Assembly: GCF_014203225.1 (NCBI RefSeq)
Contig: NZ_JACHIO010000006.1
Coordinates: 124,001 to 188,000 of the forward strand
Direction of reading: 5' to 3'
Length of the DNA stretch: 64,000 nt
Origin: Granulicella mallensis
GTDB lineage: Bacteria; Acidobacteriota; Terriglobia; Terriglobales; Acidobacteriaceae
Below the pieces are notes generated by a model, which ran no database searches, was not told the origin of the DNA, and saw nothing but the letters and a program-made list of their open reading frames with translations. The position numbers were made by a program, and so were the translations under genes. Below, one piece after another: positions 1 to 64,000 of this stretch (its first letter is position 1; each line of letters starts with the position of its first letter).

Positions 1-399
1 AAGAGCGGCAACCGCCAGCCCGTGCCCGTGACCACACGCTACTACTCGATGAAGCAGCAGCGCTTCATCTTCAACGACACCAACGAGAAGCAGCGCCACG
101 ACTATCTGGCAGCCAAGGTCTTCTGGCTGAGCCACGTGCTCGGAGGCGGCGCTCCCGTGTGGATCGCCGATCCGCGCGATGCCCAGTACCTGAACACCAC
201 CGCGGCTGAGCTGAAGAAGACCGCTGCCCTGCTGGTGCAGGAAGGCCTGGTTCTGCTCGAAGGCGATGGAGAGTGGGCCACAGCGACCGACACTCTGCGC
301 AACCAGGAAGACAAGTATCGCGCTGGTCTTGAGGAAGCGCTGACCTTCATCAAGCCCAGCTTCAACGAAGACATGCGCGCCGGCCATACGAATATGTAG
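1..399 (+). CDS. Unknown protein, C-terminal part (5' end outside window)
   Basis: The reading frame is open from the first base of the window, so the true start lies upstream. A GTG at 22 is the first possible internal start, but there is no convincing ribosome binding site before it. The visible 132 residues are soluble and mixed in charge. They contain a segment beginning ADPRDAQYL and end at TAG 397-399. No signal peptide, membrane segment or catalytic motif is visible, and I do not recognise the family. A strong hairpin terminator follows 22 bases after the stop, so this is the last gene of its transcript. Codon use looks normal for the window. Confidence 0.65.
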   Translation, partial: KSGNRQPVPVTTRYYSMKQQRFIFNDTNEKQRHDYLAAKVFWLSHVLGGGAPVWIADPRDAQYLNTTAAELKKTAALLVQEGLVLLEGDGEWATATDTLRNQEDKYRAGLEEALTFIKPSFNEDMRAGHTNM

Positions 400-420
400 T
401 TCAGGTCCCAACTCAAAAGC

Positions 421-467
421 CAAATCCGGCCCTCTCCGTTGCAACGGAGGGGGCCGGATTTGTTTTC
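421..467 (+). terminator. Rho-independent terminator
   Basis: The arms AAATCCGGCCC and GGGCCGGATTT are perfect reverse complements. They enclose a further palindrome, CTCCGTTGCAACGGAG, and are followed by TGTTTT. The hairpin lies just past the stop of the upstream gene. The symmetric T/A runs mean it could work in both directions. Confidence 0.8.
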
Positions 468-639
468 ACTCCTTGCTATCAACCACCCCTTTGCCCACCA
501 GAAAGGCAAAAACCTAAAAAATCTATTGAATGACACTCCTTAGCCCTCCAAAAAGAAACTTCCGCAATCGATACGGGTCGTAACTAAAGAAGGCATGGTG
601 AAGATTTCACCAGAACTGCGGGAAACACGGAGAGGTTCA

Positions 640-1218
640 ATGCAAATACCTGGAAAGCTTACAACTCTTATGCTGGCGAGCATCCTGCTGACTGTCACCG
701 GCTGTAAGCAGACGCAACATGCTGCATCTGCTCGCACTGACCAGCAGATCGCAAGCGACATTCAAGCAAAGTTGGTGTCGGAAAGCACGCTGCGGGGTCA
801 GAACATCCATCCTGCCGTAGCCAACAGAGTTGCCACGCTGAGCGGCATCGTCAGCAACAACGATGTGCGCACCCTTGCGGGCTCTGACGCCGGATCGATT
901 GACGGAGTAAAAACGGTTGTCAACGACCTTGTCCTCCCATCCGATCAGGCGGAACTATGCACCCCCGCTCCTGTTCGAGTGCATCACGCTATCAGGCATA
1001 CCAGGAGACAGCCGGTCATGACCGCCTCTGTTGCGGAACCCCTGCCGCCTGCGCCCCCACCGCCAGCCCGGCCAATGTTTGCCCGGCCAGTCCCGGTTGT
1101 TGTCGTGCCTCCACCGCCTGTGTTTTATCCAGGGCCGGGAATCTATCCGTATCACCGAGCCTGGCGCAGGGGATGGGGGCGTCCGGGCCCGCGGGTCGTC
1201 TACGCAAGACCGTACTAG
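640..1218 (+). CDS. BON-domain lipoprotein with Pro-rich tail
   Basis: The start is ATG 640, preceded by GGAGAGG at a 5-6 base spacing. An upstream in-frame start at 595 has no such site and would bury the signal peptide. The 192-residue product opens with a basic, hydrophobic signal sequence and a lipobox VTGC around residue 22, so it is probably lipidated and envelope-anchored. Residues of roughly 32-100 match a BON domain in pattern (DQQIASDIQAKL, LSGIV, IDGVKTVVNDLVL). BON domains are thought to bind phospholipid or attach to membranes. The C-terminal half is low complexity, rich in Pro, Val and Arg, and ends in a PYHRAWRRGWGRPGPR-like basic stretch. The fold call rests on pattern, and the exact role is unknown. 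Confidence 0.7.
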   Translation: MQIPGKLTTLMLASILLTVTGCKQTQHAASARTDQQIASDIQAKLVSESTLRGQNIHPAVANRVATLSGIVSNNDVRTLAGSDAGSIDGVKTVVNDLVLPSDQAELCTPAPVRVHHAIRHTRRQPVMTASVAEPLPPAPPPPARPMFARPVPVVVVPPPPVFYPGPGIYPYHRAWRRGWGRPGPRVVYARPY

Positions 1219-1255
1219 AGATTTTGCCGCAATGGCAATGGATCACCAGCCACCG

Positions 1256-2275
1256 CTAATCTCCAGCCTCCAGCTCCTGAACCCGTTTCCACTGCGCTTC
1301 CTCCACGACAACGCCAAGCCGCAAACTCTCTTCTCTGGTAGCCAGCGTGCCTTCCCCCGGATACCGCGCAGGCTTACCCAGCTCGATCGGCGTTGCGGCA
1401 TGCAAAGCCTCGATAGCTCCCTGCGCGATAGTGCTCAGCTCCTCCATCGAAGACATCAATTGTGGGGCAATGGCGAGGAAGACCTGAGACTGCCCCACCT
1501 CTTTGAGAGGATCGGTGTCGATCTGGTGGGCCGACCTGCCACCCGCCAGCATCGCCGCCAGAACATCCAGCACAAACGACAACCCCGACCCTTTCCAGAG
1601 ACCGATAGGCAGGGACCGCTGCGAGCGCTCGATCGCGGCAGGATCGCGGGTCAGCACCCCGTGTTCGTCGAAGCCACCGTCAAAGGGCAGTTGCGCGCCG
1701 CGTTCGCGATACGCAGCCAGCGTTCCGTAGGAATACTGTGACATCGCCATGTCGAGCACGATGGTGCCCGCCGGCGTACGCGGAACCGCCAGCACCAGGG
1801 GATTGTTGCCGAGCGCGGGCGTGGTCGCGCCCCACGGAGGCAGGTTCGGCAGCGTATTGGTCCAGCAGAGCGCCGCCAATCCGGCCTCGGCGGCCTGCCA
1901 GCCAAAGGCCCCTCCGCGCTGCCAATGCGTTGTATCGCCGAGCGCAACGGCCCCAAGGCCGTGCTCCGTGGCAAGCTCCATCGCGCGGGCCATGGCCGCG
2001 TGTGCGGCAAGATTGCCCGGCCCTCGATGCCCCGCCCATCGTTCCATTGCGCCAAAGCTGGCAATACACTCCGGCTGCGCCAGCGGGTCGATGCTGCCGT
2101 TGCGCACCATCTCCGCGAAACGCGGCAGCCGTGCAATGCCATGGGTCCGCACGCCATCGCGGTCGGTCTCAGCGGTAAGCCGCGCGGAGAGAGCGGCGCG
2201 TTCGGGTTCCAGACCGAGATGCAGCAAGACACGCTCGAGGGTGTCGCGAAGTTCGTCGAAAGGAATGCGGATCAT
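1256..2275 (-). CDS. dlgD: Malate/L-lactate dehydrogenase family; 2,3-diketo-L-gulonate reductase-like
   Basis: This 339-residue protein belongs to the Ldh2/MDH2 NAD(P)H-dependent oxidoreductases. It matches E. coli YiaK/DlgD in a run of signatures: GDTTHWQRGGAFGWQAAE, CWTNTLPNLPPWGA, MSQYSYGTL, LPFDGGFDE and WKGSGLSFVLD. The family's catalytic His is in DGVRTHGIARLPRF near residue 45. DlgD reduces 2,3-diketo-L-gulonate to 3-keto-L-gulonate in L-ascorbate or pentose-related catabolism. No lyx/yia partners lie nearby, so the in vivo substrate may differ from that of E. coli. The length is normal for the family. The gene is monocistronic and lies opposite its neighbours, with the phosphodiesterase gene diverging from it. 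Confidence 0.85.
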   Translation of the reverse strand: MIRIPFDELRDTLERVLLHLGLEPERAALSARLTAETDRDGVRTHGIARLPRFAEMVRNGSIDPLAQPECIASFGAMERWAGHRGPGNLAAHAAMARAMELATEHGLGAVALGDTTHWQRGGAFGWQAAEAGLAALCWTNTLPNLPPWGATTPALGNNPLVLAVPRTPAGTIVLDMAMSQYSYGTLAAYRERGAQLPFDGGFDEHGVLTRDPAAIERSQRSLPIGLWKGSGLSFVLDVLAAMLAGGRSAHQIDTDPLKEVGQSQVFLAIAPQLMSSMEELSTIAQGAIEALHAATPIELGKPARYPGEGTLATREESLRLGVVVEEAQWKRVQELEAGD

Positions 2276-2419
2276 GGGTTTATTAGAGCAGTTTCGCCAT
2301 GGATGCAGAACGGCCGCGAAGGTGTTTCCATAGCGCCAACGGCTCAGGCCACGACCAGCGATAGACTTGAAACAAGCACGCGATAGCGCGGAACAGCCGC
2401 GACTTGAAGAGGTACTGTT

Positions 2420-3907
2420 GTGATTCGAACAAGACTGGCGGCATGGCCGCTCAGGTTAGTGATGGCTCTCCTTCCCCTGTCCTGCATTACGGCTTCACTG
2501 AGCGCACAGACGAAGACACCGTCCACCCTGCCTGTCGTGATGCTCAGCGATATTCATTTCGATCCGTTTCACGATCCCGCCAAGCTCGCGGAACTGCGCG
2601 CGACCCCGACCAAAGAGTGGCCCGGCGTGTTGAACGCACCCGACTCCCCTACCCTGGCCGCCGATGAGGCCGCACTGCAAAAGACCTGTCCAGTCCGTGG
2701 CATCGACACACCGTGGACACTGCTGCAGTCGAGTCTGAAAGAGGCCTATCAACGCCAACACGAACCGCTGTTTGTGACGGTGAGCGGTGACCTGATCTCG
2801 CACAGCTTCGATTGCCGACTGCACTATCTCGCACCGGGAATCAGTGGGAAGGAGTACAGCGAGTTCACGGCAAAGACTGTCGAGTTCGTTGCGCTGGAGC
2901 TGCGCTGGGCCTTTCCCGGCACACCGGTCTACATCGCGCTCGGCAATAACGATTCCGGTTGCACCGACTATCACGAGACACAGGACAGCGCGTTCCTGAA
3001 GAGTACAGCCCAGAGCTTTGCGACAGACGTGATCGATCCCGCCAACGGCAAGAAGTTGCTGAGCGAGTTTTCCCGCGAAGGCGACTACAGCGTTACGCTG
3101 CCAAAACCGATGCAGCATACGCGGCTGATCGTGCTGCAGGATCTCTTCGAATCGAAGAAGTATGAGACCTGCGGCGACAAGCCGGATGACGCAGCTTCGG
3201 ACACCCAGGTCCAGTGGTTGCACGCACAACTGGCCGCAGCCCGCGCCGCGCACGAGAACGTCTGGGTCATGGCCCACATCCCTCCCGGAATCGATCCCTA
3301 CGCCACCTTCTCGAAGGACCGTGACGTATGCGCGGGGCAGAAGCCGGAGACGTTTCTCAGCTCCGGGAAGCTTGCCGATACCCTCAAGGAATTCCCCGAC
3401 ACGGTCAAGCTGGCGATCTTCGCACACACCCACATGGACGAGATGCGCCTCCTGCGCTCGGCCACGGAGGGTTCCAACGGAGCTGTTCCCGCCAAGCTCG
3501 TTCCCTCCATCTCGCCGGTCAATGGCAACAATCCGGCCTTCACCGTGGCGCAGGTAGAACCGCGCACGGCCATCCTCAAGGACTACGCCGTCTACGCCGC
3601 GGACAATCAGACCGGCATCGCGACAAACTGGAACGAGGAGTACCGTTACTCCTCGACCTACGGCCTGCCGGACTTCTCAGCAAAGTCTGCCGAGACACTG
3701 ACCTCCGAGTTTCTCGCCGACAAACAAGGAAGCTCGGCGCATAGCAGTGCTTACCAGAACTTCTTCTTTGTCGGACTCTCCAGCTCCGGCGTTAGTGCCA
3801 GCCTGAAAGCCGCAGCTCTGCATCACCTCTGGCCCGCCTATGCCTGTTCCATGACGCAGGATGGCGAGGCAGGGTTCCGCGCCTGCCTATGCCCGGCGAA
3901 GCCCTGA
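2420..3907 (+). CDS. Secreted calcineurin-like (acid sphingomyelinase-type) metallophosphoesterase
   Basis: The start is GTG 2420 with GAAGAGG seven bases upstream. A signal peptide of about 29 residues ends near SLSAQT, so the enzyme is exported. The binuclear metal motifs of the calcineurin-like superfamily appear in order: SDIHFDP (D-x-H, near residue 44), VSGDLISH (GD), ALGNNDSG (GNxD/H-like), VMAHIPPG and [11 protein letters not shown] (GHxH-like). The layout, with many Cys residues and a long C-terminal region, resembles acid sphingomyelinase-like phosphodiesterases. The natural substrate, a phosphodiester lipid or nucleotide, cannot be read from sequence. It ends 37 bases before prpB and may be co-transcribed with it, although no functional link is evident. 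Confidence 0.8.
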
Positions 3908-3944
3908 CCGGCCTTGGCTCAAGCTGCTAGCATTGCAGATTCGT

Positions 3945-4856
3945 ATGGAGTGCGATTCCTTGACAGAGAATACAAACACTTCCGCAGGTACAAGGCTCCG
4001 TGAGGCCGTTGCAGCCGAACGGCCCTTGCAGATCGTCGGCGCCATCAACGCGTACCACGCACGCATGGCCGAGCGCGTGGGGTATCGCGCGCTGTATCTC
4101 TCCGGCGGAGGCGTCGCCGCCGGTTCGCTGGGCATGCCCGATCTTGGTATCTCCACCATCGACGACGTGCTGACCGACGTGCGCCGCATCACCGATGTAT
4201 GCTCGCTGCCGCTGCTGGTCGATATCGATACAGGCTTCGGCGGGGCCTTCAACCTCGCGCGCTCCCTCCGTGCGTTGATCAAGGCCGGGGCCGGGGGCTG
4301 CCACATCGAAGACCAGGTGCAGGCCAAGCGCTGCGGACACCGTCCGGGCAAGGCCATCGTCCCGGGCGAAGAGATGGTCGACCGCATCAAGGCCGCGGTC
4401 GATGCCCGCACCGATGCGAGCTTCGTCATCATGGCGCGCACGGACGCCCTGGCGAGTGAAGGCCTGAATGCCGCTCTCGATCGCGCCGCAGCCTGCGTCG
4501 AAGCCGGGGCGGACATGGTCTTTCCCGAAGCCGTCACGGAGCTAACCCAGTACCGGGCGTTTGCGGAGCGCACACGGGTTCCGGTGCTGGCCAACATCAC
4601 GGAGTTTGGCTCTACGCCCCTGTTCACGCTGGACGAACTGCGCAGCGCGGACGTGTCGCTCGCGCTCTATCCGCTCTCTGCCTTTCGCGCGATGAATGCC
4701 GCCGCGCTCAACGTGTACCAGCACATCCGCAAGGACGGCACACAAAAGAATGTGCTCGACACCATGCAGACGCGCGCGGAGCTCTACGATTTCCTGGGCT
4801 ATCACGCGTACGAACAAAAGCTTGACGAACTATTCAGCAAGGAAAAGAAAGCATGA
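3945..4856 (+). CDS. prpB: 2-methylisocitrate lyase
   Basis: PrpB cleaves 2-methylisocitrate into pyruvate and succinate, the last step of the methylcitrate cycle for propionyl-CoA. The 303-residue product matches E. coli PrpB almost end to end: [34 protein letters not shown] (Mg-binding Asp) and the catalytic loop KRCGH at residues 128-132. ATG 3945 is listed as the start. A TTG at 3960, preceded by GGAG at nine bases, is a serious alternative and would give an N terminus closer to homologues. Longer in-frame starts would overlap the upstream gene. The stop overlaps the prpC start (ATGA). Confidence 0.95.
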
Positions 4857-6013
4857 GCACCGAAGCTACTCCAGCTCCAGCATTCAAGCCAAAGAAGTCC
4901 GTAGCGCTTTCGGGCGTGCCTGCGGGCAATACTGCACTCTGCACCGTGGGCCGCAATGGCAACGACCTGCACTATCGCGGCTATGACATCCTCGAACTGG
5001 CCGCAAAATGCGAGTTCGAAGAGATCGCCTACCTGCTGCTTTACGGCAAGCTGCCAACTGCGTCAGAGCTCACAAGCTACAAACAACGGCTGCGCGGAAT
5101 GCGCGGGTTGCCGCAAGGCGTAAAGACGGCTCTCGAACAACTTCCTGCGAGCGCGCACCCGATGGATGTGCAGCGTGTAGGCGTCTCCGTGCTCGCGACG
5201 CTGGAACCCGAGCCACAGCCCCATACCCCCGAGAGCGCGCTACGTATCGCCGATCGCCTGATGGCGTCGCTCGGCTCCATGCTGCTGTACTGGTATCACT
5301 TCGCGAAGAGCGGCAAACGCATTGAAGTAGAGACCGACGACGACTCCATCGGCGGACACTTCCTGCATCTGCTCCACGGCAAGCCGGCCAGTGCGGAGTG
5401 GGTGCAGGCCATGCACGTATCGCTGATTCTCTACGCGGAGCACGAGTTCAACGCGTCCACCTTTACGGCCCGCGTGATCGCAGGTACCGGCTCAGACATG
5501 TTCTCGGCCATCGCCGGAGCTATCGGCGCACTGAAGGGACCGAAGCACGGCGGAGCGAATGAAGTCGCGCTGGAGATTCAGCAGCGCTATAGCTCGCCTG
5601 ACGAAGCCGAGCAGGATATTCGTGCGCGGGTTGCAAACAAGGAAGTCATCATCGGCTTCGGGCATCCCGTCTATACGATCAGCGATCCTCGCAATGTGGT
5701 GATCAAGAAGGTCGCACATGATCTCTCGGCAACCGCGGGAGATCTCGCGATGTACAACATTGCGGAACGGCTTGAGACGGTGATGTTCGAGGTGAAGAAG
5801 ATGTTCCCGAACCTCGACTGGTTCTCCGCGGTGGCTTATCACGTGATGAGGATACCGACGGCGATGTTCACGCCGATCTTTACTATCGCGCGGACCAGCG
5901 GGTGGTCGGCCCATGTGATGGAGCAGCGTGCGGATGGCAAGATTATTCGGCCGAGTGCGAATTACACGGGGCCGGAGGATGTGAAGTTTGTGCCTCTGGC
6001 GGAACGCGGTTAG
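4853..6013 (+). CDS. prpC: 2-methylcitrate synthase
   Basis: PrpC condenses propionyl-CoA with oxaloacetate to make 2-methylcitrate. The 386-residue length fits the short citrate-synthase/methylcitrate-synthase group. The catalytic triad positions are visible as H232 in KHGGANE, H271 in [13 protein letters not shown] and D322 in [11 protein letters not shown]. The DPR/KHGGANE context is typical of PrpC rather than of housekeeping GltA. The start overlaps the prpB stop by four bases, implying translational coupling. A long inverted repeat lies just downstream, before prpD. Confidence 0.95.
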
Positions 6014-6025
6014 TTGTCGTTGCTG

Positions 6026-6203
6026 TTGTTTGTTTTTCGTCGTCATCCTGAGCCGCAGGCGAAGGACCCCCGCATTGGGCACCCCCACGGTATCCTTGCA
6101 GCGGCAAGCGTACAGGGCTAATGGGTCACCCACTAGATGCGTGGCCCCACTCAATGCGGGGGTCCTTCGCGTACCGCTCAGGATGACGGCGAAAAACAGG
6201 CAA
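6026..6203 (+). repeat. Long inverted repeat, family copy A (between prpC and prpD)
   Basis: The left arm reads TTTTTCGTCGTCATCCTGAG, then continues GCCGCAGGCGAAGGACCCCCGCATTG. The right arm is its near reverse complement: CAATGCGGGGGTCCTTCGCG, then TACCGCTCAGGATGACGGCGAAAAA. A spacer of about 70 bases separates them. The transcript could fold into a hairpin of roughly 45 bp. It sits inside the prp operon, so it may attenuate or stabilise the message. Related copies lie at 30812-31010, 33772-33972 and, as a relic, at 51150-51200. Confidence 0.85.
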
Positions 6204-6289
6204 CGGCAAGAGTAGTGGCAACGGGAACAGCAGCAGGATCACCAGCAGCTTCAGAAGCAGAAAGAAAAGCAGAGGCGCAAACACCTTCC

Positions 6290-7738
6290 ATGTCCAGCCA
6301 TATCTCCAACGTCCGCCCCGAGTTCGACCAGCCGCTCATCGACATCGTCGACTACGTCCTGAATTACAAGATCGAAAGCCCGCTCGCCTACGAGACCGCG
6401 CGTTACTGCCTGCTCGACACGCTCGGCTGCGGCCTGCAGGCGCTCGACTTCCCAGCCTGCACCAAGCTGCTTGGCCCGCTGGTGCCGGGGCTTACGATGA
6501 CCAACGGCGCGCGCGTTCCAGGCACCAGCTACGAGCTCGATCCCGTGCAGGCGGCCTTCAATATCGGCACCATCATCCGCTGGCTCGACTTCAACGACAC
6601 ATGGCTTGCAGCCGAGTGGGGACACCCTTCCGACAACCTCGGCGGCATCCTTGCGGTCGCCGACTGGCTCTCGCGTAACGGCAGGCAGCTCACAATGCGC
6701 GACGTGTTGACGGCCATGATCAAGGCCCACGAGATTCAAGGCTGCCTCGCGCTCGAGAACTCTTTCAACAAGGTCGGTCTCGATCATGTGGTGCTGGTGA
6801 AGGTCGCCTCTACCGCAGTGGTTGCGCAGATGCTGGGCCTACCCCGCGAGCAGATTCTCAATGCTGTCTCCCTGGCCTGGGTCGACGGCCAATCGTTGCG
6901 CACCTATCGCCATGCTCCCAACGCAGGCTCGCGCAAGAGCTGGGCCGCAGGCGATGCGACCTCGCGGGCGGTGCGGCTCGCCCTGATCGCGCAGACCGGG
7001 GAGATGGGTTATCCCTCCGTGCTGAGCGCAAAGACCTGGGGATTCTACGACGTCAGCTTCAAGGGCCAGCCCTTCAAATTTCAGCGCCCGTACGGCAGCT
7101 ACGTCATGGAGAACGTGCTCTTCAAGATCTCGTTCCCCGCCGAGTTCCATTCTCAGACTGCCGTGGAAGCAGCCATGACCCTGCACGCTCAGTTGGCAGC
7201 CATGGGTAAGACCGCAGCGGACATCGAGCGGGTCACCATCCGCACCCATGAGGCCTGTATCCGCATCATCGACAAGCAGGGGCCGCTGAATAATCCCGCG
7301 GACCGCGACCACTGCATTCAGTACATGGTGGCCGTGCCGTTGATCTTCGGCCGTCTCACCGCCGAGGACTACGAAGACGCCGTCGCACGGGACACGACCT
7401 GGGGACCGCGCATCGATGCCGTGCGGGCGCGGATCGTCTGCGCCGAAGACCCGCAGTACACCGCCGACTACCACGCCCCCGAGAAGCGTTCGATCGCCAA
7501 TGCGCTCACCGTTGAGTTGAGTGACGGAACGGTCCTGCCCGAAGTAGCCGTCGAGTACCCCATCGGACACCGGTTGCGGCGCGGCGACGGCATTCCGCTG
7601 CTGCTCGACAAGTTTCGGCAAAACCTCGAGCGCCGGCTCTCGCCCGAGGCCCAGCAGAAGATCCTCGCCGCTTCATCCGAACAGGCAAAGCTTGAGGCCA
7701 TGCCGGTGGATGAGTACGTAGGACTCTATACCGTCTGA
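6290..7738 (+). CDS. prpD: 2-methylcitrate dehydratase (MmgE/PrpD family)
   Basis: PrpD dehydrates 2-methylcitrate to 2-methyl-cis-aconitate without an Fe-S cluster. The start is ATG 6290, giving 482 residues, the usual PrpD length; the open frame upstream to 6137 only reads through the inverted repeat. Family signatures are [74 protein letters not shown] and [14 protein letters not shown]. The gene completes a prpBCD set. No acnD/prpF pair or propionyl-CoA synthetase is in view, so the hydration step probably uses a general aconitase. A PrpR-type regulator is not seen. Confidence 0.95.
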
Positions 7739-7808
7739 ACAGACTGAATTTTCAACGGTATTCACTGCGAATCATGCTAGTTTGAATTCCGGGAGCCCCT
7801 CGAAGTCC

Positions 7809-9782
7809 ATGCGCAAGGCCACAATCGGTATCTCTGCCGCTCTTCTCATCCTTGTGATCGGCGGCGCGGGCTTTGCTCTCTTCAGAATCAACTTAACCCT
7901 GCGGAGTACCCGCGAGCGAGTGGACACCGAGGGCAACCTGGCCTTCGATCTGCTGGCACTGGATAGCTCTTCCTCAGGTGCACAAGGCCCCAAAAGCGGC
8001 TTCGAATCTCTTCCCTCCCCTAACAACGCCGTCGCTGGCGCGTCCTTCCGCGGCAAGCTTTACCTGGCTGGACCGGGAGGGCTGGCCGACTACTACAAGC
8101 CGGATGCACCACCTGAGCTGCTTCAGGCCGGCCGGGATCTTCCCTCCGCGGCGATCACCGCCCTCGCCACAGGCAGGCTGCACGGCGGCGGGACCGCAAA
8201 GTACCTATTCGCGGCTACGCAGGGGGAAGGCCTGCTCCTGCTCCCCGACGATACAACGAAGCCTATCCGGCAACTTCGGGCCTCAGACCCCACAGAGCGG
8301 GACATCACCGCGGTATTGTCCCTCGCCTCGGGCGATCTGTTGATCGGCACACGCAGGGCGGGACTACTCCTCTACAACGGCAAGACGTTGCGGCTGTTCA
8401 AACCCGAGTTCGCAGGACTCCCCATCACCGCACTCGCCGGAGACGAAAGCGACTTCTGGGTGGGAACGCGCACCAGGGGCGTATGGCACTGGCATGCCGG
8501 CCAACTGGATACCTTCAACCAGAATGCGGGATTACCCGACCCGGAGGTGGAAGACATCGTCGTCGGCGCGGCGGGAGTCTTCGTCGGCACACCGCTGGGG
8601 GTCGCCGAGTTCACGAATGGACGTCCTGCCAGGGTGCTCGCACAGGGTTTGTTCGCGCATTCTGTGGCGCTGGATGAAAACATCCTGATGGTTGCGACCA
8701 TCGACCAGGGCCTGCATGAGATCGACTTGAGGCCGCGCCAGCCTCTGCATCAGCCATCGGCAGACGAGGGCCTGAATCATGCGCACCTCTTCACGGCGGA
8801 CGGAGCCTTGTTTGCGGTGGGCGACGGCAAGGTGCTACGCCACGGACGCGGCGGCATCAATGGAGACTGGCAAACAATTATCTCCGCGCCGCCGCAATCG
8901 CTCACCGACCGCAACGTCACCTCGTTGAACTTCGCGCCGGATGGCCGCCTCTGGATCGGCTACTTCGACCGTGGCGTCGACGTCTTGAACCTGCAGAACG
9001 GCCACGCCGAACACGTGGAGGACGACCATGTCTTCTGCGTGAACCGCATCGTCACCGATCCTCTGCGGCAGACGATGGATGTCGCCACGGCGAACGGCCT
9101 GGTACTCTTCGACCCCTCCAGGACCACACCAACAGAACGGCAGGTGCTGCTGCGCCGCGACGGCCTGATCGCCGACCAGGTAACCGACATCGCCTTTACC
9201 CATGAGGGCATGACACTCGCCACCCCGGCCGGGATCACGTTCTTTACCCCGTCCGGCGCGCAGAGCCTCTATGCCTTCCAGGGGCTGGTCAACAACCACG
9301 TCTACACGCTGGCCGCGGACCGGACCAATGGACACCTGCTGGCCGGGACGCTGGGTGGGATCTCGATCCTCGACGACGAAGCCGTGCGCCAGAACGTGAC
9401 CCTGAAGAACTCCGGGCTGAAGCGCAACTGGATTACCGCGATTCTGCGGGTGCCGGAGGCGGGCACAGCCGACACCTGGTTCGTCGGCACGTACGGCGGA
9501 GGCATCGTGCAGATGGACGCTGCCGGACACATCACAGCCATGGACGGCGCAACGACCTCCGCGGTGATCAACCCCAACGCGATGCTTGCAACAGCGCAAC
9601 ACGTCTTCGCGGGCAGCCTCGACAACGGCCTGCTGATCTACAACCGCGCCTCGCGCCGCTGGTCGCAGATTACGGCAGGATTGCCCTCAAAAAATGTAAC
9701 AGCCTTCGCAGAAAACGGAGGTGAGCTTTACATTGGTACGGACAATGGAATCGTACGGATCGCCGAAGCGAGGCTGCCATGA
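7809..9782 (+). CDS. Membrane-anchored two-component-propeller protein without kinase
   Basis: ATG 7809 is listed as the start; a TTG at 7782 is possible, but neither has a strong ribosome binding site. One N-terminal transmembrane helix (about residues 5-25) is followed by some 620 residues of repeated beta-propeller units. These carry the hallmark turns of two-component regulator propellers: GDLLIGTRRAGLLLYNG, DFWVGTRTRGVWHW, GRLWIGYFDRGVDVLN, GHLLAGTLGGISIL and ELYIGTDNGIVRI. Such propellers usually form the periplasmic sensor of hybrid kinases. Here no kinase or output domain follows, so the protein is probably a ligand- or protein-binding periplasmic scaffold. It overlaps the next gene by four bases and heads a coupled four-gene cluster. 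Confidence 0.8.
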   Translation: MRKATIGISAALLILVIGGAGFALFRINLTLRSTRERVDTEGNLAFDLLALDSSSSGAQGPKSGFESLPSPNNAVAGASFRGKLYLAGPGGLADYYKPDAPPELLQAGRDLPSAAITALATGRLHGGGTAKYLFAATQGEGLLLLPDDTTKPIRQLRASDPTERDITAVLSLASGDLLIGTRRAGLLLYNGKTLRLFKPEFAGLPITALAGDESDFWVGTRTRGVWHWHAGQLDTFNQNAGLPDPEVEDIVVGAAGVFVGTPLGVAEFTNGRPARVLAQGLFAHSVALDENILMVATIDQGLHEIDLRPRQPLHQPSADEGLNHAHLFTADGALFAVGDGKVLRHGRGGINGDWQTIISAPPQSLTDRNVTSLNFAPDGRLWIGYFDRGVDVLNLQNGHAEHVEDDHVFCVNRIVTDPLRQTMDVATANGLVLFDPSRTTPTERQVLLRRDGLIADQVTDIAFTHEGMTLATPAGITFFTPSGAQSLYAFQGLVNNHVYTLAADRTNGHLLAGTLGGISILDDEAVRQNVTLKNSGLKRNWITAILRVPEAGTADTWFVGTYGGGIVQMDAAGHITAMDGATTSAVINPNAMLATAQHVFAGSLDNGLLIYNRASRRWSQITAGLPSKNVTAFAENGGELYIGTDNGIVRIAEARLP

Positions 9783-12199
9783 AGGATCAGCACACAAGCT
9801 TGACCTCTCGACCGAAGCAGCGCGGCACAGCAGCTTTCCTACTGGCTCTGTTGTTTGCGGCGCCTGCCTTCGGCCAGTCTGGGGTGCTGCTCCCGAGGGA
9901 CAAAGACAAGCCGGACCCGGCGGTGCTCTCGCTCGAGGAGATGACCGTCAACGTCGTCATCGACAATGGCGACGCCCGCGTCTCCGTGACGCAGATCTTC
10001 GCCAACCACTCGAAGGAGATTGAAGAAGGGACCTACGTCTTTGCCCTGCCTACCGGCAGCACCGTATCGGACTTCGCGACGTGGGATGGGCCGGTTCGCA
10101 TTCCCGCAGTGGTCCTGGAACGCAAGCGCGCCGAAGAGGTCTATCAGCAGGCCCGCGCGCAGGCCATCGATCCCGGACTGCTGGAAGCGGGCGAGCGCGA
10201 TGGCAACGACCCAAAGGAAGACTCCACCTTTACGGCGAAGATCACGCCGATCCCCGCGTTCGGCACGAAGCGGCTGGAGCTGGAATACCACCAGGTGCTG
10301 CCGGTCGATCGCTACATGCAAGGCTTTGTGCTGCCGCTAAAGCCTGCGCAGTATCAGGTGCAGACGACGGCACATCTCAAGCTGCGGTTCGAGATGCACT
10401 CCACCCAGGCGTTCGATCACTTCGCGCTGGAGAGCAAGGCCTTTCCGCTGCAGTTCAGCCAGCAGGACACCCATACGGTCGTCGGCACGTGGGAAGGCTC
10501 CAACGTCTCTCTCGGAGAAGACTTCCACGCAGCGTGGCAGCTCGACGCGCGCTCCTCCGACAACCTCTCCGTGATTGCCTTCCGCAATCCCAATCCGGGG
10601 CTGCCGTCCCCGGACGAGACCTCGCCCAAACCACGCCAAGCGGAGCCCGGCTTCTTCCTGGCGCAGACACTGATCGCTCCGCCTGCGGAGGCGGCACCTA
10701 CACAGACGGCTCCACGCGACGTCGTGCTCCTGCTCGATACCTCCCTCTCGATGCAGTGGGACAACCTCGAACGCAGCTTCGCGGCGCTACAGGCCGTGCT
10801 GTTGAGTTTGAAGCCCGCCGATCATTTCTCGCTGTTGCTCTTCAACCAGGACGTCACCTTATTCAAGCCCGAGCCTCTCGCAGCAACTCCCGAGGCTGAG
10901 CAGCAGGCCTTGGATTTCGTGCGCGCCAGCAAGCTGCGCGGCGGCACGGACCTGGGCAAGGCGTTGACGGCAGGACTGGCACTGGCGAAGCTGCCGAACT
11001 CCAGCCTGTTCCTGCTGACGGACGGCAACTCGGATCGCGGGACTACCGTGATCACGGGCAAGATTGCCACAGCCTATGCGCAGCAGTGGAAACAGTCTCC
11101 GACGCATCCACGCACCAACATCTTCGCCGTAGGAGATAACGCCAACCTGCCCTTGCTGAAGCTGCTGGCACAGAATGACGGTGTGCTGGAGAACGTGCTC
11201 GCGACCGAGCCTGTCGAAGCCAAGCTCAGCACCTTCCTCGCGCATAGCACCTCGCACCCGGTCGGCGGTCTGCACCTCGACATCTCGCCGTCGAGTGCAA
11301 TTCATACCGTCTATCCGCTCGATGACTCGGTCTATGCGGGCTCCATCGCAGCATGGGTTGGCGACTATACGGCGCCCGTAAAACAGGTCAGCTTTACAGC
11401 GCATGCGGACCGGGGCGACAAGCCTTTGAACGCCGCAGCGAAGATCGACCTGCCCGTCGAATCGCTCGACCACCCGCAGCTTCCGAGGCTTTGGGCCCAG
11501 GCACGCGTGAATGCGCTGCTCGACCAGATTGCGCGCGATGGAGAGACACGCGCGGTGATCGACGAGATCATCGAGCTCTCGCGCCGCTACAAGTTCGTCA
11601 CGCCGTATACCTCGTTTCTTGCGGTGCCTCGCTCCCTGCTGCGTCCGCGTGTCATACGGCCCGGCGATCCGGTGCTCCGCGTCCATACCGATCCGGCGAT
11701 CACCTCGGTCATCGCGCTGTTTCCCTTCGGGCTGACGCAGCCGCTGCGGCACATCGCCTCGGAAGACCAGCAGAAGGGCCCTGACAGCAATCGACTATGG
11801 GAGACACGCTTTCTCGCGCCGACTGATATGCAGGACGGCACCTACACGGTGCGGCTCATTCTGCGTGACCTGAAGGGCAACACCTACGCCGAGCAGAAGA
11901 CCTTCGTCATCGCCTCGACCCCACCAGCCGTACGCGTGAAGCTGGACCACACGAGATTTCATCGCGGCGATGCGATGCTCATCAAGGCCGGTGCCACCGC
12001 CACGACACGCACCCTGACAGCACGGCTGCAGGGCGCGATGCCGGTCGATCTCCGCTGGAACAGTGCCGCAGCCGCCAGCACGGGAGAGATGCGCATCCCG
12101 GATACGCTCGCTCCCGGCTCCTACACGCTTTCGGTAACGGCTGAGGACATCGCCCATAACGTTGGCTCGCAGGAGGTGCAGATTGAAGTGGTCCCGTAA
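9779..12199 (+). CDS. Exported VIT and von Willebrand factor A domain protein
   Basis: The ATG overlaps the previous stop (ATGA). A signal peptide covers residues 1-33 (ends FGQSG). A VIT domain spans about 50-180 (LSLEEMTVNVVIDNGDARVSV ... EYHQVLP). A VWA domain spans about 313-490 with a complete metal-ion-dependent adhesion site: DTSLS at 320-324, the Thr of RGGTDL and the Asp of LTDGNSD. The C-terminal 130 residues look like Ig-type beta-strand domains. VIT+VWA proteins are related to the inter-alpha-trypsin-inhibitor heavy chain and to sortase-target proteins, and bind partner proteins through Mg2+. There is no LPXTG or transmembrane tail, so periplasmic or surface location by partner binding is inferred. 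The next gene starts inside its 3' end. Confidence 0.85.
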   Translation: MKDQHTSLTSRPKQRGTAAFLLALLFAAPAFGQSGVLLPRDKDKPDPAVLSLEEMTVNVVIDNGDARVSVTQIFANHSKEIEEGTYVFALPTGSTVSDFATWDGPVRIPAVVLERKRAEEVYQQARAQAIDPGLLEAGERDGNDPKEDSTFTAKITPIPAFGTKRLELEYHQVLPVDRYMQGFVLPLKPAQYQVQTTAHLKLRFEMHSTQAFDHFALESKAFPLQFSQQDTHTVVGTWEGSNVSLGEDFHAAWQLDARSSDNLSVIAFRNPNPGLPSPDETSPKPRQAEPGFFLAQTLIAPPAEAAPTQTAPRDVVLLLDTSLSMQWDNLERSFAALQAVLLSLKPADHFSLLLFNQDVTLFKPEPLAATPEAEQQALDFVRASKLRGGTDLGKALTAGLALAKLPNSSLFLLTDGNSDRGTTVITGKIATAYAQQWKQSPTHPRTNIFAVGDNANLPLLKLLAQNDGVLENVLATEPVEAKLSTFLAHSTSHPVGGLHLDISPSSAIHTVYPLDDSVYAGSIAAWVGDYTAPVKQVSFTAHADRGDKPLNAAAKIDLPVESLDHPQLPRLWAQARVNALLDQIARDGETRAVIDEIIELSRRYKFVTPYTSFLAVPRSLLRPRVIRPGDPVLRVHTDPAITSVIALFPFGLTQPLRHIASEDQQKGPDSNRLWETRFLAPTDMQDGTYTVRLILRDLKGNTYAEQKTFVIASTPPAVRVKLDHTRFHRGDAMLIKAGATATTRTLTARLQGAMPVDLRWNSAAAASTGEMRIPDTLAPGSYTLSVTAEDIAHNVGSQEVQIEVVP

Positions 12200-15100
12200 T
12201 CGCGGAGTCTGCACAACGGCCGTGCTGGGCCTCGTTACCGTAAGCTTTTACGCGCGAGCCGAGCTGGCTCCGTGGCTGCAAAGCGTTGTCTCCGGTTCGG
12301 ACATCGAAGCCGCGCTCTATCGCGCGATGGACCTGCCCGGGGTACGAACGCTCTATCTCCGGCCGCCGACTGAGGCACGCAATGAGTTGAACGGCCTGCT
12401 CAAGAGCAAATCGGACGCCGCACAGCTTTATGCTTTGCGCGCGCATACCGAAGAGCAGGCGCTCGACTTCAGCGCCGCCGAACAGGATTGGAAGACCTTC
12501 GTCGCACATGCAACCGGCAAGCAGGCAGCAGAGCTCGAGCTCGCTGACTTCTACCATCGCCGCGTCCAAGGCCCGCAGGAGATTGCGGCACTGGAGCAGG
12601 CTGCTACTTCTCCCGCTGCCGCTGGAGAAAAGTTCATCGCAGCCGACAAGCAGCAGGCCTGGCAGGCATTCGCGCGAGCCCTCACCGTCGCTCAGGAACA
12701 GGCGCTTGGCGATGAGGCCACCACGAACATCTACAAAGCGTGGATGGCCCGCTATCCCGCTGAACCCGCCGTACGAGCGGCCTTCGTCAACTCGCTGATG
12801 AAGAGACAGCGCTATGACGAGGCCGAGCAGGCCATCACCGAGTACCGGACGGCCTTCCCGCAGGACCAGATCTTTCCAATCAAGGCTTCGGCTCTGGTGG
12901 CGCTGCAACAGGGCGACACCGCCGCAACCACCAAGGCGCTCGCGCTCTTCGACAAGGCCTATCAGCCCCTCTGGCCCACGGAGTTGGTGCAAAGCTACTT
13001 CCAGTTGCTCGCAGCGACCCACACGCAGCACACCATGCTCGCCGACACACGCGCGCGACTGCTACGGAACCCCGATGACTACAACGCAGCCACGCGCCTC
13101 TTTCACTACTACCAGCAGCAGGGCCGCAGTGACGCGGCAGCAAACGCACTGGCCGAGTACGGTGCCAGTAAAGAGAGCCGCCATGCGGCCTGGTCCGCCG
13201 ACGAACTCTTCACCTTCGCCGCGCTGCTCGATAACGCGACACAGTATGAAGAGGCGGCGCGCTACTACTTCGCACTCGCGGGTACACAGGGACATCTGAC
13301 GGCCACAACTCAGACGCCTGAAGAGGTTGGCCTCAGCGGCCTCATCCGCATTCTGCTGACCGCGCCGGAGCGCCCCATCGATCTGGGCTCAGGCAATCTC
13401 TCGATCTATCGCGATCTCGCGACCGTCGACCAGGGCCCCGGCTATCTTAATGGCGTGCTCTCCCTATGGTTCAACTCCGCTAATCCCTCTACGGAGTTTC
13501 ACGACGAAGAAGTAAAGGCCACGCCCTACTTTCATCGCGCGAAAGCAGCCGAACTGCTCGCCATACTCGACCAGCGCTTTCCTGCATCGACCGCGAGGCC
13601 TGCACTGCATGCCGCCCTGATTCGCGCCTACACCAGCTACGGCGAAGACGCTGCGATCCAGAAAGCCGGGCAGCAGTTTCTCGCGGACTTCCCGCACGCC
13701 GGCGAACGGCTCGAAGTTGCATTAGAAGTAGCCGACGCCGATGCCCGGCAGAACGACACGAAGGCGGAGTTCGGGCTGTACGACAATCTGCTCACCGAAC
13801 TCGCCGGCAATCTTCAAGGCATGCCGCTAACGGCAGCAGGCGCGGTAGCAACACCTGCGCCCGAAGCTCCAACAGACAGCAGCGACACGACAGACAGCGC
13901 GACAGCCTCCGCAGCTACCGCCCCGGCGAGTGCTGTACTGAAGCCATCGCTCGCTATGCCCGTGGCTGCCCCTGCAGCTACCGCCACGGCAGAAGCTTAT
14001 CGCCAGATTCTTGATCGCTATCTCGGGCGGCTCACGACGGCTAACCAACTGCCCGCAGCCCTTGCGGTCCTGCGGCACGAGCTTGACCGCAATCCGAACG
14101 ATCCCCTGCTCTACGCAAAGCTCGCAGACTTTCTGCAGCAGAACAACCTCGCAGCGGAACAGGAAGCGGTCTACCAGCAGGCGCTGGCACGTTTCAACGA
14201 CACGACCTTCTACGACAAGCTCGCGCGCTTCTACCTGCGCCAGAAACGGCAGGAGGACTTCGACACGCTTACGCGCAAGGTCGTCGATATCTTTCAAGGC
14301 ACAGAGCTTGAACAATACTTCGGCAATGTCACGAACAGCTGGCCCCAGGCCTACCTGCAACTCAACCTGTATGCGCACAAGCGCTTCCCGCACGATCTGA
14401 CCTTCACGCGCAATCTCCTCACTGCCTATGTCTCGAAAGACACCGCCGATTCTGCCGCATGGGAACAGTTGATCCGCGAGCATTGGCAGGAGTCGCCCGA
14501 GCTGCAGGCGGAGTTCTTCGATTACCTCAGCCGAACAGACAAGCTCACGGCGGAGATGACGGCACTGCAAGCGCTTGTGCCTGCGGCTGCCGCGCAGCAG
14601 CAAAACCCCGCGGCGACACGCGAGTTGGCGCAGTTACAGCTTTGGCAGTCGCACTTCGAGCAGAGCGCTCCGTTATTAGATGAGTTAGCCCACGCCTATC
14701 CCGCCGACGCCTCAGTCGGCGAAGATGCGGCCAGCGTCTTCCGTTCCCTGGCCTACTACGATCCCTCGCAGATTGAGCGTGCTGTTGCCATCGAGAAGCA
14801 TCTCTCGGAGGCAGATCCCACAAACCTCGACAGGCTTGCAACCATCGGCGATATTTACGCCGACAGCACCTCCTCCAGCCTGAATCTCCCCGTAGACCAT
14901 CAGCTCGCGCAGGCCGCGCCCTACTGGAAGCGGATGAGTGCCGTACATCCGGGCGTCTCCGACGGGTACCTGCAATCCGCGACCGTCTTCTGGGACTACT
15001 TCCAGTTCGACGAGGCCATCGCGCAGATCGAAGCCGCGCGCAAACAGTTCAACCATTCTGCGCTCTATGGCTATGAAGCAGGCGCAATCTACGAGAACAA

Positions 15101-18100
15101 GCGCGACTTTACGCGAGCGATTGCGGAGTACGTGCGCTCGGCAACAGCGCAGAGCACCGATCAGTCGTCAGCGGACGAGTCAGGTTTCAGCGCACGCGGG
15201 AGGCTGCTGACACTGGCCACGCGCCCCGAGACAGCAGATCTCGTCGACCAGGAGACAGAGCGCAGCGCCACACAACATCCCACGCTGGAAGCGCTGAAGC
15301 TGCGCATCGATATCCTGCAAGCCCGGCAACAGACCTCCAGCATCGATGCCCTGGTACAGGCCGCTATTCAGCGAGCGGCCAACGTGGACGATGCGGCGCA
15401 GCTCGTGGAGCTTAGCCAGAGCAGCCATCTTCCGCAGGCCTACCAGGCGGCGCTCAAGCGCGAGATCGCGCTGGCTGTCGATCCCGTGCAGCGCATCGAG
15501 CTGCAGTATCAGCTGGTGCGCGCCTATGAGGACCAGAACGATATCGCGAATGCACAGCGCCTCATCGAGGCTGTCTACAAGGACAACGCGAAGATCCTGG
15601 GAGTGGTTCGCGCGACGACCGACTTCTACTGGAACAACAAGCAGCCGCCGCGCGCCGTGGCTACGCTGATACAGGCCTCCCACGAGGCTAATCCAGCACT
15701 GGCGCATAACTTCACGCTGGAGGCTATCGCCAGGTCGAACCAGAGCGGCGACTTCGCAGGCGCACGAACTTTGCTGAAACCGTTGCTCGCCAACGATCCC
15801 TACAACGCGCAGTACCTCGCGCTCACTGCGGACAGTTACGCACTCGCGCATGATGCCACAGGACTGCGCGACTTCTATGCAGCTACCCTTGCCTCGCTCA
15901 AGAGCGCTCCGTTGAACGCGCAACTGAGTGCACTGGAGAAGCGCGACAAGATCGCACTCGTGCGCCAGGGCATGATCCTCGCCCTGACCGACCTCAAGGA
16001 TTATAGCGGCGCCCTCGAGCAGCATATCGCCCTGATCAGTGCCTTCCCCGAAGACACAAACATCCTGCAGAACGCGGCATCCTATGCTCGCCTGCATAGC
16101 CGCGAACAGCAGCTTGTCGCCTTCCTCAACAAAGCAGTAACCGATTCGCCGCGCGACTCGCGTTTTGCCATCGACCTCGGCCGCGTGGACGTGCTCTTCG
16201 AGGACTACGACGGCGCGCTGGCTGCCTACTCCAAGGCGATTGCGATTCGCAAAGACCGGCCAGACCTCTACATCGCCCGCGTCGATATCGAAGAACATCA
16301 ACAGTCTTACGAGGCCGCCTGTGCGGACTACGACAGGCTCTACCTGCTGACCTACAAAGACCCGCAGTGGATGGAGAAGGCCGCGCTAGCACGCGCTCGC
16401 CAGGGACGCGCCGACCTGGCCGTGAAGGCGCTGCAGACCGCATGGATCGAAGGCCATCCCCCGTCTGCGGCCAATAACTTCCGTGTCGCCACCCAACTCG
16501 CCGATTGGGACATGCTGGCCGAAGCGCGCAAGTTCGCTGATGAGGGAGTGAAACTCGCCGGCGATAACCTGCTCACCAGCGCCCAGAACGCAGACGGCGC
16601 TGTGCAATATGCAAGCCTGCTCGGTCGTCAACGACAGGCTCAAGAAGCATTGACGTTGCTGAAGAGTGCCCGTGCGGCAGCAGAGATGTCTCCCTCCTCA
16701 CCGGCACTCATCGTCAAGCAGGTGGAAGAAAAGGGCATCGCCTCCGTCACAGATGCGGATTGGCGCAAACAGCAGGTAGAACAACGCAGGCAATTTGCGC
16801 AGAACACCTTCCGCCGCGCGGTACAGGAGTTGAGCACAACCGTAGGAGACTTCTACACCCCGGAAGAGAAGCTGGCCTATGCTCGGCTGCTGGACACTGA
16901 ACGCTTGAATCGTCCGCTGAAAGAAGTAGCCGATGTCTGGATTCCTGCAGCACAGGCCGCCGGATTGAAGGACCGTGAGGCTGCCTGGCGTCGAGATATA
17001 TTGCTCGGAGTCAACAGGAAACTCGCCGAGATACAACTCGAACCCTTCGACACGCTGGAAGCGCAGCGCATGGACAACCTCACACGCGCGCAGACGCTGG
17101 ATACGTATGCTGCAACGCTCAAGAGCGAAGAGCAGCCGTCCGTGCTCGCCCTGGCTGCAACCGCGTGGCGTGGTGCTGGAAACTTCGAGTCGGAGGTGCG
17201 AGATCTCCGCAAGCTGGTCCTCAGCCATCAGGAAGAAGAACAGCAGCAGCGGTTGTTTGCCGTGCTGCTGCAGCACAGTCCTGCCGCACTGGTTCGATTG
17301 GCTGCCGCAAAGGGTAACTACGCCGATGCTGCAGCAAACTATGTAGTAACCAATGGCTCCAGAGCCTTGGCCTACCAGGTAGTGGATGCGCGCACCGCAG
17401 CCAATCCGCCGGTATGGCCCACGGCCATGAACGCGCTGCTGGGCCTGTACTTCGGCGACACTTCACTGCGCACCGACGCAGCCTTCCAGACTGTGCTCGC
17501 TAACGGAACAATCGGCGAGCACTTGAAGGTGGAACCGGATGAAGCGAAACGGATCACCGGCGATCCGTGGTTCTACTACGCCATGCGCTATGGCGTGTGG
17601 CGCACCCTTGCAGCGAAGCCTGACGCCGACCCGGAAGATTACCTGCCTGCCGGACTGGAGATCAGCCCGCAGAGCAGCAATAGCTATATCGCGCTCGCAC
17701 AGGCGTACGTCGACGCGCACAAGTACGACGCCGCGCTCACCGAGTATCGCCACGTAGAAGAGCTTGCCCCGGACGACCCTGAACCCAACCGGGCGATGGC
17801 GGAGATCCTCTGGACGGAGGGACATCACGACGAAGCCCTCGCCCAATGGAAGCAGGCGCTTGCGAAGCTGCGCGCCATGGTGGAAGAACAATCTGTGCCG
17901 GAGAGCTTCTGGACAAACTTCACCAGCATCGCAAACGATGCTGGTGACTACCAGATCGGCCCCAGGCTGAAGTCCGAAATGGACGCGGTCCTCGAGCCCT
18001 ACATCCGCAAAAACGGAAGCTATCGCTCGACCGAACTATTGCACGCGGCGTATGTCGCGTTGGAAAAAGTAAGCGCCACCGAAGCCGCCGATTGGGTGCT

Positions 18101-19604
18101 GGCCCTGGCGGCAAACACAACCGACCAGCGCGCAATTCTTTCCAGTCTGACGGATGAGACCTGGTTCCCTCGCGCGCAGTTCGGAGACATCTATCGTCAC
18201 GAGCTGGTACTGACTCAGGCCGAAGCCGCAAAAGCGAAGACCACCGAAGACGATGGCGCACAGAGCGTGCTCACCTCCATCCAACTCAAGTACCTCAAGT
18301 GGCTCCTGCAACAGGGACAGACCGCAGAGGCGCAGCGCCTGCTCGATAGCATTCCTGCAGCCCAGAGGCAAAGCGAAGAGATGCAGACGGTCACCCTGCT
18401 GCTGGCGGCGCGCCAGTCGCGGCTCGCGCAATGGATTGCGGACTACCAGAACGATCCATCCCATGTACCTGCGCTGGCTACGCTCTCCAGCGTGGCGAAT
18501 CAGCTTCGCCTGAAACAGGACAGCGCCAACAGCCGCCTGCTGCTCGAGTATGTCTTTCAGCAGAAGACCGCACTGCAAGAGCTTGCGGCACCAGACTATC
18601 TCGCACTGGCAGAAGCACGGCTCGCAACCAACGACGTACCCGGCGCTCTCGACCTGCTGCACAGGCTCACGCTGCAGGGAGACCTGTACGAAAACCTCGA
18701 CACTGCCGCCGCTTTGTTGATGCGCACAGGCCATGTGGCCGAGGCGCTGCCTTTGCTGACGAAACTCGCAAACGGCAGCCCCTGGGACTTCGACTATCGA
18801 CGGCGGCTTGGCGAAGCACAGCTTGCGAGCAAGCAGGATGCGGCAGCCGAAGCGACACTGAAGGCAGTGGCGGCAAGCGACAACTCTCCTTACGACGACA
18901 GAGCCAAAGCCGCTGAGGCAATGCGTGCAATCCCCGGAACACGCAGCTTCAGCAGCGCGGAGCTGACACAACTGGCGAACGCCGCACCAGGCACTCCACA
19001 GGCAGACCAGCCCTACTTTCTCTATGCACGCATGAGTGAGGCCGCGGCCCTGCCCACGGCGCAGCGCGGCACATTGCTGCGTGCGGCCATCATGGATGCA
19101 CCGGCGTCTCTGCTCGACAAGTTGCGGCTCGATCTCTTCACCGCCGAAGTCGCCGCAAATCAATATGAGAGGGCCAACACTGCCGTTGCGCCTCTCCTCT
19201 CGGAGAACCCTTCTCTACGCACAGCACCGTCGGAGGAAAGTACAGAGGGGACCTCCTCAGATATCTCGGAGGCAACGACGGAAGATTCGGACGCGCAAGA
19301 GACGCAGGCTGCGACCATCCTCACCCAACCGCAGGACAAGCGTGATTTCCTTCTCGCGCTGGCGACGATGGAAGAGCATCTCTCCGAAGAACAGCAGGCC
19401 ATCGAAGATCTGCAGACGGCCTCGCAACTGACCGAGGACAAGGTCCAACAGTCGAAGATTGCGCTCCGCATCAGCTCGCTTCAAGAACGCCTGAACGTGA
19501 GACAAGAGAACGCTACCCGCCGGCCAGTCATTCAGACCTCCACTCAACAGGCTGTACTCGTAAGGCCGCGACTCACGGCCAGCGCAACGAAGGTGCACCC
19601 ATGA
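12183..19604 (+). CDS. Giant TPR-repeat exported protein (about 2,473 residues)
   Basis: The best start is TTG 12183, with AGGAGG six bases upstream, inside the end of the VIT/VWA gene (17-base overlap). The product has an N-terminal hydrophobic segment (about residues 9-24) ending FYARA, consistent with secretion or anchoring. Nearly the whole length is helical pairs with TPR spacing and signatures such as ALAAYSKAIAIRKDRPDLYIA, YDAALTEYRHVEELAPDDPEPN and ALAQWKQALAKL. A low-complexity Ala/Thr/Pro linker lies at about 552-602 and an acidic Ser/Glu/Thr stretch near 2,350. No enzymatic motif is visible. A solenoid of this size probably acts as a scaffold for the VWA and propeller proteins. The stop overlaps the next ATG. 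Confidence 0.8.
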   Translation: MKWSRNRGVCTTAVLGLVTVSFYARAELAPWLQSVVSGSDIEAALYRAMDLPGVRTLYLRPPTEARNELNGLLKSKSDAAQLYALRAHTEEQALDFSAAEQDWKTFVAHATGKQAAELELADFYHRRVQGPQEIAALEQAATSPAAAGEKFIAADKQQAWQAFARALTVAQEQALGDEATTNIYKAWMARYPAEPAVRAAFVNSLMKRQRYDEAEQAITEYRTAFPQDQIFPIKASALVALQQGDTAATTKALALFDKAYQPLWPTELVQSYFQLLAATHTQHTMLADTRARLLRNPDDYNAATRLFHYYQQQGRSDAAANALAEYGASKESRHAAWSADELFTFAALLDNATQYEEAARYYFALAGTQGHLTATTQTPEEVGLSGLIRILLTAPERPIDLGSGNLSIYRDLATVDQGPGYLNGVLSLWFNSANPSTEFHDEEVKATPYFHRAKAAELLAILDQRFPASTARPALHAALIRAYTSYGEDAAIQKAGQQFLADFPHAGERLEVALEVADADARQNDTKAEFGLYDNLLTELAGNLQGMPLTAAGAVATPAPEAPTDSSDTTDSATASAATAPASAVLKPSLAMPVAAPAATATAEAYRQILDRYLGRLTTANQLPAALAVLRHELDRNPNDPLLYAKLADFLQQNNLAAEQEAVYQQALARFNDTTFYDKLARFYLRQKRQEDFDTLTRKVVDIFQGTELEQYFGNVTNSWPQAYLQLNLYAHKRFPHDLTFTRNLLTAYVSKDTADSAAWEQLIREHWQESPELQAEFFDYLSRTDKLTAEMTALQALVPAAAAQQQNPAATRELAQLQLWQSHFEQSAPLLDELAHAYPADASVGEDAASVFRSLAYYDPSQIERAVAIEKHLSEADPTNLDRLATIGDIYADSTSSSLNLPVDHQLAQAAPYWKRMSAVHPGVSDGYLQSATVFWDYFQFDEAIAQIEAARKQFNHSALYGYEAGAIYENKRDFTRAIAEYVRSATAQSTDQSSADESGFSARGRLLTLATRPETADLVDQETERSATQHPTLEALKLRIDILQARQQTSSIDALVQAAIQRAANVDDAAQLVELSQSSHLPQAYQAALKREIALAVDPVQRIELQYQLVRAYEDQNDIANAQRLIEAVYKDNAKILGVVRATTDFYWNNKQPPRAVATLIQASHEANPALAHNFTLEAIARSNQSGDFAGARTLLKPLLANDPYNAQYLALTADSYALAHDATGLRDFYAATLASLKSAPLNAQLSALEKRDKIALVRQGMILALTDLKDYSGALEQHIALISAFPEDTNILQNAASYARLHSREQQLVAFLNKAVTDSPRDSRFAIDLGRVDVLFEDYDGALAAYSKAIAIRKDRPDLYIARVDIEEHQQSYEAACADYDRLYLLTYKDPQWMEKAALARARQGRADLAVKALQTAWIEGHPPSAANNFRVATQLADWDMLAEARKFADEGVKLAGDNLLTSAQNADGAVQYASLLGRQRQAQEALTLLKSARAAAEMSPSSPALIVKQVEEKGIASVTDADWRKQQVEQRRQFAQNTFRRAVQELSTTVGDFYTPEEKLAYARLLDTERLNRPLKEVADVWIPAAQAAGLKDREAAWRRDILLGVNRKLAEIQLEPFDTLEAQRMDNLTRAQTLDTYAATLKSEEQPSVLALAATAWRGAGNFESEVRDLRKLVLSHQEEEQQQRLFAVLLQHSPAALVRLAAAKGNYADAAANYVVTNGSRALAYQVVDARTAANPPVWPTAMNALLGLYFGDTSLRTDAAFQTVLANGTIGEHLKVEPDEAKRITGDPWFYYAMRYGVWRTLAAKPDADPEDYLPAGLEISPQSSNSYIALAQAYVDAHKYDAALTEYRHVEELAPDDPEPNRAMAEILWTEGHHDEALAQWKQALAKLRAMVEEQSVPESFWTNFTSIANDAGDYQIGPRLKSEMDAVLEPYIRKNGSYRSTELLHAAYVALEKVSATEAADWVLALAANTTDQRAILSSLTDETWFPRAQFGDIYRHELVLTQAEAAKAKTTEDDGAQSVLTSIQLKYLKWLLQQGQTAEAQRLLDSIPAAQRQSEEMQTVTLLLAARQSRLAQWIADYQNDPSHVPALATLSSVANQLRLKQDSANSRLLLEYVFQQKTALQELAAPDYLALAEARLATNDVPGALDLLHRLTLQGDLYENLDTAAALLMRTGHVAEALPLLTKLANGSPWDFDYRRRLGEAQLASKQDAAAEATLKAVAASDNSPYDDRAKAAEAMRAIPGTRSFSSAELTQLANAAPGTPQADQPYFLYARMSEAAALPTAQRGTLLRAAIMDAPASLLDKLRLDLFTAEVAANQYERANTAVAPLLSENPSLRTAPSEESTEGTSSDISEATTEDSDAQETQAATILTQPQDKRDFLLALATMEEHLSEEQQAIEDLQTASQLTEDKVQQSKIALRISSLQERLNVRQENATRRPVIQTSTQQAVLVRPRLTASATKVHP

Positions 19605-21340
19605 TGAAGCGATTCTATTTCGCACTCGCAACCATGTTGCTCCTCGGAGTCCTGGGAGTCTGCGGAGCCGCGGTTTACACGGCACTTCAATCATCCCCTC
19701 CCGTCAACCTGTCCCTGGCTTCTTTCGCTCCGCAGGGTGCCCTTCTGTCGATCGAGTCTCCCGACTTCAAGGCCCTGCTCAAATCCTGGTCGAGCTCGCA
19801 AGAGGAGCAGCGCTGGCTGAAGAGCGATAACTACGCAAGCTTTTCGCACTCTCGTCTATTCTCCCGCCTGGGCGAAGCGCAGGATCAATTCGCGGCCACC
19901 GCGGGGTTTCCGCCTGACGCACAGTTCCTGCAACAGGCCGCCGGTGGCCAAAGCCTCTTCGCCTGGTATGACATCGGCAACCTGGAGTTCCTCTACATCA
20001 CGCGCATGCCCAGTGGAGAAGCAGCCAAAACCCCGCTGCTGCAAATGCGCGACAAGTTTGAAGAGCGCAAGGCAGGAGATGCCTCCTTCTTCGTCCGCAC
20101 CGAGGGCGACCCCGCGCATACCGTGGCCTTCGCCGTGCATGGCGATTATCTGCTGCTTGCCACACGGGAAGACCTGATTGCCAACGCGTTGCAGTTGATG
20201 CAGCAACCGGTGGACGCAACGTTGCTGCACGAACGCTGGTATGCGGAGGCCATCGCTGCCGCGAAAGAACAACCCGGCAACCTGCGCATGGCTTTGAACA
20301 TGGCGAAGATCGTGCCCTCACCCTACTTCCGCAGCTATTGGATACAGCAGAACATCACGGAACTCAAGCAATACAGCTCAGCGCTGAGCGATCTCTACCT
20401 TACTCCCGAGAGCTTTCGCGAAGAGCGCGTATTGATCGCCTCAAACCCTGACAAAGAAGCAACCAGCGCAGACCTTGCCCCCGTGCTGGGATATCTTCCT
20501 CAGAACATCGGCGTCTACCGCGCACAGGCTCAGCCCACCACGGCTTCGATCCTTCATCAGTTTGAAGACAAGCTACTCTCGCGCAATACCAGCGCCTATC
20601 GCGACACCCACATCGCGCCGGTAGCCGATCTCTCCACTCCCATTGCTGGAGATACGTCGAACTTTGAAGAACGCATCGACGAGACATCGGTCGTCGTGCA
20701 ACCGCGTGCAGCTTCTCTTTCGCAATTGCAGGACCTGCTCATCGCCGCACATCCCGAGGCGATGCTCGTCTTTTCTTCAGCAAACCAGCCTAAGACTCAG
20801 GCCAACGAAACAGCCTTCTTCCCCATTCATACAGCGGTCGTCCTCTCCTCCTCCGCCGGATGGAACCAGGCTGCATGGCAACAGGCTCTCAGCGCCGCGC
20901 TGGCACCGCGACTTACCATCGGCAAGGCTGGGCTCGCCTGGCAGGAGCATCACCATGACAATGTGAGCTGGGTAGAGCTGAGTGGAATACACGGTCTCGT
21001 GCTGGCGATTCAGGGTAACGTCTGCGTGGTTGCTTCTGATGAAGCGACCTTGCTGCTTCTTTTCGAAGCCTCGCATCATGCAGCTTCCACGCCGAAGCCT
21101 GCAAAGATCATCGCGGGCTTCGACCATCGCTCCGAGCGGGAGAGCTTTGTGCGATTGACCCCTCTGCTGGATGGCTCCGGCAGCTCGCAGTCAGGCGGTG
21201 GTGACACCCCACCGTTCTTCTCCAGGAACATGGCCAGCCTGAGCAGCACGTTCCAGGATCTCGATGCCGAGACCTTCACAGAATCCCCCATGGGCAGCGG
21301 AACGACGCACCAGACTGTTCTCTATCAATGGCGGCACTAG
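19601..21340 (+). CDS. Exported/anchored protein of unknown function, last gene of TPR cluster
   Basis: ATG 19601 overlaps the TPR stop (ATGATGA). There are 579 residues with an N-terminal hydrophobic helix at about 4-26, so the protein is anchored in the inner membrane or secreted. The rest has alternating strands and helices: LASFAPQGALLSIESPDFKALLKSW, AFAVHGDYLLLATREDLIANAL, and a second half that repeats this pattern (ELSGIHGLVLAIQGNVCVVASDEATLL). This suggests two related domains, distantly like DUF3352-type proteins; that resemblance is weak and from memory. It is the distal gene of the propeller, VIT/VWA and TPR cluster, and its stop meets a convergent gene. Confidence 0.7.
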   Translation: MMKRFYFALATMLLLGVLGVCGAAVYTALQSSPPVNLSLASFAPQGALLSIESPDFKALLKSWSSSQEEQRWLKSDNYASFSHSRLFSRLGEAQDQFAATAGFPPDAQFLQQAAGGQSLFAWYDIGNLEFLYITRMPSGEAAKTPLLQMRDKFEERKAGDASFFVRTEGDPAHTVAFAVHGDYLLLATREDLIANALQLMQQPVDATLLHERWYAEAIAAAKEQPGNLRMALNMAKIVPSPYFRSYWIQQNITELKQYSSALSDLYLTPESFREERVLIASNPDKEATSADLAPVLGYLPQNIGVYRAQAQPTTASILHQFEDKLLSRNTSAYRDTHIAPVADLSTPIAGDTSNFEERIDETSVVVQPRAASLSQLQDLLIAAHPEAMLVFSSANQPKTQANETAFFPIHTAVVLSSSAGWNQAAWQQALSAALAPRLTIGKAGLAWQEHHHDNVSWVELSGIHGLVLAIQGNVCVVASDEATLLLLFEASHHAASTPKPAKIIAGFDHRSERESFVRLTPLLDGSGSSQSGGGDTPPFFSRNMASLSSTFQDLDAETFTESPMGSGTTHQTVLYQWRH

Positions 21341-21816
21341 TGATGTGTGGCGAGCACCTGGTCGCGGTATTTAGTCCAGGAACCAGCGTCTACGCCCAGC
21401 AACTGCCCCAGGTGCTCCGCCGAAGAACAAGGTACTGGGTGCGAACCTACACCTTCCGGCAACTCTCGTGACTGAGCCTCATCCGTAAGAATCACTAATG
21501 GATTCGAGGCATCGTCTGCGATGCCCTGCATGTTGAAGATGACTAAATCCGCCGCCTTGGCGATGTCATACACAAAGGTAATCACGGTAGGCGAGAAGCT
21601 GCGCAGATTGAAGAAGCAGGTGCTGAAGTCCTCATCGCTCTCCAGCCCTTTCGCCCGGATCTCGACACAAGACTGATCGGGAAAGGTTGCGAAGTAGGTT
21701 GCGAACTTATCGCAACCATCCTTGCAATGCTGTTGCAACAACGACAGTACGACCTTTTTGTTAGCCAAAGCCTCTTTCCCGGCCTTGAATCGAAAAAGAT
21801 AGAGATCAAAACTCAC
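21337..21816 (-). CDS. Hypothetical small soluble protein
   Basis: GTG 21816 is preferred because AGGATGG lies eight bases upstream and the product then begins MSFDLYLF; a TTG at 21834 is possible. The protein has 159 residues and no signal or membrane segment. It includes two Cys in HCKDGCDKF and a Phe/Tyr-rich core (CFFNLRSFSPTVITFVYDIAKAADLVIF). I do not recognise the family; it looks like a cytoplasmic immunity-like or DUF protein. It lies 24 bases downstream of kdpC on the same strand and could be read with the kdp operon. It converges on the TPR cluster with a four-base overlap. Confidence 0.55.
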   Translation of the reverse strand: MSFDLYLFRFKAGKEALANKKVVLSLLQQHCKDGCDKFATYFATFPDQSCVEIRAKGLESDEDFSTCFFNLRSFSPTVITFVYDIAKAADLVIFNMQGIADDASNPLVILTDEAQSRELPEGVGSHPVPCSSAEHLGQLLGVDAGSWTKYRDQVLATHH

Positions 21817-21840
21817 GGAAAACCATCCTGCCAATCGGCG

Positions 21841-22422
21841 TTACTTCATGGTTCCCTGAGGCGCCGCGTGATCGAGATCCAGGTTGAGCTCCAGAACGTT
21901 GACGCGGGGCTCGCCCAACACACCGAACTGGCGGGCCTGCGTGTGCTTTGCTACCAAATCATGCACAGCACTCTCCGAGAGATGCCGCTCCTTCGCCACA
22001 CGAGCCACCTGGTACTCCGCTGCTGCCGGTGTAATGTCAGGGTCAAGTCCCGAGCCGGACGCTGTGACCAGATCGACAGGAACCTCGGTGCCCGGATGAT
22101 CTGTATTCGCAGCAGTGACATCCGTCTTCATACGATCGATAAGCTTCTGACTGGTCGGCGCATAGTTCGAGCCGCCCGAGTTGGCCGCGTCATACCCACT
22201 CCCTGCCTGTGACGGGCGCGAATGAAAGTATGCCGGCGTGGTGAAGGACTGACCCAGGAGATGGGAGCCTACAACGGTTCCATTCTCTGAGATGAGCTGT
22301 CCGTTCGCCTTGTCCTTGAACAGAAGCTGCGCGGCGCCGGTGACCAGGAGAGGATACGCTACGCCAAAGATGATCGTCGTAACAAGTGTGTAGAGGATAG
22401 CGGTGACAACATTGCGTCGCAT
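21841..22422 (-). CDS. kdpC: K+-transporting P-type ATPase subunit KdpC
   Basis: KdpC stabilises the KdpFABC complex and raises the ATP affinity of KdpB. The 193-residue protein has one N-terminal membrane helix (about residues 9-30), then the family segments GSHLLGQSFTTPAYFHSRPS, SGGSNYAPTSQKL, VTASGSGLDPDITPAAAEYQ and RVNVLELNLDLD. The length is normal. It follows kdpB by nine bases in the order kdpF-A-B-C. Confidence 0.95.
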   Translation of the reverse strand: MRRNVVTAILYTLVTTIIFGVAYPLLVTGAAQLLFKDKANGQLISENGTVVGSHLLGQSFTTPAYFHSRPSQAGSGYDAANSGGSNYAPTSQKLIDRMKTDVTAANTDHPGTEVPVDLVTASGSGLDPDITPAAAEYQVARVAKERHLSESAVHDLVAKHTQARQFGVLGEPRVNVLELNLDLDHAAPQGTMK

Positions 22423-22431
22423 AACTGCCCC

Positions 22432-24471
22432 TTATGCCAGATGGATGGCGGTAATGATTAAGTCGATGATCTTGATACCCAGGAACGGCGCGATCAAACC
22501 TCCGACGCCGTAGATGAGCAGGTTGCGGCGCAGCAGCGCCTCGGCCGACATAGCTTTGTAGCTCACGCCACGCAGTGCCAGCGGAATCAACCCGACGATG
22601 ATAAGCGCATTGAAGATCACGGCGGAGAGAATCGCGGACTGCGGCGTCTTCAGGTGCATGATGTTGAGTGCGCCGAGCACCGGGAACGTCGCCGCAAACA
22701 TCGCCGGAATAATGGCGAAGTACTTCGCGACGTCGTTGGCAATCGAGAACGTCGTGAGCGCGCCACGCGTCATCAGAAGCTGCTTGCCGATCTCAACGAT
22801 CTCGATGAGCTTGGTGGGGTTGGAGTCCAGGTCCACCATGTTGCCGGCTTCCTTGGCAGCTTGCGTACCGGTGTTCATCGCGACGCCTACGTCGGCCTGT
22901 GCGAGCGCGGGAGCGTCGTTGGTGCCGTCGCCCGTCATCGCGACGAGCTTGCCTTCGGCCTGCTCACGCTTGATGAGGTCCATCTTGTCCTTGGGCTTGG
23001 CCTCGGCAAGAAAGTCGTCGACGCCGGCTTCGCGAGCGATTGCCGCCGCGGTCAGCGGATTGTCGCCGGTGATCATGATGGTCTTGATGCCCATCGCACG
23101 AAGCTGCGCGAAGCGCTCCTTCATGCCGCCCTTGACGATGTCCTTCAGATGAATCACACCGAGCGCCTGGCGGTTCTCCGCAACTACAAGCGGTGTGCCA
23201 CCGGAGCGTGCCACGGTTTCGACGTCGATGCGGACCTGGTCGGGCAGCGAGCCGCCGCGTTCCTGCAGGAAGCGCGCGATGGCGTCCGTGGAACCCTTGC
23301 GGATGATGCGGCCTTCCATGTTCACGCCGGACATGCGGGTCGTGGCGGAGAACGGAACGAACTCCGCCTGCAGATCGTGGAGCTCGCGGCCACGCAGACC
23401 GTAGAGCTCCTTGGCGAGCACAACGATGCTGCGGCCTTCGGGAGTCTCATCCGGCAGCGAAGAGAACTGCGCGGCATCGGCGAGCTGATCTTTGCTGACG
23501 CCCGGAGCCGGGATAAACGCCGCCGCCTGGCGATTGCCGAGTGTGATGGTTCCGGTCTTGTCGAGCAGCAGCGTATTGACGTCGCCTGCCGCTTCGACAG
23601 CGCGGCCCGACATCGCCAGCACGTTGTACTGCACCAGGCGATCCATGCCCGCGATACCTATGGCCGAGAGCAGGCCGCCGATGGTCGTCGGGATCAGGCA
23701 GATAAGCAGCGAGATCAGAACGAAGACAGACTGAGGTGCCGTGGAGTAGATTGCGATCGGCTGCAGCGTAACCACCGCGAGCAGGAAGATGATCGTGAGA
23801 CCTGCGAGAAGAATGTTCAACGCAATCTCGTTGGGGGTCTTCTGACGCTCGGCGCCTTCTACGAGCGCGATCATGCGATCGAGGAAGGTCTCGCCGGGAT
23901 TCGACGTAATGCGGACCTTGATCTCGTCCGACAACACGCGCGTGCCACCGGTCACAGCCGAGCGGTCGCCGCCAGCCTCACGAATGACCGGCGCAGACTC
24001 ACCCGTAATCGCCGACTCATCGACAGAGGCAACGCCCTCAATGATCTCGCCGTCACCGGGAATCATCGAGCCCGCCGCGATGAGGCAGACATCGCCCGAA
24101 CGGAGGTTGAGGCTTGGGACCTCTTCCGTCGTGCCATCGGCACGCAGGCGGATCGCGATGGTATCGGACTTCGCCTTGCGCAGCGCATCGGCCTGGGCCT
24201 TGCCGCGACCTTCGGCCATCGCCTCGGCGAAGTTGGCGAAGAGCACGGTGAACCACAGCCAGAGAGTGATCTGCAGATCGAAGCGAAGGGCGTGATGCGC
24301 CTGGATGAGGTCGCGGACGGTGTAGATCGTCGTGATCACACTGCCGATCTCAACGACGAACATCACCGGATTTTTCATCATCGTGCGGGGATTCAATTTG
24401 ACGAAGGCGTCGTGAAGAGCGCGGCCGACGATCTTTGTATCCCAGAGTGAACGCTTACGGGTATTTGCCAT
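22432..24471 (-). CDS. kdpB: K+-transporting P-type ATPase catalytic subunit KdpB
   Basis: KdpB is the ATP-hydrolysing subunit of the KdpFABC high-affinity K+ pump in the inner membrane. The 679 residues carry the P-type ATPase landmarks: TGES at 156-159 (actuator, also the inhibitory Ser site), phosphorylated Asp304 in DKTGT, the KGS nucleotide-binding region ([13 protein letters not shown]), [10 protein letters not shown] and [22 protein letters not shown]. The membrane part includes the KdpB-specific [15 protein letters not shown]. The length matches homologues. A long open frame on the opposite strand is only a shadow of this gene. Confidence 0.97.
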
Positions 24472-24480
24472 GGTGTTTCC

Positions 24481-26268
24481 TTAGTAGGCCTTGCCAGCGT
24501 GAAGGAGAAGGTGCTCGAGAACCGGGCCAAGCGAAAGCGCCGGGAAGAAGGTCAACGCGCCAACGATCAGGATCGTGCCGATCAGCAGGATCGTGAACAG
24601 CGGCGTATGCACCGGAAAGGTTCCAGGAGAAGGCGGAACAAGCTTCTTGCGCGCCAGGTTGCCGGCGATCGCCAGCACCGGAATAGCCATCAGGAAGCGG
24701 CCGATCAACATCGCAAATCCCAGCGAGAGGTTGTACCAGTGCGTGTTGGCGCTCAGACCCGCAAAGGCTGAACCGTTGTTACCAGTCGCCGAGGTGAAGG
24801 CGTACAGGATCTCCGAAAGTCCGTGAGGACCGCCGTTTGCCAGCGCACTCAGACCGAGGTTCGGCATCATCAGCGTCACAGCCGAGAAGCCGAGGATCGA
24901 AAGCGGGAAGATGAGCGTATAGAGCATCGCCATCTTCACGTCGTACGATTCGATCTTCTTGCCGAGATATTCGGGTGTGCGTCCGACCATGAGGCCTGCG
25001 ATAAACACCGCCAGCACCACGAAGATCAGCATGCCGTACAGCCCGGCCCCGACGCCTCCGAAGATCACCTCACCCAGCATGATGTTGACGAGAGGAACGA
25101 GGCCGCCAAGCGGCATATAGGAGTCATGCATGCTATTGACCGCGCCGCAGCTTGCGTCTGTCGTAACGGTGGCGAAGAGCGCGGAGTTGGCGATACCGAA
25201 GCGGACCTCCTTGCCCTCCATATTGCCGCCAGGCTGCGCTGCTGTGGTGTGCTGGTCGACATGCAGGGCGGCCGTATGCATCAGCGGATTCGGCTGGGCC
25301 TCCGCATAATATGCGACGAGGACACCCGCGAAGAAGAGTGCGCCCATTGCGGCGAACACCGCCCATCCATGGGCCGGCGACTTCGTCATCCTGCCGAGCA
25401 TGACCGTTAAGCCGCCGGGGATTACAAAGATGGAGAACATCTCCAGGAGATTGGAAAACGGTGTCGGATTTTCAAACGGATGCGCGCTGTTGGCATTGAA
25501 GAAGCCGCCGCCGTTGGTGCCCAGCATCTTGATAGCTTCCTGCGAAGCGACCGGCCCCTGCGCGATGTTCTGTGTCGTCACGGTTTGCGTCGTGGCCTTG
25601 CCATCAGCGCCGGTCGTCGTTACCGTCATCGGTTGTATGAGCTTCGCCTGGTCATAGGGGCGAAAGTTCTGCACCACACCCTGCGAGACAAGCAGCAGCG
25701 CATAGACAAAACAGGCAGGCAGCAGAACCCAGAGAGAAGCGCGCGTCGTATCAACCCAGAAGTTGCCGAGCGTCTTCGACTCGCGCCGAGCAATGCCGCG
25801 GACCAGCGCTACAGCCAACGCTATACCCACAGCCGCCGAGAAGAAGTTGTGATATGCGAGCGTGAGCATCTGGGTGAGATAACTCATCGTCGTCTCGGGT
25901 GTATAGGCCTGCCAGTTGGTATTGGTCGTGAACGAGACTGCGGTATTCCAGGCCAGGTCGGCCGGAACGCCTGCGAGATGCTGCGGATTAAGCGGCAGAA
26001 AATACTGCAGGCGCTCGATCGCATAGGTAACGACCAATGTGACGAGGCTGAAGACGAGCATCGCAATCGCGTACTCAGTCCAGCGCATCTCGCGCGTCTC
26101 ATCGACGCCGGTCAGCTTGTAAATAAGACGCTCGAGGGGACGAAAGACAACGTCGAGAAAGGTCTTCTCACGCTCGAAGACGCGCGCCATGTACACGCCG
26201 ACAGGTTTTGCGCATACGAGTACAAGGGCGAAGAAGAGGAGTATCTGAAACCAGCCGTTGGCGGTCAT
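24481..26268 (-). CDS. kdpA: K+-transporting ATPase channel-like subunit KdpA
   Basis: KdpA binds and conducts K+ and belongs to the SKT superfamily. There are 595 residues with about ten membrane helices. Selectivity-filter loops are visible, such as SFTTNTNWQAY, MLGTNGGGFFNANSAHPFENP, TTDASCGAVNSM and TSATGNNGSAF. It ends in a polar tail. It is 16 bases downstream of kdpF, in the canonical order. Confidence 0.97.
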   Translation of the reverse strand: MTANGWFQILLFFALVLVCAKPVGVYMARVFEREKTFLDVVFRPLERLIYKLTGVDETREMRWTEYAIAMLVFSLVTLVVTYAIERLQYFLPLNPQHLAGVPADLAWNTAVSFTTNTNWQAYTPETTMSYLTQMLTLAYHNFFSAAVGIALAVALVRGIARRESKTLGNFWVDTTRASLWVLLPACFVYALLLVSQGVVQNFRPYDQAKLIQPMTVTTTGADGKATTQTVTTQNIAQGPVASQEAIKMLGTNGGGFFNANSAHPFENPTPFSNLLEMFSIFVIPGGLTVMLGRMTKSPAHGWAVFAAMGALFFAGVLVAYYAEAQPNPLMHTAALHVDQHTTAAQPGGNMEGKEVRFGIANSALFATVTTDASCGAVNSMHDSYMPLGGLVPLVNIMLGEVIFGGVGAGLYGMLIFVVLAVFIAGLMVGRTPEYLGKKIESYDVKMAMLYTLIFPLSILGFSAVTLMMPNLGLSALANGGPHGLSEILYAFTSATGNNGSAFAGLSANTHWYNLSLGFAMLIGRFLMAIPVLAIAGNLARKKLVPPSPGTFPVHTPLFTILLIGTILIVGALTFFPALSLGPVLEHLLLHAGKAY

Positions 26269-26284
26269 GTTCTAAGGTGTCCTG

Positions 26285-26371
26285 TTAAAACTTTTCTGGC
26301 TGTAGAAGCGCGTAGACGAGATAGACGAGAAGGCCAAGAATGACCAGGCCAAGCAAAATCGTTTCGATCAT
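26285..26371 (-). CDS. kdpF: KdpF small membrane subunit (28 aa)
   Basis: This ORF is easily missed. It begins ATG at 26371 and ends TAA at 26287-26285. The 28-residue product begins MIETILLGLVILG and ends YALLQPEKF, one transmembrane helix with the typical KdpF C-terminal motif (L-x-x-PE-x-F). KdpF stabilises the KdpABC complex in lipid. Its start overlaps the stop of a second tiny membrane ORF upstream (TAATG) and it precedes kdpA by 16 bases. Confidence 0.9.
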   Translation of the reverse strand: MIETILLGLVILGLLVYLVYALLQPEKF

Positions 26372-26472
26372 TACTTGCCTGCTTTCGTGGCAAGGCGTTC
26401 ACATCCGGCCGTGTAAGCCACGGCAATGGCGAAAAACGCGATGCTGGCTACAATACATCCGATGTCCCACAT
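26371..26472 (-). CDS. 33-aa membrane peptide upstream of kdpF
   Basis: ATG 26472 is preceded by CAGGAGC eight bases upstream. The product is one hydrophobic helix (begins MWDIGCIVASIAFFAIAVAY) followed by TAGCERLATKAGK, with two Cys. The stop overlaps the kdpF start, so translation is coupled. Similar tiny ORFs precede kdpF in other non-enterobacterial kdp operons as I recall them, but the function is unknown. A longer in-frame reading up to 26580 lacks a ribosome binding site. Confidence 0.7.
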   Translation of the reverse strand: MWDIGCIVASIAFFAIAVAYTAGCERLATKAGK

Positions 26473-26495
26473 AAGTGTTTGCTCCTGAACCTCAG

Positions 26496-26565
26496 GCCCG
26501 GCAAAGCCACACGGACCATCATGAAAACTTGCGCTCCATGACCATCTGCAAGTCTCTGCCCGGGC
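26496..26565 (-). promoter_or_regulatory. Possible structured leader before the kdp genes
   Basis: On the minus strand the arms GCCCGGGCA and TGCCGGGC pair with one bulge and enclose an inner perfect hairpin, ACTTGC...GCAAGT. Two GATGGTC repeats lie inside. It does not match the ydaO (c-di-AMP) consensus as I know it. It may be a K+-responsive leader or simply a processing hairpin after the barrel gene. Confidence 0.3.
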
Positions 26566-26602
26566 TAATAAGGAAAGCATAAAGATGCCCTTTACGAGAG
26601 CG

Positions 26603-28030
26603 TCAGAAATGGAATATCAGGTCACTGGCTACAGTAAACTGGCTCTGCCGGGTTCCACGGTCGTAGGCGTCACGATCCCACGCGTGGTCGAATCGAATCT
26701 CCGGACGGATCTGGATCGTTGAGCCGATCCAGTGGCTCAGCATCAGGGTATTCTCGGTGTACTTGGTGTTCACACCTGTACGCTGGCCCTTCTTATCGTT
26801 GAGAAGGTCACTGCGCAGCGAAATGAAATCATGCCCCGATAGCTGCTTGTTCACGTAGTTGACGACGGCATACTCCGGAGCAAAACAGGTCTGTTGGTCC
26901 GGCCTGCAGATCGCTCCATTCGCGTTGGTCTCCGGCGCGATCGGTCCACCTACTCTCGGCACATCGCGCTCATACATGACATAGGCTTCCGTCGCCATAT
27001 GCCAGGTCTTCGAGAAGCGGTGGTACCAGGTGCCGTCGTACTGCTGCAAGTTGTTATAAGCGTACTTGCCGCCATTGATGCCGTTGGCGCAGAGATAGAA
27101 GTTGTCATCGACAGAAGCCGTGGTGTAGCTGACGCAGGCCGTCGCCGAGGGCTGTGCATCCTTCGTCCATAGCGCAACATCGTGACTGCCGGTGATGCCT
27201 GCCTGTACAAGCCACTGGTCCGTCAACTGCACCGTTGCCAGAACACCAGTGTCCGTAAAGGGATCGATCGCGTACAACAGCGAGTGGCTGAACATATAGT
27301 TGTTCGGCGTAAGCTGGGCCTCAATACCAGGAATAGAGATATAGCGTCCCGCACGAATATTCATGCCCTTCGCAACCTTCGGGATATACACATCGATGTA
27401 CTCGAGAACCGGATCGAAACCATACTGGTGGTTGTGATCGACCAACTGGCTGCTCAGGTATCCTTTGTTGGTCGTGTACCTGTAGTCCGTGCCATAGAGA
27501 GCGGTCAGGTGATAGCCCACGTCCACATGCTCTCGCTGCACGGAGTTGGGCAGCCGCTCGACATAGACGACCAACTGATTCAACTCGAAGCGGTTCGAAT
27601 ACGCGTCATTCGCCTCAGGCGAATTGCTGTTCGCCGAGGTGCTGAAGTTCACCGTGGGCTCAACCCAGCCATAGACCTTGGTCCGGCTCTGCGCGCCGTT
27701 GATGGCCGTCATCAGCGGATAGCTGTTCGTATCCGCCTCGCCGATCACCGGAGAACCGCCATACGACCAATCCGAGTTTGGGAAAGGCGGCGACGAAAGA
27801 GGCGAGGGCAGCCCTCGCCGCGGTGGCGCAGGGCTCTCAGGAGCCGTTCCATGCCAGTCTTCGACGTAGAACTGATCGAGCCGTCCCCAGAAAGATTGCG
27901 GCACAGCCTGAACCTGCTTCGAAGAAGGGTTCTCCGGTAATGGAGCCGGTTGTTCCTGAGCTGACATACAAGCTCCGCGAACGGTGCACCACACGAAGAG
28001 CCAGAAAAAACCAGAAAGGCGGGGAGGCAT
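26603..28030 (-). CDS. OmpL-like outer-membrane beta-barrel protein
   Basis: ATG 28030 has GGTAAGGA six to seven bases upstream; earlier in-frame starts would add a non-signal extension. A signal peptide of about 25 residues (FFWLFVWCTVRGACMSAQ) is followed by a Pro-rich linker, then alternating amphipathic strands from about residue 115 (KVYGWVEPTVNFSTSAN ...). The protein ends in the aromatic QFTVASDLIFHF, the usual terminal barrel signal for the BAM machinery. The pattern fits the putative beta-barrel porin-2 (OmpL-like) family. It lies directly upstream of the kdp genes on the same strand, suggesting a porin linked to ion uptake; that link is inferred. It follows the GT4 gene by about 72 bases. 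Confidence 0.8.
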   Translation of the reverse strand: MPPRLSGFFWLFVWCTVRGACMSAQEQPAPLPENPSSKQVQAVPQSFWGRLDQFYVEDWHGTAPESPAPPRRGLPSPLSSPPFPNSDWSYGGSPVIGEADTNSYPLMTAINGAQSRTKVYGWVEPTVNFSTSANSNSPEANDAYSNRFELNQLVVYVERLPNSVQREHVDVGYHLTALYGTDYRYTTNKGYLSSQLVDHNHQYGFDPVLEYIDVYIPKVAKGMNIRAGRYISIPGIEAQLTPNNYMFSHSLLYAIDPFTDTGVLATVQLTDQWLVQAGITGSHDVALWTKDAQPSATACVSYTTASVDDNFYLCANGINGGKYAYNNLQQYDGTWYHRFSKTWHMATEAYVMYERDVPRVGGPIAPETNANGAICRPDQQTCFAPEYAVVNYVNKQLSGHDFISLRSDLLNDKKGQRTGVNTKYTENTLMLSHWIGSTIQIRPEIRFDHAWDRDAYDRGTRQSQFTVASDLIFHF

Positions 28031-28102
28031 GGTTGTCCTTACCTTCTCACCCAGGACATAAAGAACCAATAAAGAATCCATAAAGATGGACCCCATCAGA
28101 AA

Positions 28103-29194
28103 TCAACCCATTACGGAAACGAGATCAAGTTCTGGCGCTTCTAGGTCTCTTTGCCCTTCTTTCCTGCGACCTAGAACCTTCTCGTACATCCGTACATAGT
28201 CGGCCGCCATCCTCTTTGCCCGAAAGCGGGCTTCAAACATCGCTCTACAGCCTTCGCGGCGGATGTTCGCGAGCCTGGGCACGCAGCGTACAGCCTCCTC
28301 AACGCTGTCGACGATGAAACCTGTCACACCGTCCTGGATAACCTCCGGCACAGAACCGCATCTCCACGCAATGACAGGAGTACCGCAGGCCAGCGCTTCG
28401 ATCATAACCAGGCCGAACGGTTCGGGCCAGTTCACCGGAAAGAGCAACGCCTTGGCATGCCCGAGAAACTCGTTCTTCGCCTCGCCGCCGATCTCGCCTA
28501 CAAACTCCACGAAGGACGCACTCTTTTGCAGCAGGGGCTGAATCACCTGTTCAAAGTAATTACGGTCTTCGTCATAGATCTTCGCTGCAATCTTCAATCG
28601 AACTCCGGAGAGTCTGGCGATCTCGACAGCGCGCTCCAGCCCTTTATCGGGAGAGGTTCTACCGAGGAACGCAAAGTATTCTCCGGGCTGCGATTGAAAC
28701 GGATGCAGCGTCTCAGGAAGACCGTGATACACCGTTCCCAGCCAGTTGGCATTGGGAACAGGCTCCTGCTGGCTGTTGGAGATAGCGACCAGCGGAACGT
28801 CGCGATATTCCTCGAGCAGCTCACGCAGATCGTGCGCGTGGACAAAGCCATGCAGCGTAGTCACCGAGGGACAACCGTAGCGGCGGACCAGCGGGAAATG
28901 AATGTAGTCGCTATGAAAGTGAATCATGTCGAAGCGGGATAGATCCCGAAAGACAAGCTCCATCATGCGCACGTGATGCGGCAAGGTTTCGCGGCAATCT
29001 TTGTCACGCCACAAGGCCTTCTCGCATACCGGCACAAGATGTGCTGAGGTCTGCGAGTCGCCGCTGGCAAACAGCGTGACCTCGTGGCCCAACTGAACCA
29101 GCTCTTCTGTAAGCCACGAGACCACGCGCTCCGAACCGCCATAGAGACCCGGGGGAACACTTTCAAAAAGTGGTGCTACCTGTGCAATTCGCAT
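28103..29194 (-). CDS. Glycosyltransferase family 4
   Basis: This 363-residue retaining GT-B enzyme starts with the glycine-rich acceptor loop (FESVPPGLYGGSERVVSWLTEEL). It ends with the nucleotide-sugar site: FLGRTSPDKGLERAVEIA, then WPEPFGLVMIEALACGTPVIAW with the E-x7-E motif, and GSVPEVI. There are no membrane segments. The acceptor cannot be read from sequence. It lies seven bases after a GT-A-like gene on the same strand, so the two probably act on one glycan. Confidence 0.88.
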   Translation of the reverse strand: MRIAQVAPLFESVPPGLYGGSERVVSWLTEELVQLGHEVTLFASGDSQTSAHLVPVCEKALWRDKDCRETLPHHVRMMELVFRDLSRFDMIHFHSDYIHFPLVRRYGCPSVTTLHGFVHAHDLRELLEEYRDVPLVAISNSQQEPVPNANWLGTVYHGLPETLHPFQSQPGEYFAFLGRTSPDKGLERAVEIARLSGVRLKIAAKIYDEDRNYFEQVIQPLLQKSASFVEFVGEIGGEAKNEFLGHAKALLFPVNWPEPFGLVMIEALACGTPVIAWRCGSVPEVIQDGVTGFIVDSVEEAVRCVPRLANIRREGCRAMFEARFRAKRMAADYVRMYEKVLGRRKEGQRDLEAPELDLVSVMG

Positions 29195-29200
29195 AAAGTC

Positions 29201-30619
29201 CTATCGTGCCGCCCGTCCGAGATGCATCATCGGAAGGCCATTGCGCAGTTTCTGGAAGTAGCAGATCTCCACCAGCGTCGGCCAAAGCTCGATGGAAGCC
29301 TTGATGACGGCTATCGCATCGTCGACGATACGCAGCAGGTTGTGCTGGAAGAAATCCGGCTCAAAGCCATAGAACGCCTTCTCGAGATTGGCTGCAAAGA
29401 GCCGCAGCGCATCGATACGATCCTGGCTCTTTGCTGTCTCTGCTGCACGTAGCGCGCGGGTGTGGAGGCTGGTGATCTTCTCCAGAATCTCCTCAGCATC
29501 CTGTGCTGTGACCTCTCCCGTGTAGCCGAAGGTAATACCGAGTTCATCCACACTGGTGAGAGAGTCCTTAATCTTTCTCTTGAGCAGGTTGGCAATCTCT
29601 TCGTTCAACACCTCGGAGGCCGGAGGATTCCGCATGTAGTTGCTCTTGGTATGGTGCTGCGCCGCATCGACATGCGCCGCTACGATACCCTCCTGCTGGA
29701 TCCAGAGCCGATAGATGTAATCCTCAAAGCGCAGTCTTGTCGGGAAGAACGGCGGCAGGCCAAACGTATTGTCATAGCCGGCTACGCCACAGTCCATGCG
29801 CCAGTTCTTATTCGTTACCGCCGGACGGAAGTTCACCAGGACGTAGAGATCGTTCAGGCTGTCCAGGCTGGTCTGGTCTTCATCGTTCAGGAACATGTCG
29901 ACAAAATCGATAGCGTCGATATCGTTCGTACCGGAACGGAAGGTCTGCGCCATCTTGACGACCGCATCGTCCGAGACCCGTCCTCTTTGCAGGAGGGTGG
30001 CATTGTCTTCGATCAGTCCCTTGGTGACGTTGGTCTCCAGGTCCATCGCGGTGTCGATCAGGAAATCGCCATGCTCATAGTTTTCCGGAATCTCGGAGAC
30101 AGGCTTGCCGAGTACATCGGAGAAAGCCGACATGATGTCGAATGACTTTCTTGCATAACCGTTCTTGCCGACCTTATGCAGACGCCCGCGACTGATCTGG
30201 TTGTTCTCCAGTGACTCGGGACTATCCTCCATGAGGGAATAGGGCCGCATGTCATCGTCGGAGCTAACCATCAGTCCGCCGAGAGAGTACATCAAGGTGT
30301 AGTTTCGATTGCCGCCATAGCTGGGCCTGAAGAGATTTTTCACCAGCGGCTCCAACCGCTTATTGCGCAGGCGAGAGTTGATATAAGCAAGGAACTCTTC
30401 TTTTTCGCGGGGGCCTACGTAGAACAGGTCGGAGTTGGTTTTCAGCTGTTCTAAGTTACTGAAGTACTTCTCCACGTTGGTGGGAGTGGAGTCATCGAAG
30501 ACGATCATTTGTGGAGAGTGACCGTTCTTCCAAAAGTGCTCGTCGTATTCATGCACTGTTTGACTTACATCGCGTAGCCGATGTGTCGGAACTACAAAGT
30601 ACGTCTCTGGATCATTCAT
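29201..30619 (-). CDS. GT-A-like (nucleotide-diphospho-sugar transferase fold) protein, unknown substrate
   Basis: The 472-residue soluble protein opens YFVVPTHRLRDVSQTV and then MIVFDDSTPTNVEKYF, the layout of family 2-type glycosyltransferase nucleotide sites. SSDDDMRPYSL at about residue 120 is a DxD-like metal site, and RLRFEDYIYRLWIQQ resembles the catalytic ED region. The C-terminal 150 residues are helical and of unknown role. The length exceeds that of simple GT2 enzymes. The pairing with the GT4 gene supports a glycosylation role. The family assignment is by motif only. Confidence 0.65.
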   Translation of the reverse strand: MNDPETYFVVPTHRLRDVSQTVHEYDEHFWKNGHSPQMIVFDDSTPTNVEKYFSNLEQLKTNSDLFYVGPREKEEFLAYINSRLRNKRLEPLVKNLFRPSYGGNRNYTLMYSLGGLMVSSDDDMRPYSLMEDSPESLENNQISRGRLHKVGKNGYARKSFDIMSAFSDVLGKPVSEIPENYEHGDFLIDTAMDLETNVTKGLIEDNATLLQRGRVSDDAVVKMAQTFRSGTNDIDAIDFVDMFLNDEDQTSLDSLNDLYVLVNFRPAVTNKNWRMDCGVAGYDNTFGLPPFFPTRLRFEDYIYRLWIQQEGIVAAHVDAAQHHTKSNYMRNPPASEVLNEEIANLLKRKIKDSLTSVDELGITFGYTGEVTAQDAEEILEKITSLHTRALRAAETAKSQDRIDALRLFAANLEKAFYGFEPDFFQHNLLRIVDDAIAVIKASIELWPTLVEICYFQKLRNGLPMMHLGRAAR

Positions 30620-30811
30620 AATATTTTGGGATTATCCGAAGGGATGTCGTCCGGCGATAACGCCGATCTGCAGCCGTACAAGAAAGATCGGCAGCTAAAT
30701 GGCACTAATTGGGCACGACGAATCATCACGCTTTTAATCGTAGAGCGCCGAGCATAAGGGTTTCATAAGGGTTTTAAAAGGGCTTTTTGCTGTTACTGGT
30801 GCTTGTTTTTC
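30620..30811. other. Intergenic, no gene seen
   Basis: Upstream of the glycosyltransferase pair, AT-richer than its surroundings, with several short TTTTAAA-like runs near 30731-30780. It presumably carries the promoter of the minus-strand glycosyltransferase genes, but I cannot place -35 and -10 boxes with confidence. Confidence 0.4.
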
Positions 30812-31010
30812 GTCGTTGTTTGTTTTTCGCCGTCATCCTGAGCCGTAGGCGAAGGACCCCAGCATTTAGGATCACCACCTAGTCTCAGGTTCACATAAAG
30901 GCCCCAGCGACTGCGTGCCAGCTTAGCGGTATCTACTTCTCGATCATCGTGCAAGATGCGGGGGTCCTTCAGCTACGCTTCAGGATGACGACGAAAAACA
31001 GACAACGGCA
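30812..31010 (+). repeat. Long inverted repeat, family copy B
   Basis: The left arm TTTTTCGCCGTCATCCTGAG plus CCGTAGGCGAAGGACCCC (from about 30832) pairs imperfectly with the right arm GGGGTCCTTCAGCTACGCTT plus CAGGATGACGACGAAAAACA (to about 31000). The spacer is near 90 bases. It shares arm sequence with copies A and C, and its inner right flank (GTGCAAGATGCGGGGGTCC) is nearly that of copy C. It lies just past the end of the KdpD sensor gene, where it could terminate or protect that message. Confidence 0.85.
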
Positions 31011-31041
31011 AAAACAAACAACGACAAAAGATGCCGACAAC

Positions 31042-32184
31042 TCACTGACTCTTCTGCGTAATGATATGCAAGTCCGTATGCGGGGCCGCCGCTGCGAATT
31101 GCTGGATCGCAAGAAAGTAGAGGTACTTCTTAATCCCCGTCAGTGCCGAGCGTCCGAACAGCACCTGTGTAATGCGATTCTGCTGCGCGAACTCTGCCGT
31201 AGCACTTGCAACATTCGAACCCTTGAGGCGCACGATGGTCGCTCCCAGGTTTCGCGCGAACTGCAGGTTATCGTCGAGCGCGCGTGCCGCCTCCGGTTCG
31301 CGATCGCGTTCCGTATCGAGATGCAGCACATAGAACTCCGCATCCATACCCTGCGAAAGACGCGCGCCACGTGCAATCAAATCGCGCGCCGCAGGACTGG
31401 CACTAATGCAGACCGCAACCTTCTCGGCAACCGTCCAATGCCCGCCTAGTTGCTTGCGCTTCACATAGTCGTCGAGCGTGCGATCGACAGCGCGAGTCAC
31501 CCGCTGCAGTGCCATCTCGCGCAGGGCAATCAGATTGCCGCGACGAAAGAAGTTCGAGAGAGCGCGCTCCACCCGTTCCATCGGATAGATATCACCGCGC
31601 CGCATGCGCGTCGCCAGGGCCTCAGGGGTCAGATCGCTGATGACGATCTCATCCGCCCGATCGAGCACCCAGTCCGGCACGGTCTCGCGCACCGTGATGC
31701 CGGTAAGCGACTGCACCCGCGGCGTAATGCTTTCGACGTGTTGGATGTTCACCGTGGTCACCACATCGATGCCGGCATCCAGCAGTGCAAAGACATCTTC
31801 ATAGCGCTTCTGAAATCGGCTGCCCTCCACATTCGTGTGCGCGAGTTCGTCAATCAGCGCTACCTGTGGCTGTCGTGCCAGGATGGCGTCCACATCCATC
31901 TCCGAAAAGAGCGTCCCCTTGTAGTCGATCTCGCGGCGCGGAACGGTCTCGATCTTCGCGGCCACCTCGGAGGTCCCGATGCGGCCATGCGTTTCCACGA
32001 TCCCAATCACGACGTCTTCGCCACGGCTCTGCCGGCGGATACCCTCGCTCAGCATGCTGAAGGTCTTGCCTACTCCGGGCGCATAGCCGAGAAAGACCTT
32101 GAAGCGCCCACGCTTCTTCTCTACGTTTTCCGCGGACTCAAGCCAGTCTTCGGGTCGTTTCCTTGGCGTGTCGCATGCACCCAT
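31042..32184 (-). CDS. kdpD: KdpD N-terminal half: sensor plus USP domain, stand-alone
   Basis: The 380 residues correspond to the cytoplasmic N-terminal half of KdpD. The KdpD domain has Walker A GYAPGVGKT and Walker B-like VALIDELAHTN, followed by GSRFQKRYEDVFALLDAGIDVVTTVNIQH. From about residue 250 comes a universal-stress-protein domain (VCISASPAARDLIARG ... VLFGRSALTG). This domain senses c-di-AMP or ionic and PTS signals in some bacteria. No membrane helices or kinase domain follow: the gene ends cleanly, and the remaining half is encoded divergently from 32311. ATG 32184 has AGGAGA about ten bases upstream. Confidence 0.9.
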   Translation of the reverse strand: MGACDTPRKRPEDWLESAENVEKKRGRFKVFLGYAPGVGKTFSMLSEGIRRQSRGEDVVIGIVETHGRIGTSEVAAKIETVPRREIDYKGTLFSEMDVDAILARQPQVALIDELAHTNVEGSRFQKRYEDVFALLDAGIDVVTTVNIQHVESITPRVQSLTGITVRETVPDWVLDRADEIVISDLTPEALATRMRRGDIYPMERVERALSNFFRRGNLIALREMALQRVTRAVDRTLDDYVKRKQLGGHWTVAEKVAVCISASPAARDLIARGARLSQGMDAEFYVLHLDTERDREPEAARALDDNLQFARNLGATIVRLKGSNVASATAEFAQQNRITQVLFGRSALTGIKKYLYFLAIQQFAAAAPHTDLHIITQKSQ

Positions 32185-32310
32185 AGAGCAGTTCTCCTGT
32201 TTCTACATAACGGACAAGTTAACGAGAGCCGCTTTCTTTAAAAACGACATATGGAACCTCCCCGTCGGAATACCTCTGCAGGAGAACCGATCGAGTCGTA
32301 GAATCTCACA

Positions 32311-33759
32311 GTGAACTCGAAACGGCTTATTACCATTATGCGTTGCATCGGCGCCGCAGCCTGTCTCGCGGGAATTGTAACGTTCTACAGGCTCGTCGTG
32401 CATGCCAACCAGACGACCGTCGCTCTGACCTTACTGCTGCTTATCCTGTTCATCGCAGCCAGATGGGGTTTGCGTTTCTCCATCGGGGCCTCACTCGTCG
32501 CCACTGCCTGCTACAACTTTTTCTTTCTTCCGCCGCTCTACAAGTTCACGGTCTCCGATCCACAAAACCTCGTGGCCCTTGCCGTATTCCTCATCACCGC
32601 CGTCTTTGCCAGCCGCCTATCGCATCGCATCCGCGCCGAGTCGAGCGATGCCCGTGCCCGGCAATCGGAGCTGGAGATCCTCTATAGCCTCAGCCGCGAC
32701 CTGCTGCAGAGCGAGGAGCTGACCCAGCTAACCAACTCTATTCCGGCATCAGTCACGCTTGCCACCGGTTCGAATTCGGTCCTCTTCTATCTGCTGGAGG
32801 GCAATCGGAGCTACCGGTCGGGCCTTGACACCAGCATCGCCTGGCCCCCCACCATCGACACCACGGAGTTGCATGAACTGGCCCACGCCCCCGGCGTCTC
32901 CATCACCTCGGACGGCGCGGCCATCGTGCCGCTGCGGACCGGCGTAAAGCCTCGTGGCCTTCTGATTCTGCGCGGCGTCAAACTCTCTACCCAAACTCTC
33001 GAGGCCCTCGGAGGCCTGGTCTCCGTGGCACTGGATCGCGTGCGCGCAGTGGAAGAGGTCGCCCACGTCGAAGCCGCGCAGGAGAGCGAACGCCTGCGGT
33101 CGATGATCCTGGATTCGATCACGCATGAACTGCGAACGCCGGTAGCATCGATCAAAACTTCCATCGACAAACTCCTGGAGGCCAACTCCGAGTCCGCCGA
33201 TTCCCATGAGCTTCTGACGGAGATTGCCGAACAGAACGACCGGCTCGATCAACTGGTCACGGAAGCCGTCGAGATGGCCCAGCTCGATACGCAACAGGTC
33301 AGCATGGACGTTAGTCCGCAACAGCTCAGTGACATGATCGACGCGGCCATCGAAACGGCTGGTGCCAGACTCGCCGGTCACGAAGTCATCAAAAGAATTC
33401 CCGAGGATCTACCGTGTGTCGTCGCCGACCCACTCCGTATTGAGAAGGTGATCTACAACCTGCTTGAGAATGCGGCGAAGTACTCCACCTCCGGCCAGCC
33501 GATCTATATCAGCGTAGAGGTGCGTGGACAGTGTGCCTCGTGCAGCATCGCGGACCGTGGCATCGGTATCGATCCAGCCGAGCAGCCCCTGGTCTTCGAC
33601 AAGCTCTACAGGTCACGCAAACGAACAGCACATATTCCTGGGACCGGAATGGGACTGGCGATCTGCCGCGCCATCGTAGAAGCGCATAACGGGACGATCT
33701 CGGTTACCAGTCAGCCTGGGCAGGGATCGGTGTTTACGTTTACCTTGCCGTTGGCGTAG
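32311..33759 (+). CDS. DUF4118 membrane histidine kinase (KdpD C-terminal half)
   Basis: The 482 residues comprise four hydrophobic helices of the DUF4118 type (about residues 10-105, with TACYNFFFLPPLYKFTV, the classic KdpD membrane core), a GAF-like region (about 125-250), the HisKA box LDSITHELRTPVASIK with the phospho-accepting His, and the HATPase motifs NLLENAAKYS, DRGIGID and GTGMGLAIC. It equals KdpD from the first membrane helix onward. Together with the divergent 380-aa sensor gene the pair adds up to about one full-length KdpD. The start is GTG 32311 with no clear ribosome binding site. No KdpE response regulator is adjacent. Confidence 0.88.
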   Translation: MNSKRLITIMRCIGAAACLAGIVTFYRLVVHANQTTVALTLLLLILFIAARWGLRFSIGASLVATACYNFFFLPPLYKFTVSDPQNLVALAVFLITAVFASRLSHRIRAESSDARARQSELEILYSLSRDLLQSEELTQLTNSIPASVTLATGSNSVLFYLLEGNRSYRSGLDTSIAWPPTIDTTELHELAHAPGVSITSDGAAIVPLRTGVKPRGLLILRGVKLSTQTLEALGGLVSVALDRVRAVEEVAHVEAAQESERLRSMILDSITHELRTPVASIKTSIDKLLEANSESADSHELLTEIAEQNDRLDQLVTEAVEMAQLDTQQVSMDVSPQQLSDMIDAAIETAGARLAGHEVIKRIPEDLPCVVADPLRIEKVIYNLLENAAKYSTSGQPIYISVEVRGQCASCSIADRGIGIDPAEQPLVFDKLYRSRKRTAHIPGTGMGLAICRAIVEAHNGTISVTSQPGQGSVFTFTLPLA

Positions 33760-33771
33760 ATGTGACTGTAG

Positions 33772-33972
33772 CTGTTGCTTGTTTTTCGTCGTCATCCTGA
33801 AGCGTAGCTGAAGGACCCCCGTATTATTGCTGTCACAAACGTTTCGCGTTGATGAGTCTGGTTTGGCGAATGTATGCCAATCCAAACGATATTTATTTCC
33901 TCTGGCATTGTGCAAAATACGGGGGTCCTTCGCCTACGGCTCAGGATGACGACGAAAGACAAGCAACGGCAA
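33772..33972 (+). repeat. Long inverted repeat, family copy C
   Basis: The left arm GTTTTTCGTCGTCATCCTGA plus AGCGTAGCTGAAGGACCCCCGTATT and the right arm AATACGGGGGTCCTTCGCCT plus ACGGCTCAGGATGACGACGAAAGAC are near-perfect reverse complements across a spacer of about 95 bases. It sits between the convergent ends of the kinase gene and nrdB, where it could act as a two-way terminator. Confidence 0.88.
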
Positions 33973-34014
33973 AGACATTTCAGACGTGACACTCACACAA
34001 GTGCAGATACACAC

Positions 34015-35055
34015 CTAGAAATCTTCCTCAAACCCAACTTCCCCCACCACCGCGCTCTGATAAGCCGAGACGCGGCGCTCAAAGAAGTTCGTAAGCTCCT
34101 GCACATCCTGAAGGTCCATAAAGCTGAACGGATTCTTCGCGTTGAAGACCGGTGCAATACCGAGACGCTGCAAGCGCGAATCCGCAACATATCCCAGGTA
34201 CTGGCGCATATCCCGCAGTGAGAGACCAGCCACACCGCCACTCAGCAAGTCTTCGGCAAACTGCGCTTCGGCGTCGACGGCCTCGTGCAGCATGGTGACG
34301 ATGTCCTTCTCCAGCTGTGCATCCCAGAGATCCGGCTCTTGCGCGCGGACGACGTTGACAACCTCGAACGCGAACTCGAGATGGCAGCTCTCATCGCGGA
34401 AGACCCAGTTGGTGCCCGCCGCCAGGCCATGCAGCAGGCCCTTCGAGCGGAAGAAGTAGACATAAGCAAACGCCGCGAAGAAGAAGAGTCCTTCGATGCA
34501 GGCAGCAAAGCAGATCAGGTTGAGCAGGAACTGGCGGCGATGTTCGCGCGTCTCCAGTTGATCCAACTGCTGAATGGAATCCATCCACTTCATACAGAAG
34601 TCAGCCTTCTTACTGATCGAGGGGATGTTCTCGACGGCAGCGAAGGCGGCGGCGCGTTCATCAGGATCAGGCACGTAGTTATCGAGAAGTGTGAGATAGA
34701 ACTGCACATGCACCGCCTCCTCAAACAACTGCCGCGAAAGATACAGACGGGCCTCCGGCGAGTTGATGTGCTTGTAGAGATTGAGCACGAGGTTGTTCGA
34801 CACGATGCTGTCACCCGTAGCGAAGAACGCCACCAGGCGCTGGATGACATGGACTTCGGCAGGAGTAATGCGCTGCTTCAGATCGATGAGGTCAGTCTGA
34901 AAATCGACTTCTTCGACCGTCCAGGTATTTTTGATGCCATCGCGAAACATGTCGTAGAAGACCGGGAAGCGCATGGGGCGCAGCGTGAGGCAGAGACCGG
35001 GGTCGAGGATGTGCGCAGGTGCCGCGACGGAGGAGTGGGTGGTGTGTTCGGACAT
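34015..35055 (-). CDS. nrdB: Class Ia ribonucleotide reductase, beta subunit
   Basis: NrdB carries the di-metal tyrosyl radical used by NrdA. The 346 residues show the ligand set: Asp82 in ATGDSIV, E113/H116 in FEEAVH with the radical Tyr120 (ExxHxxxY spacing), and the later pair in FRDESCHLEF. Tyr is present, so this is not the Phe-containing class Ic. The end (AVVGEVGFEEDF) is acidic and aromatic, fitting the C-terminal tail that docks on NrdA. It lies 87 bases after nrdA and is presumably read from the same riboswitch-controlled promoter. Confidence 0.95.
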   Translation of the reverse strand: MSEHTTHSSVAAPAHILDPGLCLTLRPMRFPVFYDMFRDGIKNTWTVEEVDFQTDLIDLKQRITPAEVHVIQRLVAFFATGDSIVSNNLVLNLYKHINSPEARLYLSRQLFEEAVHVQFYLTLLDNYVPDPDERAAAFAAVENIPSISKKADFCMKWMDSIQQLDQLETREHRRQFLLNLICFAACIEGLFFFAAFAYVYFFRSKGLLHGLAAGTNWVFRDESCHLEFAFEVVNVVRAQEPDLWDAQLEKDIVTMLHEAVDAEAQFAEDLLSGGVAGLSLRDMRQYLGYVADSRLQRLGIAPVFNAKNPFSFMDLQDVQELTNFFERRVSAYQSAVVGEVGFEEDF

Positions 35056-35142
35056 AGTGGCTCGCTTTCGATGGAGAGCAGGGGTAACCCGAGCGGGAAG
35101 CAGATTCCCTCCGGGAATGACAACAAGAAAAACAAAAGCTGG

Positions 35143-37611
35143 TTACTGGCAGGCTTCGCAGGACTCGGGATTTTCCAGGGAGCACGCGATAGCAGCTTCG
35201 GTGGAGACAGCGGGCTTCGCAGGAAGAGCATTCGACACCGCAGCGCCGGCACGAGCGCTGGTGTTTGTCACCGTAGCCTTCGAGATCTTCGTAGCGGGCC
35301 GCGAGCGCAGGTAGTAGGTCGTCTTCAACCCCTTCTTCCACGCGTACATATACATCGAGGAGAGCTTGCCGATATTAGGAGATTCGGCGAAGAGGTTCAA
35401 GGACTGCGACTGATCGATATACGCGTTGCGCGCAGCGGCCATGTCGATCAGAGCGCGCATAGGAATCTCCCACACCGTGCGATAGAGCAGCTTGAGATCG
35501 TCCGGAAGCTCGTCGATGTTCTGCACGGAACCCTCGGAGAGCTTGAGGCGCATACGCATCTCCTCGGTCCAGAGATTGCGCAGCTTCAACTCGTCGATCA
35601 GGTAGCGATTCACCTGGAGGAACTCGCCGGAGAGAGTCTCGCGTTTGAAGAGGTTGGAGATCTGCGGCTCAATGCACTCATAGCAGCCGACGATAGAGGC
35701 AATCGTCGCCGTCGGCGCAATGGCGATGACCAGTGAGTTGCGCACGCCAAACTGCGCGATGCGCGCACGCAGCGCGTCCCAGCGTTCGGTGTCGGCGGGC
35801 GTCACGTTCCAGAGATCGAACTGAAGCTGGCCCTGCGCAAGACGAGTGTCGTTGAAGGTCGGATGCGGCCCAGCCTTTTCGGCAAGCGTACACGAAGCTG
35901 TGAGCGCGTGGAAGTAGATCTCTTCCTGGATCTTCGTCGAGAGAGCCTGTGCCTCTGCTGAATCGAACGGCAGATGCAGTTGGAAGAAGACATCCTGAAG
36001 GCCCATCAACCCGAGGCCGACTGGACGCCACTGCGCATTGGAGCTGGCAGCCTGCGCCACGGGATAGTAGTTGATGTCGATCACGCGATCGAGCATCGGG
36101 ACCGCTGTGCGAACCGTTGCGCCGAGCTTCTCGAAGTCAAAGCTGGCCTTGCCGGTCTCGTCCGCGATGACGTGCCGCGCAAGATTGATGGAGCCGAGGT
36201 TGCAGACCGCAGTCTGGTCCTTGGAAGTAACTTCCGTGATCTCGGTGCAGAGGTTCGAGAGGTGCACCACATTCCCCGGCTTGCCGGTCTGGTTGCACTT
36301 CAGGTTGGTGGCGTCCTTGAACGTCATCCAGCCGTTGCCGGTCTCGGCAAGTGAGCGCATCATGCGCGCGTACAGGTCGCGAGCCTTGATCTGGCGATGG
36401 TAGAGCTTATCCGCCTCAGCCTTCTCGTAAGCCTCGGTGAAGGCATCGCCGAAGAGGTCGGGGAGTTGAGGGACATCCTTCGGATCGAACAGCGACCACA
36501 TACCGTCGGCTTCGGCGCGCTGCATGAAGAGGTCAGGAATCCAGTTCGCCAGATTGAGGTTGTACGTGCGGCGTGCGCCATCGCCCGTGTTCTCGCGTAG
36601 TTCGAGGAACGACTCGATATCGGCATGCCAGGGCTCGAGATACACGCAGCACGCGCCCTTGCGCTTGCCGCCCTGGTTGACAGCCGCAACAGAACTGTCG
36701 AGCGTACGCAGCCACGGAATGATCCCGTTGCTGAGTCCGTTCGTAGCGCGGATGAGCGACCCCTCCGAGCGCACGCGGTGAAACGCCAGCCCGATGCCGC
36801 CCGAGAACTTCGAGAGCATCGCCACATTCTTATAGGTGTCGTAGATGCTCTCCAGCGAATCGAGCGGAGAGTCGTGCAGATAGCACGACGACATCTGCGC
36901 GTGCTTGGTGCCGGAGTTGAAGAGCGTCGGCGACGACGGCATGTAGTCGAGCGACGCAATCAGCCGATAGAACTCGATAGCCTCATGCGGTGTTCCCGCC
37001 AGCCCGCAGGCGACACGCAGGAAGAAGTGCTGCGGCGTCTCGATGATGCTGCGCGAGATCGGGTCACGCAACAGGTAGCGGTCATACACGGTACGCAGGC
37101 CGAAGTACTCGAAGCGATCGGAGAAGTTATCGTCGATGGCGTGGTTTAGCTTGCGAGCATGCGTCAGCACGAACTCGGCGGTCGCCTTGCTGACGACGCC
37201 CTCCTGGTGCCCATAGGCGATGGCCTGCGAGAACGAGTGCAGGTTGAGCGCCGAGACCTCCTTCACGATGGTCGCCAGCAGCAGCCGTGCCGCCAGCCGC
37301 GAGTACTGCGGCTCCTCCGCGATGAGAGAGGCCGCCGTGTCGATGGAGATCGTGTCCAGCTCGCGCGTCGTGGCGCCATCGTAGAGGCCGCCGATGGTCT
37401 TCGACGCGACGCGGATGGCGTCGACGTGGGTCAACCCATCCGACGACCGCTGTACCGCGCGGACGATCTTGTTGACGTCCACCGGCTCCAGGGCGCCGTT
37501 ACGCTTGCGGACGTGCATCACCGGCGTCTCTTCCCGCACGGGAAAGCCGGGATTGATATCGGAGAGGCTGGTTTGGACGCTGACTGGGGCGTTGTTTGCG
37601 GTCGTGGCCAT
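35143..37611 (-). CDS. nrdA: Class Ia ribonucleotide reductase, alpha subunit
   Basis: NrdA reduces ribonucleoside diphosphates. ATG 37611 is chosen because AAGGAG lies nine bases upstream; a longer frame to 37695 has no such site. The 822 residues contain an N-terminal ATP-cone (MHVRKRNGALEPVDVNKIVRAV), the redox Cys of SSCYLHD, the active-site NLCTEI (N-x-C-x-E), AVCNLGSINL, the P-loop-like PTATIASIVG, the Tyr pair in TTYYLRSRP and a C-terminal CEAC thiol pair. This is a complete enzyme. It is controlled by a cobalamin riboswitch and sigma70 promoter at 37720-37928. Confidence 0.96.
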   Translation of the reverse strand: MATTANNAPVSVQTSLSDINPGFPVREETPVMHVRKRNGALEPVDVNKIVRAVQRSSDGLTHVDAIRVASKTIGGLYDGATTRELDTISIDTAASLIAEEPQYSRLAARLLLATIVKEVSALNLHSFSQAIAYGHQEGVVSKATAEFVLTHARKLNHAIDDNFSDRFEYFGLRTVYDRYLLRDPISRSIIETPQHFFLRVACGLAGTPHEAIEFYRLIASLDYMPSSPTLFNSGTKHAQMSSCYLHDSPLDSLESIYDTYKNVAMLSKFSGGIGLAFHRVRSEGSLIRATNGLSNGIIPWLRTLDSSVAAVNQGGKRKGACCVYLEPWHADIESFLELRENTGDGARRTYNLNLANWIPDLFMQRAEADGMWSLFDPKDVPQLPDLFGDAFTEAYEKAEADKLYHRQIKARDLYARMMRSLAETGNGWMTFKDATNLKCNQTGKPGNVVHLSNLCTEITEVTSKDQTAVCNLGSINLARHVIADETGKASFDFEKLGATVRTAVPMLDRVIDINYYPVAQAASSNAQWRPVGLGLMGLQDVFFQLHLPFDSAEAQALSTKIQEEIYFHALTASCTLAEKAGPHPTFNDTRLAQGQLQFDLWNVTPADTERWDALRARIAQFGVRNSLVIAIAPTATIASIVGCYECIEPQISNLFKRETLSGEFLQVNRYLIDELKLRNLWTEEMRMRLKLSEGSVQNIDELPDDLKLLYRTVWEIPMRALIDMAAARNAYIDQSQSLNLFAESPNIGKLSSMYMYAWKKGLKTTYYLRSRPATKISKATVTNTSARAGAAVSNALPAKPAVSTEAAIACSLENPESCEACQ

Positions 37612-37719
37612 CGGATAGATCTCCTTGGCCTCAGAAGCGTGCGAAGAAACAACGGAAGCACCTCGCCCGAAGACGAAGAGGAGAACCGTTGCCACCTCGC
37701 CTCCCCTCGGAGGCGCGAG

Positions 37720-37893
37720 CGAATATTTCCAGGGCAGGTCTTCGGACTTTGCAGGTTCGAACCTAATCGCCGGACTTCCCGGAGTCTTGCGGCTCCAGTG
37801 TCATCGTGGGCTTTCGTACCTGCTTACCGCTGCGGGGCAGCTCCGGATTTTCACCGGATTCCCTTTTGATTCTCCTTGCGGAGAAACCTCGGA
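37720..37893 (-). ncRNA. Cobalamin (adenosylcobalamin-type) riboswitch
   Basis: On the minus strand the leader reads GGGAATCCGGTGAAAATCCG, then GAGCTGCCCCGCAGCGGTAA, the hallmark core of cobalamin riboswitches. It later shows CACTGG...CCGGGAAG and ends GTCCGAAGACCTGCCCTG, the conserved 3' segment. A GCCTCC/GGAGGC hairpin follows before nrdA and may form the expression platform. B12 binding is expected to lower nrdAB expression. Confidence 0.92.
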
Positions 37894-37899
37894 GTAGCC

Positions 37900-37928
37900 A
37901 CTATATCTTGAGGTATATCCCGGTGCAA
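37900..37928 (-). promoter_or_regulatory. Sigma70-type promoter of nrdAB
   Basis: On the minus strand TTGCAC (37928-37923) and TATAGT (37905-37900) are separated by exactly 17 bases. The predicted transcript starts near 37893 and leads straight into the riboswitch. Confidence 0.75.
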
Positions 37929-38001
37929 TCCCATCCCTTGTGGATATATCCTTCTTTATAAGGGAGGTGCCCAAGGAGTGACTTTCCCTTGTTTCGGGGA
38001 T

Positions 38002-38024
38002 ATACTGAACGTTGAGTTCAGTAT
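38002..38024. promoter_or_regulatory. TetR operator 1 (upstream of tetR)
   Basis: A perfect palindrome, arms ATACTGAAC and GTTCAGTAT around GTTGA. It has the same 9-5-9 geometry and nearly the same sequence as the site before the RND operon at 38808. Confidence 0.8.
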
Positions 38025-38118
38025 TAGAAAGCTCACGGTAATAGAACGATTATCGCCAGATCTTCCAGGAGTACGATTCGTGCTTGGAACCATTGTAAGC
38101 AGGAGCGGCCGCGTAAAG

Positions 38119-38769
38119 ATGTTGCAAGAGATGCCGCTCCCCGACGAGCCAAAGTCGCGCGGACGGCAGCGCAGCATCGAAGCCGAAGTCGCTATTCTTA
38201 AGGCAACGCTCTATCTGCTGGAGCGCAAGCCGCTCCGCAAGGTAACCGCCGACGCCATCGCCAAACGGGCCGGCGTCAGTAAAGCCACCATCTATAAATG
38301 GTGGCCCAACAAAAGCTTAGTGGCACTCGACGCTTATCTTGCCGGCATGACGGAGCGGGTCATCATGCCGAATACCGGATCGGCCGAGAAGGATTTCACG
38401 GAACAACTGCAGTCTGTAATGACCTTTTACAAGTCGCCGCTGGGCAGGCTGTTCGGGCAGTTCATCGCGGAGGGGCAGAGTGATCCGGGTTTTCTGGCCC
38501 TCTTCCGGGAGCGCTTTCTGTATGCCAGGAGGGACGCGGCGCGCATCATGTGGCGGCGCGGCGTAGACCGCGGAGAGATTCGAGAAGACATTGATACGGA
38601 GATCGTTCTCGACCTGATCTACGGCCCCATGATCTTTCGCCTGCTTGCCGGACATGGCTCGCTCAGCGACCGGGAGTCGGAGTTCATGGTGGAGGCCATC
38701 TTCGGTGGTATACGGAGACCTGGGTACCAGGCCTCTACGAAAACCGAACAGGATTCAAAACATCTTTGA
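38119..38769 (+). CDS. TetR/AcrR-family repressor of the RND efflux operon
   Basis: The start is ATG 38119. Earlier in-frame starts (to 37978) would put the operator at 38002-38024 inside the coding region. AGGAGCGG lies about ten bases upstream. Residues 18-65 form the TetR DNA-binding domain (LERKPLRKVTADAIAKRAGVSKATIYKWWPNK). The ligand domain has the TetR_C-like segment FYKSPLGRLFGQFIAEGQSDPGF. At 216 residues it is normal. It likely represses itself and the downstream efflux genes through the two matching palindromes, with release by a toxic ligand. Confidence 0.88.
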   Translation: MLQEMPLPDEPKSRGRQRSIEAEVAILKATLYLLERKPLRKVTADAIAKRAGVSKATIYKWWPNKSLVALDAYLAGMTERVIMPNTGSAEKDFTEQLQSVMTFYKSPLGRLFGQFIAEGQSDPGFLALFRERFLYARRDAARIMWRRGVDRGEIREDIDTEIVLDLIYGPMIFRLLAGHGSLSDRESEFMVEAIFGGIRRPGYQASTKTEQDSKHL

Positions 38770-38807
38770 GTCCTTCCCGGAGGCGTTATCGTCTAAATAA
38801 CGAGCCA

Positions 38808-38830
38808 ATACTAAACTATAGGTTTAGTAT
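38808..38830. promoter_or_regulatory. TetR operator 2 (upstream of RND operon)
   Basis: A perfect palindrome, arms ATACTAAAC and GTTTAGTAT around TATAG. Together with operator 1 it gives a consensus ATACT(A/G)AAC-N5-GTT(T/C)AGTAT. It lies about 170 bases before the efflux start codon, at the likely promoter. Confidence 0.82.
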
Positions 38831-38850
38831 CATGATTCACACAACGTACA

Positions 38851-38885
38851 CAGAATCAAAGATTTCGTACAGAATCAAAGATTTC
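38851..38885 (+). repeat. Tandem 16-bp direct repeat in RND leader
   Basis: CAGAATCAAAGATTTC occurs at 38851-38866 and again at 38870-38885 (period 19). It lies between operator 2 and the efflux start. It is probably a small local duplication in the untranslated leader. Confidence 0.8.
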
Positions 38886-39002
38886 TGACTCGACGAGCTG
38901 AAGTGGCCGGAGCAGCTTTATCCAGCCAACGCAGAGGCCACCGGGCCAGTACCGGTAAAGATGCCGGATAGCTACCGGCGAAGGAAGTTATAAGGAGTCC
39001 CG

Positions 39003-42000
39003 ATGTGGATCGTCCGTCTCGCACTTAAGAGACCATACACATTCGTCGTTTTGTCGCTGCTGCTTTTCATCATTGGCCCCGTGGTCATGCTGCAGACGCC
39101 GGTCGACATCTTCCCCAATATCGATATTCCCGTCGTCTCCGTAGTCTGGAACTACGCGGGCATGTCACCACAGGAGTTGAGCGACCGTATCGTACTGCCC
39201 TTTGAGCGCAGCCTTACGACAACCGTCAACGACATCGAGCACTCCGAGTCGCAGACACTGAACGGCGTCTCCGTCGTCAAGATCTTCTTCCGGCCGCAGG
39301 TCAACATCTCGCAGGCCGTGGCGCAGGTTACGGCGATCTCGCAGACCGCGCTGCGCCAGTATCCACAGGGCACCACCCCCCCGCTGGTTATTCAATACAG
39401 CGCGTCGAGCGTGCCGGTACTGCAACTGGGACTCTCCGGAAACGGCCTGACCGAGCAGCAGCTGAACGACTTCGGACAGAACTTTGTGCGTACGCAGCTT
39501 GCGACCGTGCAGGGTGCGGCGCTGGCGTTCCCCTATGGCGGCAAGCAGCGCCAGGTACAGGTAGACATCAATACGCAGAAGCTGCAGGCGTATGGGCTCT
39601 CCGCTTCGGACGTGGTGAACTCCTTCAACGCGCAGAACATCATTCTGCCCGGCGGCGATGTCAAGATGGGCCACATCGACTACCCGGTGGAGACCAACAG
39701 CGCACCGACCTCGATTAAAGACCTGAACGATCTGCCGATCAAGACCGTGAACGGCGCTACGGTCTACATTCGCGACATCGGAAACGTCCGCGACGGATTC
39801 CCGCCGCAGACGAACATCGTTCGCGTCGATGGGCAGCGCTCCTCGCTGCTGAGCATCCAGAAGACAGGTAACTCCTCGACGCTGGACATCATTGCGAACG
39901 TACGCGCTCAACTGCCGTCGATCCTCTCCCAGTTGCCCCCGGCACTGCGGTTGACTCCCATTGCGGATCAATCCATCTTCGTGCGCGCCGCGATCAGCGG
40001 TGTAGTCCGTGAGGCCCTGATCGCCGCCTGCCTGACTGCGGCGATGATCCTGATCTTCCTCGGAAGCTGGCGTTCGACAGTCATCATTGCGGTGTCGATT
40101 CCGCTCTCGGTCATCTGCTCGCTGCTGATGCTGGCAGCGCTGGGCGAGACGATCAACATTATGACGCTCGGCGGTCTCGCGCTGGCGGTCGGCATCCTGG
40201 TCGACGACGCAACCGTCGAAATCGAGAACATCAACCGTAACCTCGAAGAAGGCAAAGAGGTTGAAGACGCGATTCTGACCGGCGCCGCGCAGATCGCCGT
40301 GCCGGCCTTCGTCTCGACGATCTCCATCTGCATCGTGTTCGTGCCGATGTTCTTCCTCACCGGCGTCGCGAAGTACCTGTTCGTTCCTCTCGCCGAAGCC
40401 GTCGTCTTCGCCATGCTCGCGTCGTACTTCCTCTCGCGAACCATTGTGCCTACGATGGCGAAGTACCTGCTGAAGGGCCATGAGCACGACCGGGAAGAAC
40501 AGGCGAAGAAGAGTAAGAACCCCTTCGTCCGCTTCCAGATCACCTTCGAGCACTACTTCGAGAAGCTGCGGCAGTGGTACTACGGCGTGCTGGGCTTCTG
40601 CATGCAGTACCGCGCGGTCTTCCTGATCGCTATCGTCGCGTTCTGGGTGGGATCGATCACTCTTCTGTATCCGTGGCTGGGGCAGGACTTCTTCCCCTCC
40701 GTGGACGGCGGTCAGTTCAAACTGCATGTGCGTGCTCATACCGGAACGCGCATTGAAGATACGGCCCGGCTCTGCGACGAGATCGAAGCCGAGATTCGTC
40801 AGGAGATCCCGCAGTCGGAGATGGGAACCGTCATCGACAACATCGGCATCCCCTACTCCGGCCTGAATCTCTCCTACTCCAACTCGGCCACGGTCGGTAC
40901 CGCCGACGCGGACATCCTGGTCACGCTGGCGGAAAAGCATCGTCCTACCGACGAGTACACGCACTCCCTGCGCGACAGGCTGACGAAGCAGTTCCCCGGC
41001 ACGGAATTCTATTACCTGCCGACGGACATGGTGAGCCAGATCCTGAACTTTGGCTTGCCGGCACCGATCGACATCCAGTTGGTCGGCCAGGCCATCGATC
41101 AGAACCACGCGCTGGCTGAGCAGATGATGGAGCAGATCAGCCAGATCCCCGGCACGACGGACCTGCGCATTCAGCAGCCCTTCAACCTGCCGAGCTGGAC
41201 GGTCAACGTGGACCGCACCCGGGCGCAGCAGGTCGGCTTCAGTCAGCACGACGTGGCCAACGACGTGCTGACCAGCTTGAGCGGTAGCTTCCAGACCTCG
41301 CCGACGTTCTATCTCAACCCACAGAACCACGTGAGCTACAACATTGCGGTGCAGACGCCGCAGTATGATGTCCAAAACCTGCAGCAGCTTCAGAACTTCC
41401 CCATTGCCACCATCGGCTCAAACAGGACCCCGCAGATTCTCGGTAATATCGCATCGATCGATCGCGGCACCGAGCAGGGTACCGTGAGCCACTACAACGC
41501 ACGCTCGGTCATCGATATCTACGGGTCCGTCGAAGGGACTGACCTGGCCAGTGTCGCCACCAAGATCGATCAGATCGTGAAGAACAATAAAGGCAAGCTG
41601 CCGCGCGGAACCGAGGTTATCGTGCGCGGTCAGATCCAGACGATGCGCACGTCCTTTGTCGGACTGGTGGCCGGCCTGCTGTTCTCGATCATCCTGGTCT
41701 ACGCTCTGATCGTGGTGAACTTCCAGAGCTGGCTCGACCCGTTCATCATCATCGCGGCGCTGCCGGGTGCGCTGGCCGGTATCGTCTGGCTGCTGTTCCT
41801 TACCGGAACGCACATCAGCGTTCCCGCCCTGACCGGCGCTATCATGTGCGTAGGTGTGGCAACGGCGAACTCGATCCTTGTGGTCAGCTTCGCGAAGGAG
41901 CAGATGGAGGCCGGGCTGAATGCTGCCGAGGCGGCACTCTCCGCGGGCTTCACGCGCTTCCGTCCGGTCATCATGACGGCGCTGGCGATGATGATCGGCA

Positions 42001-42194
42001 TGGTGCCGATGGCACTGGGCCTCGGCGATGGCGGCGAGCAGAATGCGCCTCTCGGTCGTGCCGTTATCGGCGGCCTGCTGCTGGCGACGTTCGGTACCCT
42101 GACCTTCGTCCCTGTCTTCTTCTCCTTCATGCACCGCAAGGATAAGCCGCATGCCAACCCTCCTGCGGAACACGGGAATGAGGCACACGCATGA
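39003..42194 (+). CDS. RND efflux pump inner-membrane permease
   Basis: This 1,063-residue HAE1-like RND transporter has 12 predicted membrane helices and two large periplasmic loops. The N terminus VDIFPNIDIPVVSVVWNYAGMSPQELSDRI is typical. TM4 keeps the proton-relay Asp pair in GILVDDATVEIENINRN. Strong AAGGAG precedes ATG 39003. Unusually for such operons, the permease gene comes first, followed by adaptor and outer-membrane factor. Substrates are probably hydrophobic drugs or solvents, to judge from the TetR control. The stop overlaps the next gene (ATGA). A 736-aa frame on the other strand is a shadow. Confidence 0.95.
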   Translation: MWIVRLALKRPYTFVVLSLLLFIIGPVVMLQTPVDIFPNIDIPVVSVVWNYAGMSPQELSDRIVLPFERSLTTTVNDIEHSESQTLNGVSVVKIFFRPQVNISQAVAQVTAISQTALRQYPQGTTPPLVIQYSASSVPVLQLGLSGNGLTEQQLNDFGQNFVRTQLATVQGAALAFPYGGKQRQVQVDINTQKLQAYGLSASDVVNSFNAQNIILPGGDVKMGHIDYPVETNSAPTSIKDLNDLPIKTVNGATVYIRDIGNVRDGFPPQTNIVRVDGQRSSLLSIQKTGNSSTLDIIANVRAQLPSILSQLPPALRLTPIADQSIFVRAAISGVVREALIAACLTAAMILIFLGSWRSTVIIAVSIPLSVICSLLMLAALGETINIMTLGGLALAVGILVDDATVEIENINRNLEEGKEVEDAILTGAAQIAVPAFVSTISICIVFVPMFFLTGVAKYLFVPLAEAVVFAMLASYFLSRTIVPTMAKYLLKGHEHDREEQAKKSKNPFVRFQITFEHYFEKLRQWYYGVLGFCMQYRAVFLIAIVAFWVGSITLLYPWLGQDFFPSVDGGQFKLHVRAHTGTRIEDTARLCDEIEAEIRQEIPQSEMGTVIDNIGIPYSGLNLSYSNSATVGTADADILVTLAEKHRPTDEYTHSLRDRLTKQFPGTEFYYLPTDMVSQILNFGLPAPIDIQLVGQAIDQNHALAEQMMEQISQIPGTTDLRIQQPFNLPSWTVNVDRTRAQQVGFSQHDVANDVLTSLSGSFQTSPTFYLNPQNHVSYNIAVQTPQYDVQNLQQLQNFPIATIGSNRTPQILGNIASIDRGTEQGTVSHYNARSVIDIYGSVEGTDLASVATKIDQIVKNNKGKLPRGTEVIVRGQIQTMRTSFVGLVAGLLFSIILVYALIVVNFQSWLDPFIIIAALPGALAGIVWLLFLTGTHISVPALTGAIMCVGVATANSILVVSFAKEQMEAGLNAAEAALSAGFTRFRPVIMTALAMMIGMVPMALGLGDGGEQNAPLGRAVIGGLLLATFGTLTFVPVFFSFMHRKDKPHANPPAEHGNEAHA

Positions 42195-43570
42195 GCGACG
42201 AGAAACTGACGAATTCCGCCGAACGACTTCCACAGAACAACGCGCCACAAGGCGCACATGGAGACAAGGCAATGAGTGCCCAGAATCAATCGGATCAATC
42301 GAATCAACAGCACCCGGCACAGGCGAACCAGGCGGCCTCTCACGGAGAAGGCCACCACCCCGAGGTGATCAAGCATGAACCGCCACCGAAGGTCTCCCGT
42401 GCGTCCGTACTGGTGCCGGTGCTCATCGTCTTCGTTGTAACGGTTATCCTGGCGATCGCCGGCATCCTCCGGCGCGAACACGCGAGCACGGTGCTCGCGA
42501 AGTACACCGATACCGTAGCCGCGCCGCCGGTCTCTATCCAGCAGCCGGTGATGCAGCAGAACGCCCAGGAGATCGTGATCCCGGGTAACATGCAGGCCTT
42601 CACCCTCGCTCCGATCTACGCGCGAACCACGGGCTACGTAAAGGCCTGGTACCGCGACATCGGTTCGCATGTGAGCAAGGGCGAGCTGCTGGCCATCATC
42701 GAGACTCCGGAACTGGACCAGCAACTGGCACAGGCGAAGGCCGACCTCGCGACAGCACAGAGCAACGCCGCGCTGGCGAAGACAACAGCCGAGCGCTACG
42801 TAGACCTGATCGGTAAAAACGCCGTCTCGCAGCAGGACACGGACAACGCCACCACCCAGTTGGAGTCACAGACCACCATGGTGAACTCCGCACAGGCCAA
42901 CGTGCACCGGTTGGAGGAGCTCCAGTCCTTCGAACGCATCGTAGCTCCCTTCGATGGTGTGATCACCCAGCGCAACATCGACGTCGGTCAGTTGATTACA
43001 GCGGAAGGCAGCACTACGACAGCCGGAGCAGGAACCATTACAGGAAGCAAGGAGACCTTCGACATCTCCGCCGTCCGCACCCTGCGCGTCTTCATCAATG
43101 TGCCGCAGATCTATTCGCCCGATGCGAAGAACGGCGCGATCGCTACCCTGACGCTGCCGCAGTATCCGGGCCGCAAGTTCGAAGGCAAGCTGGTACGGTC
43201 GTCGAACTCGGTCGATCCGGCCTCACGCACCCTGCTTGCCGAAGTAGACGTCGAGAACCCGACCGGTGAGCTTCTGCCGGGCAGCTATACCGAAGTCCAC
43301 CTGCATACCTCCAACCCCGCGCCCGCACTGATCGTGCCGGTAAGCGCGCTGATCCTGGAGACGGATGGGCTGCGTGTGGCCACCGTCGACGGAAACAACA
43401 TCGCTCACCTGGTGCATATAACGGTAGGCCGCGACTTCGGTACCTCGGTTGAAGTTCTGAACGGCCTCGAGAAGGGACAAGGGGTCATCGCGAATCCGCC
43501 GGACTCGTTGACCGATGGCGAGAAAGTTCGCGTCGTAACCCCGAAACAGGCGGGAGCGGAGGCGAAGTAA
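42191..43570 (+). CDS. RND efflux periplasmic adaptor (membrane fusion protein)
   Basis: There are 459 residues. An unusually long polar N terminus rich in Gln, Asn and His (1-70) precedes one membrane helix at 71-93. Then come the barrel-sandwich/lipoyl half motif (IYARTTGYVKAWYRDIGSHVSKGELLAIIETPELDQQL), a helical hairpin (DLATAQSNAALAKTTAERY) and the return lipoyl half (IVAPFDGVITQRNIDVGQLI). It couples the permease to the outer-membrane factor. It overlaps both neighbours by 1-4 bases, so the three proteins are translated together. Confidence 0.93.
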   Translation: MSDEKLTNSAERLPQNNAPQGAHGDKAMSAQNQSDQSNQQHPAQANQAASHGEGHHPEVIKHEPPPKVSRASVLVPVLIVFVVTVILAIAGILRREHASTVLAKYTDTVAAPPVSIQQPVMQQNAQEIVIPGNMQAFTLAPIYARTTGYVKAWYRDIGSHVSKGELLAIIETPELDQQLAQAKADLATAQSNAALAKTTAERYVDLIGKNAVSQQDTDNATTQLESQTTMVNSAQANVHRLEELQSFERIVAPFDGVITQRNIDVGQLITAEGSTTTAGAGTITGSKETFDISAVRTLRVFINVPQIYSPDAKNGAIATLTLPQYPGRKFEGKLVRSSNSVDPASRTLLAEVDVENPTGELLPGSYTEVHLHTSNPAPALIVPVSALILETDGLRVATVDGNNIAHLVHITVGRDFGTSVEVLNGLEKGQGVIANPPDSLTDGEKVRVVTPKQAGAEAK

Positions 43571-45009
43571 TGAGAACCCATAGTCTTCCCACAGCAGCAG
43601 CGTTGATTGCAACGCTGGCGCTGAGCGGATGCAAGGTCGGCCCGAACTACAAGGCTCCGGCTATGCCTGCCCCGCCCGCGTATAGCGATAACGGCCACAA
43701 TGGCAACTGGACTACAGCCACTCCCGCAGACGGAACGCTCCGGGGCGATTGGTGGACCGTGTACCAGGACTCGACATTGAATGACTTCGAGCAGCGCTGC
43801 GCGAAGTCCAACCAGACCATCGAAGCTGCCCTGCATTCCTACGAACAGGCGCACGATATCGTTCGAGAGAACAGGGCAGCTTTATTCCCCACCGTGTCCA
43901 TCGGCGCTTCGGCTTCCCGAAACCTTATCTCCGACACCAAGCCTTTACACGTACCAGGCGAAGCCACGAATTATTGGGACTTTCTGATTCCGTTGAGCAT
44001 CTCCTGGGAGCCTGACTTCTGGGGTGCTATTCGCAGGCAGATCGAATCGAGCGCGGCCAGTGCGCAGGCCTCGGCGGCCGATCTCGCCAACACCCGCCTG
44101 AGCCTGCAAGGCATGCTGGCCGTCTCTTACGTCCAACTGCGCGGCGTTGACCTGCAGGCTCAACTCCTGCGCTCGACGCTCGATTCCTTTCAGCAGACTC
44201 TGCAACTCACAAAGGACCGGCTAAAGGGCGGCCTGGCGTCGCAGAGCGATGTGGAGCAGGCCCAGACGCAGCTCGAGCAGACACAGGCTCAACTCATCGA
44301 CCTCGGCGTGCAGCGCGCGCAGCTCGAGCACGCGATTGCAGTGCTCGTCGGCGAAGCTGCCACGAACTTCCATATCGAGGAGAAGCCGCTCGTCGGCGAT
44401 CCGCCCAGCGTGCCGACCGGTATCCCTTCGGAGCTGCTCCAGCGCCGGCCTGATATTGCAAGCGCGGAACGCCATGTCGCCTCGGCGAACGCCCTGATCG
44501 GCGTTGCGAAGGCCGCCTATTATCCCAGCATTGTGCTGGGAGCGAGCGGTGGCGTGGAGACCGATCAGATCGGACAGCTCTTCAACTCAAGCAGCGCGAT
44601 GTGGAACGCCGGACCGGGGATCAACGAGACCATCTACGACGCCGGCCGCAGAAAGGCGCAAGTCGACTTCGCGATCGCCCAGCGTGCGCAGGCCACCGCG
44701 CTCTACCGCGAACAGGTGCTCTCTGCCTTCCGCGATGTCGAAGACCAACTCTCCGCGTTGCGCGTGTTGGAGCAGGAGGCGACCGTAACCGATCGTGCCG
44801 TCGCTTCAGCAAAACGCAGCACAGAGCTTTCAACGCTGCGCTACAAGCGTGGACTGGCAACGTATCTCGAAGTGCTGACCGCCCAGACCATCGAGTTGGC
44901 CAACGAGCGGACGGCAGCTTCGCTGGTAACGCAGCGCATCGTAGCCAGCGCGCAGCTCCAGTTAGCGCTGGGTGGCGGTTGGGATGCGGCGCAACTCCCT
45001 AAGAACTAA
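43570..45009 (+). CDS. RND efflux outer-membrane factor lipoprotein (NodT/OprM type)
   Basis: ATG 43570 overlaps the previous stop (TAATG). The 479 residues start with a signal peptide and lipobox LSGC near residue 18, followed by the family signature KVGPNYKAP. Two similar halves each contain the long helices and strands of TolC-type channels (LKGGLASQSDVEQAQTQLEQ; RYKRGLATYLEVLTAQ), and RRPDIASAERHVASANALIGVAKAAYYPSI is typical of this family. It forms the outer-membrane duct of the pump. A terminator follows at 45029. Confidence 0.95.
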   Translation: MRTHSLPTAAALIATLALSGCKVGPNYKAPAMPAPPAYSDNGHNGNWTTATPADGTLRGDWWTVYQDSTLNDFEQRCAKSNQTIEAALHSYEQAHDIVRENRAALFPTVSIGASASRNLISDTKPLHVPGEATNYWDFLIPLSISWEPDFWGAIRRQIESSAASAQASAADLANTRLSLQGMLAVSYVQLRGVDLQAQLLRSTLDSFQQTLQLTKDRLKGGLASQSDVEQAQTQLEQTQAQLIDLGVQRAQLEHAIAVLVGEAATNFHIEEKPLVGDPPSVPTGIPSELLQRRPDIASAERHVASANALIGVAKAAYYPSIVLGASGGVETDQIGQLFNSSSAMWNAGPGINETIYDAGRRKAQVDFAIAQRAQATALYREQVLSAFRDVEDQLSALRVLEQEATVTDRAVASAKRSTELSTLRYKRGLATYLEVLTAQTIELANERTAASLVTQRIVASAQLQLALGGGWDAAQLPKN

Positions 45010-45028
45010 TCGCACTTCCAGACGAAAC

Positions 45029-45075
45029 AAACCCCATCCTCGTGGCAGCTTTATCGCCGCAGGATGGGGTTTTTG
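45029..45075 (+). terminator. Rho-independent terminator of RND operon
   Basis: The perfect stem AACCCCATCCT/AGGATGGGGTT has a 20-base loop region and is followed by TTTTT, 20 bases past the efflux stop. Confidence 0.85.
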
Positions 45076-45105
45076 TTGGTGCCCGTTAGGTCTTGACGGC
45101 TTGCC

Positions 45106-45414
45106 TTAGATCTCGTCTAAAGCAGCATCGAGATTGCGGCCTCCATACAGAATTCGGAGGATTGTTACGGTGTCCTGTCCAACATGAAAAGCAACGGTAG
45201 CCCGACGCTCAAAACCCGCGACTCTGATGCCTGGTTGAATATCTTTGTGATCCGCACCACGCATTGGAAGCATACCGAGTTCATGGCACCAGGTCTCAAT
45301 TCGCGCGATGTAATTCATTGCACGCTCGTAGCTGGAATGATCTGCGATATAAATCGCAAGATCGAGCAGGTCGTTTTCTGCGTTGGGTGAAAAAACGACG
45401 CGATATACCTTCAC
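45106..45414 (-). CDS. parE: ParE/RelE-superfamily toxin
   Basis: The 102-residue protein has the ParE/RelE fold pattern: VVFSPNAENDLLDLAIYIADHSSYERAMNYIARIE, then GIRVAGFERRATVAFHVGQDTVTILRILYGGRNLD. ParE toxins poison gyrase, while RelE-type members cut mRNA; the former fits better because the partner is ParD-like. The start overlaps the antitoxin stop by four bases, the usual antitoxin-first order. Confidence 0.85.
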   Translation of the reverse strand: MKVYRVVFSPNAENDLLDLAIYIADHSSYERAMNYIARIETWCHELGMLPMRGADHKDIQPGIRVAGFERRATVAFHVGQDTVTILRILYGGRNLDAALDEI

Positions 45415-45692
45415 GCAATCTTCTTCCTGCGTTGCGCAAGCTGATCGCGAATCCCAGCAAAGACTTTTTCAGCCGGAATAGCACGAGACGGATCAGCCTG
45501 TAATTCTTTGTACGACTGAAGAACATCATTGCGCAGCCAGTGTTCGACGATCGTATCGCGCTCTTCAAGCGCACGCAGACCGGCACGAACGACCTCACTT
45601 ACCGAAGCATAAGCACCAGAATCGACTAATTTGTCGATGTATTGGCTCTGCTGAACAGGCAAGCTAACCGTACGTTTTTCCGTAGCAGGCAT
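45411..45692 (-). CDS. parD: ParD-family antitoxin
   Basis: The 93-residue protein has an N-terminal ribbon-helix-helix (KRTVSLPVQQSQYIDKLVDSGAYASVSEVVRAGLRALEER), which binds DNA and autoregulates. A charged C-terminal helix (AEKVFAGIRDQLAQRRKK) is expected to block the toxin. It forms a coupled module with the downstream toxin gene. Confidence 0.88.
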   Translation of the reverse strand: MPATEKRTVSLPVQQSQYIDKLVDSGAYASVSEVVRAGLRALEERDTIVEHWLRNDVLQSYKELQADPSRAIPAEKVFAGIRDQLAQRRKKIA

Positions 45693-45743
45693 GGAAAATC
45701 TCCTCTCGACGACAGTATGATTATTTCATACCGCTCCGTAGAT

Positions 45744-47417
45744 TTACCGTCTCTTGCCGGACCGCTTCTTCTTCAGTGGCACATCCGCCGCAGTAGACAC
45801 ACATCTCTGCACCCCGCCCCAGGACCGTGAACAAGACACAGACAGGTCACGCGATGTCTCGGGCGCAGCCTTTCCGGGAAGAGCTTCCTCCAGACCATCG
45901 CCCAGTGGAGGCAGGAATCCTGCAAGCGTCTTCACCTGGGCCAGGCTGGCATTGCCGGAGAGATGCAGCACGTAGCCCGCAGGATCGGCATCGCCCGACA
46001 GGGTAACCTGTGACGCTGTACCGAGCCGAAGCACGGTGGGCTGCAGTTGAAGACTCGCAGAAGGATTGCCTCGCGCAGAGACAGTGGGCAGTGCTACCTG
46101 CCCGTTGAAGACGGTAGGCGCGGGCGGAGCAATCGTGCGCGCACTGCTATTCGAAGGAGCTGCGGGGAGCAATGTCGCGCGAAGGTTACCCAGCAAAGAG
46201 GCAGAAGAACGGCCGGCCACACGTTGGATGTGTCCGTCGATCCTGCCATCCGGCTGCAGCTCAGGCGAGATCCGCTGCGAAAACAGCTTTGCCCAGTCGA
46301 GCGCCCAAGACAGCGGAACGGCATTGATCTCAAGGCTGCCAGCGGCTTCATCCGGACGTTGCAGATCGATCAGCGGCGAAGTCAACACGATAGGCTGCGG
46401 TCCGGACGTCGGCAGCGTGCAGGTAGCCTGCATCGCCGTGATCGTCACCACCTCGGCCTGTGCCGTGCAGTGCGCGGAGACATCCAACTGCTTTGCGGGG
46501 ACGAAGTCCGCGCGGCGCAGGTCGGTCAGGTGCACGTCCGTGGTCAGGTTCGCCGCGCCAAGCCGCCCTGTCAGGGTCGCCCCCATCTCCATCGTGCCGC
46601 GCCAACCGGCGTCGTGCCCGGCGATCAGGAGGCTGGCCTCGCCCATCTGCGCATGGGCCCAGCTCGCGGTCAGATTCAAAGGGACATCCGCAAACCGTGC
46701 AGCGCGTTCCAGTGTCCCCTCAAGCCGCATCTCGCCCGTATCGGAGGCGTTAGTGTCCGTACGCGCCGGGGTGCCCTGCAACCGCACACTCCACTGCTGC
46801 GGCGAGGACAACCACAGGGCGAAATCCGTATCGGTCAGGGAGAACGGCATCTTCTCCTCTCCGAGCTTGATATTCACCCGGGCGCTGGTGGCTTCGATGT
46901 AAGGAAAGCGCGGTAACGAGCCCGCTTTGCGCTGGGCGGTGGGGGCCGTGTTCGCGTGTGCGGCCTGCATCAGAATGTCTTCAAGGTTCCAGCGGCCCTG
47001 GGCGTTGCGCACGATGTTCAGGCTGGGATGATTGCCATCGCTCTCAATGAAACGGATGGTCGAGAACTCCACCTGCCGCCGCCACAGGGAGCTGAAGCGC
47101 AGCCGGGCTTCTACCTGGTTGGCGCGGATCACCGGCTCGGAGCCGAACGCCGGATCTTCACTGACGACGAGATTGTTCAGCGTAAAGCCGGGCATGGGCA
47201 GCAGATGCAGCGTGACGCTGTCGAGATGAACCGGCCGGCCCAGGCTCTCGCTCATGCTGGTGGCAATGCGGTGCCGCAGACGGTTGACGTTGAGCAGTGG
47301 CGGCGTAACTACCAGCACCAGCAGCACGAGTACGACGACAGCGGCGAACACGAGCCGCCGTCGCGCTACAGAACGCGGCGGCAAGTCATCTTCGATGTCG
47401 GAGGTGTGCTCGGTCAT
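45744..47417 (-). CDS. AsmA-like inner-membrane-anchored protein
   Basis: There are 557 residues with a short cytoplasmic N terminus, one membrane helix (about 21-43) and then the AsmA signature NRLRHRIATSMSESLGRPVHLDSVTLHLLPMPGFTLNNLVVSEDPAFGSEPVIRANQVEARLRFSSLWRRQVEFSTIRF. AsmA-like proteins form periplasmic bridge-type beta structures linked to lipid transport and outer-membrane assembly. The length is on the short side, and the C-terminal AsmA_2 half is partly recognisable. It is a single gene, with the signal peptidases upstream on the same strand. Confidence 0.85.
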   Translation of the reverse strand: MTEHTSDIEDDLPPRSVARRRLVFAAVVVLVLLVLVVTPPLLNVNRLRHRIATSMSESLGRPVHLDSVTLHLLPMPGFTLNNLVVSEDPAFGSEPVIRANQVEARLRFSSLWRRQVEFSTIRFIESDGNHPSLNIVRNAQGRWNLEDILMQAAHANTAPTAQRKAGSLPRFPYIEATSARVNIKLGEEKMPFSLTDTDFALWLSSPQQWSVRLQGTPARTDTNASDTGEMRLEGTLERAARFADVPLNLTASWAHAQMGEASLLIAGHDAGWRGTMEMGATLTGRLGAANLTTDVHLTDLRRADFVPAKQLDVSAHCTAQAEVVTITAMQATCTLPTSGPQPIVLTSPLIDLQRPDEAAGSLEINAVPLSWALDWAKLFSQRISPELQPDGRIDGHIQRVAGRSSASLLGNLRATLLPAAPSNSSARTIAPPAPTVFNGQVALPTVSARGNPSASLQLQPTVLRLGTASQVTLSGDADPAGYVLHLSGNASLAQVKTLAGFLPPLGDGLEEALPGKAAPETSRDLSVSCSRSWGGVQRCVSTAADVPLKKKRSGKRR

Positions 47418-47600
47418 GGGAGTTACTAAAGCCTGCTGAAGACTTGGACGTGTACAGAATACGGTTCATTTTGAGGAGTACGGCTCTTCGACCGTACTCC
47501 AACAAGAGGGCTGCGGGTTTCGTCGCTGGTGTCCTGGAGTTCCATGGGGCTCACAAGACCATGCCCTTCAGAACTCCGAATTGTCCATTGAACCACGCCT

Positions 47601-48452
47601 CTAGCGAATGACATGCAAGGTGCGGTTCCAGCGGGTTCCATCGAAGATATGCAGCATCACGTGGAAGACGAAGCCGATACGGTCGCCCATGCTGGTCTTA
47701 TCTTCCTGGTCAGCCGGCGTCTTGAACGACCAGTAGACAAATAGGGGCCGGCCCATGATGTTCTCCTGCGGAACGAAGCCCCAGTAACGGCCATCGAGGC
47801 TCTCCGTGCGGTTGTCACCCATCGCGAAGACGGTGCCCGGCGGAACGACAAGGTCGTCGCCCTGGATATGGCTGGGCAGCTCAACGGCCCATAGGGACGC
47901 ATGGTTGTTGATCGCCTGCTCGCTGATCCCGGCCACGTCGGAGGGGAAATCGTCACGGTAGGGGATATAGCCGTGCTCATAGACGCCGTCGTTCGTGGGC
48001 ATCCCCGCATAGGGTTCGTTCTGCGCCACGCCATTGAGATAGACGATGCCTTTGCGCAGGTGAATGCGGTCGCCGGGGAGTCCAATGGCGCGCTTGACCA
48101 GGATCAGGTCCGGCGTCTCCGGGTTCGGCTTGAGGAAGACGATGATGTCGCCACGCTGTACCGGGCGATAGTGCACAAAGGGAGCCCATTTGGTCTGCGG
48201 AGCCAGCGTAGCGCGGTCGACGACGACATGATCGCCGATGAGCAGCGTCTTCTCCATCGAGGCCGAAGGGATCTCAAAGTTTTGAAAGATAAAGGACATC
48301 ACGAAGAGCCCGACGACCAGCACCGTGCTGATGGAAGCCAACGCCTCGAGCGGCGTCTCGGTGCGCTCCTGATTCTGTTTCGTGTCCTTCGACTTTCCGG
48401 CGGCAGCGTCGTTGCGCTCTTCGGCGACCGGTTCCTCTGCGCTCTTGTTCAA
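47601..48452 (-). CDS. lepB: Signal peptidase I, paralogue 1
   Basis: This S26 serine peptidase cleaves signal peptides on the outer face of the inner membrane. Of 283 residues, one membrane helix covers about 40-60. The catalytic Ser65 lies in IPSASMEKTL and Lys120 in LVKRAIGLPGD, with box E as MGDNRTESLDGRYWGFVPQENIMGRP. It is very close to paralogue 2, including NGVAQ, WSFKTP and the FDGTRWNRTLHVIR tail. The Ser is in SAS rather than the usual SGS context. Confidence 0.93.
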   Translation of the reverse strand: MNKSAEEPVAEERNDAAAGKSKDTKQNQERTETPLEALASISTVLVVGLFVMSFIFQNFEIPSASMEKTLLIGDHVVVDRATLAPQTKWAPFVHYRPVQRGDIIVFLKPNPETPDLILVKRAIGLPGDRIHLRKGIVYLNGVAQNEPYAGMPTNDGVYEHGYIPYRDDFPSDVAGISEQAINNHASLWAVELPSHIQGDDLVVPPGTVFAMGDNRTESLDGRYWGFVPQENIMGRPLFVYWSFKTPADQEDKTSMGDRIGFVFHVMLHIFDGTRWNRTLHVIR

Positions 48453-48541
48453 CTCGGTGAGTCTCCTCGTAGCAAATAGCTCTGTCAGTGTAACCTGCGA
48501 GGCTAGGGACGGCGCATACTTCCCTTCTCCATGGAATCGCC

Positions 48542-49402
48542 CTAGCGAACAACGTGCAGCGTACGGTTCCAGCGAGTCCCATCGAAGAAGTGCGTCACGG
48601 TATGGAAGATAAAGCCGATGCGGTCCCCCATGCCGGTCTTATTCTCCTGATCCTCGGGTGTTTTGAACGACCAGAAGACGAACAGCGGGCGCCCCATGAT
48701 GTTCTCCTGCGGCACAAATCCCCAGAAACGGCCATCGAGGCTATTGGCGCGGTTATCCCCCATCACAAAGACGTTGCCCGGCGGGACCACAAGATCGTCT
48801 CCCTGAATAAAAGCAGGCAGTTCATCAACCCAGGAGATCGTTCTGTTGGCCCACGCTCTTTCATTGATGCACGCCTGCTCCTCGCAGCCCTCAAGAGCCT
48901 TCAGGTTATTGCTCGCCTGTCGGCTGAGACCTGCAAGATCCGACGGAAAATCATCGCGGAACGAAGCATAATTGTCGTCGCCGGGCTGGATGGCATAGGG
49001 TTCGCTTTGGGCGACGCCGTTGATATACACCACACCCTTGCGCAGATGAACCTTATCGCCCGGCACTCCAATGGCACGCTTCACCAGGATCAGATCCGGT
49101 GACTCTGGATGCGGCTTCCGAAAGACCACGACATCGCCGCGCTGGACCGGACGGTAGCGCACAAAGGGAGCCCACTTTGTCTGGGGAGCCAGCGTGGCAC
49201 GGTCGACGACAAGATGATCGCCGACCAGAAGCGTGTTCTCCATGGATCCGGAGGGAATCGCGAAGTTCTGAAAGACGAACCCCATAAGAAAGATCCAGAT
49301 GACGATAATCGGGCCGAGGGAAGCGATGGCCTCCAGGGGCGTCTCGTCAGGCTCGGCGACCGGCTTCGCTGCACTCTTGTTCAACTTGGGGAGTCCGCTC
49401 AT
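48542..49402 (-). CDS. lepB: Signal peptidase I, paralogue 2
   Basis: The start is taken at ATG 49402 (TTG 49408 is possible). The 286 residues have the same architecture as paralogue 1: membrane helix about 30-48, Ser53 in IPSGSMENTL, Lys108 in LVKRAIGVPGD, and MGDNRANSLDGRFWGFVPQENIMGRP. It differs by an insert of about 20 residues (NNLKALEGCEEQACINERAW) with two Cys that could form a disulfide. It arose by recent tandem duplication, to judge from the matched N and C termini. Confidence 0.93.
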   Translation of the reverse strand: MSGLPKLNKSAAKPVAEPDETPLEAIASLGPIIVIWIFLMGFVFQNFAIPSGSMENTLLVGDHLVVDRATLAPQTKWAPFVRYRPVQRGDVVVFRKPHPESPDLILVKRAIGVPGDKVHLRKGVVYINGVAQSEPYAIQPGDDNYASFRDDFPSDLAGLSRQASNNLKALEGCEEQACINERAWANRTISWVDELPAFIQGDDLVVPPGNVFVMGDNRANSLDGRFWGFVPQENIMGRPLFVFWSFKTPEDQENKTGMGDRIGFIFHTVTHFFDGTRWNRTLHVVR

Positions 49403-49511
49403 GGGCAAATGGCTCTGGTCAGTGTACCGTGCGGCAAGAATTTCCCGGGCGTGTCATGAAATTACGCGGAGCGCCATTGGATGACGCCCTAGAATCTAGA
49501 GAATTAGCTTC

Positions 49512-50264
49512 CTACCGAAGCACGCGAATCCCCTGCCAACGGTCGCGCAACCCCTCCCAGAACGATCTCCGAACGGACGAATCCGCGTTCGGTGGCGCAG
49601 CCAGGGAAAAATACACCACCAACGGCCGTCCCACGAGAGCGTCACGCGGAACGAAACCCCAGTAGCGACTGTCCTCACTATCGTTGCGATTGTCACCCAT
49701 GACAAAGTAGCGGCCCGGCGGCACGACGATCTCGCCATTGGCCACGATGCGCCGCAGCTCCGCCCACCAGCGCGGATCGACGTTCGGGTCCGCACTCCTC
49801 ATGGAAGGAAAATCGTCGCGAAAGCCATCGGGCTGGGCCTGGTTATAGACCGCGTAGGGCTCGGCCAGCGATGCCCCATCGAGCAGGACATGCCCGTCGC
49901 GCAATCGCAGATGGTCGCCCGGAAGCCCCACCACCCGCTTGATCAGGTCCTTGCCGGGCTCCGGCGGGTAGTGGAAGACAACCAGCTCGCCGCGATGAAC
50001 CGTCGCCGCCGGCAAGATGCGGTCGAAGACTCCTCTGGGCGCGCAGGCCTGCTTGTTCACAAGGTAGAAGTCGCCCACCCGCAGCGTCGGCTCCATCGAC
50101 CCCGAAGGGACGCGGTCCGGCTGCGCGATGAAAGTGGCGAAAAAGATGGCGAGAACCAGGATCTCCAGCAGAGCCTGCAGATGCGGCAGCACCCCGTCAT
50201 GCACCCCCTGAACAGGGCGTGCCGGTGCGGCTTCCACGGTCTCCGGCAGTAGCTCCTCGTTCAA
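49512..50264 (-). CDS. lepB: Signal peptidase I, paralogue 3
   Basis: The 250 residues are more divergent than the other two: membrane helix about 30-48, Ser56 in VPSGSMEPTL, Lys109 in DLIKRVVGLPGD, and MGDNRNDSEDSRYWGFVPRDALVGRP. SGSMEPTL and the DSEDSRYWG box are the most canonical of the three. Its ATG overlaps the rnc stop by four bases, so it is translationally coupled to RNase III, as lepB-rnc is in many bacteria. This makes it the likely housekeeping copy. Confidence 0.94.
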   Translation of the reverse strand: MNEELLPETVEAAPARPVQGVHDGVLPHLQALLEILVLAIFFATFIAQPDRVPSGSMEPTLRVGDFYLVNKQACAPRGVFDRILPAATVHRGELVVFHYPPEPGKDLIKRVVGLPGDHLRLRDGHVLLDGASLAEPYAVYNQAQPDGFRDDFPSMRSADPNVDPRWWAELRRIVANGEIVVPPGRYFVMGDNRNDSEDSRYWGFVPRDALVGRPLVVYFSLAAPPNADSSVRRSFWEGLRDRWQGIRVLR

Positions 50265-51130
50265 GCATCACCTTTGGGTGGTTTGATGGGCCGGGGAGGC
50301 AGGCCGTTTGCCTCCCACTGCGCCAGCGCGAGCTCCGCAGCGCGTTGCTGGGCCTCTTTCTTGTTCGAGCCCTCAGCCGCGGCCAGCGTACGCGTCCCAG
50401 CCTCCCCTTCAAGCTGTGCCTCCACCGAAAACCTGCGCTGATGAGCCGGTCCGCTCTGGGCCGTGTCGACGTAGCGCAACCTGCCCAGCCCTGACGCCTG
50501 CACACGCTCCTGCAAGACCGTCTTGTGGTCGCGCAGCGCGCCGCGTCCCTCTTCTCCGGCCAGCGCCGCCCGCATGGTGTCGAGATCCGGCTCCAGCACA
50601 TAGCGTTCGACGATCGCTCTCACCGCCTTGAGCCCTTTCGCGCCTGCATCCAGATAGACCGCCGCGATAATTGCTTCGACCGCATTGGCCAGCAGCGCGG
50701 GCTTTTTACGGCCGCCGTTCTGATCAGCGCTTTTGCCGAGAAACAGCTGCTCTCCCAGCCCAAGCGCCAGACCGACCTCGGCCATGCGGGCGCGGCTGAC
50801 CAGGATGGAGCGCAACCGCGTGAGCTCGCCCTCCGAGCTCTGCGGAAACTCCCGATAGAGCGCCTCGGTAACCACCAGGCCGAGGATCGAGTCGCCCAGA
50901 AATTCGAGCTGCTCGTTGTCGGTGCCGGGTGGATTGCGCTGGTCGCGCTGGTCGGGATGAGCCGGCAGGATGACGGTGGGGACACCGTGGCGAGCCTCGT
51001 AGGTGTGCGAGCGGTGCGTCAGTGCGAGCGCGAGCAGCTCAGGCCGGGTAAAGCGATGACCGAGCAGGCGTTGCAGTTCGTCGATGGGTTCGATCTTAGG
51101 TGAAGTTTTACGGGTGCGCCGTGTCGTCAT
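50261..51130 (-). CDS. rnc: Ribonuclease III
   Basis: RNase III cuts double-stranded RNA in rRNA and mRNA maturation. The endonuclease domain (about 17-185) carries the signature NEQLEFLGDSILGLVVTEALY and the second metal site EAIIAAVYLDAG. A double-stranded RNA-binding domain occupies about 200-272 (DHKTVLQERVQASGLG ... AAEGSNKKEAQQRAAELAL). At 289 residues it is longer than E. coli Rnc (226), partly through about 20 extra residues before the signature (PTVILPAHPDQRDQRNPPGT) and N- and C-terminal tails. It heads the rnc-lepB3 pair. Confidence 0.95.
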   Translation of the reverse strand: MTTRRTRKTSPKIEPIDELQRLLGHRFTRPELLALALTHRSHTYEARHGVPTVILPAHPDQRDQRNPPGTDNEQLEFLGDSILGLVVTEALYREFPQSSEGELTRLRSILVSRARMAEVGLALGLGEQLFLGKSADQNGGRKKPALLANAVEAIIAAVYLDAGAKGLKAVRAIVERYVLEPDLDTMRAALAGEEGRGALRDHKTVLQERVQASGLGRLRYVDTAQSGPAHQRRFSVEAQLEGEAGTRTLAAAEGSNKKEAQQRAAELALAQWEANGLPPRPIKPPKGDA

Positions 51131-51149
51131 CGCCCCTCCGCTGTCTACT

Positions 51150-51200
51150 TTACGCGTCAGGATGACGACTGTCTTCGTCTGCTCTTCGTCGCCATCCTGG
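51150..51200 (+). repeat. Short relic of the palindromic repeat family
   Basis: GCGTCAGGATGACGAC at the left and GTCGCCATCCTGGGC at the right form an inverted repeat (AGGATG-CGAC / GTCG-CATCCT) with the CTTCGTC-type flanks of copies A-C. The GGACCCC part of the arms is missing. It lies in the 86-base gap between rnc and the poly-Ser protein gene. Confidence 0.5.
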
Positions 51201-51216
51201 GCCCTGGGTGTATCCC

Positions 51217-53082
51217 CTACTTCGGCGCATCCGCTGGTTTGTAAGAATCCTTCTCGGCCTTCCCTGTCGGGTCGAAATCCTTGTCGTCGTTACTGACAGG
51301 GGGCCGGTTCGCGCGCTGAGGCAGGGCGAACGGCTTCGAAATACCGTTCTGCGCCGCCTCTTTGGTATCCGGGCGGCCATCGCGAGCAGCCAGTGCAGCC
51401 TTGTACTCAGCAACGGCATGGTCACGGTCCGGCGGATTCATTGAGTCATACAGACGCCCCAGATAGATATGGCTCCAGGCCAGCGTTCGCGGGTCCTTGC
51501 TCTGCTTAAGCGTGTCCTCAAAGTTCTTCATCGCCTCCCCTGGCTGCTTCTCCATCAGGGCGATGCGCGCCAGCACGTACTCCGCCCGGCCATGGTCGCC
51601 CTTCGGGTTGGCCAGCGCTTTTTCGGCGAGATCGGAGGCGTCTGCGGTATTGCCCTTGGCCAGATCGAGTTCGGCGAGGTCCATTCCCTCGATCTTGCGC
51701 GGCGCGGTATGCGGACGCAGCGGATCGACCGAAGTCTCCTTCGAGAACACGATCTCCTGGGCATGCTTGCGCTCGCGGTCTACGTCCATGCCGTAGATCA
51801 TGGGGGCAATCTCGTCGCGCAGGCCGTCGCCGTTCTTGGCCATCAACTGCAGGGTCTGGTAGAAGTAGCCCGTCAGCACCCATCCATGTTGCTCGTCGGA
51901 ATCCACCAGCTTCTGCCGCTCCAGCGCCGTCTCACGGTTGTAGACGTCCATGGCCGAAGCGTAGAGGTCCACCGAAGCGCGCTCTTTGTCCGCAGGCTTG
52001 ACAGGTTTTGGCTCGGCAATCTCATACATATGCGCCTCGACCGCCTTGATCAGGCACTCGGTCATCAGCGCAACCACGTCGCTCTTGTAGAAGAACTCCA
52101 GCGGAGCATCCTGTACTCCACGCAACATCGGCTGGATGCGCTCCATCGCCGAGCCGCGGCTGTAGACCATTGGCTCGATCACATAGTGCAGGTAGATGTG
52201 GCGTATCTGGTCCATGCGCACCGGGTCGCCTGCACTGTTATCCGGCGAGGTCACGATGATGTAGTCGGTGCCATAGATGCGCGCGTTCGTCAGACTCGGC
52301 GAGAGCATCGGCTCCAGCAGCACGAGGAAGCGGCGGCCGTCATAGGTGCTGACCGGCTGGTGCAGATAGATATTGGTATTGAGGATGGTCTTCACCATCG
52401 GCTCATGCACGCGCGCCACCAAGGCCTCGTACGCGGCACGATGGCGCAGCCAGATGAGATGCAACTGGGTCTCTTCGGCAAACGTGCGCAGCAGCGGCAG
52501 CACGTTGACTACCTGCGTGGCCTGGGGAGGCAAGTCGGCTTCATCCACATTCGGAGTGAGTTCCGGCGGCGGGGAAAGATAGAGCGAGAGCGAGACATAC
52601 TGCCCTACATCAAGCCCCGAATCGTTGAGATGATGCTGCGTCACATAGGAGCAGAGAGCATCACGGCTGGCGCGGGCCGTCTCCGAGGCGGCAAGGGCCT
52701 CATTCATCTCGGTCCGCACCTGCGCACGCACCGGCGCGGACCTGTCGAGATCGGCATCGTATCCGCAGGCATTGAGCGCGGCAGCCATCTCAAAGAGCGG
52801 CTCGCTGACCTCGAGCGTTACCGCGGAGCCGCCCTCTTCGATCTGCGCGGCACGCGGGCGCGCCACAGGATTCGACTGATCGTCCTGGTTTGGCCGTTCC
52901 GTATGTTGATCATTAGGGCTCGTCGATAGAGAAGAGGAGCTCGAAGAAGATGAACTGGAAGAGGAGGAGTTGGGGTTCTGCGCAAAGGCCGCAAAGGAGC
53001 TCGCAAGCAGAAAGGTCGCGCCAAAGAGCGCAAGCCGGGACGAAGGTCGGGAGGTGAGGATCACGATACTTGTTCGACGCAC
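51217..53082 (-). CDS. Secreted poly-Ser/TPR protein of unknown function
   Basis: A GTG at 53082 is used as the start (a second GTG at 53064 is possible). A signal peptide of about 34 residues ends FAAFAQ. It is followed by a run of about 13 Ser, a polar linker, then a helical domain of some 300 residues I cannot name (LYLSPPPELTPNVDEADLPPQ, YIIVTSPDN, VMALMTEC-like). From about residue 480 there are TPR-like repeats (EGMDLAELDLAKGNTADASDLAEKALANPKGDHGRAEYVLARIALMEKQPGEAMKNFEDTLKQ). It is probably periplasmic. The Ser run uses mixed TCC/TCG/AGC-type codons, so it is selected rather than simple slippage. It has no obvious operon partner. Confidence 0.75.
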   Translation of the reverse strand: MRRTSIVILTSRPSSRLALFGATFLLASSFAAFAQNPNSSSSSSSSSSSSSLSTSPNDQHTERPNQDDQSNPVARPRAAQIEEGGSAVTLEVSEPLFEMAAALNACGYDADLDRSAPVRAQVRTEMNEALAASETARASRDALCSYVTQHHLNDSGLDVGQYVSLSLYLSPPPELTPNVDEADLPPQATQVVNVLPLLRTFAEETQLHLIWLRHRAAYEALVARVHEPMVKTILNTNIYLHQPVSTYDGRRFLVLLEPMLSPSLTNARIYGTDYIIVTSPDNSAGDPVRMDQIRHIYLHYVIEPMVYSRGSAMERIQPMLRGVQDAPLEFFYKSDVVALMTECLIKAVEAHMYEIAEPKPVKPADKERASVDLYASAMDVYNRETALERQKLVDSDEQHGWVLTGYFYQTLQLMAKNGDGLRDEIAPMIYGMDVDRERKHAQEIVFSKETSVDPLRPHTAPRKIEGMDLAELDLAKGNTADASDLAEKALANPKGDHGRAEYVLARIALMEKQPGEAMKNFEDTLKQSKDPRTLAWSHIYLGRLYDSMNPPDRDHAVAEYKAALAARDGRPDTKEAAQNGISKPFALPQRANRPPVSNDDKDFDPTGKAEKDSYKPADAPK

Positions 53083-53132
53083 CCCACAAGTCTATGGGAA
53101 GCGCACGGAAAGCGGGCGACTCATTGCGTTAC

Positions 53133-53846
53133 CTAGCCCCGCACCGAAACTCCGGTATAGGTCATCACCACGTGCCCGCGTACCGGAACGCCAAAGACGG
53201 TCGCCGGCTTGAAGACGCTGGAGAGCAGGTTCTGCGTCACCCTCAACTGCACGGCCAAATCCTTGGGCCCGTCGATGATCGAATAGTCATACACCCGTCC
53301 ACGCGTGTCGACCATGGCCTCCACCAGGATAGGAACCTCGCGGCCCGTCTCGATCGGCTGCGGCGGCACCTGGGAGTACAGGTAACGCGGTGCAATCAGG
53401 TGGGCCATCTCGTCGTCGTTGGCCTGGACAGTAATGGGCGCGCCAAGCATCCATCCCAGGCTGCCGAGCAGCACGATCGCCGCTGCGAACCCACCTGTAA
53501 CCCGCAGTGCCATGGGTGCAATCGAGATCTCCCATGCGGCCAGGAATCGGCGGGTCAACGAGAGATGTGTCCCGTGCTCGCGCTCTACGGCAATGGCCGC
53601 ACGCAGGCGTTCCTGCAACCTCATGGGAGGACGCGCCGGGCCCAGGTCGGCCAGCGACCGCTGAATCTCACGCCACGCGGTAAACTCCGAGGCGCACTCG
53701 CCGCAACCGTCCAGATGGTCTGCCATGGCAGCCATTTCGGCGCCGGTCATCGCGCCATCGAGATAGGAAGAAAACTCCAGTCGCACGGACTCGCACGAAT
53801 TGTTTTTCTGCTCCGGATTGAACTGGTTACTGCTCATCGAGTTCAT
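53133..53846 (-). CDS. Transmembrane anti-sigma factor with TonB-C-like periplasmic domain
   Basis: The 237 residues start with a zinc-finger anti-sigma domain (zf-HC2): H44-x3-C48-x2-C51, with C18 as a possible fourth ligand. One membrane helix covers about 116-136. The periplasmic part, about 165-235 (VPILVEAMVDTRGRVYDYSIIDGPKDLAVQLRVTQNLLSSVFKPA), looks like a TonB C-terminal-type domain, unusual for an anti-sigma factor. It overlaps the sigma gene by four bases and is expected to hold that sigma factor inactive at the membrane. Confidence 0.82.
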   Translation of the reverse strand: MNSMSSNQFNPEQKNNSCESVRLEFSSYLDGAMTGAEMAAMADHLDGCGECASEFTAWREIQRSLADLGPARPPMRLQERLRAAIAVEREHGTHLSLTRRFLAAWEISIAPMALRVTGGFAAAIVLLGSLGWMLGAPITVQANDDEMAHLIAPRYLYSQVPPQPIETGREVPILVEAMVDTRGRVYDYSIIDGPKDLAVQLRVTQNLLSSVFKPATVFGVPVRGHVVMTYTGVSVRG

Positions 53847-54538
53847 AGCGTCCCTACTTCCGGGTGCCCCACCTTCGCCGCGTCACGATTGCGGCTGGGG
53901 TGGGCCTGTTGTCCTTGCGGCCGAGTCGCTGCATCCTTCAGGAGCGCCTCGCGCAGAGCGGCGCGGCCTCGCGTCAACCTGCTCTTCACCGTGCCGAGGT
54001 TCACATTCAGAATCTCGGCAATCTCTTCATAACCGAAGCCTTCAATCTCGCGCAGTACAACAACCTCGCGAAACGGCTCCGGAATCGTCCGCAACGCCGC
54101 TTCGACATGCGTACGCGTCTCGGAGCGGGCCACACACTCATAGGGAGAGGCGTCCCCCGTGGCCAGTGCATCGGCCAGGCAGAAGGTCTCGCCTTCCTCG
54201 TTCTCCAGCGGAGCATCGATGGTCAGCTCCTGCCGCTTGTGCCGGCCCCACCAGCGACGTTGGTTGCTGGCCTCATGCAGGGCAATGCGATAGATCCAGG
54301 TGCGCAGGCTGGCCTCGCCATGGAAGCCGGAGATGCTGCGAAAGACCTTGACGAAGACTTCCTGGGTCACATCGGCGGCATCGGCCGGATCGCGCAGGCT
54401 GCGTGCAATCAGGGAGTAAATAGGATGGCTGTACTGTGCAATGAGCAGCGCAAAGGCCTGCTCGGAGCCCGCCTGCAACTCGGCGACGAGACTCTGTTCT
54501 TCTGCCCGGATTCCGATCGCGCTTGCCAGATCGCTCAT
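53843..54538 (-). CDS. ECF RNA polymerase sigma factor (RpoE-like)
   Basis: ATG 54538 has GAGGA six bases upstream; the open frame continues upstream to 54637 without a better site. There are 231 residues. Region 2 is visible as AFALLIAQYSHPIYSLIARSLRDPADAADVTQEVFVKVFRSISGFHGEASLRTWIYRIALHEASNQRRW. Region 4 is visible as IPEPFREVVVLREIEGFGYEEIAEILNVNLGTVKSRLTRGRAALREAL. It is co-translated with its cognate anti-sigma factor. It probably answers envelope stress. Confidence 0.92.
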   Translation of the reverse strand: MSDLASAIGIRAEEQSLVAELQAGSEQAFALLIAQYSHPIYSLIARSLRDPADAADVTQEVFVKVFRSISGFHGEASLRTWIYRIALHEASNQRRWWGRHKRQELTIDAPLENEEGETFCLADALATGDASPYECVARSETRTHVEAALRTIPEPFREVVVLREIEGFGYEEIAEILNVNLGTVKSRLTRGRAALREALLKDAATRPQGQQAHPSRNRDAAKVGHPEVGTL

Positions 54539-54915
54539 CGCCGTCCTCAACCGGGGCCAAAGGCCCGCAGCCACTGCGTATCTATTCAACGTAGGCCCGC
54601 AGAGGTCTATCTGTCCAGAGGTACAACATCCCATCACGCCGAAAACGCCTTACTGCAGCCCATACGGGAGCCCAAAATCAGATCAACAAGAAACCCGGAG
54701 CAGGAGCTGAAAACTGCGCCGCCGGCGGCCGAGTGCTCGCTCACTCTGCCATCTTTAGACACCGCTTATGCCGGCTTTGTTCCGAAGGGGATGCGCCGTT
54801 TGCGTCGCAGATTGTCGCTTTTTGAGGGAAAGGCCAATCTCTCTGCTCAGGGCGAGGCTCGCGGGAATATTGGACGGGTGCGATTTCTTGAAAACTGCCC
54901 TGCGAACGATACCGT
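54539..54915. other. Intergenic, no gene seen
   Basis: This gap of nearly 380 bases between the sigma gene and tRNA-Ala shows no open frame with a ribosome binding site. The frame running through it on the plus strand is the shadow of the sigma gene. It must hold the sigma operon promoter, but I cannot identify an ECF-type AAC/CGT pair with confidence. Confidence 0.5.
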
Positions 54916-54944
54916 TTGACTTGTCACTCCGCATCCGAGAGAAT
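54916..54944 (+). promoter_or_regulatory. Likely tRNA-Ala promoter
   Basis: TTGACT (54916-54921) and GAGAAT (54939-54944) are separated by 17 bases. The predicted start near 54951 lies about 16 bases before the tRNA. The -10 matches the consensus at four of six positions. Confidence 0.5.
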
Positions 54945-54966
54945 AGGTAAGTCCTTCCCTAGGAGT

Positions 54967-55042
54967 GGGCCTGTGGCGCAGCTGGGAGCGCGCTTCCATG
55001 GCATGGAAGAGGTCATCGGTTCGATCCCGATCAGGTCCACCA
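54967..55042 (+). tRNA. tRNA-Ala (anticodon GGC)
   Basis: The 76-base cloverleaf begins GGGCCTG and ends CAGGTCC then ACCA. The acceptor stem has the G3:U70 pair that marks alanine tRNAs. The anticodon stem CTTCC/GGAAG holds the loop ATGGCAT, giving anticodon GGC (reads GCC). The T loop TTCGATC is standard, and the CCA end is encoded. Confidence 0.95.
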
Positions 55043-55174
55043 AAAAATCCAACAACTTACGGTTTTCGTTAAATTCCTGAGGGTCCGCTAGGGGTCTTCA
55101 ACAGGAAAGTGCCCCTTCGTGCTTCTCACCTTGTAAAAGAATCTCGAACGCCTTCAAGACAATCGCGATGACTG

Positions 55175-55576
55175 TCACCTGGGGAATGTGTCGCCAAACA
55201 TGGGGAGGCCGCTGACTGATTCGGCCCTAGTCGCCTCGTCCTGCAAGACGTCCCAATGCTCCTGAAGGACACCGTCTTCGAATCGGACAACGTCAGCGGC
55301 AATCCAGGACGCGGGTCTTCCGATTCCTGAGAAACGGCCATGCGCGATGACGTAGTCCCCTTCTGCGACGATGAGTTGGTTTTCGTAGTGCAACGTATCG
55401 GGCGACGAACGGACCAGGGCGAACAGTCCTTCGCGTCCCGGCGCGATGTGTGCGCTGTGCTGGATGTACTTCGGCGACCAGAAGCGTTCCGCTGCCGCGT
55501 AGTCGCGTTTGTTGAAGAGAGTATCGAAGGCTTCGAGAACGATCACTTTGTTCTGTTCGGGTGTTGTCTTTGGCAT
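55175..55576 (-). CDS. SnoaL-like/NTF2-fold protein
   Basis: The 133-residue protein has the SnoaL-like pattern: VLEAFDTLFNKRDYAAAERFWSPKYIQHS, then GREGLFALVRSSPDTLHYENQLIVAEGDYVIAHGRFSGIGR and DVVRFEDGVLQEHWDVLQDEA. Such proteins are small ester cyclases or binding proteins, and the substrate is unknown. The start codon is preceded by three 14-bp repeats that carry an AGGAGC or AAGAGC site. It is not tightly joined to the DUF427/SDR pair upstream (177-base gap). Confidence 0.8.
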   Translation of the reverse strand: MPKTTPEQNKVIVLEAFDTLFNKRDYAAAERFWSPKYIQHSAHIAPGREGLFALVRSSPDTLHYENQLIVAEGDYVIAHGRFSGIGRPASWIAADVVRFEDGVLQEHWDVLQDEATRAESVSGLPMFGDTFPR

Positions 55577-55581
55577 GTTCA

Positions 55582-55623
55582 GCTCCTGGGTTTTCGCTCT
55601 TGGGTTTTCGCTCCTGGGTTTTC
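55582..55623 (-). repeat. Three 14-bp tandem repeats carrying the ribosome binding site
   Basis: On the minus strand the units are GAAAACCCAGGAGC, GAAAACCCAAGAGC and GAAAACCCAGGAGC, ending five bases before the SnoaL-like ATG. Each contains a Shine-Dalgarno-like AGGAG or AAGAG. Copy-number change would alter the leader and possibly translation. Confidence 0.85.
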
Positions 55624-55753
55624 TTACGATGATTGGCAGGTTGGGTCATCGGAATAGCCGTGCGGCCCCGAGGCATACACGGCTTCCCAATCAACCTCAG
55701 CAAGAGGAGCATTCTCGGCAAACCTCTGAACCAGGTCGAGCGGCTAAAGGTAT

Positions 55754-56146
55754 TTAAGAAATCACTTCAATGGCATCGACCCGCGTGGGATAAAACGCCA
55801 GATACTCCTTGATTTCGGCGACTGCCTCATAAGGCTTTTCGTACGTCCAGACGGCATATTCCGATTTCGCCCCACCCAGAGGAATGCTGTAGTACGTGCA
55901 ATCTCCCTTGTAGGGACAATAGGTGTAATGCGTAGTCCGAACGAGCAACGACATGTCCGCATCGCTGCGTGGCAAGTAGTAGACGGGTGGGTATCCCTTC
56001 TCTTCCAGCCGAAGTGCTCGTTTCGATTCAGCGACAATTTTTCCAGCGACCGTTACACGAATCGTGCCTTCAGCCGGAGAAATGGTGATGGGATGATCAG
56101 GGCCAGGAATCCTGATCTCTTTGCCTTTGCTCGAAGTGTTATCCAT
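55754..56146 (-). CDS. DUF427 domain protein
   Basis: ATG 56146 is preceded by GAGGAGC at a good distance. The 130 residues show the DUF427 pattern: IRVTVAGKIVAESKRALRLEEKGYPPVYYLPRSDADMSLL, then TYCPYKGDCTYYSIP and AVWTYEKPYEAVAEIKEYLAFYP. DUF427 proteins are small beta-barrel proteins of unknown function. It follows the SDR gene by 20 bases and is probably in one operon with it. Confidence 0.85.
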   Translation of the reverse strand: MDNTSSKGKEIRIPGPDHPITISPAEGTIRVTVAGKIVAESKRALRLEEKGYPPVYYLPRSDADMSLLVRTTHYTYCPYKGDCTYYSIPLGGAKSEYAVWTYEKPYEAVAEIKEYLAFYPTRVDAIEVIS

Positions 56147-56166
56147 TGCGCTCCTCACGTTGTGAA

Positions 56167-56934
56167 TCAAAGTTTCGAACCACCATCGACAGGAATGCTG
56201 GCACCTGTAATCCAGCGCGCAGCATCGGACGCCAGAAAAGCGACAACGTCGGCAATATCCTCGGGTTTGCCGATTCGCTTCAGCGCCTGCATTCCCAGAG
56301 CGACCTCGCGGCCTGCTTCTGTCTTCGTAAAGTTCGACATGTCCGTGTCGATGACTCCAGGAGCAACAGCATTTACGCGAATGCCACCTGGCCCGAGAAT
56401 GGCGGCCCAGTTCCTGACCAGAGTTTCAAGTGCCCCCTTGGTAGAGGCGTAGGCAAGCACGGAAGGGTTTTCCAAACCGGGCTTGCCTACCACCGTACGG
56501 GCTACAGCAGAGGAGATAGCAACAATGCTTGAACCTTCACCGAGAACGGGCAGGAGCTGCTGCACGAGGAAGAACGGGCCTCGAACGTTTGTCGCAAAGA
56601 GATTGTCAAAGTCCTCTACCGTGTAATCCGCGATGCGAGCCAACTTGCTGATCCCGGCATTGAGTACCAGCACGTCCAGCCGATCGCCAACAAGAGCACG
56701 CACCTGTTTGGCGAGCAGCGCAGCGCCCTCCGCAGTTGCCAGGTCCGCTGAAATCGCATCTGCGCGCCCGCCCTTCCTCTGGATCTCAGCTACAACAGAC
56801 TCGGCTTCCTGTTTTGAGCGGCCATAGTGAACCAGAACGTGCGCCCCGGCCGCAGCAAGCGCTATTGCCGTCGCGCGGCCAATACCTCTCGATGCGCCCG
56901 TCACGAGCGCCGTTTTATTTTCAAGTGTGATCAT
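56167..56934 (-). CDS. Short-chain dehydrogenase/reductase
   Basis: The 255-residue SDR has the classical motifs: nucleotide loop TGASRGIG at about 13-20, NAGI, catalytic Ser-Tyr-Lys in ISSAVA ... YASTKGALE, and the C-terminal PGVIDTDMSNF and GASIPVDGG. The basic residues after the loop (HYGRSKQEAE) suggest NADP(H). The substrate is unknown. It is divergent from a TetR gene whose promoter carries two repeat boxes, with a remnant of another SDR gene between them, so TetR control of this cluster is likely. Confidence 0.9.
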   Translation of the reverse strand: MITLENKTALVTGASRGIGRATAIALAAAGAHVLVHYGRSKQEAESVVAEIQRKGGRADAISADLATAEGAALLAKQVRALVGDRLDVLVLNAGISKLARIADYTVEDFDNLFATNVRGPFFLVQQLLPVLGEGSSIVAISSAVARTVVGKPGLENPSVLAYASTKGALETLVRNWAAILGPGGIRVNAVAPGVIDTDMSNFTKTEAGREVALGMQALKRIGKPEDIADVVAFLASDAARWITGASIPVDGGSKL

Positions 56935-57005
56935 TGTTCTCTCTCTTGCCCTTTCACCTAACGGATAGGTCGTTCCTTAGACCCATGAGTGGGCCGGTAC
57001 GGTTT

Positions 57006-57103
57006 TCAGGCCTTCATTCCGTCATCTACTGTCAGATTAGCCCCGTGATGTAAGAGGATTCCGGACCAACGACGAATGCCACCTTGTTTACCAGCTTAGA
57101 CAT
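57006..57103 (-). pseudogene. Remnant of a second SDR gene (internal deletion)
   Basis: An intact ribosome binding site (AAGGAG) and ATG at 57103 open a frame reading MSKLVNKVAFVVGPESSYITG, which then stops. After a one-base slip in a run of four G, the frame reads ANLTVDDGMKA and ends TGA at 57008-57006. The first part is the start of an SDR (KVAFVTG-type strand). The second is the typical SDR C-terminal end (ESSYITG-x-NLTVDGG). About 200 middle codons are gone. Confidence 0.75.
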
Positions 57104-57187
57104 AAATCTCCTTTGCTTTCCGATGACGATCCACCACTCCACTGCTTCAACTGACTGCAACCTGATTCCGGCCTGCCAGACGGTTTT

Positions 57188-57201
57188 GAACCGTTTAGTT
57201 C
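57188..57201. promoter_or_regulatory. TetR box 1 at the divergent promoter
   Basis: GAACCGTTTAGTTC, an imperfect palindrome with GAAC/GTTC ends, matches box 2 at 12 of 14 positions and lies exactly 50 bases upstream of it. Confidence 0.6.
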
Positions 57202-57237
57202 TATACGATGGCGGAGGCGTGGCAAGGATGCAATATT

Positions 57238-57251
57238 GAACTATTTAGTTC
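57238..57251. promoter_or_regulatory. TetR box 2 at the divergent promoter
   Basis: GAACTATTTAGTTC, a near-perfect palindrome (GAACTA/TAGTTC), lies 20 bases before the regulator start. The 50-base distance to box 1 is about five helical turns, so both would face the same side of the DNA. Confidence 0.68.
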
Positions 57252-57270
57252 TTTATCGGAGAATAGATGC

Positions 57271-57825
57271 ATGGGGCGTCCGAAGAACTTTAGCCGGGAA
57301 GAAGTGCTGGAGAAGGCAATGCCTGTCTTCTGGAAGCATGGGTTCGCGGACACGAGCCTCCAGGACCTGGAACGGGCCACAGGTGTGAACAAATCAGGTC
57401 TTTATACCGAGTTCCGAGACAAAGAAGATCTCTTTTTAGCTTGCCTTCGGCACTATCTTGAGAGCCAGGACAAAAGAGGACTTCTCACGAAGGAGCCTCT
57501 TGGCTGGAAGAACATCGAAACGTTTCTCAAGAATGGTCCCCTTAACAAGGGGGAACAGCAGGGATGTTTTGCCATTAACTCGATGCGGGAATTCGCCATC
57601 CTTCCGGATGAAGCGTATGGCGCCATTACCGGGAATCGAGCGTTGCTGCAGCATCTTCTCGCCCTGAATATCGAAGCCGAAAAGCCAAGGATGGCTCCTT
57701 CTGCCATTGCGGAGATGGTTCTGTCCTTCTTTTCTGGATTGTGCATCGAGCGCAACCTGAAATCCGGCAAGGCCTCGTCCGCCCGCAAGGTCGACAACTT
57801 CATGACCGCCCTTCGCAGTCTCTAA
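57271..57825 (+). CDS. TetR-family regulator of the SDR cluster
   Basis: ATG 57271 is chosen; the longer frame from 57208 would run over the operator box. The 184 residues begin MGRPKNFSREEVLEKAMPVFW, and the DNA-binding helices lie at about 28-48 (TSLQDLERATGVNKSGLYTEFRDKEDLF). The C-terminal region resembles the YxaF/LmrA-type TetR subgroup (GCFAINSMREFA). It likely represses itself and the divergent SDR/DUF427 genes. The SDR remnant between them suggests that its original target was damaged. Confidence 0.88.
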   Translation: MGRPKNFSREEVLEKAMPVFWKHGFADTSLQDLERATGVNKSGLYTEFRDKEDLFLACLRHYLESQDKRGLLTKEPLGWKNIETFLKNGPLNKGEQQGCFAINSMREFAILPDEAYGAITGNRALLQHLLALNIEAEKPRMAPSAIAEMVLSFFSGLCIERNLKSGKASSARKVDNFMTALRSL

Positions 57826-57923
57826 TGAATCTACTTACCCGCATAGCAACTCTTTCATCAGCAGATGAATGGGAGAGAGTCGGCGTTCACGCTATGGCAT
57901 CTCGATGGCGGTAAGCTAGGTTG

Positions 57924-58376
57924 ATGGATGGCATCACCATACGCGAAGCAACAGAGGACGATTTGTCCTCCATCCTCGGCCTATACGCTGCCGCCGGGAT
58001 CGGCGATAGCGGTAACTTCACTGCCGAAGAGGCCCGTGCGCATTTTGCCAGGCTCAAACAATACCCTTCCTTTCACGTCTTCGTGGCGTTTCTCCATGAG
58101 GTTCCTGTCGGCACCTACGAATTGCTCATCATGGATAATCTCGCCAAGCGTGGGAGAAAGTCTGCCGTCGTAGAAGATGTGGCTGTCGACCCGCAGCATC
58201 AGGGCCAGGGTATAGGGCGCGCCATGATGGAGCATGCCCGCAAGCGGTGCCAGGAGGCCAACTGCTACAAGTTGACCCTCTCCAGCAATCTGAAGCGCGA
58301 AGAGGCGCACCGCTTCTACGAAGCACTCGGCTTCGAGAAACACGGCTATAGCTTCCAGATCCGGCTCCACGATTAA
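57924..58376 (+). CDS. GNAT-family N-acetyltransferase
   Basis: ATG 57924 is preceded by GCGGTAAG, with a TTG three bases earlier. There are 150 residues with the acetyl-CoA loop QHQGQGIGRAMMEHA (Q-x-x-G-x-G) at about 95-110, plus SAVVEDVAVDP and HRFYEALGFEKHGYSFQIRL. It matches the common single-domain amine acetyltransferases. The acceptor is unknown. It stands alone, with the next 180 bases showing no gene. Confidence 0.9.
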   Translation: MDGITIREATEDDLSSILGLYAAAGIGDSGNFTAEEARAHFARLKQYPSFHVFVAFLHEVPVGTYELLIMDNLAKRGRKSAVVEDVAVDPQHQGQGIGRAMMEHARKRCQEANCYKLTLSSNLKREEAHRFYEALGFEKHGYSFQIRLHD

Positions 58377-58557
58377 ACCTTGCAGCTTCGACGTATGGTG
58401 GACGGCGAGAGAGCACCTGATGTTCTCTTTATCCCGCAGGCTATCAAGTAGCGGAAGCCCTACAGGGATCATTCGATTGCCCCGCTGAATCCAGTTGAAA
58501 AAGATTCGAGCGGATAGATCGATCGCCCGTCTGTCCTTGTAGATGCCGCACAGGGTC

Positions 58558-59838
58558 ATGGACAGCCACGAAGTAATGACTAATCCGAATACTGCAATGG
58601 CCCCGCCAACTTATGCTGCCGCGTTTCACTGTATCGGAACAGATTGCGAGGATACCTGTTGCGGTGACTGGGATATTCCGATCGATAAAAGCATCTATGA
58701 AAAGTACCAACTACTTCCACGGGAAAAGTTTGGTTCCCTCGTATCGCAGTTCGTACTTGTTAGCGCTCCCGATCAACCCGATCCCCTTCACGCGCGAATC
58801 TATCGTGGGCCATCAGGTTTTTGCCCCTTCTTTGGAGCAGATTCCCTCTGCAATATTCACAAGGAGTACGGGCCTCAACTTCTATCTGCGACTTGTTCGA
58901 TCTACCCTCGTTCTTTCAGCTACGTTGCAGGGACGCTTGAAGGCTCGTTGAGCCTGTCCTGCCCTGAGGCGGCAAGGAACATATTGCTGGTTCCCCGCTT
59001 CATGCAAATAGAGGGAGACCTCTTCTCTGGTAACTTTCGAACCGACAACGTCTTCCATCTAGCCGGCAGTCGAAAGGATTCCTTCCACAAACCCCATAAC
59101 TTTTTTCTCACGATCAGGACCTTGCTGATCGATATGGTTCGGGATCGCTCGCGCCCCCTGTGGCACCGATTATTGTTGATAGGTTCCCTATGCGAGAGCC
59201 TGGATAACATCACGGCTGCGGAAGGCGGAGAAGCTTTCCCTGCGGTCCTCTACAAGTACCGCCAGATTGTTGAACATCGGATCTCTCAGCCCGAATTAGC
59301 GAACCTGCAGAGCCTGCCGCGACTGAAGTTAGAAGTAATCTTCAGACTGACTGATGCACTGGTGAGAGACAACTCCGGGAAGCGCTTTCGGGATATCTTT
59401 TGGGCATTCGTAGAAGGTATCGCTTCTCCCGACAGATCTGCCCCTCGGGACGACATGGGGCGATTTATACAAGCAGAGACAAAGTATCATCGCCCCTTCT
59501 TTGAGAAGTTTCCTTTTATTCTCGAGAACTACTTAGTGAACTACATGTTCCAGAACCTTTTCCCTTATGGCCGAGAGGGCAGTCCCCGTTTTATTCCTCG
59601 AAGTTTGTTCGGCGAATACATTCAGATGGCGACGCAGTTTGCATGGGTCAACACCCTGCTCATTGGCGTTGCAGGCCATTACAAAGAAGACTTTGTCGAG
59701 GAGCACGTCGTTCAAACAATCCAGTCGTTCACCCGAGCGGTAGAGCATTATCCGGACGTTCTTCAATCCATCGATGAATCTATGAGAAGCCTTGGACTGA
59801 ATAACCTGCGAGGCATGGCTATCATGCTAAAAATTTGA
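58558..59838 (+). CDS. fliB: FliB-like lysine-N-methylase
   Basis: FliB methylates lysines on flagellin in Salmonella and is thought to use a Cys-rich cluster. The 426 residues here keep the signature FHCIGTDCEDTCCGDWDIPID at the N terminus and CPFFGADSLCNIHKEYGPQLLSATCSIYPRSF after it. The rest is helical, with DNITAAEGGEAFPAVLYKY and ILENYLVNYMFQNLFPYG, as in FliB. ATG 58558 is a compromise: 58543 and 58576 are also possible and no strong ribosome binding site decides. No flagellin gene is in view, so the substrate may be another protein. Confidence 0.85.
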   Translation: MDSHEVMTNPNTAMAPPTYAAAFHCIGTDCEDTCCGDWDIPIDKSIYEKYQLLPREKFGSLVSQFVLVSAPDQPDPLHARIYRGPSGFCPFFGADSLCNIHKEYGPQLLSATCSIYPRSFSYVAGTLEGSLSLSCPEAARNILLVPRFMQIEGDLFSGNFRTDNVFHLAGSRKDSFHKPHNFFLTIRTLLIDMVRDRSRPLWHRLLLIGSLCESLDNITAAEGGEAFPAVLYKYRQIVEHRISQPELANLQSLPRLKLEVIFRLTDALVRDNSGKRFRDIFWAFVEGIASPDRSAPRDDMGRFIQAETKYHRPFFEKFPFILENYLVNYMFQNLFPYGREGSPRFIPRSLFGEYIQMATQFAWVNTLLIGVAGHYKEDFVEEHVVQTIQSFTRAVEHYPDVLQSIDESMRSLGLNNLRGMAIMLKI

Positions 59839-59864
59839 AGTTCAGCCAATCTTTCGATCACCCC

Positions 59865-60446
59865 ATGACCTATAAAAAGAACCCTCTTTGTCCGTACGAA
59901 AGCGGCAGGCATAGGAAGACCTGTTGCCAGAAGATTCCTCGCAGCGCCAGGCTGGCAATGAGGGAGAGCGTTGAGGCTTTGTCCAAAGCGGGAAAGCACC
60001 TGGAAGCTTGTGAGCTTCTCGAAAAGCTTGTGACTCTAAGCCCGCATAATCCCCTGATCTGGAATGACCTGGGAATACAGTATGAGGCGGCGGGCCAGAT
60101 GGATAAAGCACTTGACGCGTTAAGGCGTAGTCATCAGGCTGACTCGACCTACCCACCGGCGCTCTACAATCTCGGCAAGTTTACGCTTGATCGCTTTATA
60201 GGCTTCCATAAGGCCGGGCTGGCTACGAAGGCGGAGGTTCAGGAGATGCTAATAGAAGCCATTAATCTTTTGAACGCCAATCTCGACAGAGATCCCGATA
60301 ATGCCGACGGACATTACTATCTTGCTCTTGCCTATGGCATGAAGGAAGACGAACGTATGGCTCTGGCCCATATGACAGTAGCCCTCAGGCTTCGGCAAGC
60401 ATCGGATACCCCATTAGAGGCGGTCGTACGGAGTGTCGTACGATGA
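59865..60446 (+). CDS. TPR protein with N-terminal SEC-C-like motif
   Basis: ATG 59865 gives a product starting MTYKKNPLCPYESGRHRKTCCQK, which follows the SEC-C zinc-motif pattern (C-x-x-x-SG-x-x-x-K-x-CC) near the N terminus; a TTG at 59835 overlapping the fliB stop is another start. Residues of roughly 30-190 are TPR-like pairs (HLEACELLEKLVTLSPHNPLIWNDLGIQYEAAGQMDKALDALRRSHQADSTYPPALYNLGKF). It is close behind the fliB-like gene and overlaps the SGNH gene by four bases. It may be an adaptor for one of them. Confidence 0.7.
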   Translation: MTYKKNPLCPYESGRHRKTCCQKIPRSARLAMRESVEALSKAGKHLEACELLEKLVTLSPHNPLIWNDLGIQYEAAGQMDKALDALRRSHQADSTYPPALYNLGKFTLDRFIGFHKAGLATKAEVQEMLIEAINLLNANLDRDPDNADGHYYLALAYGMKEDERMALAHMTVALRLRQASDTPLEAVVRSVVR

Positions 60447-61273
60447 AAAGCATGCGAGCCAGTGTTCTCTCCGCCCTGGGATTATTTCTGTTCTGCCACG
60501 TTGCCTTTGCCGCGAAGCCCCCGAAACGTCTGTATGTCTTCGGAGATAGTTATTCCGACATCGGGCGCGGTTGGGTAGATAGCGATGGTCCCACGGCGGT
60601 GGCCTATCTCGCGAAACGGCTCGGGCTGACGATGGTGGCTTCAAACGCGCCGAACTCCGCGGGCAAAAGCCTCAACTTCGCAGTGAGCGGCGCCCCTTCA
60701 GGAGAGAACCCCGGCCAGGCAGTGCCGCATGGATGGCTTGGCCTCGGGATGAAGAACCAGGTATCCGAGTTCGTCGCGATGGTGCACTCAGGCGCCGTTT
60801 CTTTCGATCCTGAAACGACACTTTTTTTCCTCGCCGGCGGGCTGAACGACCACAGCCTTTCAACAGAACAGACGGTCGCCAATCTTGAGGGAGAGATCGA
60901 TTCGCTATACGCGGTCGGGGCGCGCCGCTTTTCCGTGGCAATCCTTCCGGAGAAGATCCCTGCATTCAGGCCAGTGGCAGTTCGACTGAACCCAGCCCTG
61001 AGGAAGATTCCCACGGAGATAGGTCCAAAGCTGAAGGGGGCTGAGGTGAGGACCAGTCAATGGGGTGCTTTCTTTGATGTGATCCTGGAGAACCCCTCGA
61101 AGTATGGGTTCACCGATGTAACAAACCAGTGCGCAGGCCGATCGATCTTCAACGAAGACACAACACCATGCGCTACTCCGGCGACGCACTTCTACTATCA
61201 CGAGGCACATCCCTCGACGGCAGCGAGCAAGGTTGTCGGAGATATGCTGTACGACGAACTGATGTCTCGCTAA
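60443..61273 (+). CDS. Secreted SGNH/GDSL hydrolase
   Basis: ATG 60443 overlaps the previous stop (ATGA). There are 276 residues with a signal peptide of about 23 (FLFCHVAFA|AK). Block I is FGDSYSDIGRG with the catalytic Ser. The oxyanion Gly and Asn lie in SGAPSGENPG and AGGLNDHS. The C-terminal acid/His block is YYHEAHPSTAASKVVGD, where the usual DxxH reads HEAH, so the acid is probably Glu or is absent. This is the phospholipase/lecithinase type. Lipids or polysaccharide esters are possible substrates. Confidence 0.83.
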   Translation: MKSMRASVLSALGLFLFCHVAFAAKPPKRLYVFGDSYSDIGRGWVDSDGPTAVAYLAKRLGLTMVASNAPNSAGKSLNFAVSGAPSGENPGQAVPHGWLGLGMKNQVSEFVAMVHSGAVSFDPETTLFFLAGGLNDHSLSTEQTVANLEGEIDSLYAVGARRFSVAILPEKIPAFRPVAVRLNPALRKIPTEIGPKLKGAEVRTSQWGAFFDVILENPSKYGFTDVTNQCAGRSIFNEDTTPCATPATHFYYHEAHPSTAASKVVGDMLYDELMSR

Positions 61274-61513
61274 TGAAGCAGGAGCGCCACCCGCTCGGCC
61301 TCTGTGGCTTTCCTCTGCTTTGCGTCGAGTTGCGAGAGATGAGCTACGAGAGGCGAGTGATTCACTCGTATCTCGACTCTCGGATCTCGCAGACTCGAAG
61401 CATCTCTTCGTTACTCCCCTGGCCTCTGTGTCCACACCCAGCATCGTAGCTCGGGAGGTGGCTTCCGCGAAATCCATTGTGCTGTAAGCCCTCCGTTCAC
61501 GTATCTTGAGGGC

Positions 61514-62479
61514 GTGGACTCTGCTTCAGCCCAACCCGTCGAATTGGGACCGCCAGCCACTGCAGAAGGTGCTGCGGAGCCGCAGATTTCCGCGACACTG
61601 CTCGACGCTCTCTGGCGCGAAGCGGAAGCCGACAGTCTCGAACTTAACCGAACAGAGTTGGCGCAGAAGTTACTTGCTGTCGGCGCGAAGTACAACTACG
61701 GCCTTCCTCCGGGCGCAAGCGCCACTCCAGCGCAGATCGAGGCCTTCTATCGCTCGTTGCAACTTCGAGAGCTGGCCCTCGCGCATGCCTGCACTGTGGG
61801 ACACGATGCGGCGTGGCAGCAGTTTCTCCAGCGCTTTCGAGCTCCGCTCACACAGGCCGCTGTTGCAATGACCGGGTCGTCCTCTCTTGGACAAGACCTC
61901 GCGGATTCGCTCTACTCCGAACTCTTTGGGCTCAGCGAGCGCGACGGGCAGCGGCGTTCTCCCTTAGCCTCATACTCCGGACGAGGGTCGCTGATGGGCT
62001 GGTTGCGTACGACGCTTGCCCAGCGGCATGTAGACCACCATCGCCGCACCCGGCGTGAGGCTCCGCTTGAAGACACGGACCTCGCCGCCGTTCCGACGGC
62101 TCCAACGCCCACCCCTGAAGTGCTTGCCCGGCTCGGCAACTCGCTGGCGGAGGCCCTGCGCGCTCTTGCGCCCGAGGACCGCTTCCTGCTGTCGGCGTAC
62201 TTTCTCGACCAGCGAACGCTGCTGCAGATCGCGCAACTCCTGCGGGTTCATGAGGCTACCGTCAGCCGCAAGCTGAAACGGCTGACCTCGGGATTGCATC
62301 AACAACTGTTGAAACGCCTGCAGGCCTCGGGCATGAACAGGCGAGCCGCGGAAGAGGCACTAGGAACCGATCCGCGCGATCTCACGATCAATTTGCGGAA
62401 TCTGCTGCAAACTTCGGCAACTCCAACGTTCTCCAATCAGACAGAAGGCGATAAGACAAAGCCCTCGGTCAAGAAGTAG
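61514..62479 (+). CDS. Sigma-70-family RNA polymerase sigma factor (long N-terminal extension)
   Basis: The 321 residues include about 90 residues of Ala/Glu-rich extension. Region 2 is visible as AWQQFLQRFRAPLTQAAVAMTGSSSLGQDLADSLYSELFGL and then GWLRTTLAQRHVDHHRR. Region 4 is visible as LAPEDRFLLSAYFLDQRTLLQIAQLLRVHEATVSRKLKRLTSGLHQQLL. The extension and a C-terminal tail (EEALGTDPRDLTINLRNLLQ) are unusual for ECF sigma factors. It ends three bases before a zinc-finger anti-sigma gene, its probable partner. Confidence 0.85.
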   Translation: MDSASAQPVELGPPATAEGAAEPQISATLLDALWREAEADSLELNRTELAQKLLAVGAKYNYGLPPGASATPAQIEAFYRSLQLRELALAHACTVGHDAAWQQFLQRFRAPLTQAAVAMTGSSSLGQDLADSLYSELFGLSERDGQRRSPLASYSGRGSLMGWLRTTLAQRHVDHHRRTRREAPLEDTDLAAVPTAPTPTPEVLARLGNSLAEALRALAPEDRFLLSAYFLDQRTLLQIAQLLRVHEATVSRKLKRLTSGLHQQLLKRLQASGMNRRAAEEALGTDPRDLTINLRNLLQTSATPTFSNQTEGDKTKPSVKK

Positions 62480-62481
62480 AC

Positions 62482-63645
62482 ATGAGCGATCTTCTCCAAC
62501 CCGGCCAACACCTCGAAGCGGACCAGCTCAACGCCTTCCTCGAAGGCGTGCTGCCCGAACACGAGCGCCTGGAGAGCCTTGCGCATCTGTCCGAGTGTTC
62601 GCACTGCCGGCAGATCGTCTTTCTTGCCCGGCAGGCCCAGCAAGCGGAAGAGCCTGCACCAGCGAAGGCCGTTCCAACATGGCGCGAGTGGTTCCGGTTC
62701 AGCCCGATGTCGATGCTCAGTGCAGCAACGATAGCTGTGGCGTGTGCTCTGATCGTTACCGTATCGCTTCACCTGTACCGCACTGCACAAACGCCCACGA
62801 CGATGGAGAACGCGAAGGTCGAACTCGCTCCAAACCTTCCGCCTATTGCGCCGCCAGCAGAAGCAGCGCCCCCTGCACCGCGAAGAGCCTCGCCCAAAGC
62901 GGCTCCAGTATCTCCGATCGCTGCCGCTCCTGAACCGGTGGCACCGGCTCCTTCCGGAAAAGCGGAAGATGCGATCTCCAGCTTCAGCAAACGCAGGAGT
63001 GCAACTACGGAACCCGCCATTTCGCCCCAGACTACGAAGCCGACAGCGATGAACGACTTTGTAGCTGCGTCGGCTGGCGCCGTTTCCAACCACGAAGCAC
63101 GCGGTACAGGGATGCTACTGCGCAACAGAACAGCGGCCCCGCTCCAGCCTGCGAAGGCAGCAGCACCTCTGGCTGCAAAATCGAACCCCATAGTAGTAGC
63201 CGCTGCGCCTGCCCTGCCCACGACGACGGAGACGCTGCCTATCGAAGCTCGCACTACGATTCAAGCCACGAACGAGACCGTTGAGGTCAGCGCGGCCCCC
63301 AATGGTGCCATCGACAAGCTGAACGAAGACAATGAGGCTCTGCGTAAGAGATCGAAGGTGCATGCGTTGCCTAGCAATCTACCTTCGGCTGCCTCGGCCT
63401 CCAACGGACGGAGGATGCTTGCCGCAGATACAGCGGGAGCACTCTTCCTCAGCAAAAACGGCGGCAAGCATTGGAAGTCCGTCAAGCCGCAGTGGCAGGG
63501 GAAGGTGATGCAGCTCGCGCTTTCGCCGCGGAGTCTTCAACAACCTGCACTACAAAAGCAAAAGGTAGAGGCGGGCTTTCAACTGACTACTGACTCTGGC
63601 GTGGTCTGGGTCAGCGGCGATGGAGTGCATTGGCAACAGAAGTAG
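62482..63645 (+). CDS. Anti-sigma factor with BNR/Ycf48-like C terminus
   Basis: The 387 residues begin with a zf-HC2-type zinc finger (H35-x3-C39-x2-C42, HLSECSHC). One membrane helix (about 79-98) is followed by a Pro/Ala-rich periplasmic linker of about 200 residues. The last 80 residues (AADTAGALFLSKNGGKHWKSVKPQWQGKVMQLALSP ... LTTDSGVVWVSGDGVHWQQK) show Asp-box-like turns (S-x-x-G-x-x-W), as in BNR or Ycf48-type propellers. Such an output end could bind a cell-wall or secreted ligand. It is coupled to the sigma gene upstream. Confidence 0.78.
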   Translation: MSDLLQPGQHLEADQLNAFLEGVLPEHERLESLAHLSECSHCRQIVFLARQAQQAEEPAPAKAVPTWREWFRFSPMSMLSAATIAVACALIVTVSLHLYRTAQTPTTMENAKVELAPNLPPIAPPAEAAPPAPRRASPKAAPVSPIAAAPEPVAPAPSGKAEDAISSFSKRRSATTEPAISPQTTKPTAMNDFVAASAGAVSNHEARGTGMLLRNRTAAPLQPAKAAAPLAAKSNPIVVAAAPALPTTTETLPIEARTTIQATNETVEVSAAPNGAIDKLNEDNEALRKRSKVHALPSNLPSAASASNGRRMLAADTAGALFLSKNGGKHWKSVKPQWQGKVMQLALSPRSLQQPALQKQKVEAGFQLTTDSGVVWVSGDGVHWQQK

Positions 63646-63700
63646 ATGGTGTTACCTGCGGCCTTGTATTGCCGTTGCTTCTCCGCATTGCACAAGCGAC

Positions 63701-64000
63701 CTAGCGAATAAACTCCGGTCTCACCGCCTGTTGCACGAGTTGCTCGAAGGCAGCGAGGCTGCACTGCCCCGTGGCATCCTTACAAAACATCTCAGGCAGC
63801 TCCGATGCGGGCTTGTTCGCCGCAGTAAGTGGCTGCGCCGCGCGCAACTGTGTCAGCGTCTGCAAGGAGTAACGAACGCGCACAGAGTACGTATCGCCAC
63901 GCTGCCAGAGCTCGAAGGCCATCTCCGCTCCCGGCGGAGTATCGTCGCGGCGTCCATCCAGGTTCCAGTGAATGCCGAGCAAGGAAGCCACCCCTGCAAG
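63701..64000 (-). CDS. Histidine acid phosphatase (AppA-type), C-terminal end, cut by window edge
   Basis: The frame is open to the last base of the window, so the gene continues beyond it. The visible 99 residues match the end of E. coli AppA (4-phytase/acid phosphatase) in order: LLGIHWNLDGRRDDTPPGAEMAFELW, then YSLQTLTQLRAAQP and CKDATGQCSLAAF with the conserved Cys pair. The catalytic RHGxRxP motif and the HD dyad lie outside the window. AppA-like enzymes hydrolyse phytate or phosphomonoesters in the periplasm. Confidence 0.85.
   Translation of the reverse strand, partial: LAGVASLLGIHWNLDGRRDDTPPGAEMAFELWQRGDTYSVRVRYSLQTLTQLRAAQPLTAANKPASELPEMFCKDATGQCSLAAFEQLVQQAVRPEFIR

Follow-up and report, generated by a model that had tools for sequence, protein, structure and literature searches.

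A four-gene cluster conserved across Acidobacteriota suggests a new cell-envelope machine

The DNA analyzed here, called the window, is a stretch of 64,000 nucleotides from Granulicella mallensis (contig NZ_JACHIO010000006.1, positions 124,001 to 188,000). An original prediction from the letters of this stretch placed within it four consecutive genes for exported or anchored proteins, overlapping by 4–17 bases, and this arrangement was confirmed (Table 1). Among the long forward-strand open reading frames, genes 1 and 2 overlap by 4 bases, genes 2 and 3 by 17 bases, and genes 3 and 4 by 4 bases. The 17-base overlap is supported by an AGGAGG motif six bases before the TTG at 12183. Relative to their nearest relative, all four genes showed dN/dS of 0.06–0.15 (dS 0.22–0.34), and these low ratios, together with the conservation of the overlaps, indicate that the four reading frames did not arise by chance.

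Table 1. Positions of the four core genes and their features within the window
Feature	Position	Strand	Description
Gene 1	7809-9782	+	657 aa; N-terminal membrane helix (model residues 2-42), then all-beta double beta-propeller
Gene 2	9779-12199	+	806 aa; signal peptide by eye, VIT + VWA + Ig-like C-terminal module
VIT domain, gene 2 residues 52-170	9932-10288	+	Pfam
VWA domain, gene 2 residues 314-465	10718-11173	+	Pfam; DxSxS...T...D metal site, residues 320-415
Gene 2 C-terminal module, about residues 606-806	11594-12196	+	Extent of profile match
Probable ribosome-binding site (AGGAGG) for gene 3	12171-12176	+	Within the end of gene 2; sequence reading
Gene 3	12183-19604	+	2473 aa TPR protein, TTG start; exported or anchored by eye
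Gene 4	19601-21340	+	579 aa; N-terminal membrane helix + two related alpha/beta domains

The junctions between the genes were compared among 112 distinct loci, the counts resting on in-frame start codons, with starts being predicted. An in-frame start at −4 was present at 73/94 junctions between genes 1 and 2 and at 68/90 between genes 3 and 4, whilst genes 2 and 3 overlapped by 5–25 bases in 82/102. With eight repeated loci still included, the counts were 79/101 (genes 1–2), 90/110 (genes 2–3) and 74/98 (genes 3–4). These overlaps suggest that translation of the four genes is coupled; the claim in the original prediction that the proteins must be made in fixed ratios was overstated.

Gene 1 had been described as a sensor-type propeller without a kinase, and this description held. 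Pfam identified two-component-regulator propeller repeats (Reg_prop, 1e-11), and the AlphaFold2 model (mean pLDDT 90.9) found its best matches in the PDB in the periplasmic domain of BT4663 (E 1e-22), with a further match to PorZ (5m11, E 1.5e-16). BT4663 is a hybrid two-component sensor for heparin/heparan sulphate, and it shares the double propeller fold and the Reg_prop repeats with gene 1. Unlike BT4663, gene 1 has the membrane helix alone; no histidine kinase or regulator domain was found after the propeller by sequence, Pfam or model, the protein stopping there, and gene 1 was not classed as a hybrid two-component sensor.

For gene 2, Pfam returned VIT (1.5e-21), VWA_3 (8e-11) and Big_13 (1e-7). 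The VIT/VWA architecture with a complete metal site was as anticipated: D320, S322, S324, T390 and D415 are all present, and in 33 aligned rows the D, S, S and D columns were invariant (33/33), with T in 32 and S in one. A VIT domain followed by a VWA domain with a complete metal site is the layout of inter-alpha-trypsin-inhibitor (ITI) heavy chains, and the gene 2 family profile matched heavy chains H4 and H1 (ITIH4 and ITIH1), covering H4 from VIT through VWA and the next domain (positions 37–606, E 5e-55). In contrast to the ITI heavy chains, gene 2 is bacterial, lies in an unrelated operon context and carries an extra conserved C-terminal module past the match. Among the matches listed, family members matched the profile to 787–789 and many generic relatives stopped at about 607; the module sets the gene 2 family apart from the generic VIT/VWA proteins of the phylum. 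The VIT/VWA layout is also that of the marine proteobacterial sortase target TIGR03788, but gene 2 scored only 159.7 bits against a cut-off of 551.65 and was not assigned to it. By eye, neither an LPXTG motif nor a C-terminal hydrophobic stretch was seen in gene 2, which ends in EVQIEVVP.

The giant TPR protein of nearly 2,500 residues was likewise upheld for gene 3, which matched TPR_19 (6e-13) in five stretches, and also TPR_14 and TPR_11. Gene 4 matched no Pfam or NCBIfam family above cut-off. The internal duplication predicted for this anchored protein was recovered by hhalign (E 4e-7), and its model (mean pLDDT 82.4) resembled TP0453 weakly in fold (rmsd 7.8, E 1e-4, TM 0.46 normalized by target length), a likeness retained as no more than a lead. 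Across families, genes 3 and 4 share about 22–30% identity, with order and overlaps the same. Gene 4 is weakly similar in four families (f25, f36, f41 and f86; 9–47 bits where listed), in which it was recognized chiefly by where it lies. It was found in 33/396 genomes with a single sequence, the weakest rows of which may be chance, and in 30/396 with a profile.

A full-length VIT/VWA protein, counted when a listed match extended to model position 787 or beyond, was present in at least 42 of 396 sampled Acidobacteriota genomes, this number being a lower bound. All four genes were contiguous and in the same order in 32 of these at least 42 carriers, which excludes a set confined to near-identical genomes. 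Among the best 80 of 367 VIT relatives (including two copies of one sequence), whose titles we take from the names to be all acidobacterial, gene 1 was found in 66/68, gene 3 in 70/70 and gene 4 in 60/60 of the loci with room for it. In a mirror-tree comparison run without a control gene, pairwise distance correlations among the core genes were 0.96–0.99 over 76 tips (the 75/80 four-gene loci left after identical VIT ends were removed, plus the window). The four genes are the core of a conserved cluster recurring across Acidobacteriota, and its composition suggests a new cell-envelope machine. A plasmid-borne cluster was rejected, as neither gene 2 nor gene 3 had a match on 72,556 plasmid records. 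A fixed genomic site was also rejected: prpD, present in 10/15 same-genus genomes tested, adjoins gene 1 solely in one genome (G010) among 11 loci, with flanks of up to about 1.5 kb shown.

In 22 of the at least 42 carriers, gene 4 is followed by a PBP-type transpeptidase (gene 5) and/or a SpoIID-type enzyme that cleaves glycan strands (gene 6). Both are missing from the window, and the original prediction could therefore not draw on them. Among cultured carriers, Bryobacterales bacterium F-183 (locus L149) has the core with genes 5 and 6, and Granulicella paludicola DSM 22464 (locus L120) has the core alone. The two are fused in one protein behind gene 4 in 11 of those 22 genomes, the SpoIID half being confirmed by hhalign (E 1e-24), and the same two-enzyme fusion occurs away from the core at four loci. 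Of the 84 distinct loci that contained genes 3 and 4 with space of 600 bases or more, 52 carried gene 5 (56/90 with the eight repeated loci included), and in 47/52 an in-frame start overlapped gene 4. No families other than these two kept a constant position after the core; the neighbor clusters ranking below them (10 and 9 loci, stricter cut-off) vary in distance and strand. No wall enzyme was seen beside the core in 20 of the at least 42 carriers (five of them with a dispersed core), and the core is therefore not strictly in need of these enzymes.

Altogether 56 gene 5 and 27 gene 6 reading frames were collected, of which 37 and 12, respectively, entered alignments. The SxxK, SxN and KTG motifs that mark the penicillin-binding transpeptidase fold were present in 37/37 aligned gene 5 rows, the active-site Ser being S87 in locus L093. 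Of all 56 gene 5 frames, two were cut short, three (from one genus) had KTS for KTG, and the other 51 carried all three motifs; in the fused proteins, the three motif columns were invariant in 11/11. Gene 5 shares these motifs with the class B transpeptidases PBP2/MrdA and SpoVD, and 36/37 rows matched the PBP2 model, at scores far under threshold (the example row had 52 bits where 455 are required). Unlike PBP2 and SpoVD, gene 5 encodes a stand-alone domain, the whole protein being about 200–300 residues in the aligned rows. Gene 6 matched solved SpoIID structures (4e-33). Its E109 (numbered as in locus L118), aligned with the catalytic E101 of Clostridioides difficile SpoIID (PMC6221140), was present in 12/12 rows, which places gene 6 of the relatives in the SpoIID family; the zinc-type H/C/H/C residues were present in 11/12, being lost in locus L050. 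By alignment reading, the corresponding Glu of the fused proteins is E372, invariant in 11/11. Gene 6 resembles the SpoIID of the SpoIID-SpoIIM-SpoIIP engulfment machine, and chlamydial SpoIID, in its catalytic Glu and C. difficile-like zinc motif, whereas the partner of SpoIID in this cluster is a transpeptidase.

The window genome gave no match at E 0.001 to SpoIID, an enzyme expected of SpoIID-M-P engulfment machinery; in other lineages SpoIID is encoded beside the core. The window genome, which was also checked with Pfam, and 6/7 other same-genus carriers in the panel had no SpoIID match and, for gene 5, nothing stronger than weak hits to ordinary PBPs. The window genome keeps the core, and in Granulicella the dedicated wall enzymes are mostly gone. 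Since both enzymes are absent in most Granulicella carriers tested, the core there would have to recruit housekeeping wall enzymes or keep a structural role.

From the homology, gene order and catalytic motifs established above, we infer that these proteins form a complex acting on the wall. We think it somewhat more probable than not that this four-gene core belongs to envelope machinery that remodels peptidoglycan, the fuller form of which adds the transpeptidase and the SpoIID-type enzyme. Gene 1 would be anchored at the inner membrane, its double propeller facing the periplasm, where it may read the state of a glycan or the wall, or bind a protein partner. Gene 2 would act as a metal-dependent adaptor resembling an ITI heavy chain, gene 3 as a long periplasmic scaffold and gene 4 as a second membrane-anchored subunit, and the core would place and time bond formation by gene 5 and strand cutting by gene 6. 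A bolder proposal, which we hold tentatively and at less than even confidence, is that of a phylum-wide, periplasm-spanning machine, in which the anchored double propeller and the ITI-like VIT/VWA adaptor on a 2,500-residue TPR scaffold position a transpeptidase/SpoIID pair, so that peptidoglycan would be made and cut at one site, distinct from the divisome, the elongasome and the engulfment machinery.

The original prediction saw in the gene set a periplasmic assembly or surveillance machine loosely like the Bat aerotolerance operons. A coherent, conserved envelope gene set was borne out, but the Bat-like or general surveillance role was not: the unit is often larger, with gene 5 and/or gene 6 following in those 22 carriers, and this points to peptidoglycan. 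A periplasmic machine that assembles exported proteins or controls their quality, with the wall enzymes as cargo or a later addition, is consistent with the VWA and TPR composition, with the protein-binding nature of propeller and TPR folds, and with the carriers in which no wall enzyme was seen beside the core; we nevertheless judge it unlikely. Bat operons encode a MoxR-type ATPase along with VWA and TPR genes. Envelope VWA and TPR proteins are common to both, but the cluster adds VIT, a propeller and a giant TPR protein, and in the window genome has no linked MoxR gene, as had been predicted: PF07726 is above cut-off on contig C27 alone and below it on C2, the window lying on C6. A Bat operon was rejected on these grounds, and Bat-named families were absent from the Pfam and NCBIfam matches. 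Moreover, nine families of the phylum sample have the wall enzymes next to the core, which makes them look like an early feature and not a recent addition.

An apparatus for secretion or for building surface structures, whose TPR protein spans the periplasm and for which SpoIID opens the wall, would suit the large scaffold-type protein and the likeness of the double propeller to PorZ of the type IX system. We consider this improbable, as no family beyond the two enzymes recurs in a constant position next to the cluster, and NCBIfam type IX and PEP-CTERM matches were far under cut-off (PorZ reached 17 of 260 bits), so that both systems were rejected; a more loosely linked apparatus may have escaped this comparison of recurrent neighbors. 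A signaling module, in which the propeller senses a glycan and a remote regulator receives the signal by way of the VIT/VWA protein and the TPR protein, seems to us more improbable still: the structures most similar to gene 1 come from the extracellular portions of two-component systems, but Pfam found a kinase or regulator domain in none of the four proteins, and no further family kept a constant position beside the cluster. A coincidental arrangement of unrelated exported genes has next to no probability, being refuted by the synteny counts, with order and overlaps kept across families.

That no described system has this composition agrees with our search, as no description of the gene set was found in the titles and abstract openings of the open-access papers listed; in PMC7074687 and PMC7315648 no VWA, tetratricopeptide or propeller term was found. 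The recognizable parts, with gene 4 lacking a family, are all of known kinds, and it is their combination for which no counterpart was found. Acidobacteriota are a major soil phylum whose envelope biology is little known. Combining a propeller of the sensor type, a VIT/VWA protein that resembles those in animal plasma, a giant TPR protein, a transpeptidase and SpoIID, the cluster lets the coupling of wall synthesis and cleavage be tested directly outside the textbook machines. According to PMC10504347, spoIID genes rise in drought summers and the enriched genes come mainly from Acidobacteria, Actinobacteria and Proteobacteria. The cluster bears on the roles that SpoIID genes play in non-sporulating bacteria.

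The original prediction of four coupled-looking genes with overlaps of 4–17 bases was confirmed by their coordinates, with junction overlaps of 4, 17 and 4 bases (genes 1/2, 2/3 and 3/4, respectively). Gene 3 has a TTG start with AGGAGG six bases before it. Pfam searches matched propeller repeats in gene 1, VIT, VWA and Ig-like domains in gene 2 and TPRs in gene 3, and gave no family above cut-off for gene 4. Methylcitrate-pathway-like genes (one of these checked) lie 5′ of the core. The start listed for the prpD-like ORF is probably too far upstream; the match starts at about residue 43–56 of the listed ORF in most relatives. On the 3′ side, on the opposite strand, are a small ORF and kdpC, then kdpB and kdpA (by eye). 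This small ORF has no Pfam match, and its end overlaps the gene 4 stop, tail to tail.

Coordinates of the core genes and of other ORFs discussed (window positions, or positions within fetched loci, L-numbers)
Feature	Position	Strand	Residues
Gene 1, propeller	7809-9782	+	657
Gene 2, VIT/VWA	9779-12199	+	806
Gene 3, giant TPR	12183-19604	+	2473
Gene 4, anchored, duplicated	19601-21340	+	579
prpD-like ORF	6137-7738		
ORF between gene 4 and kdpC	21337-21834	-	165
Transpeptidase-type gene with KTS	L073:18060-19112		
Transpeptidase-type gene with KTS	L075:534-1574		
Transpeptidase-type gene with KTS	L076:555-1520		
SpoIID without zinc-type residues	L050:17754-19259		
Off-core transpeptidase/SpoIID fusion	L168:1746-4331		
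Off-core transpeptidase/SpoIID fusion	L169:1755-4460		
Off-core transpeptidase/SpoIID fusion	L170:1367-4105		
Off-core transpeptidase/SpoIID fusion	L171:906-3377		

The gene 1 model (pLDDT 90.9) has a single long N-terminal helix and 55 strands, a number about right for two seven-bladed propellers. Its closest structural likeness among solved structures is to BT4663 and kin, followed by other double propellers including PorZ. Gene 2 had been described as a VIT and VWA protein with a complete metal site, which the Pfam domains and the intact metal site residues bear out. The likeness of its family profile to the ITI heavy chains H4 and H1 (E 5e-55) spans VIT, VWA and the domain that follows. 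For many generic VIT/VWA proteins in the phylum, the match to this profile ends at about position 607, so the C-terminal module was taken as the family mark. Gene 2 is the sole VIT match in the window genome. The length and the Pfam TPRs of gene 3 agree with the predicted TPR solenoid of nearly 2,500 residues. The gene 4 model (pLDDT 82.4) combines a helix with a pair of related alpha/beta domains, and alignment of the two halves by hhalign (E 4e-7) supported the proposed internal duplication. Treponemal TP0453 filled the top five rows of its fold matches, a weak likeness (E 1e-4, TM 0.46 by target) that is only a lead. The models of genes 1 and 4 include membrane helices, and genes 2 and 3 have signal peptides (by eye).

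A scan of 84,980 species genomes with the VIT alignment found 367 relatives, and the best 80 of these 367 were fetched. Among these 80, gene 1 was present in 66/68 loci with room, gene 3 in 70/70 and gene 4 in 60/60. At least 42 of 396 Acidobacteriota genomes sampled have a full-length VIT gene (a match reaching profile position 787 or beyond). All four genes are contiguous in 32 of these 42, the window genome included, so the synteny is not limited to near-identical genomes. Two have genes 2–4 with no recognized gene 1 (G098, G322), three have the core divided between contigs (G248, G328, G421), and in five the core is dispersed or lacks the giant TPR gene (G092, G097, G127, G153, G192). At distant loci gene 2 shares ~40% identity with the window, and genes 3 and 4 down to about 22–30%. 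Junction overlaps are preserved across distinct loci, purifying selection acts on the core genes in the window lineage, and the four gene trees agree (r 0.96–0.99, 47–53/73 splits in common; no control gene compared). The cluster is patchy, with gene 4 in 9/41 genomes of the nearest set, window genome included.

Three genomes (G127, G153 and G192) keep genes 2 and 4 at separate places (L068–L070, L179–L181), with neither a propeller gene nor a giant TPR gene adjacent. G357 has the core at two places (L057, L060), with no gene 1 recognized at L057. In G087 and G098, the second VIT gene (L182, L183) encodes a full-length VIT/VWA paralog standing alone, in both cases with a neighbor having a MobA-like start (by eye).

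Flanking ORFs of 120 loci were clustered by family. One family (gene 5), a transpeptidase-type protein (PF00905), directly follows gene 4 in 40/120 loci, and a second (gene 6), a SpoIID (PF08486), follows the first in 12/120. SxxK, SxN and KTG are present in 37/37 aligned gene 5 rows; of all 56 gene 5 ORFs found, two are cut short and three, all of genus g49, have KTS instead of KTG. Gene 6 matched solved SpoIID structures at 4e-33, and C. difficile SpoIID positions were transferred by counting along the alignment. E101 corresponds to E109 (12/12), and the zinc ligands H134, C140, H145 and C146 to H137, C143, H147 and C148 (11/12, the exception being L050). For the C. difficile enzyme, activity and sporulation are reported to depend on E101 and C140, and its zinc motif was earlier described as exclusive to that species (PMC6221140). 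Chlamydial SpoIID is reported to act on septal peptidoglycan (PMC6635528). The L050 SpoIID has lost every one of the four zinc-type residues, its genome lacks the transpeptidase partner, and it is possibly a decaying step.

Gene 5 occurs in 52/84 distinct loci in which genes 3 and 4 are present and there is room of at least 600 bases. One or both enzymes follow gene 4 in 22 of the 42 full-length-VIT genomes: as separate genes in nine (G069, G081, G103, G107, G207, G284, G292, G408 and G065, the last with gene 6 at the end of another contig), as gene 6 without gene 5 in two (G160, G229), and fused into one ORF in 11 (families f25, f36, f41, f86), two of which have the core split between contigs. 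The SpoIID half of the fused ORFs is divergent. The one tested was neither listed by Pfam at E 0.001 nor matched by solved structures; hhalign against the SpoIID alignment gave 99.6% (E 1.4e-24). Such fusions also occur apart from the core elsewhere in the phylum, as single ORFs of 823–912 residues (L168–L171). Some of these have an HExxH-like C-terminal region (by eye), and one carrier, G026, has no gene 4 match. The gene after the last enzyme varies by genus in 11 extended loci (by eye).

Type IX secretion membership was rejected on NCBIfam scores, and a sortase target was ruled out by 160 of 552 bits for gene 2. A Bat operon was also ruled out; as predicted, no MoxR is linked to the core in the window genome. 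SpoIID, the component of the SpoIID-M-P machine that was searched for, has no match in that genome. The titles, abstract openings and open papers searched held no description of this gene set, in line with the original prediction.

Gene order and catalytic residues are conserved, and the two enzymes are fused in some lineages. The probable working model for core and enzymes would have the proteins form one complex, in which the propeller would, by analogy with BT4663, read the state of a glycan or protein, the VIT/VWA protein would be a metal-dependent adaptor and the TPR protein a scaffold. In one eukaryotic case, vWFA/VIT proteins are reported as partners of a WD40-repeat F-box protein (PMC10539598), which shows no more than that a propeller–VIT/VWA partnership is possible. 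What speaks most strongly against a strict enzyme-scaffold model is that most Granulicella carriers lack genes 5 and 6. Across a panel of 47 genomes, SpoIID was missing and PBP matches were at most weak in the window genome and in 6/7 other same-genus carriers; the remaining one, G017, retains SpoIID. Pfam gave no SpoIID match for the window genome, and the five ordinary transpeptidase genes it found there all lie away from the core. In Granulicella carriers without genes 5 and 6, the core may recruit housekeeping enzymes. We regard the system as new in composition, with recognizable parts that come from known families; its function, as predicted from sequence, would be the local making and cutting of peptidoglycan.
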